From Thermofilaceae archaeon (GTDB taxonomy: Archaea; Thermoproteota; Thermoprotei; Thermofilales; Thermofilaceae), in the NCBI GenBank assembly GCA_027027675.1, contig JALVKT010000078.1:1-37249 (forward strand): a DNA stretch of 37,249 nt, read 5' to 3'. Position 1 is the stretch's first letter, and each line of letters starts with the position of its first letter. The notes under the pieces were generated by a model that did no database searches, was not told where the DNA came from, and was given only the letters and a program-made list of their open reading frames with translations. The position numbers and the translations under genes were made by a program. Below are positions 1 to 37,249 of this stretch, piece by piece.

Positions 1-757
1 TGACCTCGTCGTAGGTTCCCGTGATGTCTACGAAGGGGCCTTCGGGGGCTCTCTTTCCGGCGAGGAACCTCCCCCTTATGACTATCTCCGTCGCGACGGG
101 GACGGGGTGCTCGGCCGCGTCGGGGTCGGCTTTTAGCCCGCCCATAAGTGTTGACGCTACTTCCAGCTCGGATACCCCGTAGGGTGGGCTTGAGGCCGCT
201 GCTATGTAGAGTGGGAGGGGGGCTCCTATGAGCATGGTGGCGGGGAGGTCTTTCCCCCGGTTCTCCGCCGCTTTTAGTATTTTGTAGAGGTGGCGGGGGA
301 CTATGCGTACCGCTAGTTTGTCGGGGGCTGTGAGTAGGGCCCTGTGTATGCTTGCGTTTATGTAGCCCGTGGCCTCGTCTTTCGCGAGTATTATACCGGC
401 TGTTATGTAGGGGCCAGCGTCGTTTTCGTAGAACTTGGGTATGGGTAGCGTGTAGAGATCGTTTCCCAGGCTTTTTAGGGGGTAGTGTTCCTCGAGGAGG
501 GGGGTGGGGTTGGCGAGTGCGTGTAGTAGTTTCCTATAGGCTTCTTCTTCGGCGGCCACGCCTAGTGCGGAGTAGATTCGGGCTCTCTCCGCAAAGATGT
601 TGGATATAACTTTCCCTTTGGGCGTTTCAAGTATCGTGATGTCCGGCTGGCTGGAGTGTATCGCCCAGGCGACGCCGTACTCTAGGGCGGCTTTCGCGGG
701 CTGGGGGGCCTGTGCGGCCGCGTCGCGAAGTGTGAGGAGTCTGTGGGGAGGCTTCAT
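1..757 (-). CDS. UbiD-family decarboxylase, partial (C-terminus runs off window start)
   Basis: Reverse-strand translation from ATG at 755-757: MKPPHRLLTLRDAAAQAPQPAKAALEYGVAW...ENDAGPYITAGIILAKDEATGYINASIHRALL...; UbiD-like 'YITAGI..NASIHR' block; no stop before window edge; ATGA overlap with the nusG stop. Absent from the ORF track because it is truncated. Confidence 0.75.
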   Translation of the reverse strand, partial: MKPPHRLLTLRDAAAQAPQPAKAALEYGVAWAIHSSQPDITILETPKGKVISNIFAERARIYSALGVAAEEEAYRKLLHALANPTPLLEEHYPLKSLGNDLYTLPIPKFYENDAGPYITAGIILAKDEATGYINASIHRALLTAPDKLAVRIVPRHLYKILKAAENRGKDLPATMLIGAPLPLYIAAASSPPYGVSELEVASTLMGGLKADPDAAEHPVPVATEIVIRGRFLAGKRAPEGPFVDITGTYDEV

Positions 758-1242
758 TGCGTGGCCTCCTCGCGCTTGGCTCTCTGAACTATTTTAACGT
801 CTTCGGCGTTGATTATCGCGGGGAGCGGGAAGGCTGCCTCCGCTATTTCAACTCTTATCTCGTTTTTGCCCTTGTCTATTTCGACGACGCGGCCCCTCAT
901 CCCGGAGAAGGGCCCCCTGATTATCTCCACAAGGTCGCCTATGCTTATCTGCTCTATCATGGGTTTCGGCTTTAAGAGCTTCTCTATCTCCTCAAACTTG
1001 ATTTTTCCGCTTATCATTCCCCGGAAGTGTTTGAGGCCGTAGGCTGCCCGCTGGGCCTCGTACTGCGCGTCTGCCTCGATTATCACTAGGCCTTTGAGCT
1101 CTGGAACGACGACTATAGAGTATACCTTGTACTTGCCCGTCCTGATCCTGTTGTATATCATGACTGCCACGTTGTACTCCTGGCCCGCAGTGGTGCGTAT
1201 GGCGAAAAAGCCTGGCCTCCTCATTTTACGGGGCTCTTCCAT
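754..1242 (-). CDS. spt5: Transcription elongation factor Spt5 (NusG-like; NGN + KOW)
   Basis: NGN-like FFAIRTTAGQEYNVA and KOW-like IGDLVEIIRGPFSGMRGRVVEID; upstream neighbour is secE. Confidence 0.93.
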   Translation of the reverse strand: MEEPRKMRRPGFFAIRTTAGQEYNVAVMIYNRIRTGKYKVYSIVVVPELKGLVIIEADAQYEAQRAAYGLKHFRGMISGKIKFEEIEKLLKPKPMIEQISIGDLVEIIRGPFSGMRGRVVEIDKGKNEIRVEIAEAAFPLPAIINAEDVKIVQRAKREEATQ

Positions 1243-1260
1243 GGCGCTTCCCCAGCGCGG

Positions 1261-1536
1261 CTATACCGCGCTTCTCCTCCTCAGATACACTATCACCGCT
1301 ACCACGGCGGCCGCTGCCCCGAACCCCCCTATGAGCACGACCTCCCTGGGGACGGCGCCGGCCCCCGCGTACTGGAAGGCTGCGCCGGCTAGCTGGAAGA
1401 AGTAGCCTATTATGCCTAGCAGCGACATGCCTAGCACTACTATCTTGAAGGTTGCCTTAAACTCCTCTGAGGTCGGCTTGCTGGCCAGCCTAAGCGCTCT
1501 TTTAATGTCGTTGAGTATGCCTGTGAGGGACGACAT
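1261..1536 (-). CDS. secE: Preprotein translocase subunit SecE/Sec61 gamma with C-terminal extension
   Basis: Basic N-terminal helix plus KPTSEEFKATFKIVVLGMSLLGIIGYFFQL typical of SecE; adjacent to spt5; second hydrophobic segment follows. Confidence 0.85.
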   Translation of the reverse strand: MSSLTGILNDIKRALRLASKPTSEEFKATFKIVVLGMSLLGIIGYFFQLAGAAFQYAGAGAVPREVVLIGGFGAAAAVVAVIVYLRRRSAV

Positions 1537-1552
1537 CGCTAGCTACACCGCT

Positions 1553-2509
1553 TCATAGCTCCCTTGGAGCGGGTATAATTGAATCTTTCTGCCTCGGCAG
1601 CATGTTTTTGAGCAGGAACAGGAGCACAGCCTTTGCCGTGTGAAGCCTGTTTTCTGCTTGGTCGAAAACCACGCTGTAGCGGCTCTCCAAGACGTCATCG
1701 GTTACCTCTTCTCCCCGGTGCGCCGGGAGGCAGTGCATGAAGATGAAGTCGTCTTTCCCGACGCATTCTAGGAGCCTGCTGTTAACCTGGTACCTGGGTA
1801 GAAAGGCTCTCAGCCTCTTTTCACGTTCCTCTTCCTGGCCCATGCTTACGAAGACGTCCGTGTACACCACGTCTGCGCCCTTCAGGGCCTCGCAGGGATC
1901 CCTGTACACCTCTACGTGCCCGTAGGCTTCCCCGAGGAGCGAGGGTGTGGGCTCGTAGCCGGGGGGCGAGGCTACCCTCACCCTTGCCCCCAGCTTTGCA
2001 CCGGCTATTGCCAGGGAGTTGAAGACGTTGTCGCGCCCGTCTCCGATGAAGGCTATGACTATCCCCTTAATCCTCCCTTTCTTCTCCTTTATCGTGGCGT
2101 AGTCGGCTAGCGCTTGGAGTGGGTGGTACTTGTCGCTGAGCAGGTTGACAACGGGGACTGAGGAGTACTCGGCCATTTCTACGAGTGTATCGTGGCTATA
2201 CACGCGGGCTGCTAGCAGGCTGTGGTAACGGGAGAGCACCCTTGCTACGTCCTTGACGGGTTCTCCCCTGACTAGTTGGAGTTCATCTCTCCTATAGTAG
2301 ATGGGGGTGGCCCCCAGCTCTGCGGCTGCCACGCTCATGGAGGCCCTTGTCCTCGTGGAGGGCTTCTCGAATATGAGTGCTATTGTATGCCCCCTTAGTG
2401 CCTCTCGAAAGGGCATTATCCTTCTATACTGTTTCAGCGTGAGAGAAAAGTCTATGATGGAACCGATGGTTTCTCCCGCGTAGGGGTGGAGGGAGAGTAT
2501 GTGGTTCAT
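1553..2509 (-). CDS. argF: Ornithine carbamoyltransferase
   Basis: FEKPSTRTRASM, HPLQALADYATI, FMHCLPAHRGEEVTDDV motifs. Confidence 0.93.
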   Translation of the reverse strand: MNHILSLHPYAGETIGSIIDFSLTLKQYRRIMPFREALRGHTIALIFEKPSTRTRASMSVAAAELGATPIYYRRDELQLVRGEPVKDVARVLSRYHSLLAARVYSHDTLVEMAEYSSVPVVNLLSDKYHPLQALADYATIKEKKGRIKGIVIAFIGDGRDNVFNSLAIAGAKLGARVRVASPPGYEPTPSLLGEAYGHVEVYRDPCEALKGADVVYTDVFVSMGQEEEREKRLRAFLPRYQVNSRLLECVGKDDFIFMHCLPAHRGEEVTDDVLESRYSVVFDQAENRLHTAKAVLLFLLKNMLPRQKDSIIPAPREL

Positions 2510-2571
2510 GGCTTCCCAAAATAATTAGTTGCCGGCCATCTAAACCTGTTTTCCGGCTCAGCTATCCGGCG

Positions 2572-3480
2572 TCACGGTGGGAGGAGGCTGTCTACAAACT
2601 TTCTGTAATCGAATTTTTCTAGGTCCTCGGGGTTTTGGCCCACTCCGACGTATGCTATGGGGCGCCTGGTGACGTAGACTATAGAGATGGCTGCGCCGCC
2701 CTTTACGTCAGCATCCATTTTTGTAAGGATTGAGGCGTCTATGCCCACCTCCCTGCTGAATACTCCCGCCTGCTCCACGGCGTCGCTGCCTACAAGCGCG
2801 TCGCCCACGTACACCTTATAGTGGGGCTCTACAACCCTGGCGATCTTCTTCATCTCAGCTACAAGGTTTACGTTTGTGTGCATCCTACCCGCGGTGTCTA
2901 TAATTACGACGTCGTAGCCCTTCTTCCTAGACAGCGTCACAGCGTCGTAGGCCACCGAGGCCGGGTCGGCCCCGTAGCTCCCCGCGTGCACCTCGACGCC
3001 AAGCCTTTCTCCCCAAAGCTTTAGCTGCTCTATGGCTCCCGCCCTAAAAGTGTCCGCACCCACGAGTAAGGGGTTCAAGCCGAAGGACTTGTAACGGTAG
3101 GCTAGCTTGGCGGCGGTGGTCGTCTTCCCGTGCCCGTTGGGCCCTAGAAGCAGGATTATAACGGGTGGCTTCTTTGCACCCGCCTTTACCTCGGCGTCCA
3201 GGTCGAGTTCTCCAGCGTCGGCGAAGAGCTGTAGGAGCAGCTCGCGGAGCTCCCTTCTAACGACCTTCTTTTTGTCAGCAGTCCTCGCTACCTTCGTGGA
3301 GGAGAGCTTCTCGGCAAGCCTTTCTATTAGCGCCTCTGCAACGTCGTAGGCGACGTCGTTCTCGACGAGCTCTAGCACTAGGTCGTACCCGGCTTCCTTA
3401 ACTTTTTCCCTAGAGAACTCCGTGTACGCGATCTTCTCTACAAGCTTCCCCAGAACCGATTTTAGCCCCAAACGCCGCAC
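2572..3480 (-). CDS. ftsY: Signal recognition particle receptor FtsY
   Basis: GPNGHGKTTTAAKLA, DTFRAGAIEQL, DTAGRMHTNVNL, TKMDADVKGGAAIS. Confidence 0.93.
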   Translation of the reverse strand: MRRLGLKSVLGKLVEKIAYTEFSREKVKEAGYDLVLELVENDVAYDVAEALIERLAEKLSSTKVARTADKKKVVRRELRELLLQLFADAGELDLDAEVKAGAKKPPVIILLLGPNGHGKTTTAAKLAYRYKSFGLNPLLVGADTFRAGAIEQLKLWGERLGVEVHAGSYGADPASVAYDAVTLSRKKGYDVVIIDTAGRMHTNVNLVAEMKKIARVVEPHYKVYVGDALVGSDAVEQAGVFSREVGIDASILTKMDADVKGGAAISIVYVTRRPIAYVGVGQNPEDLEKFDYRKFVDSLLPP

Positions 3481-3506
3481 CTTGCCCGTAAAGAAACCCG
3501 GGGGGA

Positions 3507-3926
3507 TTACTTCTTCGCCGCCGCTACAGCCCTCCTTATCTCCTCTAGCCGTGCAAGCACCCTGTTCAGATCCTCGGTTCTTTTATCCAGGTGCTCCTTT
3601 ACCTCCTTTTTCCGCTCTTCAAGGTATTTCAACGTGGCCTCAGGATCCCTCTCCACGAGGATGTTGGAGCCGATCGATACTAGGAAGCGCGTCTGCTTCT
3701 CCACTCTCCCATGCGCGTATACCCCGCTCGCTATGGGTATTAGCACTTCCTCCTCCCCGCTAAGCTCCTTGAGATGCTTAACCGTCGTTATCGCGGAGTC
3801 CAGCTCTGCAAGGAGGTTTTGGAGCAAGGCGATGTCTTTCTGTATCTCCTCTGCCAGCTGCGCCAGCATAGTGTACTCTGCCGCTAGCTGCTGGCCAACA
3901 TTGCCCGAAGACATTTTCTGCGCCAC
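3507..3926 (-). CDS. pfdA: Prefoldin subunit alpha
   Basis: Coiled-coil ends with central beta region EVLIPIASGVYAHGRVEKQTRFLVSIGSNILVE. Confidence 0.88.
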   Translation of the reverse strand: MAQKMSSGNVGQQLAAEYTMLAQLAEEIQKDIALLQNLLAELDSAITTVKHLKELSGEEEVLIPIASGVYAHGRVEKQTRFLVSIGSNILVERDPEATLKYLEERKKEVKEHLDKRTEDLNRVLARLEEIRRAVAAAKK

Positions 3927-3967
3927 GTGTAGAGAAGGATTCTACATGTTTATAATTGATTGGTGTC

Positions 3968-4255
3968 CTATCCATAATATACTATCTTTTCGGCCGCGGC
4001 CAGCTGCTGCACGTAGGGGTTCCTTATCTCCTCAATGTTCTTGACTATTTCCACGGACTCCACGTATATGTGGCCTCTCTTTAGCTTATGCCTGGAGCCA
4101 AGGATGCTGTAGAGCCGCTCCAGCGCTTGCTCCTCGTTCAAGGCGCGCACCTCTATCTTGAACTTTTCAATGTCTCCGTTCCTCAGCCTCATCCTGCCCT
4201 TTACCAAGTAGGTTTTTACCTGCAGAGGCTCCGAGGACATCAGAGTACACCACAA
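3968..4255 (-). CDS. rplX: 50S ribosomal protein L18Ae/LX (likely start at Met in MSSEPLQ, ~4240)
   Basis: VKTYLVKGRMRLRNGDIEKFKIEVRALNEEQALERLYSILGSRHKLKR; neighbours pfdA and aIF6 as in other archaea. Confidence 0.85.
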   Translation of the reverse strand: MWCTLMSSEPLQVKTYLVKGRMRLRNGDIEKFKIEVRALNEEQALERLYSILGSRHKLKRGHIYVESVEIVKNIEEIRNPYVQQLAAAEKIVYYG

Positions 4256-4282
4256 GCCTACAGTACACTGTAAATATAAGTT

Positions 4283-4966
4283 CTATGGCTGGGCGGCCCC
4301 GAAGAGTATTTGCTGGATCCTCATCAACTCGTGCCCTGTAGTTTCCTCCCCTACAAGCGCCCCCTTCGAATTAGCTACCATGCCCGAACGGAGGAAGATT
4401 CTCCCCCTGTTCACCGTCGCAACGTCCCCCGGCACTTTAAAGATGTTGGACAGCTTCTCAGCCTCCTCTTCGCCTACTGTTGGCGGCAAAAGTAGGCCCC
4501 TATTCGTGGCGACTGCCACCGCACCTACTAGGGGGAACTCTCCAATGGTGCCTCGCACACAAGGAGTCCCCAGCGCTTCACCAATCTTTGCTTCAAGCTT
4601 CTTTGGGAGGATGCTGCTCAGCAGGCATGCATTGTCGTTTGCCAGTATAAGGTTTCCAGGCGTCGTCTCCTTCAACCCCTCTAGAACCACTATCTTAACG
4701 TCCCCCAGAACCTCTTTGAGACTGTTAACCTCCTCTTCATAGGCTATAGAGGGCAGGATTAACGCCCTATTGTTTCCCGCACACAAAACCCCTATCAGCC
4801 TGCTCCTCGCGATGGAGACGGGGTACGGCTCAACTCCTAGGGCTTCCCTTACTATACCGGAAAACTTTGGCGGAGCGTCGCGGGGTATAAGCGCTACATC
4901 GTCATTCGCATAAACATAGACTCCTATGTGGGGTGAACCGAATAGGGACGCTGTTTCTACTGTCAA
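4283..4966 (-). CDS. eif6: Translation initiation factor aIF6
   Basis: GSPHIGVYVYANDDVALIPRDAPPKF and repeated pentein-like modules (LGTPCVRGTIGEFPLVGAVAVATNRGLLLPP). Confidence 0.92.
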   Translation of the reverse strand: MTVETASLFGSPHIGVYVYANDDVALIPRDAPPKFSGIVREALGVEPYPVSIARSRLIGVLCAGNNRALILPSIAYEEEVNSLKEVLGDVKIVVLEGLKETTPGNLILANDNACLLSSILPKKLEAKIGEALGTPCVRGTIGEFPLVGAVAVATNRGLLLPPTVGEEEAEKLSNIFKVPGDVATVNRGRIFLRSGMVANSKGALVGEETTGHELMRIQQILFGAAQP

Positions 4967-4972
4967 AAATCA

Positions 4973-5281
4973 TCACTCCTCCTCTTCCTCATACCCTGGG
5001 GGCACAACCCTTGCCTCAACGACCCTTCCTTCCTCCACTTCGTATATCACGTCAACCTTTATTCGCCTGGGAGGCTTCTCGATGCTCCTGGACCATAGCT
5101 CCTTGTTAACCTTCTCATGAATCACTATCTTCTCCGGGTCATGGAGATGCCGCTTCACAAACTCTCTGACAAGCCTGACAGCAACTTTCGCCCTCTTAGG
5201 GCGGGGGACGTCATAGGCGTGGCGGAGCGGTATAACGTAGCTCGCCCTATGCTCCCCCTCTTTTAGCTCCTTCCTAGCCAT
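4973..5281 (-). CDS. rpl31e: 50S ribosomal protein L31e
   Basis: YVIPLRHAYDVPRPKRAKVAVRLVREFVKRH; cluster with L39e, aIF6, LX. Confidence 0.9.
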   Translation of the reverse strand: MARKELKEGEHRASYVIPLRHAYDVPRPKRAKVAVRLVREFVKRHLHDPEKIVIHEKVNKELWSRSIEKPPRRIKVDVIYEVEEGRVVEARVVPPGYEEEEE

Positions 5282-5294
5282 TACTCGTCACCGG

Positions 5295-5447
5295 TTAGAG
5301 CTGCATCCTGCTTCTACGCCAGTTCCTCTTGGGGAGCCTCCTAACCCTCCCCAGCGTCCTCGAAACAACCCAGAGCGGCGTCGGCTCGTTAGTTCTCGTC
5401 GCAGCTGCAAGCCTTATCTTCTTCCCTAACGGCTTGTTGCGGGCCAT
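5295..5447 (-). CDS. rpl39e: 50S ribosomal protein L39e (50 aa; not in supplied ORF track)
   Basis: Reverse-strand ORF MARNKPLGKKIRLAAATRTNEPTPLWVVSRTLGRVRRLPKRNWRRSRMQL*; L39e length and basic composition, beside L31e. Confidence 0.92.
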   Translation of the reverse strand: MARNKPLGKKIRLAAATRTNEPTPLWVVSRTLGRVRRLPKRNWRRSRMQL

Positions 5448-5464
5448 CAGAGTACACCTTCACT

Positions 5465-5821
5465 TCAACCCGGCTTGAAGAATTTAATTTTTACTTCGCG
5501 CCTAGACGCCGCCAGCCTAGCCAGCAACTGTTTCAGGGTCTCGTCGTCTATGGGAAGCGGGACTCGCCCCGTGGAGGCCAACTGTATCAGCTGAACCTCT
5601 ATGCTCTCCGCAAGCTCAGGCTTAACTATTTTCAAGTTTGAGAGCCTCTCCCTCGCTTTAGGCGTAAGTATCTTCCTCAGAATCTCCTGCCGCCTAGCCT
5701 CTTCTGCGCGGCGCTGCTCCTCGAGCCTCCTCTGCTCTTCAAGCCTCCTCCTGTATTCCTCGAGCTTCCGGCGCTTAATCTCCTCGAGCTCGTCGCCGTA
5801 GTCAGCGCCCATGACAACCAC
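5465..5821 (-). CDS. PDCD5/TFAR19-family DNA-binding protein
   Basis: Charged N-terminal helix, then EILRKILTPKARERLSNLKIVKPELAESIEVQLIQLASTGRV. Confidence 0.9.
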   Translation of the reverse strand: MVVMGADYGDELEEIKRRKLEEYRRRLEEQRRLEEQRRAEEARRQEILRKILTPKARERLSNLKIVKPELAESIEVQLIQLASTGRVPLPIDDETLKQLLARLAASRREVKIKFFKPG

Positions 5822-5871
5822 TAAGTAACTTTAGAGTAAACACCGAGAAAAATATAGTTACGGCCACGCGT

Positions 5872-6330
5872 CTACGCAACGTACTTCTTAAGCTCCGGCT
5901 TCTCCTTTACCAGCTCCCTAAACACCTGCGCCGCCACCTTGTCGACCACAGACCGCCCCTTAGGCGTCACGACGCGGCCTCTCGGCGTAGTTTCTACGAG
6001 CCCCGCCTTCTCCAGCTGCTGAAGCGCGTTCCGTATAATGGCTCCACCAGCTTTTCGGAAGTGTTCACGCACAGTCCCCATGTTCTTGCGTCCACCATAG
6101 TAGGTGCGCAGCCTCTCCACGCCCACGGGGCCCTCCAAGTATATCTTCCTAAGTATGCTCGCGCACCGCTTGTACCACCAGTCGGGGTCGTCAGGCACCC
6201 TCTCCTTGTGGCTGCCGGTTTTCACGTACGCGGCCCACTCGGGGGGCTCCACCTCGGCCACGTTCTCCTTCAGGTACCTCGCCAGCGCGTCTATTAGGGC
6301 CTGTGGAGGGACGAACCTCGCGTTTACCAT
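5872..6330 (-). CDS. rps19e: 30S ribosomal protein S19e
   Basis: [52 protein letters not shown]. Confidence 0.94.
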
Positions 6331-6373
6331 ACACTAATCCCAGCACCCTAACACTTTATGTGATATAAGCTCT

Positions 6374-7204
6374 ATGCCTGTGCGCGGGGCGAATCGCATA
6401 ACTACTATGCCGTGGTTAGAGAGGGGGATTGGCATGGAGGCAGCAGTGGTCAAGGAGGGCGACTGGGTACTAATCTACTTCAGCGAGAAGAAGAGCTACG
6501 TGGTACGCGTGGAGCAGGGGAGGCAGTTCCACACTACAAAGGGGAGCATAGACCTAGGCTCGCTCGTTGGCGTGGAGTACGGTTCGCGGCTGGAGACGAA
6601 CGTGGGCGAAGAGTTCTACGTTACCCGGCCGCTGATAGTCGACCGCTTATCCGTTTTGAAGCGGTTCACTCAGGTTATATATCCGAAGGACCTGGCGTAT
6701 CTCCTGCTAGGCTCCGGTGTAGGCCCGGGTAGCAGGGTTGTTGAGGCGGGGACCGGCACGGGCTATCTAACCTCGATCCTCGCATTCTATGTGAGGCCTA
6801 GCGGCAGGGTTTTCACCTATGAGGCTAGGGAAGACTTTTACAAAATGGCTGTAGAAAACTTTGAGCGGATAGGCTTGCTCCCCTACATAACGGTTAGGAA
6901 GCGTAACATTAAGGAGGGTATAAAGGAGAGGAACGTGGACGCCGTCTTCCTCGACATGCCGGATCCATGGGAGGTGTTCGGGGAGGCGTATAGCGTGTTA
7001 AACCATGGCGGAACAATCAATGTATTTACGCCTACCACCGGCCAAATGTCGCGTAGCATTGAAGGGTTAAAGCGGGCTGGCTTTAAGAGGGTGGAGGCGG
7101 CTGAAATAATGTATCGTAGGTACAAGGCTTCTCCTAGGGAGCTGAGGCCGGAGAACGTTGGTATATGGCATACCGGCTACATAATTAGGGGCCAGAAGCT
7201 ATAG
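6374..7204 (+). CDS. trmI: tRNA (adenine-N1)-methyltransferase TrmI-like (probable start ATG at 6434)
   Basis: VVEAGTGTGYLTSILAFYV SAM motif, VDAVFLDMPDPWEVFGEAYSVLNHGG; start at 6434 gives MEAAVVKEGDWVLIYF. Confidence 0.88.
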   Translation: MPVRGANRITTMPWLERGIGMEAAVVKEGDWVLIYFSEKKSYVVRVEQGRQFHTTKGSIDLGSLVGVEYGSRLETNVGEEFYVTRPLIVDRLSVLKRFTQVIYPKDLAYLLLGSGVGPGSRVVEAGTGTGYLTSILAFYVRPSGRVFTYEAREDFYKMAVENFERIGLLPYITVRKRNIKEGIKERNVDAVFLDMPDPWEVFGEAYSVLNHGGTINVFTPTTGQMSRSIEGLKRAGFKRVEAAEIMYRRYKASPRELRPENVGIWHTGYIIRGQKL

Positions 7205-7211
7205 CTGAGTA

Positions 7212-7790
7212 GTGGTTGCTATGAAGGGCCGTATACCGGTCGCTGTGCGGCCGGAGAGGATAGGTGTGCTCCTGGGGCGGGGCGGCCGTAACAAGAGGAG
7301 GCTTGAGGAGGCGTTCGGCGTAAAGCTGGAGGTGGACGAGCGGCGAGCCATAGTGTATATTGTGCCCGCTCCTGAGACGCCGGCGTTTAAGGTGTTAAAG
7401 GCCCAGAAAGCTGTTGAGGCTGTTTCCCTGGGGTTCAGCGTGGAGGACGCGTTGAAGCTTGCCGACGACCTCGTAACGCTGGAGATAATTGACGTTTCGG
7501 AGGCCGCGAGGAACAGGGGGGATCTCGCTAGGATTATGGCTAGGATTATTGGCAGTAAGGGCAGGTTTAAGCGTCTCTTGGAGGAGATGACGGGGGCGTC
7601 GATCGTGGTTTCCGACAAGGTTGTCGGTGTTATAGGGGATTACGAGCAGGTAAGGGTTGCCCACGAGGCTATTTCGAGGATTGTGAGGGGGCAGTCGCAC
7701 AGCAGTGTGACATCGTTCCTGGAGAATGAGAGCCGGCTGCTTAAGAGGCGGAGGATGGAACTCTGGGAAAAGTGGGAGGCCTATAGGTAA
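7212..7790 (+). CDS. KH-domain RNA-binding protein, Pno1/Dim2-like (probable start ATG at 7221)
   Basis: Two KH-like modules: RIGVLLGRGGRNKRRLEEAFGVKLEVD and RIIGSKGRFKRLLEEMTGASIVV. Confidence 0.88.
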   Translation: MVAMKGRIPVAVRPERIGVLLGRGGRNKRRLEEAFGVKLEVDERRAIVYIVPAPETPAFKVLKAQKAVEAVSLGFSVEDALKLADDLVTLEIIDVSEAARNRGDLARIMARIIGSKGRFKRLLEEMTGASIVVSDKVVGVIGDYEQVRVAHEAISRIVRGQSHSSVTSFLENESRLLKRRRMELWEKWEAYR

Positions 7791-7791
7791 G

Positions 7792-7893
7792 TGGTGCGGG
7801 GGCCGGGATTCGAACCCGGGCAGGCCTTCGCCAGCGGATTTCTCGTGCCAGATCTTGAGTCCGCCCCCTTTAACCTGGCTCGGGCACCCCCGC
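7792..7893 (-). tRNA. tRNA-Leu(CAA), class II, 14-nt intron at 37/38 (7840-7853), CCA encoded
   Basis: Reverse strand GCGGGGG-TG-...-GCGGA CTCAAG[ATCTGGCACGAGAA]A TCCGC-TGGCGAAGGCCTGC-CCGGG TTCGAAT CCCGG-CCCCCGC-A-CCA; acceptor, anticodon and T stems pair after intron removal. Confidence 0.85.
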
Positions 7894-8024
7894 GCCGTAG
7901 TGAAAAATTGTTGGGCGGGATATATGGTATTCTCTGCCTCGGCGGTACTATGTTTGTTTTACGGGGGTTTTCCCGTGGCTTGCTTGTGGGACTCTTCATA
8001 GTGGAGAGGCAGGGTGGATAGGTT

Positions 8025-8282
8025 GTGCCTAGGCGTAGTGTGGCTTATCTCGTGAGGAAGGGTTCTCGTGGTGGTTCGGGAAAATTTGTGGTTGTGTACG
8101 ACTTTGAGGGTCATATTCCGACGCGTTTTTACAGGAACTTGTTGGAGCTCATGGAGGAGCTTGGCAGCGTCCGTAGGGTGCAGAAAAGCGTGTATGTGGT
8201 GGAGGGCGTGGAGGGCGCTGAGGCCCTGAAAAGGCTCGTGGAGCATTATGGGGGTAAAGTGGAGGTTTTCAGGGTGTGTTAG
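8025..8282 (+). CDS. Small Cas2-like fold protein (orphan, no CRISPR locus in window)
   Basis: KFVVVYDFEGHIPTRFYRNLLELMEELGSVRRVQKSVYVVEG...LKRLVEHYGGKVEVFRV: Cas2-like VxYDxx...LLexxGxxRVQxSVyvxe pattern. Confidence 0.55.
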   Translation: MPRRSVAYLVRKGSRGGSGKFVVVYDFEGHIPTRFYRNLLELMEELGSVRRVQKSVYVVEGVEGAEALKRLVEHYGGKVEVFRVC

Positions 8283-9634
8283 ACCTTTGTCCTAGCGGTT
8301 TTCAGGGATTCCTCGAGGATTTCTAGGCCGACGTCCATTTCCTCCTTGGAGATTATGAGTGGCGGGGCTATCCTGATCGCGCTGAGGCCGGACCCTATAA
8401 CTAGGAGTCCTCTCTTGAATGCTTCTCTAAGGGTCTCTTTGAGCAGCTCCCTGTGGGGGCTGCCGTCGCTTTTTACGAGTTCTACGCCTATCATAAGGCC
8501 CTTCCCCCTGACATCGCCTATTTCGGGGATTTCTTGGGACATTTCGCGGAGCCTTTTCATAGTGTATTCTCCTAGGCGTGCTACGTGGCTGAGGAGGTTT
8601 TCCTTCTCTATTATGTCTATGACGGCGTTTGCCGCCGCGCAGCTTACGGGGTTGCCCCCGAACGTTGAGGCGTGGCTTCCGGGTGGGAGGTCCATTATCT
8701 CCGCTTTTCCTATGGCGGCTCCGAGTGGGAGGCCTGCGGCGATGCCTTTTGCGACGGCTATGAGGTCGGGCTCTATGCCCCAGTGTTCTATTGCGAACCA
8801 TTTCCCGGTGCGTCCCATCCCTGCTTGTACTTCGTCGTCTATTAGGAGGATGCCGTACTCGTCGGCTAACTCCTTTAGTCTCTTGAAGAAGCCGGGTGGG
8901 GGTACGATGTAGCCTCCTTCTCCGGCTATGGGCTCGAAGATTATTGCTGCTACCTCGTCGGGTGGAACGTATTTTTTGAGCAGCCACTCCTCTATGTAGT
9001 CTACGCACCATAGCTCGCAGTCAGGGTACTTCTGCTTGAAGGGGCAGCGGTAGCAGTAGGGGTAGGGCGTGTGCTCTACGGAGGGGAGGAGCGGGGAAAA
9101 GTATCTTCTCTGCACGGGCTTGCTGCTCGTAAGGCTCATGCTTCCGAACGTGCGGCCGTGGAAGGAGCCGGTGAACGCTATTATGTAGGGCCTTTTGCCG
9201 CGGAAATGGCCGCGCGCTATTTTTAGCGTTGCCTCAACGGCTTCTGTGCCGCTGTTCGTGTAGAACACTTTTTTGTCGCTGTTGCCCGGCGCTATCCTCG
9301 TGAGCTTCTCCGCTAGCTTTACAGGTTCTTCGTAGAGGAAGTCTGTGAGGGAGTAGTGTATCAGCTTCTCGGCCTGCCTCTTTATCGCTTCGAGGACTTT
9401 GGGGTGGGCGTGGCCGACGCTGGTGACCGCGATGCCGGCGTTGAAGTCTAAGAACCTGTTTCCGTCTACGTCGTACACCCATACCCCCTTTGCATGGTCG
9501 ACTACTAGGGGGTACCATCTCGCGAAGCTCTGCATGAGGTATTTTTCGTCCCTAGCTATTATTTCCCGGGCTTTGGGACCCGGAGGCTCTACGATTATCT
9601 CTGGTTTCACGGGGAGTATTGACGTGTGGGGCAT
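8279..9634 (-). CDS. Class III PLP aminotransferase (4-aminobutyrate/acetylornithine type)
   Basis: GTEAVEATLKIAR, FEPIAGEGGYIVPP, LLIDDEVQAGMGRTGKWFA, GAAIGKAEIMD, HASTFGGNPVSCAAA. Confidence 0.9.
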   Translation of the reverse strand: MPHTSILPVKPEIIVEPPGPKAREIIARDEKYLMQSFARWYPLVVDHAKGVWVYDVDGNRFLDFNAGIAVTSVGHAHPKVLEAIKRQAEKLIHYSLTDFLYEEPVKLAEKLTRIAPGNSDKKVFYTNSGTEAVEATLKIARGHFRGKRPYIIAFTGSFHGRTFGSMSLTSSKPVQRRYFSPLLPSVEHTPYPYCYRCPFKQKYPDCELWCVDYIEEWLLKKYVPPDEVAAIIFEPIAGEGGYIVPPPGFFKRLKELADEYGILLIDDEVQAGMGRTGKWFAIEHWGIEPDLIAVAKGIAAGLPLGAAIGKAEIMDLPPGSHASTFGGNPVSCAAANAVIDIIEKENLLSHVARLGEYTMKRLREMSQEIPEIGDVRGKGLMIGVELVKSDGSPHRELLKETLREAFKRGLLVIGSGLSAIRIAPPLIISKEEMDVGLEILEESLKTARTKV

Positions 9635-9706
9635 TTATGTGGTTTTGCGCCCGGTGATATGGGTTTTTATGTCTGCTGCAGTAGAGATATATTGGGGTGA
9701 AGAGGC

Positions 9707-10240
9707 ATCCTTTTCGACATCGTCTGGCTTGGCAGGGGCGGCCAGGGAGGCGTCACTGCTGCTAGGCTCTTCGCGGAGGCCGCTGTGGCGCGTGGCTTGT
9801 ATGCGCTGGCTATACCCTTCTTTGGGGCTGAGCGGCGCGGCGCGCCGGTCTTCGCCTACAACAGGGTCTCGGACGGGGTGATTAGGCGGCGGAGCCGCGT
9901 GAGAAGGGGGGACATGGTTGTCGTGCTAGACCCCTCTCTACTGTCAATGTATGATGTCGGCGGGCTCCTAAAGGAGGATGGGCGTCTCGTGGTGAACGCC
10001 CCCGTATGTAGGCCTGGGTGGAGCCGTGTGGACGCGGTGGAGATTGCCGAGTCTTTGGGGCTTAGGCTGGCGGGTTTTCCGCTCGTAAACATGCCTATGC
10101 TGGGGGCCGCTGCAAGGGTGAGCGGCCTAGTAGGGCTCGAGGAGCTAGAACGCGTTGTTAGAGAAAACTTTAGCCGGCTGGTGGAGGAGAACCTGGCCGC
10201 CGTTGAGAGGGGCTATAAGGAGGTGGTGAGTTGTGAGTGA
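9707..10240 (+). CDS. porG: 2-oxoacid:ferredoxin oxidoreductase gamma subunit; apparent non-canonical AUC start
   Basis: Frame reads (I)LFDIVWLGRGGQGGVTAARLFAEAAVARGLYALAIPFFGAERRGAPVFAYNRVSDG; GRGGQGG motif lies upstream of the first GTG (9785) used in the ORF track; in-frame TGA at 9698-9700. Confidence 0.85.
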   Translation: MLFDIVWLGRGGQGGVTAARLFAEAAVARGLYALAIPFFGAERRGAPVFAYNRVSDGVIRRRSRVRRGDMVVVLDPSLLSMYDVGGLLKEDGRLVVNAPVCRPGWSRVDAVEIAESLGLRLAGFPLVNMPMLGAAARVSGLVGLEELERVVRENFSRLVEENLAAVERGYKEVVSCE

Positions 10241-10484
10241 GGCTTTTGCTCGGCCCAGTGTGGGCGCGGTGGGGGCTGGCAAGTGGCGTGTGGAGCGGCC
10301 CGTCGTAGACCAGGGCAAGTGTATCCTCTGTGGGCTGTGCTGGCTTTACTGTCCCGACGGGGTTATAGAGATCGAGGGGGGTGGCGTCAAAGTGGACTAT
10401 GAGTACTGTAAGGGCTGCGGGGTGTGCGCCGAGGAGTGCCCCGTGGGCGCTATAAAGATGGTGAGGGAGAGGTGGGAGCTGTGA
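10233..10484 (+). CDS. porD: 2-oxoacid:ferredoxin oxidoreductase delta subunit (2x[4Fe-4S])
   Basis: CILCGLCWLYCPDG and CKGCGVCAEECP ferredoxin motifs; overlaps neighbours in operon. Confidence 0.9.
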   Translation: MSEAFARPSVGAVGAGKWRVERPVVDQGKCILCGLCWLYCPDGVIEIEGGGVKVDYEYCKGCGVCAEECPVGAIKMVRERWEL

Positions 10485-11638
10485 AGAAGGTTTTGACCGG
10501 TAACTATGCCGCCGCGTACGCTGTGAGGGCTGCCGAGCCGGACGTGATCTCTGCCTATCCTATAACTCCTCAGACCCCCATTATAGAGAAGCTTTCCGAG
10601 TTCGTGGATAGCGGCGAGCTGGACGCCCGTTTTGTTAGGGTTGAGTCGGAGCATAGCGCTATGGCCGCCGTTATAGGGGCCAGCTCTGTGGGGGCGCGCA
10701 CCTATACGGCCACAAGCTCTCAGGGCCTCTTCTACATGTACGAGGTTTGCTGGTGGGCTGCCGGCGCGCGGCTCCCCATAGTCATGGGGGTTGTGACGAG
10801 GGCCCTGGGGCCTCCCTGGAGCATCTGGAGCGAGCACACGGACTTTTACGCTATGCGGGACAGCGGGTGGGTGATGTACTTCGCTGACTCGGCGCAGGAG
10901 GTATACGACCTTACCTTGCAGGCATACATGGTTGCTGAGCACCCGGACGTGCTGTTGCCGACCATGGTGGGGTGGGACGCGTTCGAGGTGTCTCACACGT
11001 ATGAGCCCGTCGAACTCGTGCCTCTTGACAGGGTTAGACGTTTGTTGCCCGAGAAGGGTGTCCGTGAAAACGTGTTGAGGGACGAGGAGCCTGCATCTCT
11101 GGGGAACCTCGCCTACCCGGACGATTACATAAAGATACGGTATGGCCTGCGTAGGGCTATGGAGGCTGCTAGGCGTGTAGCTAGGGATGCTGGGGCAAAG
11201 TTCGGGGAGGCTGCTGGGAGGGACTATTCTTCGCCGCTGGAGTGCGTTCACTGTGGGGACTCCGATGTCCTCTTTGTGACTATGGGGAGCATAACCGGTG
11301 AGGGCGTGGAGGCCGTTAGGAGGCTTAGGGAGAAGGGTGAGAGCGTGGGGTTGGCTAGGATTCGCCTCTACAGGCCCTTCCCCTACGAGGATGTGGGGGA
11401 GCTATTGGAGTCGGCCAAGGGGGTTATAGTGGTGAATAGGGCGTCGAGGTTTGGCGGCTATGCGGCTCTGAGCGCGGACGTCATGGCTGCTGCAGCGGCG
11501 AGGGGGGTGGCGCCCGGCATGCTAGAAGTGGTGGCTGGCGTGGGGGGCGTGGATGTGAGGATGGAGGACTTTATTGGTATGTATGAGCGGTTCCGCGCTG
11601 GTGCGCGGGGGTCTATGTGGTGGATAGGTGGTAGGTGA
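10481..11638 (+). CDS. porA: 2-oxoacid:ferredoxin oxidoreductase alpha subunit
   Basis: LTGNYAAAYAVRAAEPDVISAYPITPQTPI, ESEHSAMAAVIGASSVGARTYTATSSQGL; GTG start overlapping the porD stop. Confidence 0.92.
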   Translation: MKKVLTGNYAAAYAVRAAEPDVISAYPITPQTPIIEKLSEFVDSGELDARFVRVESEHSAMAAVIGASSVGARTYTATSSQGLFYMYEVCWWAAGARLPIVMGVVTRALGPPWSIWSEHTDFYAMRDSGWVMYFADSAQEVYDLTLQAYMVAEHPDVLLPTMVGWDAFEVSHTYEPVELVPLDRVRRLLPEKGVRENVLRDEEPASLGNLAYPDDYIKIRYGLRRAMEAARRVARDAGAKFGEAAGRDYSSPLECVHCGDSDVLFVTMGSITGEGVEAVRRLREKGESVGLARIRLYRPFPYEDVGELLESAKGVIVVNRASRFGGYAALSADVMAAAAARGVAPGMLEVVAGVGGVDVRMEDFIGMYERFRAGARGSMWWIGGR

Positions 11639-12552
11639 TAGGTGTGGCTCATAGGGTGTTCCCTAAGGAGGAGCTGCTCCTCAAGGGTCATGCAGCATGC
11701 CCTGGATGCGGCGCAACAGTGCTTCTTAGGCACGTGTTAAAGGCTTTAGGCCCTAAGACGTACATGGTTATTCCTGCGTCGTGCAGCTCCGTTATTGCTG
11801 GGCCCTACCCGAAGACCGCTTTCTCCGTTCCACTACTGCACATAGCGTTTGCGGCGAGCGCGGCCGCTGCTTCGGGGATGGTTGAGGCGCTGGAGAAGCT
11901 TGGCCGGCGGGATGTAAACGTTGTAGTGTGGGCTGGTGACGGGGGAACCGTGGATATAGGGCTCCAAGCGCTAAGCGGGGCTGCTGAGCGGGGCCACAAC
12001 ATAATATACATATGTTATGATAATGAGGCCTACATGAACACGGGGATACAGAAGTCCGGCTCCACGCCACCCAAGGCCTGGACGACCACTACGCCTACAG
12101 GTAACCCGGGGTTTAAGAAGGACCTTCCCTCGATAATGGCTGCTCACAGAATACCGTACGTTGCAACGTTGAACCCCGCGTACCCGAACGACATCCTCTA
12201 TAAGGTTAGGAAGGCAGCCTCTATTAGAGGCTTGAAATACCTGCACGCGCTTTCACCATGCCCTCCGGGGTGGAGGTATGACTCCAGGCTTACAGTGAAG
12301 ATTGCCCGTTTAGCTGTCGAGACCGGTGTGTGGGTGCTCTACGAGGTCGACCATGGGGTTTTCAGGCTTACGGGGCCTAGCAAGCACTTGGTGGACAAGT
12401 CTAGGCGTAAGCCAGTTGTTGAGTACTTGAAGCTTCAGGGCAGGTTTAGGCACTTATCCGAGGAGGATGTGGAGGAGATTCAGCGCATGGTTGACGAGAA
12501 CTGGGAGAGAATCTCCGAGATTCTGAAGGACCAGGAGAAGCGTGGGGTATAG
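11635..12552 (+). CDS. porB: 2-oxoacid:ferredoxin oxidoreductase beta subunit (TPP binding)
   Basis: HAACPGCGATVLLRH, WAGDGGTVDIGLQALSGAAERGHNIIYICYDNEAYMNTGIQ. Confidence 0.93.
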   Translation: MIGVAHRVFPKEELLLKGHAACPGCGATVLLRHVLKALGPKTYMVIPASCSSVIAGPYPKTAFSVPLLHIAFAASAAAASGMVEALEKLGRRDVNVVVWAGDGGTVDIGLQALSGAAERGHNIIYICYDNEAYMNTGIQKSGSTPPKAWTTTTPTGNPGFKKDLPSIMAAHRIPYVATLNPAYPNDILYKVRKAASIRGLKYLHALSPCPPGWRYDSRLTVKIARLAVETGVWVLYEVDHGVFRLTGPSKHLVDKSRRKPVVEYLKLQGRFRHLSEEDVEEIQRMVDENWERISEILKDQEKRGV

Positions 12553-14112
12553 CGTTGCTAGGGCGAATATTTTTGCCCCGTCTTTAAGGTTTTTCTCGGT
12601 TTCTATGGAGATTTTTGCTAGTGCCTCGCCGTCCAGGTACTTCGCCTTTATGGGGACTGGGACGTAGCTCGCAGAGGCTGGTTTAAGAGCGTTTAATGCT
12701 TTCTCGGCGTTCTGCGCTATGAGGGGTATGAGGCGCTGCCCCCCGGAGGAGCCGACCGGCTTGTACTCTACCCCTGAGAGGGCGCCTGAGTAGAGGTGGG
12801 TGTCTGTGGTTGCAAGTACCACGTGGTCTGCCAGTTTTCTGAGCTGGCCGCGTAGTTTAGCTTGGAAGTGGGGGTCCATGTTGTTCCCGTCTATGCACAC
12901 GAGTAGGATCTTGGCTCCGCCAGCCTCTATCGCGGCAACCACTATGCCTCCCGGCGCCACTTCTATGCCGTCGCTGTAATCTATCTTTAGGGCCGCCGCC
13001 CTAAGGGTTGTGGGGGTTGTGTGGGCGTGGAGCGCGTTCATGGTTTCCGCTAATGTTTCAGCGTAGAGGGGGGTTCCTTCTTTGAGTAGTATATAGTCTT
13101 TGTCTATAATACTATGTGTATCGACGAGCACTGCTGGGTGGAGCTTTTCTGTCAGGGTGGGTGGCAGGTCTTCTAGGGGCACCTGGGGTTCTATGAAGAG
13201 CAGGGGTGGTGCTTCATCCCATAGCATCGCCAGCACGTTTATGATGTCTCCTTCAAGGCTCGTAATGCCTGCGTAGACGTTTTTGCGGGAGGCTTCTTCT
13301 AGGCTGTTTTCAAGTTTTTTGACGGCTTTTTCTGCGTCGCTTGTTAGGGTAAGGTCTTCCGAGTGTGAGGCTGGTGCCTTTAGGAAACACGTCGTTACAG
13401 GCCTCCTCATTAAGAGTTGGGGCAGGGTGCTGCTGCCTATATCCCTGAAGGGGCCGGGGTGTATCTCCGAGACTATAAGGTCCAGAATGGGGGTTTCCGA
13501 GGGATCGTGGAGCCTGTAGGCATGTAGTGTGAGCAGGCGTTCTCGAGACAGGCTTAAAAGCTCTCTTTCGAAGAGCCATTTTCTCCCTGCAAGTATGTAT
13601 TGGAAGAAGGCGTTGAGTAGGCGGATGCCGCTTGTGTTTACGGCTCCACGTATACGGTTGTCGATTCTCCATAGCAGCATGGCGATTGCCGCGAGAGCTG
13701 CCGCGTCCAGGGCCAGTGCCATCGGGTTTTGAGAGGCTGCGAGCAGCGATGCGGCCGCGTAGATTCCCCCTATCCTCGGGCTTTGCAGGGTGGCCGTTAC
13801 TACTGCGAGTATGAGCGTAGCCGCTGAGACCGCTTGGAGTGTAGCGCCGGAGAAGATTACGGGCTGCGCCACTACTAATAGATAGAGGGTGAGTCCTGCA
13901 ACCCGTCTCGGCGTGTAGAGCCTGCGGTCTAGGAGTAAGAGTGTGTGGGTCACCGCCGCCGTGGCCGCGAGGGGTAGGCGGGTCTGGGGGAGAAGTAGAG
14001 CTTCGGTAGCGGCAGTGACTAAGAGTGCCGCGTAGAGCTTTTCTGCGCTGGGAAACGTGAATATTACCTTGTATCCCTTTTTGAGTCCCCTGTAGGTGTC
14101 GCTGTGCCGCAC
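12454..14112 (-). CDS. DUF2070-family archaeal membrane protein
   Basis: N-terminal hydrophobic segments; conserved-looking IVSEIHPGPFRDIGSSTLPQLL, LVDTHSIID, VCIDGNNMDPHFQ; convergent overlap with porB. Confidence 0.75.
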   Translation of the reverse strand: MRHSDTYRGLKKGYKVIFTFPSAEKLYAALLVTAATEALLLPQTRLPLAATAAVTHTLLLLDRRLYTPRRVAGLTLYLLVVAQPVIFSGATLQAVSAATLILAVVTATLQSPRIGGIYAAASLLAASQNPMALALDAAALAAIAMLLWRIDNRIRGAVNTSGIRLLNAFFQYILAGRKWLFERELLSLSRERLLTLHAYRLHDPSETPILDLIVSEIHPGPFRDIGSSTLPQLLMRRPVTTCFLKAPASHSEDLTLTSDAEKAVKKLENSLEEASRKNVYAGITSLEGDIINVLAMLWDEAPPLLFIEPQVPLEDLPPTLTEKLHPAVLVDTHSIIDKDYILLKEGTPLYAETLAETMNALHAHTTPTTLRAAALKIDYSDGIEVAPGGIVVAAIEAGGAKILLVCIDGNNMDPHFQAKLRGQLRKLADHVVLATTDTHLYSGALSGVEYKPVGSSGGQRLIPLIAQNAEKALNALKPASASYVPVPIKAKYLDGEALAKISIETEKNLKDGAKIFALATLYPTLLLVLQNLGDSLPVLVNHALNLLHILLG

Positions 14113-14125
14113 AGTTCTCGCACTG

Positions 14126-14133
14126 TTTATATA
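14126..14133 (+). promoter_or_regulatory. TATA box of aIF1A gene
   Basis: TTTATATA about 26 nt (centre to start) upstream of GTG 14156, consistent with leaderless transcription. Confidence 0.45.
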
Positions 14134-14140
14134 ATGTGTT

Positions 14141-14509
14141 TTGGATAAGCGTTACGTGCCACGGTATAGGGGTAGGAGGAAGAAAAAGAAGAAGAGTAGG
14201 GGGGAGGAGGAGAATAAGGAGATACCTCTTCCCGATGGTGAGACGACGCTTCTCTGCGTGATACAGCAGCTTCTAGGCTTTGACAGGGTTAAAGTGTACT
14301 GTGTCGACGGTAAGATAAGGATGTGCAGGATACCTGGGAAGTACAAGAAGAGGATGTGGATGCGTGTGGGGGATCTGGTGCTTGTGGCTCCCTGGGATTT
14401 CCAGCCTGATAGGGGGGACATAGTGTACCGTTACACGCAGACTGAGGTTCAGCGGTTGGAGAGGAAGGGGCTTCTCAAGGACATTGAGAAGCTCTTCGGA
14501 GGGGCTTAG
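14141..14509 (+). CDS. eif1A: Translation initiation factor aIF1A (real start possibly GTG at 14156)
   Basis: RGRRKKKKKSRGEEE...CVIQQLLGFDRVKVYCVDGKIRMCRIPGKYKKRMWMRVGDLVLVAPWDFQPDRGDIVYRY. Confidence 0.93.
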   Translation: MDKRYVPRYRGRRKKKKKSRGEEENKEIPLPDGETTLLCVIQQLLGFDRVKVYCVDGKIRMCRIPGKYKKRMWMRVGDLVLVAPWDFQPDRGDIVYRYTQTEVQRLERKGLLKDIEKLFGGA

Positions 14510-14512
14510 CCC

Positions 14513-15310
14513 TCATTTCTCCTGGGCGAGTTGCCTGTAGAACTCCAGGGGGTCCTCGGTGTCGACCCCTAGTTTTCTAAAGTAGCGGAATACTGTGCGG
14601 ATGTCGTGGAGAAGGAATTCGTGCGCGTGTGGATGGGAGGTTAGTACGGCGGAGCCCCAGTCTATGAGAACTCCTTTCCCGCTCTTATAGAGTATGTTGT
14701 ACTCTGAGAGGTCGGCGTGGACGAGGCCTGCCTGGTACGTCTTCCTTATTTCTTCTTTTAGCTGCTGGTAGAGCTGCTCGGGTTCTTCGGGTAGAACCTC
14801 TTTTAGTGTGGGGGCCGGCACTCCCGGCTCTCCGGCGTCTATGAACTCCATGACGAGTATGTTTTCATAGGCTGCGTGGGGCTTTGGGGTGGTTACTCCC
14901 GCGGAGTACGCCCTGGAGAGGTTGCGGTACTCCTTGTAGCACCACGCCTTTACAATGCTTCTTATGTCGCGTTTTACTCTGCGGAAACGGGGGTCTCCGA
15001 GAATATACTTTAGCCTCCCCCTGCGGAACTCGGCGGTGGCTACGAGGAATATCTTTACCGCCACGTACTCCCCGCTAGGGGTGACGCCTAGGTGAATGCG
15101 TGCTTCTTTGCCTGAGGCAACGGCTCCGTAGAGCCTCGAGATGACGCCTCGCGAGAGAAGCTTGTGTAGTGCAAGTAGCGTCCTGTAGTCGAAGACTTCT
15201 TCTACGACTTTTACCGTTTCCTCGTCTTTCCTGCGCTTTTCTCTTCGCCTTAGCGCTGCATCTATCTCGTCCAGTCCCACATCGATGTCGACTCTTTCCT
15301 CATCAGCCAC
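14513..15310 (-). CDS. rio1: RIO1-family serine kinase
   Basis: GAVASGKEARIHLG, VKIFLVATAEFRR, EYRNLSRAYSAGVTTPKPHA, LVHADLSEYNILYKSGKGVLIDWGSAV. Confidence 0.93.
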   Translation of the reverse strand: MADEERVDIDVGLDEIDAALRRREKRRKDEETVKVVEEVFDYRTLLALHKLLSRGVISRLYGAVASGKEARIHLGVTPSGEYVAVKIFLVATAEFRRGRLKYILGDPRFRRVKRDIRSIVKAWCYKEYRNLSRAYSAGVTTPKPHAAYENILVMEFIDAGEPGVPAPTLKEVLPEEPEQLYQQLKEEIRKTYQAGLVHADLSEYNILYKSGKGVLIDWGSAVLTSHPHAHEFLLHDIRTVFRYFRKLGVDTEDPLEFYRQLAQEK

Positions 15311-15364
15311 GAAATAAGGATGCGTCCGGCCTTTTTATCGAAAACTGATGTTTCACCGAGAAAG

Positions 15365-16111
15365 ATGCGTGTGGCGGCTTTTCTAAGCGGTAGTAAGGGT
15401 GGCACGGGTAAGACTACACTCTGTACTCTCACGGCTATAGAGCTTTCGCGGCGCTCCCTGGACGTCTTAATTATAGACTTGGGTGAAAGCGGTAATGCGA
15501 CCTCCCTTTTAACAAGGGGGGTTGAGCCTCCCTATTTTACCGACTACTTGGCCGGCAAGGCGCAGTGGGGCGATACGATAGTGGAGGTTAGAGAGCATCT
15601 TTACCTCGCGCCCACGCCGCCCGACTTTTCACTGGCCGAGGCTAAGGTTCTATTAGGCTCCAACGCTGCAGCTCTGGAGAGGTATTCTGAGTTCCTAGCT
15701 GTTATGGCGGACTACGTTGACGTCGTCTACTTGGACTTCCCAGCTTTTCCCTTTAAGAGCTATGGGCACCTGCTTTCACCCGTAGATACATCTGTTCTCG
15801 TCATAAACCCTGATCCCCTGAGCTTTGCGGCTGCTCTCCACACGTATACAGGCTCCTCATACGTGCTTCCTGTTTTAAACAAGTATCACCCAGCCGCTTC
15901 TTACTGGAGGGACACGGTTGAAGACTCGTTTAACAATGTTGTTATCATACCGTTCGACGTGACGCTTTCATTCCTTGTTAAAGAGTCCATCTTTGAGGCT
16001 GAAAGGTACCTGGAAAGTGACACTCGAAAGGCATTGGCCGAGCTGGCAGAAAAACTGGCGCGGCCTGGCGGTAAGCGTGTCCAGCCTTATAAAGCTCCTC
16101 TACAGCATTGA
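15365..16111 (+). CDS. ParA/MinD-like deviant Walker A ATPase (ORF track start 15320)
   Basis: MRVAAFLSGSKGGTGKTTLCTLTAIELSRRSLDVLIIDLGESGNATSLLTRG. Confidence 0.85.
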   Translation: MRVAAFLSGSKGGTGKTTLCTLTAIELSRRSLDVLIIDLGESGNATSLLTRGVEPPYFTDYLAGKAQWGDTIVEVREHLYLAPTPPDFSLAEAKVLLGSNAAALERYSEFLAVMADYVDVVYLDFPAFPFKSYGHLLSPVDTSVLVINPDPLSFAAALHTYTGSSYVLPVLNKYHPAASYWRDTVEDSFNNVVIIPFDVTLSFLVKESIFEAERYLESDTRKALAELAEKLARPGGKRVQPYKAPLQH

Positions 16112-16118
16112 ATGAGCC

Positions 16119-16472
16119 GTGATGAGACGCCCCTTTTCCAGCGCAACAGTTAAGGAAGCCGGCGTGCACGCCCGTTCTAGCCCAGCTCAGCGGCTCCCAC
16201 TACCAACGCCCAGGCCTGTAGCCGAGAAGCCGGCGCCAGCGACGAAGAAGCTGGCACCTATAAGTCGTGAGAAACTCGAGACTGCGAAGCGTCTACTCGA
16301 GGACGTGGGCATCGATCCCTCGATACTTGAAAAGCTCGTTGGTAGGATAAAAGACATAGACTCGGAGATTGAAGAACTTGAAGAAGAAATTCGGGTGGCA
16401 AAAGCCAGGATCAGAGACTTGGAAGAGGAGAAGACCCGCATTTACCGTGTTCTCTCAAGCTTTATAACGTGA
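16119..16472 (+). CDS. Coiled-coil hypothetical protein
   Basis: Pro/Ala-rich N-terminus then heptad-like KIKDIDSEIEELEEEIRVAKARIRDLEEEKTRIYRVL; between a ParA-like and a secretion-ATPase gene on the same strand. Confidence 0.65.
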   Translation: MMRRPFSSATVKEAGVHARSSPAQRLPLPTPRPVAEKPAPATKKLAPISREKLETAKRLLEDVGIDPSILEKLVGRIKDIDSEIEELEEEIRVAKARIRDLEEEKTRIYRVLSSFIT

Positions 16473-16478
16473 TATAAA

Positions 16479-17690
16479 ATGTTTTTTATAAAACTTCGTA
16501 GGCGCCTTAAATTTAACAAGGAGCCTAAAACCACTGCTCCCCCGGCTCCCGAGCCACCCAAGGGGCAGGTAATATGCGATACAGCAACGGGAAAAGTGTT
16601 GCTACGCGACGCATACATACATGTAGAGGCGGGCGAAGACTGGGAAAAGTTTCTCTCACTACTACGCTGCAGACAGATATACGAGGTATTCCTCACAAGC
16701 AGTTCAGCAGTAGTATCCCTCAAGTCGTGGGGCCGCACCTCTCTCAGCCACCCGCTAGACATAGAGCGCCTCCTTCTACACTTGATAGAGGAGACCGGGG
16801 CAAGAGTTGACCTCAAACAGCCATACACACAGCTAGAGTACCTGGGATGGCGAATCTTTGTACAACTCGACATAAGCGGCCAACTCGAGATAACAGCGAC
16901 AAGGATCCACGACGTCCCCCCGCTCAGAGAACTCGTAGACCCTTTACTCGCAGCCCGTATACTAACCCTACTCATGGCCCCCAGCACTGTCGTAATAGCC
17001 GGCCCCCCGGGGTCGGGGAAGACGACTCTGCTAAACTCTATCATAGTGGAGGCGGCGTCGCTATGGCCCCACCTGCACATCGCGGTAGTGGAGCCCGTAA
17101 AGGAGCTCGTACTGAACGGCGGCTGGGCATCCCGCATGGTAGGCGACATTTCACACTCAACCAGGCTCACTGTACGATTCAAACGCCCAGACATACTAGT
17201 GGTGGGCGAACTCCTAACAAGCGACGTCTGGAGCTTCATCGAGGCCGGCCGCAGCGGCGTACCCACAATAAGCACCTACCACAGCCCCAACATCTGGAAA
17301 TGCCTACGCAGCATGGCGGACGCCCTCAGAATACACATCCCCGACGCCACAGAACTTACAGTGCTACGCTACATAGACGCTTTCATCATAACAAGGAAAA
17401 CAATAAGCCCCACCTCAACAACTAGACACATCGACTCCATATACATGAGCGACGGCCAACGCCTAATACCACTATACACGAGCGGCCCGCCAGAGACGCA
17501 CATCACAGAGGAAATCTTCCTAGACCTCCTCCCGGAAAACTCCCTCCTAGGCCCCACAGCCACCATCTACTCCACCCTAAAGACACACTACAAGGTCCCG
17601 CTCCAATCCCTACGATTCGAAAAGCTACCACCACTCTCAATAAAAACCAGGCCTCTCGACAAACTAAACAATCCGGTAAAACACAGGTAG
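16479..17690 (+). CDS. Type II/IV secretion-system (GspE/TadA/FlaI superfamily) ATPase
   Basis: Walker A VIAGPPGSGKTTLLNSIIVEA, Asp/His box-like IAVVEPVKEL, DILVVGELLTSDVWSFIEAGRSGVPTISTYH. Confidence 0.85.
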   Translation: MFFIKLRRRLKFNKEPKTTAPPAPEPPKGQVICDTATGKVLLRDAYIHVEAGEDWEKFLSLLRCRQIYEVFLTSSSAVVSLKSWGRTSLSHPLDIERLLLHLIEETGARVDLKQPYTQLEYLGWRIFVQLDISGQLEITATRIHDVPPLRELVDPLLAARILTLLMAPSTVVIAGPPGSGKTTLLNSIIVEAASLWPHLHIAVVEPVKELVLNGGWASRMVGDISHSTRLTVRFKRPDILVVGELLTSDVWSFIEAGRSGVPTISTYHSPNIWKCLRSMADALRIHIPDATELTVLRYIDAFIITRKTISPTSTTRHIDSIYMSDGQRLIPLYTSGPPETHITEEIFLDLLPENSLLGPTATIYSTLKTHYKVPLQSLRFEKLPPLSIKTRPLDKLNNPVKHR

Positions 17691-17708
17691 CCTCTCCGGC
17701 GGCGAGAA

Positions 17709-17835
17709 TGGTGGGCCGGCCGGGATTTGAACCCGGGATTGGGGTGGACGCTCCGGAGGCGCCCATCCCCCCGGTTATGAGCCTCACCCGCCCCTAGAGG
17801 GCGACGGGTGCTCCACCGGGCTGAGCTACCGGCCC
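17709..17835 (-). tRNA. tRNA with CAT anticodon (elongator Met-like) with two apparent non-canonical introns; CCA encoded
   Basis: GGGCCGG-TA-GCTC...GAGC-A-CCCG[TCGCCCTCTAGGGGCGGGTGAG]G CTCATAA CCGGG-(33-nt variable region, ~28 nt intron)-CCGGG TTCAAAT CCCGG-CCGGCCC-A-CCA; removing 22+28 nt gives a 77-nt cloverleaf. Confidence 0.8.
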
Positions 17836-17893
17836 TGCAGATTAGAGGGGTCAAAAACCATATTTAATTTTTCTCTCAGTGCCACATCTCACA

Positions 17894-17917
17894 TTTCGTG
17901 TGTATATACACTCGAAA
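17894..17917. promoter_or_regulatory. Near-perfect 24-bp palindrome, candidate operator of the XRE-CBS regulator
   Basis: TTTCGTGTGTAT|ATACACTCGAAA, one mismatch between half-sites; upstream of TATA-like ACATATATCG (~17928) and gene start 17965. Confidence 0.6.
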
Positions 17918-17964
17918 TACTGGACACAACATATATCGCTCCAAGCAGCGCCACAAACTATAGG

Positions 17965-18543
17965 ATGCCCATACCCTCGCCCGACGAGCTCAAAGCCCTT
18001 AGACTCCGCGCAGGCCTAACCCAGACCGAACTGGCGCGCCGCGCAGGCGTAAGCCAATCCCTCATAGCGAGGATCGAAGCCGGCAAGGTAAACCCGCGCG
18101 TCTCAACACTCATGAAAATATACCGTGCCTTACAAGAATTCGTAAGCGAACAGTTAACAGCGGAAAACATAATGTCAACACCCCTAGTCTACGTGACGCC
18201 TGACACTAAACTCATGAAAATCGCGGAAATAATGTGGAGGAGAGGCTTCAGCCAACTCCCCGTCATGGACGACAAAGCCAGAAAAAACCTCGGCACAGTG
18301 TTTGACAACGACCTCATCAGAGCATTCCTCAAAGAAGACACCCGCGCGGCTACACTTACAGCAGAGGACATAATGTCAGACCCCCTACCCATAGTATCGC
18401 ACAGCACTAGGCTACGCATAATAGCGCGGATGCTATCCTACGAGACACCCGCGGTGCTCGTAGAGAAAGAGATGAAAATAGTAGGAATAATAACCAGAAG
18501 CGACATAGCCAAAATACTCGTCCACACGCGAGAAAAAACCTAG
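17965..18543 (+). CDS. XRE-type HTH plus CBS-pair transcriptional regulator
   Basis: LRLRAGLTQTELARRAGVSQSLIARIEAGKVNPRVSTLMKI then two CBS motifs (AENIMSTPLVYVTPDTKLMKIAEIM; AEDIMSDPLPIVSHSTRLRIIARML). Confidence 0.93.
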   Translation: MPIPSPDELKALRLRAGLTQTELARRAGVSQSLIARIEAGKVNPRVSTLMKIYRALQEFVSEQLTAENIMSTPLVYVTPDTKLMKIAEIMWRRGFSQLPVMDDKARKNLGTVFDNDLIRAFLKEDTRAATLTAEDIMSDPLPIVSHSTRLRIIARMLSYETPAVLVEKEMKIVGIITRSDIAKILVHTREKT

Positions 18544-18548
18544 CGCGC

Positions 18549-18923
18549 CTATACACGCCTCATAACAACCTTCACACGATACCTAGTATTAGGCCTCCTA
18601 CCCTTCTTAACCAACCGCCCCTCCTTCACAAACCTCGACACATACGTCGACACACTTGTAATCCTAAGCCCGGGTATCTCACGCCTAGCAACATTATAGA
18701 GGTCCTTTATAGAAAACCAGGTGCCATCACCAAAGTTCTCCGCTATCAACGACCACAGCCTCGCACGCAGACTCCCACCGGACTCGCCACCACCAGCCCC
18801 CTTCATCAACCTGAGCATCTCCAATACCTGCAAAACCCTCTTCTCGTCTACATCACCCTCTAACACAATAGAGATCTTCTCACCATCATCCAAGTAGTCC
18901 TCGATCTTTATCTTAGGGGGCAT
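18549..18923 (-). CDS. Hypothetical protein with C-terminal winged-helix-like domain, flanking the candidate origin
   Basis: LRARLWSLIAENFGDGTWFSIKDLYNVARREIPGLRITSVSTYVSRFVKEGRLVKKGRRPNTRYRVKV; TATATAT about 30 nt upstream of its start. Confidence 0.6.
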   Translation of the reverse strand: MPPKIKIEDYLDDGEKISIVLEGDVDEKRVLQVLEMLRLMKGAGGGESGGSLRARLWSLIAENFGDGTWFSIKDLYNVARREIPGLRITSVSTYVSRFVKEGRLVKKGRRPNTRYRVKVVMRRV

Positions 18924-19110
18924 TGCTCCACATAATCCTCAACCCCACCATATATATCACAATCTCTTCTGAATAAAACATGAATAAACATGAAACCACG
19001 TTACCATGCCTCTACAAGCATCCATCACAATAATCTCCACCGCTAACCAAGAAAAGAGATAGATAATCTAGAATATGGCATGTTACAGCAAAGATATTTC
19101 TCTGTAAACA

Positions 19111-19134
19111 GTTCCAGTGGAAATAAAGGGGTTA
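19111..19134 (+). repeat. ORB-like repeat 1: GTTCCAGTGGAAATAAAGGGGTTA
   Basis: 22/24 identical to repeat 2 on the opposite strand. Confidence 0.8.
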
Positions 19135-19207
19135 TTTAAACCCCCATATACTTTCCACATGAAACACGAATAATGAATATGCTCCCACAGCACCGCATAA
19201 TCTTCCC

Positions 19208-19231
19208 TAACCCCTCTACTTCCACTGGAAC
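19208..19231 (-). repeat. ORB-like repeat 2: GTTCCAGTGGAAGTAGAGGGGTTA
   Basis: Inverted relative to repeat 1, two mismatches. Confidence 0.8.
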
Positions 19232-19306
19232 CTCCTTTACTTAACCTCACCTAGAGAGTACCATACTAACTAACTATACACTTACACCACAAGTTTCACA
19301 TGACAA

Positions 19307-19330
19307 CTTCCACACGAAGAAAAGGGGTTT
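19307..19330 (+). repeat. ORB-like repeat 3: CTTCCACACGAAGAAAAGGGGTTT
   Basis: 17/24 identical to repeat 1; TTCCA, GAA and AAAGGGGTT blocks retained. Confidence 0.65.
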
Positions 19331-19352
19331 ACCGCTTCAAGCCCAACATTAG

Positions 19353-20996
19353 ATGAGCAAAGAATTTAAGACAACGCAATTTTCAGCCATCCGAGGATAT
19401 ATTATGGATAGCTTATTTTCGAGGATCTACGTGTTAGACACCTCCTCTATACTACACGGAACGGCGAGGAGAGCCATAAGTGAGGGGAAAATAGCGGGAA
19501 AACTCCTCATACATACATATATTGTAGACTACTTTGAAGCACTCTCCCGTAAGGGAAGCAGCAAGGGAATAAACGGTCTAAAAGAACTAGAGCTTATCCG
19601 CAAGGCAGCGGAAGAAGCCCAGGAACTCGTAGAACTGGAATACACTAGTGAGATGCCCGACGGATACCGCAGGACCCGGGACTTGGATCCCGACGTAGTC
19701 GCGAGAGCTGTAGCGCATGAAATAGGCGGCACCCTGGTTACCTCTGACGAGGTTTCACGGGTCGCTGCTGAGGCGCTCGGAATAGATACTCTCTACCTAG
19801 AGCCTGGTGGAGGTAGATTTGAGCTAGAAAAGTTCTTTGAGCCCGATATAATGTCCGTCCACCTGAAAGAGGGCGTGCCTCCACACGCCAAAAAGGGGGT
19901 GCCTGGCAAGTGGGAGTTTATTACACTGAGAGAAGAGCCTGTGACGAGGGAAGAGCTCGAGGAGATAATACGCCAGATACTTGAAAGAGCAAAAGGCGGC
20001 GCCAGTGACTCATTCATAGAGGCCGAGCGGCCAGGGTCAACCATAGTCCAGCTCGGGGTTTACAGGATAGTTATCACTAGGCCGCCCTTCTCCGACGGCG
20101 TAGAGGTCACCGCTGTACGACCAGTGGCCCGGCTCAGACTGGAAGACTACAAGCTGCCCAAGAAGCTCGTGGAGAGGCTGGAGAAGAGGGCTGAAGGCAT
20201 ACTGATAGCCGGCGCCCCGGGAATGGGTAAAACAACATTCGCGCAGGCGCTCGCGGAGTACTACCATAGGAAAGGGAAGATAGTCAAAACAATAGAGTCG
20301 CCGCGCGACATGCACTTACCGGACGAGGTCACCCAGTACTCTAAGAACTATGCTACGTCCGAGGAGATACATGACGTCTTGCTCCTCTCGAGGCCCGACT
20401 ACACGTTCTTCGACGAGATGAGGGATACAAGGGACTTTGAGCTATACGCCGACCTGAGGCTCGCAGGCGTCGGAATGGTAGGCGTGGTTCACGCCACGGC
20501 GCCTATAGATGCTATACAGAGGTTTATAGGGAGAGTCGAGTTAGGAATGATACCCTCCATCATAGACACAGTGATTTACATCAAGAACGGGCGTGTCGAA
20601 AAAGTGTATTCACTGGAAACCACGGTAAAGATACCTCATGGGCTTAAAGAGGCAGACCTGGCTCGGCCAGTAGTGGTCGTGAAAGACTTTCTCACCGACA
20701 AGCCTGAATACGAGCTTTACGTGTTCGGCGAGCGCACCTTCGTCGTCCCGGTGCGCCGAGCCGGCATTAAGTTAAGCGTCAAAGAGTACAAGGTTAAGTC
20801 GCTGCTTGAACGGGCGCTGAAAAGATACCTACCCGACGAAGAGTTCGACGTAGAAGTCGACCCGGCCAGGTCTCTCGTCACAATAAGGGTGCCGGCGGAC
20901 CTTTACAACTACGTCCTCGGCAAGCCGAGGAAGAGACTAGAAAAGCTGTGTAGGAAACACGGCTTTGAGATGGAGCTCGTGCCCCGGGTAGAATAA
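19353..20996 (+). CDS. PIN-domain/VapC-type ATPase (PINc + PilT-like ATPase + KH-like C-terminus)
   Basis: YVLDTSSILHG PIN motif, GILIAGAPGMGKTTFAQALAEYY Walker A, PDYTFFDEMRDTRDFELYADLRLAGVGMVGVVHA; start may be ATG 19404. Confidence 0.9.
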   Translation: MSKEFKTTQFSAIRGYIMDSLFSRIYVLDTSSILHGTARRAISEGKIAGKLLIHTYIVDYFEALSRKGSSKGINGLKELELIRKAAEEAQELVELEYTSEMPDGYRRTRDLDPDVVARAVAHEIGGTLVTSDEVSRVAAEALGIDTLYLEPGGGRFELEKFFEPDIMSVHLKEGVPPHAKKGVPGKWEFITLREEPVTREELEEIIRQILERAKGGASDSFIEAERPGSTIVQLGVYRIVITRPPFSDGVEVTAVRPVARLRLEDYKLPKKLVERLEKRAEGILIAGAPGMGKTTFAQALAEYYHRKGKIVKTIESPRDMHLPDEVTQYSKNYATSEEIHDVLLLSRPDYTFFDEMRDTRDFELYADLRLAGVGMVGVVHATAPIDAIQRFIGRVELGMIPSIIDTVIYIKNGRVEKVYSLETTVKIPHGLKEADLARPVVVVKDFLTDKPEYELYVFGERTFVVPVRRAGIKLSVKEYKVKSLLERALKRYLPDEEFDVEVDPARSLVTIRVPADLYNYVLGKPRKRLEKLCRKHGFEMELVPRVE

Positions 20997-21000
20997 ATTT

Positions 21001-21018
21001 TTTCGTGTGTAAATACAC
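21001..21018. promoter_or_regulatory. Second copy of palindrome core TTTCGTGTGTAAATACAC upstream of alba
   Basis: 17/18 identical to 17894-17911; palindromic over CGTGTGTAAATACACGCG. Confidence 0.5.
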
Positions 21019-21112
21019 GCGTTATTCAGGCTCTGATAATCCGAGGCCCGGCCCGCCCAGGCCGCTCACAAAACGTTTATTAGTAGACTAACCTCCTTTT
21101 CTTCGCCCAAAG

Positions 21113-21403
21113 GTGGATACCATGAGCAGCCAGGAAGGAACAATACTAGTAGGCAACAAGAACGTGATGAACTACGTGCTAGCCACCGTCATACAGTTCA
21201 ACCAGGGCGCCAAGCGCGTAATAATAAAGGCTAGGGGCCGCGCGATCTCCAAGGCCGTCGACACCGCGGAGATAGTGAGGAGCCGCTTCCTCAAAGACGA
21301 GGTAGACGTAAAGGAGATACGGATCGGGAGCGAGCAGATCGGGGAAGGAGACAACAAGAGAATGGTCTCCGTGATAGAGATAGTCCTAGAGAGGAAGGAG
21401 TAA
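21113..21403 (+). CDS. alba: Alba DNA/RNA-binding protein (likely start ATG at 21122)
   Basis: [50 protein letters not shown]. Confidence 0.95.
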
Positions 21404-21437
21404 GCTGTTTTTCACACCACTTTCTTCTACACAATGT

Positions 21438-21800
21438 TCAGGGGAGAATTTCGCTGGGCTTTTCGCGCAGATTAACTATGGGTATGGCGAGCCACCCGGG
21501 CTTAGTGCCCCTGCTGACCTCTACGCGTTCACCCGCGTCGTCCGCCTTGAAGAGAACATAGTCTCCCTCGAGCTCTTTGTCGAGTGATATATAGTAGAAC
21601 ATGGGTACACCGTAGAGCCGATAATAGTCCCGATAGACTATGAAGAGGCCGTAGATGTGACGCCCATCTTCCTCGTAGTGTACGATGTAGGTCGTGTGTC
21701 CTACGCTTGCGGTGGTACTGGCGAAGCGTGCAAGGTCCTCTATTTTCTCAAGCTCGACTTTTATCACAGGTCTTATGGAGCCCGACTCCATGCCCGGCAC
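21438..21800 (-). CDS. Hypothetical protein
   Basis: Continuous ORF, soluble alpha/beta composition; downstream of 21809-22195 on the same strand. Confidence 0.6.
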   Translation of the reverse strand: MPGMESGSIRPVIKVELEKIEDLARFASTTASVGHTTYIVHYEEDGRHIYGLFIVYRDYYRLYGVPMFYYISLDKELEGDYVLFKADDAGERVEVSRGTKPGWLAIPIVNLREKPSEILP

Positions 21801-21808
21801 CCTATCCC

Positions 21809-22195
21809 TTATTCTTCCGCGGGGGAAAAGATTAGAATTACTATATCTCCTGGCCGCAGCTGGGCAACCGCGTCCAACCCTTCTTCGAGCCTCCCAGCCC
21901 TTATGGCGGGGAAGGGCGGGGGATCAGAGTCCTCAAGCGCTACGCCTAGAGCCGAGTGTTGGGGCATGAGTAGTATATCGCCCCTCTTAGGGACGGGGCG
22001 AGTCGCGGACTCCGGCCTGAGGCTCCTCGGTAGCACGAAGTATGTTATGGAGCCGGTCTTCGCAACCGCCACCATGGCGCGTTTCAACGTGAGCAGCAAG
22101 TCTATGTTGAGGGGGATCCATGCGGGGTTGAGCGTGCCGCGTGCTATAGAGCGTCCGCGCCTAAGTATCTCTAGCTTGGCGCTGTTTTCACTCAT
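21809..22195 (-). CDS. Hypothetical protein, possibly cyclophilin-like fold
   Basis: TGSITYFVLPRSLRPE...PKRGDILLMPQHSALGVAL...LRPGDIVILIF resembles small archaeal cyclophilin-like-fold proteins. Confidence 0.55.
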   Translation of the reverse strand: MSENSAKLEILRRGRSIARGTLNPAWIPLNIDLLLTLKRAMVAVAKTGSITYFVLPRSLRPESATRPVPKRGDILLMPQHSALGVALEDSDPPPFPAIRAGRLEEGLDAVAQLRPGDIVILIFSPAEE

Positions 22196-22316
22196 ACAAT
22201 GATGTATCGCGAGAGATTATGATTTGTATTTCCCATCTCCGCAGTTCCAGGGCGCGTCGAGCCAAATATCAGCATGAGGGATTTTAAGCATATAGCGTAT
22301 CATGAGGTGAAGCGGG

Positions 22317-23591
22317 ATGTCTGTTGACGAGTACAGGAGGAAGTATGCTTACGGGGAAGACTACGGGACCAGCCACTTCAAGTTCGGCCCCGTAGCTGAG
22401 AAGCCCCACGTGATCGAAAACCGGGGCTTATTCCTAGGTGGGGAATCGAAGGTCTTGCTAAAACTCTTTGGAGTGGATAGGGAAGTGATAGTGGGGCCGG
22501 AGATAGTCAGGTATCTGGGGAGCATCGAGGACGTGTCAAGGCACCTTATATACCCGATGAGGGACGGCGTGGTCGCGAAGGACGATGAAAGGGCTTGGCG
22601 AGTCCTATATGAGTTGACCAAGTACGGCTTCTCTCTCACGAAGCCCGACGCGAGCGATTTCCAGGGGTTCTATGTGACGGCCGCGCTCTCCGCCGTGGCG
22701 CCGGACTATATGATAGAGAAGCTGTTCGAGATTCACGCGCGGATAGATGGCGAGATGAACGTGGTGAAGGCGTTCACAGTGATACCTCAGCCGCTTGCGG
22801 TCGCCATAGCGGAGAAGACCATAACATGCGTTGTCGTCGAGTCGGGGCATGGGAACACACAGATAACTCCGATATCCATGTATCCGATAAGGGACGCCGC
22901 GGTTGTCCTCAACAGGGGTGGTGCTGAAGCCGACGCCATGGCAGCGGAGGTGTTAAGGGATCTCGGTCACGAGGATCTCGCCAGAGAGGAGAAGTTTGTG
23001 AGGATGTTCAAGGAGGCTGTAGGGCTTGTGCCCCGTAGCCTAGACGAGGCCATAGAGGCTGCTAAGAGGGAGCCTGAAAGGTTTAGGACAGTGTTCAAGG
23101 TTCCGGGCACCAGGATTGAGGTTGACCTTGGCGAGCGGGCATGGATGCGTTTCCTGATTGGAGAGGTTCCCTTTAACCCCGAGCACGAGATATTTGAGAG
23201 CTACTATAAGAGGGGCATGCCCAGGCCCCGGGACACCGTGGTGGGCGGGGAAAGAGTGAGGGGGACAATGCCTCTCGGCGAGGCTATTAGTCTAAGCGTG
23301 TCTAAGACGAGCATTGAACTGCAGCCTAGTCTTTACAAAAGGGTTATCCTAAGTGGCGGGAATTTTGCATGGAAAGTGCCTCCAGGGCTTGAGGATGTGG
23401 CGGTGGATAGCGCCGAGAAGGTGCGTCTACAGCTCCTAGACTTTGGGATTGAAAGTGAGGTGTCCCTCGTAGAAGACCCCCTATACTCTGTGTGGAAGGG
23501 GACTATAGTTTACAGCCTCGCCGTTCCCGACGAGTTTGAGTGGGACTGGAGCCGCCGTGAAGGGTGGTTTAAGAGGGGTATACACTACTGA
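22317..23591 (+). CDS. Crenactin (archaeal actin homologue)
   Basis: Actin-like phosphate loops and layout: VIPQPLAVAIAEKTITCVVVESGHGNTQITPISMYPI, LNRGGAEADAMAAEVL, KRVILSGGNFAWKVPPGLE, PLYSVWKGTIVYSL. Confidence 0.9.
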   Translation: MSVDEYRRKYAYGEDYGTSHFKFGPVAEKPHVIENRGLFLGGESKVLLKLFGVDREVIVGPEIVRYLGSIEDVSRHLIYPMRDGVVAKDDERAWRVLYELTKYGFSLTKPDASDFQGFYVTAALSAVAPDYMIEKLFEIHARIDGEMNVVKAFTVIPQPLAVAIAEKTITCVVVESGHGNTQITPISMYPIRDAAVVLNRGGAEADAMAAEVLRDLGHEDLAREEKFVRMFKEAVGLVPRSLDEAIEAAKREPERFRTVFKVPGTRIEVDLGERAWMRFLIGEVPFNPEHEIFESYYKRGMPRPRDTVVGGERVRGTMPLGEAISLSVSKTSIELQPSLYKRVILSGGNFAWKVPPGLEDVAVDSAEKVRLQLLDFGIESEVSLVEDPLYSVWKGTIVYSLAVPDEFEWDWSRREGWFKRGIHY

Positions 23592-24263
23592 GTGCGCCAC
23601 TATTTTTATTCTCCCGAACAAGGGTTAGACTTTGAGTATATCATGTCCACCAGGGCCCGAGTGTTAGCGCTCCTAAAGGAATTCTTTACGAAGAGGGAGA
23701 TGGAGGTTGAGGAGGGGGGCAGCCTAGATCTATCTGTAAAGGACGGTAACAACCTCGTAGGGGTAAAGGTCTCCCTAGGCCCACTTGTGAGGAGGGACGT
23801 GGAAGAACTTATGGTGAAAGCGCCGGAGCTGGAATATGATAAGCTCTACATAGCGGTGCCTGCGAAGTATGTCTCCATGCTTCCACCCCTAGATATAATC
23901 CGTGAGGCGGGTATAGGAGTGCTTGAGGTTTCCTCGGACACTGTCAGGGTGCTCGTATTCCCCCGTTCCAGGAGGGCCGGGCATAGGGGAGGAGTGCCTC
24001 GTGAAGAAATAGCTGAGCTTAGGGCAGAAGTAGAGCGGCTGAAAGACGAGGTTAGAAGGCTTAAAGGCGTAGTTGCCAGGGTTGAGAGCCTGGAGCGCAG
24101 ACTCGCCGCGTTGGAGAGGCAGAAGAGAAGGGGTATGGCCGCACCAGTTCCAAAAGCCAAGGTCACCGTAGAAGGGGTTACGGAGAAAAGCCCTGAAGGC
24201 GTGCCCAGCTTTGCCGCAGATAACCCGTGGCTTACAATACTTTCAAAGAGGGGGGAGAAGTGA
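23592..24263 (+). CDS. Coiled-coil protein downstream of crenactin, candidate arcadin-2-like (likely start ATG at 23643)
   Basis: N-terminal globular region, coiled coil EEIAELRAEVERLKDEVRRLKGVVARVESLERRLAALERQ, linker, then short C-terminal motif FAADNPWLTILSKRGEK. Confidence 0.6.
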   Translation: MRHYFYSPEQGLDFEYIMSTRARVLALLKEFFTKREMEVEEGGSLDLSVKDGNNLVGVKVSLGPLVRRDVEELMVKAPELEYDKLYIAVPAKYVSMLPPLDIIREAGIGVLEVSSDTVRVLVFPRSRRAGHRGGVPREEIAELRAEVERLKDEVRRLKGVVARVESLERRLAALERQKRRGMAAPVPKAKVTVEGVTEKSPEGVPSFAADNPWLTILSKRGEK

Positions 24264-24463
24264 GTGAAGAAGAAGAGAAAAGGGTCATAGGTAGGGGTGT
24301 CGAAAAGACAATCAGAAAATACATTAAGGAAGAAGACGGGGAGTGCGAGGAGCTGGCAATAACTATACTTGAAACATACGCATTCGGAGGTCAACGCGCG
24401 CTCAGGGAGCTCCTCGAGAAAATGCTGGGAGGTGTAAAGAGTGGTAACGCTGAGGAAACTTGA
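24260..24463 (+). CDS. Small helical protein in crenactin cluster (arcadin-3 candidate); GTG start overlapping upstream stop
   Basis: MSEEEEKRVIGRGVEKTIRKYIKEEDGECEELAITILETYAFGGQRALRELLEKMLGGVKSGNAEET; overlaps both neighbours. Confidence 0.65.
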   Translation: MSEEEEKRVIGRGVEKTIRKYIKEEDGECEELAITILETYAFGGQRALRELLEKMLGGVKSGNAEET

Positions 24464-26783
24464 GCTTGAGGGTTTTCGCTACTATAAGGACAGGTTCACG
24501 GTGGAGTTTCCTCCCGGCATCACAGTGATAGCGGGCCCCGTGGGTAGCGGGAAAAGCAGTCTTCTTGAAGCCATAGAGTACGGGCTTTTCGGGACAGACT
24601 TTGGGCTGCGGCGGCGCATGTACTCTAAGGAGGACCTTGTGAACGCGCAGAAAGGGAGGCTTCGCGTTGTCTTAGAAATAGAGGCGGAGGATGGTGTTTA
24701 CTTGGTCGAGAGGAGGTATAGCTTAGACGAGGGGGAGAAGGTTCTTCTGAGAACGCCTGACGGTGAAGAGTTTCGGAGGAGGGGAATTGTAAATGAGATG
24801 ATAAGGGAACTCCTCGGCCTAGACGTTATAGAGTATGAGAGAACGGTCTACTTAAACCAGGTGTACCTTTACCTGCTAGCCTACGGCTCCCCCGGCGTGA
24901 GGAGCCGCGTGATAGACGGGCTGCTCGGAATAGACGCCTTGGAGAGGATTGCGTCGATTATTAGGAGGTATTCCCGGGTAGTGGGGAGGAGACTTGAAGA
25001 AAAAAGGTCGGAGCTAAGGGAGCTTATCGAAGAGCTGGAGAGCGTTGAAGAGGAGGCCCGCCGTCAAAGAGAGGAAAACACAATATTTGAGAGGGAATTA
25101 GAATCGCTTCGTGAAAGGCTCGGCGAATTAGAAGAGGAAGCTGAAGAGTTAGAGAAAAGGATTGCGGAGCTGGCAGGAGTCGAAAAGGAGTTTTTCAGGC
25201 TTAGAGGAGCTCTCGAGTATCTTAGAAGGGAGGTTAGAGGCCCTATACCCCCGGTAGAAGAGCTTATAGGGGAAATTGAAAGATCGAAGAATCTGTTGCG
25301 GACGATTTTTGCCGAGTTGATACTGGAGGAGAAGCTTAAAGAGGTGGAGGAGCTTGAATGCTCCAAGGAAAACCTACGAGGATGTGTTGAAAAGCTGCGT
25401 AGCGCGTTGGAAGAAGCCTGGGAAATATACAATAAAAGAATAGAGTCAATAAAAGCGTTGAACGTAGAGGTTGAACGGAGAAGAATTCTTCTCTCCGAGC
25501 TTGAAAAGAAAATACTAGAGCTGGAGCCCCTGGTAGACGAGTATGAAAAGGCGGAGCATAGGCTTGAAGCAATTATGAGAGAGTATGGGAGCGACGATGA
25601 GCTGAGACGTAAACTGCGGGAACTGGAACTCGAGTCTAAGAAGCTTGAAGCTAGACAAATGGAGAATAGGTGCATATCGTTTCTGCGTCGCCGCCTACGT
25701 AGGGAGGTCGCCAGCAAGGGTAAGGCTCGGTGCCCAGTCTGTGGCGCCGAGGTTGACTGGGAGGTAGAGCCGTTAATAGTTGAGGAGGATTATACGGTAC
25801 AGGCCCTTGAAACAAAGATTGCGGAGATAAGGAAGATCCTTGACGAAATAAAAAGCCTAAAAGTAAAATTAGTTGACTATGAGGAAGCTGTATCACAGTA
25901 TAAGGCCCTCCTTGAAAGGAGGGAGGAAATTCTAGCCGAGATAGACAGGCTTAACGCGGAGATCGCTCAGGCAGAGATAAGGTATAAGGAGATTGGAAGC
26001 CGCCTTGTAGACGTAGAGAGAAGCTTAGCGCTCGTCCGAGAGGCTTTGGAAAAACACTCTAAGGCTGCGGAGATGGCGGAGCTAGAGGCGAAACTTGAAG
26101 CCCTCCAGAAACAGTATAGCATGTTAGAACATTTACGTAAGAAATATAAAAACATAGTGAATGAAAAAGCAGAAATAGAAAAAAGGATAATGTCCCTCGA
26201 GGCGGAAATAGAGTCACTGCATAGCATAGAATCGGAGATAGAGTCTTTGAAGTCAAAGCTGTCTCAAATAGAGAAGGAAGAGAGGGCGCTCGAAGACCTT
26301 CAAAGAAAGCTCGACTGCGCCTTCAAGTTATACAAGAGCGTCCAGTTCAAGATAAGAAGGGATCTTGTAGAAAGAATAAGCGAGTACATGCGCTTAATCC
26401 TTTCCAGGGTGTATCCCTACAGGGACCTCGAAGACGTCAGGCTAAGCGTCGAAGAAAAAGAGGGAAAAAGCGTTTACACGGTCGAGGTTAAAATGAACGG
26501 TGAATGGAGCAACTTTTCGGCGAGGCTCAGTGAAGGGCAAAAAACCGTTGTTATATTGTCGCTACTCCTCTCATTCTATAAAACAGTTAGCCATAACGTC
26601 CACTTCCTCCTACTAGACGAGCCGGTGCCCAACGTCGACATACGCGTCAAAGAGTCGATATTCAGGGGCGTCTCGGAGGTACTCGGCGTAAAGCAGGTAG
26701 TATTTACCACTCAGAGCGTAGACGCGGCTAAAAAGGCGGGGAACATTCACGTGGTAGAGCTTGCGCGGAGAGAGGTGGCCTAG
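24441..26783 (+). CDS. Rad50/SMC-like ATPase with zinc hook (arcadin-4-like)
   Basis: VIAGPVGSGKSSLLEAIEYGLFG, long coiled coil with CPVC hook (ARCPVCGAEVDWE), SARLSEGQKTVVILSLLLSF signature, HFLLLDEPVPNVD. Confidence 0.85.
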   Translation: MVTLRKLELEGFRYYKDRFTVEFPPGITVIAGPVGSGKSSLLEAIEYGLFGTDFGLRRRMYSKEDLVNAQKGRLRVVLEIEAEDGVYLVERRYSLDEGEKVLLRTPDGEEFRRRGIVNEMIRELLGLDVIEYERTVYLNQVYLYLLAYGSPGVRSRVIDGLLGIDALERIASIIRRYSRVVGRRLEEKRSELRELIEELESVEEEARRQREENTIFERELESLRERLGELEEEAEELEKRIAELAGVEKEFFRLRGALEYLRREVRGPIPPVEELIGEIERSKNLLRTIFAELILEEKLKEVEELECSKENLRGCVEKLRSALEEAWEIYNKRIESIKALNVEVERRRILLSELEKKILELEPLVDEYEKAEHRLEAIMREYGSDDELRRKLRELELESKKLEARQMENRCISFLRRRLRREVASKGKARCPVCGAEVDWEVEPLIVEEDYTVQALETKIAEIRKILDEIKSLKVKLVDYEEAVSQYKALLERREEILAEIDRLNAEIAQAEIRYKEIGSRLVDVERSLALVREALEKHSKAAEMAELEAKLEALQKQYSMLEHLRKKYKNIVNEKAEIEKRIMSLEAEIESLHSIESEIESLKSKLSQIEKEERALEDLQRKLDCAFKLYKSVQFKIRRDLVERISEYMRLILSRVYPYRDLEDVRLSVEEKEGKSVYTVEVKMNGEWSNFSARLSEGQKTVVILSLLLSFYKTVSHNVHFLLLDEPVPNVDIRVKESIFRGVSEVLGVKQVVFTTQSVDAAKKAGNIHVVELARREVA

Positions 26784-26784
26784 G

Positions 26785-26940
26785 ATGGGAGGGGACTTGG
26801 TAAAAATAAGTTTCAGGCTTCCCCGCAAGCAGTTAGAAGCTATAGAAAAGCTTGTTGAAAGGGGCGAGTACGCGTCGATATCCGAGTTTGTAAGGGAAGC
26901 AGTTGAGCGCTTAATATCGGAATACGGCGATGAAGAGTAA
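26785..26940 (+). CDS. Ribbon-helix-helix (CopG/Arc-like) protein, 51 aa (not in ORF track)
   Basis: MGGDLVKISFRLPRKQLEAIEKLVERGEYASISEFVREAVERLISEYGDEE*; starts 1 nt after the Rad50-like stop. Confidence 0.8.
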   Translation: MGGDLVKISFRLPRKQLEAIEKLVERGEYASISEFVREAVERLISEYGDEE

Positions 26941-27002
26941 GCACGCGCATTTACCGTTAGATTAATTTTTGCGAACACACCGCCTATGCTTTAGGTGCAG
27001 CT

Positions 27003-27797
27003 ATGGAGAGAAGACTTGTGGAGGAGCACGCGGCCCCCGCTGCTCGAGAAAGAAGGGGCTACGAACTGGTCAAACTCGGCATAAAAGGTTTAGACGAGAA
27101 AATAAAGGGTGTTCTCAAAAGTAGAAGCTACCTGGTTTCGGGGGAGACGGGCACTGGGAAAACCCTCTTCTCCCTGGGCTTTCTCCTCTACGGTGCGATG
27201 CACGGCGAGCCGGGCATATACGTCCTCGTAGACGAGGAATACGACGACTTTGTCAAGGGTGCATATGACTTCGGCTGGGATCTCGAGTACCTCATAGACA
27301 ACGACTTACTCTCCATAATGACTATCCTCCCAGACTTTATTGACCGCGTGAAGAACAAGCCTGTGGACACCATAGTAATGTCAATCGTGGAAAGCATAGT
27401 TGAGGAGGCCAGACGTATAGGCGCTCAGAGACTAGTCATAGACCCCGTAGCGCCGCTAGTCGTGAACGAGAACGATGTAGCTTGGATGAGGGAGTACATT
27501 AGAAGCCTTGTAATCAACATTGAGAAACGTATCGGCACTACAAACATAATTACCAGCGAGATACCCACGGGAAGCACTAAGCTGAGCAGGTTCGGCGTGG
27601 AGGAGTTCCTCGCCGCAGGAGTATTCATACTTGGACTCGAGAGAATAAAGGACAAGTTCTACAGGACAATCTTCGTTAGAAAGATGAGGTGGAGGCCAGT
27701 TCACCCAGAGATATACGTCTTCAAGATAGTACAGGGCCAAGGAATAGTCGTCGGCGAGCCACTGAGCGAGGTCGCCAAAGCGCGCGGTGTGAAATAG
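27003..27797 (+). CDS. KaiC/RadA-like RecA-superfamily ATPase
   Basis: LGIKGLDEKIKGVLKSRSYLVSGETGTGKTLFSLGFLLYGAMHGEPGIYVLVDE...RLVIDPVAPLV. Confidence 0.88.
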   Translation: MERRLVEEHAAPAARERRGYELVKLGIKGLDEKIKGVLKSRSYLVSGETGTGKTLFSLGFLLYGAMHGEPGIYVLVDEEYDDFVKGAYDFGWDLEYLIDNDLLSIMTILPDFIDRVKNKPVDTIVMSIVESIVEEARRIGAQRLVIDPVAPLVVNENDVAWMREYIRSLVINIEKRIGTTNIITSEIPTGSTKLSRFGVEEFLAAGVFILGLERIKDKFYRTIFVRKMRWRPVHPEIYVFKIVQGQGIVVGEPLSEVAKARGVK

Positions 27798-27922
27798 GGG
27801 TCAGCACTGGTGTCTACTCTCATCTCTTAGCGTCGATATTACCAGCCCTCCTCATCCCCCACTTCAGCCGTTACTCCGCATTTTTATATATGTGAGCCGC
27901 AGCGGTGTCATAGGGTACCCTT

Positions 27923-28234
27923 ATGGCGAAAAGGGCGTACGTTAAGGTTCATAGGACAAGCTACGGCTCAATAGTGGCGGTATGCGACGAGGAGCTGCTT
28001 GGCAGGGAAATAGTAGACGGGGACCTGAAGCTTGTCGTGAGCAGAGACTTCTATGGAGGCGCATTGGTGAGCGTCGACGAACTGCCCCGCTACGTAAGGG
28101 AGGCTACGATGGCCAACATTTTAGGCAATAACTCGGTGAAGGCGCTCACAAAGGTTTATCCATCGATAATGGAGGCGGCTATCAGGCTAGGTGGCGTGCT
28201 ACATGTCCAGGTTTTCAATTCTAAAGAGTGGTAA
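27923..28234 (+). CDS. DUF424-family protein
   Basis: VKVHRTSYGSIVAVCDEELLGREIVDGDLKLVVSRDFYGGALVSVDE...MANILGNNSVKA; upstream of NMD3. Confidence 0.8.
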   Translation: MAKRAYVKVHRTSYGSIVAVCDEELLGREIVDGDLKLVVSRDFYGGALVSVDELPRYVREATMANILGNNSVKALTKVYPSIMEAAIRLGGVLHVQVFNSKEW

Positions 28235-29276
28235 GGAAATATCATGTCCACAGTGTGGAAGGCCAACGCGGATTCTCATAAACGGGGTATGTCCAGAGTG
28301 CTTTAGAAGGGAGAACCCTCTAGCCACAGTTCCGGAGAAGATAAGCCTAAAAGTGTGCAGGATTTGCGGCGCCGTAGAGGTGCCCAGCGGCAGGTGGGTT
28401 AGGAGGGACTTCGAAGAAGTGGTGAAGACGGTCTTAAAGGGCGAGGTGGAGAAGCGGGGTGAAGTGAAGGCCGTCGATGTAGTCTATGATGGTGGAGACT
28501 ACGCTAAAGTTAGGGTCTACGGACGAGCCCATGACGCATTGCCCCATGATTACTGGGAGGAATACCTGGTTAAAGTGGAGAGGAAGAGCGCCGTATGCCC
28601 TGCATGTGTAAAGCTTATCTCGAAAAAGGAAGAAGCTAGGATTCAGGTAAGGGCGCTTCACAGAGCCCTTACACTCGCCGAGAAAAAGATGATAAAGTCT
28701 ATCGCGGAAAGCTCTCTAACAAGGTCTTGGGAAAAGGGTAGGGCGGCTCAGCCAATAAGGGTTGAAGAGGGAGAGCAGGGAATAGACATAGTCCTTGCCT
28801 CAAGGGAGGCTGCCCGGGAACTCGTCTCGGCGTTGTCGTCTAAAATGTTCTTCGACGTGCTGGAAACGTCGAAAGACGTGGGTATAGATGAGAGTGGTAG
28901 GGGAAAGCGCAGGGTCACCTATAGGCTTCTCCTACCTCCCTTCAGGGAAGGAGACATCGTGGAATACAAGGACAAAGTATACCTTATAAAGAGAATTAGC
29001 AGGGGGAGAATGTCGCTTTTCTCTCTAGGCAACCTAAGCGAGACATCCCTCGGCATGACGAAGAGAGCCTATAGAGACGTTAAAACGCTTGCAGGCCTCA
29101 AGGATCTCGAGGAAGGCATGGTGGTGTCCATAGAGCCGCCCTACGTCATGGTGATGAGCCTAAAAAACTTTGAAAGCTTCGAAGTAAAGCTTTCGGGCGG
29201 CTTTGACTCCCTAACTGAAGGCTCACGTGTAAGAGTGTTTAGACATAGAGGAAAAACTTACATTGTCCCCCTATAG
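28203..29276 (+). CDS. NMD3-family ribosome export/assembly protein
   Basis: CPQCGRPTRILINGVCPECFRRENPLATVPEKISLKVCRICGAVEVPSGRW and second Cys pair VCPACVKL; start ATG 28203 inside the previous gene's 3' end. Confidence 0.88.
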   Translation: MSRFSILKSGKEISCPQCGRPTRILINGVCPECFRRENPLATVPEKISLKVCRICGAVEVPSGRWVRRDFEEVVKTVLKGEVEKRGEVKAVDVVYDGGDYAKVRVYGRAHDALPHDYWEEYLVKVERKSAVCPACVKLISKKEEARIQVRALHRALTLAEKKMIKSIAESSLTRSWEKGRAAQPIRVEEGEQGIDIVLASREAARELVSALSSKMFFDVLETSKDVGIDESGRGKRRVTYRLLLPPFREGDIVEYKDKVYLIKRISRGRMSLFSLGNLSETSLGMTKRAYRDVKTLAGLKDLEEGMVVSIEPPYVMVMSLKNFESFEVKLSGGFDSLTEGSRVRVFRHRGKTYIVPL

Positions 29277-29328
29277 CAGCCGCGCGCCGTGAAGGAGCCT
29301 TATAACCTCGCAGGCGTTACTCTATAAC

Positions 29329-30090
29329 GTGGGTGCCGTGGCGCCAAGACCCTGTAGACGTGTGAACGAGATAGACGTTGCGTTTGTAGAGCCGCTTTAC
29401 GACCAAAACGTGGGTTTCATCGCTAGGGCCATGAAGAACTTTTGCCTGGGAAGGCTTGTTTTAGTAAATCCTCGCTGTCCATTAGGGGTAGAGGCTATAA
29501 AGTATTCAATGCATGGCGTTGACAAGCTGAAAAACGCTGTTTTCATGAAAAGCGTGGAGAACCTTGTAAGCTCATACGACTACGTGCTTTGTAGCACGGG
29601 AAAAATCGGGTCCTCCATTATTAGGCGGAGCATGACCCCCGAGGAGGCTGCGAAAAGGATAGTGTCTTTTACGGGAAGGAGGGTTGTGGTGATAGGAAGA
29701 GAGGACAGGGGCCTTTCAAACGAGGAGCTAAAACTCTGTGACGCCATCGTCACAATACCTGCGAACCCTGAATACCCCATTCTTAACGCATCCCATGCAG
29801 CCACAATCTTGTTCTATATAATATATCGCACAGCACATGAAAACGTTAAAGTTATCGAGCGCCCCTCGCGCGAGGAACTCGAACACTTCATAGAATACCT
29901 CACTCTTCTAGCAAAGGAGCTTGGAATGAGGGAGGAGAAAGTAGACGGCCTAAAAACGGCTGCCCGCAGGCTGCTCGCAGAAACCACGGCTCCAGCACAA
30001 GACCTCTCGCTTTTATTCGGCGTTATACGCAAGAGCTACGAGAAAATACGTGCTCTGAAAGACCTGGAAAGAGGAGCTAAACCCGAATAG
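29329..30090 (+). CDS. trmJ: SpoU/TrmJ-family RNA 2'-O-methyltransferase
   Basis: VAFVEPLYDQNVGFIARAMKNFCLGRLVLVNPRCP, VIGREDRGLSNEELKLCDAIVTIPANPEYPILNASHAATI. Confidence 0.9.
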   Translation: MGAVAPRPCRRVNEIDVAFVEPLYDQNVGFIARAMKNFCLGRLVLVNPRCPLGVEAIKYSMHGVDKLKNAVFMKSVENLVSSYDYVLCSTGKIGSSIIRRSMTPEEAAKRIVSFTGRRVVVIGREDRGLSNEELKLCDAIVTIPANPEYPILNASHAATILFYIIYRTAHENVKVIERPSREELEHFIEYLTLLAKELGMREEKVDGLKTAARRLLAETTAPAQDLSLLFGVIRKSYEKIRALKDLERGAKPE

Positions 30091-30130
30091 CTTATATCTA
30101 CTGTCTGGCAGATGAGTGTGGTGTGTGTAG

Positions 30131-30640
30131 ATGCCCCTTAGACCCGGTAAATGCTACAGACATTTTGGAACGCCACCCTATACCAGGCTCGAATACATAA
30201 AGAGCAGGCCACCAGTGCTCGTACCCAAGTTCGACCTCGGCAACTCTAGGGGCAACTTCCCCGTCACAGTTAAGCTTGTGGTTACAAGGGCGGGACAGAT
30301 AAGGGCGAACGCCCTCGAAGCGGCGAGGCAGCACGCAAACAAGTACATGGCTAGAAAGGTTGGAGAACAAAACTACTTTATGCGCATAGTAACCTATCCC
30401 CACCACATCCTAAGGGAAAACAAGATGATGGCAATGGCGGGCGCCGACCGTCTCCAGGACGGCATGAGGCTCTCCTTCGGGACACCTATTGGCAGGGCCG
30501 CCCGCGTTAGGAAGGGACAGGTGGTTATCTACATTAAGGTTAGGCCCCAGCACATCGAGGTTGCTAAGGAGGCTCTGAGGAGAGCTGCCTCGAAGCTCTC
30601 CCTTCCGGCGAGGATAATCATAGAAGAGGAGAATAATTAA
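30131..30640 (+). CDS. rpl10e: 50S ribosomal protein L10e (L16 family)
   Basis: MPLRPGKCYRHF...GTPPYTRLEYI, RIVTYPHHILRENKMMAMAGADRLQDGMRLSFGTPIGRAARV. Confidence 0.94.
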   Translation: MPLRPGKCYRHFGTPPYTRLEYIKSRPPVLVPKFDLGNSRGNFPVTVKLVVTRAGQIRANALEAARQHANKYMARKVGEQNYFMRIVTYPHHILRENKMMAMAGADRLQDGMRLSFGTPIGRAARVRKGQVVIYIKVRPQHIEVAKEALRRAASKLSLPARIIIEEENN

Positions 30641-30687
30641 CCACCTTAATTTTATAGTCAAACTATTTATCCGGAGAGAGCCACATT

Positions 30688-31425
30688 ATGCGTAGCACTA
30701 TTATAGGGGGTTATATGAAGGAGCTGCACACCAGGCGCATAGAGGCTGCCATTGATGTGTGGAGTAAAATACTTCGGGGCGAGATAAGTTCCAGGGAGCA
30801 ACTGGTAGACTACGTGGAGCGGCTATACAGTATAAACGGGATAGAGCCTATACGGGGGAAGACGAAGATAAATATCTTCGACAAAGAGCTTGCAACAGTC
30901 TACCTTGTCGGCCGTTACGGTTTAGGCCTAGACGACGAGGAATTCGCCAAGTATTCAGGGCTTTTCCCCATAGAGCTGCACGCCGAAAAGGTTATCGAAA
31001 AAGTGCTTGAAGGCGCGGATCCCAGGAGTGCCATGGAGGAAGAGTATGGAGAGATCGACGAGAACCTTGTTTTCCGGGTTTTAAGGCTGGCTATGACGGC
31101 GGTGCTGCTGGGGTTCATGAGGGAAGAAGAATTTATTAGAGTTCTCGAGAGGTTCGAGGAAACCTTTGATGAGTATAAGAGGAAAATACAGGGGTTCAAG
31201 AGGTTCTACATAGCTTTCCGGGTAGCGGAGGAGGTGGCCGCCAGCCGCATCAGGAATCGCATAGAGAAGGAGGCCTTTAAACACGCGCTCTGCCTGAGGC
31301 TAAAAGCTGAAAAGGTCGCTCCGCCCGACTGGCTTGTACGTGAAATAGCGATAAACGTCCTAGGAGCCCCAGAGTATAGGGTAAACGACGCGTTAAGGAC
31401 TAATGGAGTTGAAGCTAGAATATAA
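30688..31425 (+). CDS. DUF2192-like crenarchaeal protein
   Basis: Helical RRIEAAIDVWSKILRGEISSREQLVDYVERLYSINGIEPIRGKTKINIFDKELATVYLVGRYGLG; family recalled, not searched. Start may be the Met in MKELHTRR. Confidence 0.6.
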   Translation: MRSTIIGGYMKELHTRRIEAAIDVWSKILRGEISSREQLVDYVERLYSINGIEPIRGKTKINIFDKELATVYLVGRYGLGLDDEEFAKYSGLFPIELHAEKVIEKVLEGADPRSAMEEEYGEIDENLVFRVLRLAMTAVLLGFMREEEFIRVLERFEETFDEYKRKIQGFKRFYIAFRVAEEVAASRIRNRIEKEAFKHALCLRLKAEKVAPPDWLVREIAINVLGAPEYRVNDALRTNGVEARI

Positions 31426-31476
31426 CCTTGGGAAACCTATTTTAGATGGGCCCTCAGCCTAATCCTAGGTCATCTT

Positions 31477-31770
31477 ATGCCTAAGAAGAGAAAGAGCAGG
31501 GGAAGACATAAGGGTGGGAAAGGTAAGGAGGATCTCGTCCAGTGCGACGAGTGCGGAGCTCTAATACCGCGCTCCAAGGCAATCAAAATTACAAAGCCGG
31601 TAATTCCCATAGACTACCAGCTGGCAAGGGAGCTCCGGCAGAAGGGCGCGGTGATACCACAGTACTATGTCACAAAGTATCTCTGCGTTAAGTGTGCCAT
31701 ACACAGGGGGATAGTGAAGATAAGGGCCGAAGATGAACGCAAAAAGATACCTAGACAGTATAGGTTCTAA
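31477..31770 (+). CDS. rps26e: 30S ribosomal protein S26e
   Basis: KRKSRGRHKGGKGKEDLVQCDECGALIPRSKAIKITKPVIPIDYQL...YVTKYLCVKCAIHRGIVKIRAEDERK. Confidence 0.93.
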   Translation: MPKKRKSRGRHKGGKGKEDLVQCDECGALIPRSKAIKITKPVIPIDYQLARELRQKGAVIPQYYVTKYLCVKCAIHRGIVKIRAEDERKKIPRQYRF

Positions 31771-32344
31771 GTATAAACGGGTTTTTATCATCTATTCTTC
31801 AACTGGAGCCACAGAGCCCGTTTTTACAGAAAAGACTCTGGCAACGCTCGGCGGAAGAATGGATGTAGTGGCGCGTACAGCGTTTTACGCGTTACATGAT
31901 GTAAAGCCGTGCCGGCCAGACACGCTGTTTATAGCGCACCTTGAAGGGCAGCCCTCGCCCCCCAGGCAGGTATACATAGACTGTAACTCCTCAGCGAAGA
32001 TGCCCATTGGAGAAAGGGACATGGGGAGGCTTCTGAGAACCCTTCTTGAATCCCAGGAAAGCCGCTCTACCTTCACAGGTCTGATAGACCGTCTACGGCG
32101 AAAAACCGCTGTTTATACATTACATGAAAGTGGAGAAGACATAGAGCGTGCGTTAAAACACCCAAGCCTGCCGGCAGCATTCATACTAGGCGACCAAAAA
32201 GGGTTTCCCCGGATCTATGAGGACTATCTCCTCAGATACACGGCTCCTATAAGTATAGGCCCCCGCCCCTACTTAGCAAGCCATGTTGCAGCATTCGTCA
32301 ACGAGTGGCTGGATTCAAGTTTACGTCTTCTTTCTTCGGAATAA
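31733..32344 (+). CDS. trmY: TrmY/DUF358-type SPOUT methyltransferase (tRNA Psi54 N1-methyltransferase-like)
   Basis: RVFIIYSSTGATEPVFTEKTLATLGGRMDVVARTAFYALH, LHESGEDIERAL, AAFILGDQKGFPRIYEDYLLRYTAPISIGPRPYLASHVAAFVNEWLD. Confidence 0.8.
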   Translation: MNAKRYLDSIGSKYKRVFIIYSSTGATEPVFTEKTLATLGGRMDVVARTAFYALHDVKPCRPDTLFIAHLEGQPSPPRQVYIDCNSSAKMPIGERDMGRLLRTLLESQESRSTFTGLIDRLRRKTAVYTLHESGEDIERALKHPSLPAAFILGDQKGFPRIYEDYLLRYTAPISIGPRPYLASHVAAFVNEWLDSSLRLLSSE

Positions 32345-34217
32345 ATGGGGGTCTCATCCTGTACTCTTCCCGCATATACTTATCAACGAGAGGGGAAGTC
32401 TCCTCTAAATATCGCGGCAGAGGCCTAATCATAGCAGCTAAACGCCTAGAATAGCATCTCGTACACACATCGCTGAGGTGAGAAGACGTGTATCCACAGG
32501 TAAGGCAGGTCTTGAGTTTTCCAAGCGAAAACGTGTACGTTTTTACGCCAGCTTCTTCAAGCATTTTAGCGGCTGTTGTAACCTCGTACACAGAGGTTTT
32601 CTGGCTGAGTTTGATCTCCGCCGCGCTTAGGGATTCTCCGGGAAAAAGTGACTGGATTTTTCCTTCTTTCTCCGCGTAGAACTCTAGGTCGCCTGTGTTG
32701 AAGGATACGGGAGAGAACATGTTAACATGAACGTGAAGCGGTATACGAGTAGGAGTGTTCAAGACGGCTGAAGCCCTGTTAAAGGGGTGTAGCGGTGCGA
32801 AAAAGACGCGACGAACTTGGACGTCACTTATATCTCTCGTTAATTCCCGCCATATATCTAAGATTTTCTCTAAAAGAATCCTATATGTGTACAAGCGAGA
32901 TCTTTTGTCATTTAACAAGTCAATATAGACCTCCATAGATGAAATATACATGGCCTCAACTCCGACATAAGACAATTGGACAGCCTCTACAGGCGACTTC
33001 AACCTTAAAGCTCCAAGTAAGTGTTTTGTTTTAGCGAGGCGGCTGCGAAGAACGTTTTTCTCAAGGTCTCCGAGAACCTGGTTCACGTATTCATCCGGCT
33101 TCATGCCGTAAAGATGCTGGCGAAGATAGAGTGAAGGGAGTAGAACGCTAAAAGATGCGTGGAGAACCTCTTCTTCGCCGGACTTTATGGCGTAGTTGAG
33201 AAGAGAGGGAAAAGTGTTGCTTGAGGTTATGATGACGGAGAAGCCCTTGTTTATAAGCGGGGTAATAGTGTAAAGCATCGCCTGGTCGCTAGATAGAGGC
33301 CGCCGCGTCTTCACCACAAATAACGTGTTGTGAAAACTATCTCGGGGAACCTTGTTTCTTATACTCTCCAACGCCCCTTCGCGATTAAGTACCACTGTGA
33401 GAGGAACACTTTTTTCGAGAAACTCTACAATTTCTAGCAGGTTGCTTGGAGGAGAAGAATACTCGAGGACAAGTTCAGAAATCTTCTCGCTTTCCCTAGA
33501 AACTCTTTTTACGTCTTCCACTGAGGGGTCTATGAGATGAACTAGAAGGAAGCCTCGTGGAAACATTTTAAAAAAGAACATGTTCTGGGAAAAAACGTTT
33601 AACAGTCCTCCCTTTTCCAGAAGAGAAACTGTATACCGCTGGATGATTCTCTCACGTTCCACGAACGAGTCAAAGCCATGCTTTTTGCCTATCCATATTG
33701 AGTAGGAGAACTGCTCACTTAACCATCCCTTATCCTCGACTTCGGCAATCAAGTGCAATAGTAGCCGGTCTTTAAGTATCACACTCTCTTCCATAGACGA
33801 AAATTTTTCGATAAGCTTAGAGACGAGCCTCTGTCTCTTCGAATGCGGCATCGAGGCTGACGCTACCTCTGAGAGTATGCGTGTTAAATAACTGCTCATA
33901 TCTTCACTGTACAGGTTTTCATGTAGTACTCGTACTCGTGTGCCGCCGAGAAGTATGTATTTTGAATTTAACAGTATTTTATATAGTAGCAGGCCACGTT
34001 GTGTCAAAAAATATTTGCCTCGTTCATCTTGTTCTACGACGCCGTCTTCTCTCAATTTTTTAAGGTGATTTGACAGGAGCGACGAATATACGGTATCCCC
34101 AAGTTCATCCATAATTTCCTTGAATGACAACTTTTTATCCGGGCCTAAAATCTCGACAATCCTCATCTTAATGGAGTTTCGCAGTATATTGAAAGCCCAG
34201 AGCGCTTCGTCAGACAT
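32298..34217 (-). CDS. Large (639 aa) protein with N-terminal ArsR-like winged helix and C-terminal zinc ribbon
   Basis: N-term ILRNSIKMRIVEILGPDKKLSFKEIMDELGDTVYSSLLSNHLKKLREDGVVEQDERGKYFLTQRG; C-term CLTCGYTSSHLSDVCTRCYSRRL; middle not recognised. Confidence 0.75.
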   Translation of the reverse strand: MSDEALWAFNILRNSIKMRIVEILGPDKKLSFKEIMDELGDTVYSSLLSNHLKKLREDGVVEQDERGKYFLTQRGLLLYKILLNSKYILLGGTRVRVLHENLYSEDMSSYLTRILSEVASASMPHSKRQRLVSKLIEKFSSMEESVILKDRLLLHLIAEVEDKGWLSEQFSYSIWIGKKHGFDSFVERERIIQRYTVSLLEKGGLLNVFSQNMFFFKMFPRGFLLVHLIDPSVEDVKRVSRESEKISELVLEYSSPPSNLLEIVEFLEKSVPLTVVLNREGALESIRNKVPRDSFHNTLFVVKTRRPLSSDQAMLYTITPLINKGFSVIITSSNTFPSLLNYAIKSGEEEVLHASFSVLLPSLYLRQHLYGMKPDEYVNQVLGDLEKNVLRSRLAKTKHLLGALRLKSPVEAVQLSYVGVEAMYISSMEVYIDLLNDKRSRLYTYRILLEKILDIWRELTRDISDVQVRRVFFAPLHPFNRASAVLNTPTRIPLHVHVNMFSPVSFNTGDLEFYAEKEGKIQSLFPGESLSAAEIKLSQKTSVYEVTTAAKMLEEAGVKTYTFSLGKLKTCLTCGYTSSHLSDVCTRCYSRRLAAMIRPLPRYLEETSPLVDKYMREEYRMRPPFIPKKEDVNLNPATR

Positions 34218-34350
34218 GAGTCAACCATTTTGTCCCGTAGATGGTTGATATGCTCTGCGGTTTTCTCTAGCCGCGCCTCTACAGATGTATTACGAGAGTA
34301 CAGTTATTTTCACACATCTTAGGGAAGAAAGCCTCTAAAATGTATAGTTA

Positions 34351-34722
34351 ATGGAAAATGTTTCAAACATGCAGAAGAGGAATGTGTATAGGAATTATGA
34401 CACTTTCAGAGCCCTAATAATATCTACGCTGGCCGAGATGATACAAAGAACCAAGGGGAACATGCTCACCTTCAACTCAAAAAAGGTGGCCATACTCGCC
34501 GACATAGACACGCACCCCGTCATACTCACGCTCGTAAAAGACGTGCTCGAAGACCTTAGGCGTAGAGGATACATAAACTACATGGGCCGCTCCAAACACG
34601 GGGTAAAATACGTTGTGAATAGTAGGAGCCCCCTCTGGAAGGCAGCAAAAGAGGGAGGAATAGAATCCGTTGCGAGGCTCCTCCAACTCGGCGAGGCCGT
34701 GGCAAAACTTAAGGTTTCTTAA
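34351..34722 (+). CDS. Hypothetical winged-helix-like protein
   Basis: LTLVKDVLEDLRRRGYINYMGRSKHGVKYVVN wing-like segment; divergent from 32298-34217. Confidence 0.6.
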   Translation: MENVSNMQKRNVYRNYDTFRALIISTLAEMIQRTKGNMLTFNSKKVAILADIDTHPVILTLVKDVLEDLRRRGYINYMGRSKHGVKYVVNSRSPLWKAAKEGGIESVARLLQLGEAVAKLKVS

Positions 34723-34736
34723 CGGCTCTTCAACCC

Positions 34737-35057
34737 GTGGATATTAGGGCGCTTCTACGCAGGCTCTGCGCTATCGCCGTAAAGGAAAACCTTGAGTGTC
34801 CCACGGTTACAAAGGTTTACATTTACAAGTCGTCAACGAGGATAAGAGGAGGCTGGGTCAAGATCCTGGAAGGCGTTTATATAGAACCGGTGACCGAGAG
34901 CCTCGCGGTTAAAGACGCCACTCCCGACATGCTGATCTTCAGGTTAACGGCAGGCTACATGGCCCTTGCATACTATAAAACCTACGGCAGACTTGATGCC
35001 AAGCGCGCAGAGAGCCTGGCGCGCCGCTACTACTTTAAACTCCTAGTAGGAGGGTAA
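34737..35057 (+). CDS. Hypothetical protein (GTG start)
   Basis: Tight spacing with the flanking same-strand genes. Confidence 0.55.
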   Translation: MDIRALLRRLCAIAVKENLECPTVTKVYIYKSSTRIRGGWVKILEGVYIEPVTESLAVKDATPDMLIFRLTAGYMALAYYKTYGRLDAKRAESLARRYYFKLLVGG

Positions 35058-35061
35058 GCAG

Positions 35062-36063
35062 ATGCCCCTCTACGCTAATGAGTGGATAGAGTTGACGACA
35101 GTGCCGGGCCTGGAAGAGCTTCTCTACCTAGAAGCTAGGGAAAAACTAGGCGTCACAGGGGGGAGAGTTAGAAGACTCGGCGGCCGCGTCTATACGCCAT
35201 GTAGGGGATGCATAGGAAGGGTTAGACGGCTAACCCTGGCCGAGCATGCAACGATTTTATTCTCGGAAGACTCTAGCCTAAGAAAAGCGGTCAGCGACGC
35301 CATGTATTTAATACGACAATACGTTGAGGGGCTCTCCACATTTTCCGTGCACGCTGAGAGGATAACTAAAGAGTTACCAGCAACTTCCGTGGACATAGCC
35401 TCCGAGGCGGGGCGAATTATAAGCGAGGCGACAGGTCTCAACGTTTCACTGGACAGCCCCGACATAGTGTTCCACGTGGAGTACGAAGCAGGCACTTACA
35501 GGGTAGGCGTCAGGTTAACGCCCCACAGAGGTCTTAGAGACAGGCCCTACAGGCTCTACGTACATCCATCGGCGCTTAACCCCATATTGGCCGCCGCCAT
35601 GTGTAGGCTCGCCGGAGCAAGCAGCATCTATGACCCCTACTGTGGCAGCGGCACAATACCTATCGAGTGCGCCCTAGGCGGGTCCTGGAAGGCTGTGGGG
35701 AGCGACGTGGTAAGCCGCCACATAATGGGGGCAAAGGTAAACGCGTCACTTGCAGGAGTTCGCGAAAAGACGGAGTTCTTCGTCGCAGAGGCCACGCGTA
35801 TAGGGGTCACGGCCACGGGCGTGGAGGCAATAGTGACTAATCCTCCCTTTGGCGTTAGGGAGAAAGCGTGGGGTGGGCTCCGGAAAACCTACAGGTCAAT
35901 ATTTAGGGTCGCAGATGATGCTGGAGCGGGCAAAGTGGTGGTTCTCACCAGTAAAAGCCTCTTATTGAAAAGGTCTGCCCCGGAAAACTACGTACTCGAG
36001 AAGAAGATACACATTATAGAGGGTGGGCTCCACGCGTACGTCCACGTGTATCGCAACTACTGA
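35062..36063 (+). CDS. THUMP-domain tRNA guanine-N2 methyltransferase (Trm14/Trm-G10-like)
   Basis: ELTTVPGLEELLYLEAREKLG, IYDPYCGSGTIPIECALGG, IVTNPPFGVREKAWGGL. Confidence 0.88.
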   Translation: MPLYANEWIELTTVPGLEELLYLEAREKLGVTGGRVRRLGGRVYTPCRGCIGRVRRLTLAEHATILFSEDSSLRKAVSDAMYLIRQYVEGLSTFSVHAERITKELPATSVDIASEAGRIISEATGLNVSLDSPDIVFHVEYEAGTYRVGVRLTPHRGLRDRPYRLYVHPSALNPILAAAMCRLAGASSIYDPYCGSGTIPIECALGGSWKAVGSDVVSRHIMGAKVNASLAGVREKTEFFVAEATRIGVTATGVEAIVTNPPFGVREKAWGGLRKTYRSIFRVADDAGAGKVVVLTSKSLLLKRSAPENYVLEKKIHIIEGGLHAYVHVYRNY

Positions 36064-37142
36064 TTTTCAAGCGGAAAATATAGTTCAGCCACAGCTTTAC
36101 CCATCCTCTTAAGCTTCTCCCCAGCCTCACTGTTTCCTGGGACGAGAACTATATTCCCGGAATGCCTGTAAACATTGTCAAGTAGCGTCAGAACACGATC
36201 CGAGAGTTCCTCGTCAAACAGAGCATCATCCACGAGTAAAAGCTTCTTAACAGCCCCCCACTCCGCAGCCCTAAAAGCCTCTTCCAAGCCCACGGCGACC
36301 TTTCTGTCACCCCTGGCGAGCCTCGCCAAGAGCTCATCGATGTTTTCCTGCTCAAACTCCCTTCTAACCTCGCTGAAGAGGCTACGCATGTCATCCCTAC
36401 GCGTAAGCTCGTAGATCCCCGCCTCGCCGCCCTCGTACACCTTCACATACCTAATTCTACCCTTAACGCCGAGCCTCGACATAACATCCTCGAGAATTCT
36501 CTTCAAATGTTCCGGAGCCGCAACCACTACAGTCTCATAGTCCTCTAACCGGTACTGCTCAAAAATCCTCTCCAACACTTTCCTTAACGAGGGCTCCACT
36601 CTCTCCCTAATACTCTTCTCCTCTCTCCTACGGGAAGTCGAGAGACGAGCTACTCCACGCACATCAATACCTATAGGCGACACCACACCCACAGCGACCT
36701 CGTCCTCGCCCACCGAGAGGAGAAGCACACGCCTATAATTCGTCGCAGCCCGCCTCAAAAGCTCCTCCTCAAAACTCGTGAGAGGACGCCTCTTAACAAT
36801 TCTGACCCTGTCGCCAACTCGCACAACAAGCGTGTGAAAAGACCCTTTAGCGTGCAAATACTCCGGAGCGTCCACCACCCGCCCAGTAAGCCTGAGGGAA
36901 TTCGAAAACCTATGGTAGCTCTTCTTCTCAACCTCTATCCCCATGTAGACCTTTACCCTCTCCCCCTTCTCCGAGCCCTCCTCCCTATCAATCCTCAGCT
37001 GCCTCGTAGTATACCCGTATACCACGTCGCCCCTCTCAACTATCAGCGACAAATAGTACAGGTCCTCGGGAGCCTCAACCAGAACTTCCAGGGAATTATT
37101 CTTCTCCACCCTCTCCAGCACTCTCACGCCACAACACCTCAT
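36057..37142 (-). CDS. pelA: Pelota/Dom34 homologue (likely start GTG near 37127)
   Basis: RVLERVEKNNSLEVLVEAPEDLYYLSLIVERGDVVYGYTTRQ, LRLTGRVVDAPEYLHAKGSFHTLVVRVGDRVRIVKR, AEWGAVKKLLLVDDALFD. Confidence 0.92.
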   Translation of the reverse strand: MRCCGVRVLERVEKNNSLEVLVEAPEDLYYLSLIVERGDVVYGYTTRQLRIDREEGSEKGERVKVYMGIEVEKKSYHRFSNSLRLTGRVVDAPEYLHAKGSFHTLVVRVGDRVRIVKRRPLTSFEEELLRRAATNYRRVLLLSVGEDEVAVGVVSPIGIDVRGVARLSTSRRREEKSIRERVEPSLRKVLERIFEQYRLEDYETVVVAAPEHLKRILEDVMSRLGVKGRIRYVKVYEGGEAGIYELTRRDDMRSLFSEVRREFEQENIDELLARLARGDRKVAVGLEEAFRAAEWGAVKKLLLVDDALFDEELSDRVLTLLDNVYRHSGNIVLVPGNSEAGEKLKRMGKAVAELYFPLENQ

Positions 37143-37248
37143 ATAGGCGGAGCGCGTTCTCCACCTCTGAAAGCACCTTCGCAGTAACCCACCATGCATC
37201 TAAAGGGAAAGGCGCTATAGAAACCCTAACCCCCCTCAACGCGGAGAC
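37096..37248 (-). CDS. Unidentified upstream gene, C-terminal fragment (N-terminus outside window)
   Basis: Open frame ...VSALRGVRVSIAPFPLDAWWVTAKVLSEVENALRLYEVLWRESAGEGGEE*; short 3' overlap with Pelota start. Confidence 0.5.
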   Translation of the reverse strand, partial: VSALRGVRVSIAPFPLDAWWVTAKVLSEVENALRLYEVLWRESAGEGGEE

Positions 37249-37249
37249 C

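What the first reader, a model, noticed from the sequence alone, without database searches (positions are those of the whole stretch)
18924..19352. Candidate chromosomal replication origin with ORB-like elements in both orientations
The intergenic gap contains GTTCCAGTGGAAATAAAGGGGTTA (19111-19134 +), its near-exact inverted copy (19208-19231 -, 2 mismatches), and a third copy CTTCCACACGAAGAAAAGGGGTTT (19307-19330 +). A short dyad TTCCA-nnn-GAA followed by AA(A)GGGG(TT) matches the architecture of archaeal Origin Recognition Boxes bound by Orc1/Cdc6 (established for Sulfolobus, Aeropyrum and Pyrococcus). The spacing of roughly 100 bp, mixed orientation and AT-rich setting between divergent genes fit an origin. 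No orc1/cdc6 gene is in the window, so this may be an origin not linked to its initiator.
Basis: partly seen in the sequence, partly recalled or inferred. Interest (0 to 1): 0.88.

Follow-up and report, generated by a model that had tools for sequence, protein, structure and literature searches.

The report
Archaeal replication origin detached from initiator
This gap between genes is almost certainly a place where a heat-loving archaeon starts copying its chromosome, and comparison with hundreds of relatives shows that such origins very often sit beside an unstudied small DNA-binding protein gene, which is a new candidate player in starting DNA replication.

Summary
Three ORB elements (19111-19134 +, 19208-19231 -, 19307-19330 +) lie 97-99 bp apart, and there are no comparable sites elsewhere in the 1.26 Mb draft genome. 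The first element matches the published archaeal ORB consensus letter for letter. The organism is a Thermofilaceae-type archaeon.

The origin reading is strongly supported by comparison. The same +,-,+ ORB triplet recurs upstream of orthologues of the left-hand gene (a 124-aa winged-helix protein) in nearly all relatives that have it. ORB1 sits a median 190 nt from that gene's start across the phylum. Outside Thermofilaceae the other side of the gap is usually orc1-1, head to head with the winged-helix gene. In a genome of the size of Nitrosopumilus maritimus, this junction is where the literature places the single origin. In Thermofilaceae, orc1-1 has left and the ORBs and winged-helix gene have stayed.

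The new element is the winged-helix family: found in 200 of 300 sampled genomes of the phylum, usually single copy, often origin-linked, and not described in the literature I could search. Its role is inferred only. No read-depth or binding data exist here.

The parts
18924..19352 (.). Intergenic replication origin (predicted), between divergent genes
   Evidence: 3 ORBs unique in the genome; homologous gap carries ORBs in relatives
19111..19134 (+). ORB1; exact fit to the DoriC common ORB motif; core starts 189 nt from the winged-helix start codon
   Evidence: matrix score 37.7; spacing to gene conserved
19208..19231 (-). ORB2, inverted
   Evidence: matrix score 34.1
19307..19330 (+). ORB3
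   Evidence: matrix score 25.4
19232..19306 (.). ORB2-ORB3 spacer, candidate duplex-unwinding element (inferred)
   Evidence: In relatives this spacer is the most AT-rich part (mean GC 0.26 over 52 loci); here GC 0.39
18549..18923 (-). Small protein, 124 aa: N-terminal strand-strand-helix plus C-terminal winged helix; origin-linked family
   Evidence: Family in 200 of 300 phylum genomes; model pLDDT 78.7; no curated family
17965..18543 (+). Cro/CI-type HTH plus CBS protein, tail to tail with the winged-helix gene; conserved neighbour in Thermofilales
19353..20996 (+). PINA-type ATPase (PIN + ATPase + KH), occupying the place orc1-1 has elsewhere
   Evidence: NF010335 E 4.6e-210 (above cut-off), NF053733 PINA E 9.5e-179 (below its cut-off)

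Best explanation
This is a chromosomal replication origin of a Thermofilaceae archaeon. Orc1-1, made from a distant gene, binds the three ORBs. The inverted ORB2/ORB3 pair with the AT-rich spacer between them is the core where two MCM helicases are loaded facing each other. ORB1 lies at a fixed distance (about 190 bp) from the gene of a small winged-helix protein. The likely ancestral layout in the phylum is: winged-helix gene, ORB1, ORB2, spacer, ORB3, orc1-1. In Thermofilaceae orc1-1 moved away and PINA or other genes took its place. Shown by sequence: the ORBs, their conservation and order, the gene linkage, the correspondence of the displaced Orc1-1 to the linked one. Inferred: that it fires; that the winged-helix protein acts at the origin, most likely by binding palindromic sites beside the ORBs to regulate or assist initiation.
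For: Unique ORB triplet in the genome. The +,-,+ triplet is upstream of orthologues of the left gene throughout the order. In 54 loci not used to build the matrix there are 114 ORB hits in the 1.5 kb upstream of the gene, against 0 in reversed controls; 40 loci have two or more. ORB1 distance is median 190.5 nt, quartiles 176-199, over 64 loci; +,-,+ order in 48 of 78. Orc1 lies head to head with the winged-helix gene within about 1 kb in 32 of 54 loci outside the family, plus 3 more across the ends of single-contig genomes. The linked Orc1 is always closest to this genome's C180 Orc1. One of these genomes is 1,645,259 bp, the size given for N. maritimus (1645 kb, one origin; PMC5333045), and PMC5797428 places that origin between the last gene and cdc6, beside the ORB repeats. 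ORB1 equals the DoriC common motif (PMC4164010). GC skew and gene orientation change from negative to positive at the site in three sampled relatives.
Against: No read depth, binding or replication-intermediate data. Skew support is weak: keto-skew side effect t = 2.4 and GC-skew side effect t = 1.8 after allowing for gene orientation, sampled at about 25% of each genome. The spacer here is only moderately AT-rich. The genome is a 76% complete draft, so other origins may be missing. Some families have the winged-helix gene without detectable ORBs or orc1 nearby (L209-L211, L215, L216, L223, L224).
Confidence: 0.92

Rival explanations
1. The ORBs are an Orc1-bound control region for the winged-helix gene (and for PINA), not an active origin; replication starts elsewhere.
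For: ORB1 keeps a fixed distance from the winged-helix start; ORB3 ends 22 nt before the PINA start codon, so Orc1 binding would affect transcription. Orc1-1 is unlinked.
Against: Orthologous gaps carry orc1-1 on the other side and, in the N. maritimus-sized genome, coincide with the reported origin. No other ORB cluster exists in the available genome. Skew and gene orientation flip here in relatives.
Confidence: 0.05
2. It is one of several origins in this genome, and a secondary or dormant one.
For: Three Orc1 genes are present; relatives often have three; the sampled keto-skew of G012 hints at a second switch near its coordinate 0.
Against: Only this ORB cluster is found in the genome; it is the cluster kept across the phylum and matched to the Orc1-1 type.
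Confidence: 0.15
3. The winged-helix protein is an ordinary local transcription regulator (for example of its own gene or orc1-1) that stays linked only because it shares a promoter region, and has no direct part in initiation. (This concerns the protein, not the origin.)
For: Fold matches are generic repressor winged helices such as Fur, MarR and MecI, with no E-value below 0.001. TTCACAAGTGAA-like palindromes often lie within 60 nt of the start of its open frame.
Against: It keeps its position by the ORBs even where orc1-1 has left. The paralogues in G024 each keep their own ORB cluster.
Confidence: 0.4

Closest known systems
Sulfolobus oriC1 / Orc1-1 (ORB origin)
   Same: Three ORBs; an inverted pair flanks an AT-rich spacer; recognised by an Orc1-1-type initiator (PMC12141716)
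   Different: There orc1-1 is adjacent; here it is on another contig and the neighbour is PINA. The weak winged-helix hits in the f13 family are not beside ORBs or orc1.
Nitrosopumilus maritimus single origin
   Same: Winged-helix gene, ORBs and orc1 in the same head-to-head layout in a genome of its size
   Different: Detected ORBs in these ammonia oxidisers are mostly two in the same direction (+,+) rather than +,-,+; orc1 is linked there
WhiP / Sulfolobus oriC3
   Same: A winged-helix protein gene beside an origin
   Different: WhiP is described as a distant Cdt1 homologue and oriC3 lacks ORB and miniORB (PMC4010727; PMC5333045); this origin has canonical ORBs. Sequence relation to WhiP not tested.
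UBP, the ucm-binding protein of Sulfolobus
   Same: Small (111 aa) origin-associated DNA-binding protein; its gene is said to be a recent acquisition in Desulfurococcales and Sulfolobales, and analogues in other lineages are called for (PMC12141716)
   Different: UBP is a strand-swapped protein that grips DNA with beta-hairpins; this one is predicted strand-strand-helix plus winged helix
Ori-Finder 2 / DoriC archaeal ORB motif
   Same: ORB1 fits the common motif TCCA[CG]T[TG]GAAA[TC][GA]AAGGGGT exactly
   Different: The tool lists Orc/Cdc6, WhiP and primase as origin neighbours, not this winged-helix family

Membership tests
Archaeal ORB-type replication origin | Several ORBs with dyad and G-string | tested here: met
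Archaeal ORB-type replication origin | Inverted ORBs around an AT-rich unwinding region | tested here: met
   Order +,-,+; spacer GC 0.39 here, 0.26 on average in relatives. AT-richness here is moderate.
Archaeal ORB-type replication origin | Cognate Orc1-1 encoded in the genome | tested here: met
   C180 Orc1, E 1.9e-131, counterpart of origin-linked Orc1
Archaeal ORB-type replication origin | Initiator gene adjacent (typical, not obligatory) | tested here: not met
   No orc1 in the window; found on other contigs
Archaeal ORB-type replication origin | Skew or gene-orientation switch at the site | tested here: inconclusive
   Consistent sign in three relatives but weak statistics
Archaeal ORB-type replication origin | Marker-frequency peak, Orc1 binding, initiation point | not testable with these tools
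   needs cultures or purified protein
WhiP-type origin (Sulfolobus oriC3) | Origin lacks ORBs | tested here: not met
   This origin has three canonical ORBs
WhiP-type origin (Sulfolobus oriC3) | Sequence relation of the neighbouring protein to WhiP/Cdt1 | not tested
   No WhiP sequence or model was at hand
UBP | Beta-hairpin DNA grip and C-terminal strand swap | tested here: not met
   Predicted winged-helix fold instead; no solved structure matched by sequence profile

The most novel reading that the evidence does not exclude
The small winged-helix protein is a phylum-wide, previously unnamed origin factor. It binds palindromes next to the ORBs and helps load, place or restrain MCM together with Orc1-1, filling the role that UBP or WhiP has in Sulfolobales.
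Probability: 0.45. Interest if true: 0.82.

Novelty: new variant of a known kind. Interest (0 to 1): 0.66.

Why it matters
Archaeal origins are usually found by looking beside orc1/cdc6. Here the initiator gene has left and a different gene marks the origin, giving a rule that finds origins in draft genomes across much of the phylum: look for the winged-helix gene and the ORB about 190 bp upstream. It also points to one specific small protein as a testable origin factor in lineages without a known UBP or WhiP, a question the UBP paper left open.

Tried and rejected
RNA or tRNA feature in the gap: none in the window. UBP homology: rejected on predicted fold. Solved-structure relatives of the winged-helix protein by sequence: none. 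Fold search gave only generic winged helices, none below E 0.001. MCM-type winged helix: weak Pfam similarity only (best E 2.5e-5 to WHD_MCM8 in one member), not used as evidence. Weak profile hits in the f13 and f9 families (E about 1e-5 to 1e-4) cover mostly the winged-helix part; the f13 hits have no ORB or orc1 beside them, so I treat them as unrelated or unproven. Two region requests failed on length and were corrected. A conserved ucm-like motif in the ORB2-ORB3 spacer was sought; nothing clearly exceeded shuffles.

Full report
What is in the sequence. The gap 18924-19352 lies between a leftward gene (18549-18923) and a rightward gene (19353-20996). It holds three origin recognition boxes at exactly the stated places. 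They are unique: 3 hits in the window against 0.12 expected, and one further 3-mismatch hit in the rest of the 1.26 Mb draft genome. The first element fits the published DoriC common ORB motif at every position (PMC4164010).

The host. The window is contig C78 of a 198-contig draft genome, 76% complete. So the host is a Thermofilaceae-type archaeon.

Conservation. In relatives the same pattern finds ORB clusters, and these lie beside orthologues of the left-hand gene. Read away from that gene, the order is ORB +, ORB -, ORB +. In most Thermofilaceae the spacings are about 97-110 and 88-104 bp. In more distant genomes ORB1 stays near the gene while the ORB2-ORB3 pair moves away as a unit (ORB1 to ORB2 up to 767 bp), with an AT-rich spacer. 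This marks ORB2-spacer-ORB3 as the core, with the same inverted arrangement around an AT-rich region as ORB2-DUE-ORB3 of Sulfolobus oriC1 (PMC12141716).

Phylum scale. A profile of the left-hand protein (alignment) finds a match in 200 of 300 genomes of the phylum, usually one copy. I fetched 60 loci, 54 of them outside the family. In 32 of the 54, orc1 lies head to head with the winged-helix gene within about 1 kb; in 2 it is about 3 kb away; in 3 the pair is split by the ends of single-contig genomes. Further pairs appear in G233, G066 and G073. Matrix scanning of the 54 loci, none used to build the matrix, gives 114 ORB hits against 0 in reversed sequence. ORB1 lies a median 190.5 nt from the gene start, quartiles 176-199, over 64 loci.

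Link to a reported origin. The family containing G143 carries archaeal AmoA, so it consists of ammonia oxidisers. G143 is 1,645,259 bp with the winged-helix gene at its end and orc1 at its start.

Initiator. This genome has three Orc1 genes on contigs C180, C6 and C50. Every origin-linked Orc1 in the other lineages matches the C180 protein best of the three. No ORB is found near C180, and its upstream sequence reads into other genes. In the complete relatives G006, G008, G010 and G012 the same Orc1 is about 40-90 kb from the ORB cluster. So orc1-1 left the origin in this lineage. G024 has two further clusters in the presumed ancestral layout: winged-helix gene, ORBs, orc1.

Composition. GC skew and gene orientation change from negative to positive at the site in all three. 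After allowing for gene orientation the side effect is weak (keto t = 2.4, GC t = 1.8). This agrees with an origin but does not prove one.

The winged-helix protein. It has no curated family and no solved relative by sequence. The model (pLDDT 78.7) shows two strands and a helix, then a winged helix. Fold matches are generic repressors. Palindromes are over-represented around the ORBs compared with mononucleotide shuffles, for example TTCACAAGTGAA at 30-fold over the rest of the loci with one mismatch (9 sites against 3), and TTGTTAnTAACAA in ammonia oxidisers. Palindromes of group-specific sequence are what a dimeric DNA-binding protein that diverged with its sites would leave. This is exploratory, the motifs were chosen after looking, and it does not prove that this protein binds them.

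Neighbours. On the gene's other side an HTH-CBS gene is conserved in Thermofilales. PINA, Alba and the actin-like gene follow the origin in the window and in several Thermofilum-like genomes, but PINA was not found beside the cluster in G005 or G013. The conserved unit is therefore the winged-helix gene plus ORBs.

Literature. Papers found on archaeal origins name Orc1/Cdc6, WhiP and UBP as origin proteins; none that I could search mentions this winged-helix gene. The library lacks most subscription papers, including the original N. maritimus mapping, so prior description cannot be excluded.

Verdict. The more interesting result is the phylum-wide winged-helix gene that marks the origin. Its role is inferred from linkage alone.

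Noticed in passing
window 22317-26783: Actin-like gene (Pfam Actin, E 1.7e-12), a coiled-coil gene and an SMC-like gene form what looks like a crenactin cluster about 3 kb from the origin.
   Followed up: partly
window 15320-17690: ParA/MinD-like ATPase, a coiled-coil protein and a VirB11-like ATPase in a row near the origin; a possible segregation module.
   Followed up: no
L070, L071 (G024:C137, G024:C130) and L061 (G024:C45): One genome has three winged-helix paralogues, each with its own ORB cluster; two also have an adjacent orc1. Could be plasmids, integrated elements or contamination (7%).
   Followed up: partly
window 19153-19168: TTCCACATGAAACACG between ORB1 and ORB2 looks like an ORB dyad without its G-string (mini-ORB-like); may be chance.
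   Followed up: no
L185-L238, upstream of the winged-helix gene: Palindromes TTCACAAGTGAA / TTCACAnnnnTGTGAA and, in ammonia oxidisers, TTGTTAnTAACAA are concentrated in the origin gap.
   Followed up: partly
L209-L211, L215, L216, L223, L224: Families where the winged-helix gene is present without detectable ORBs or orc1 nearby; either different boxes or a moved gene.
   Followed up: partly
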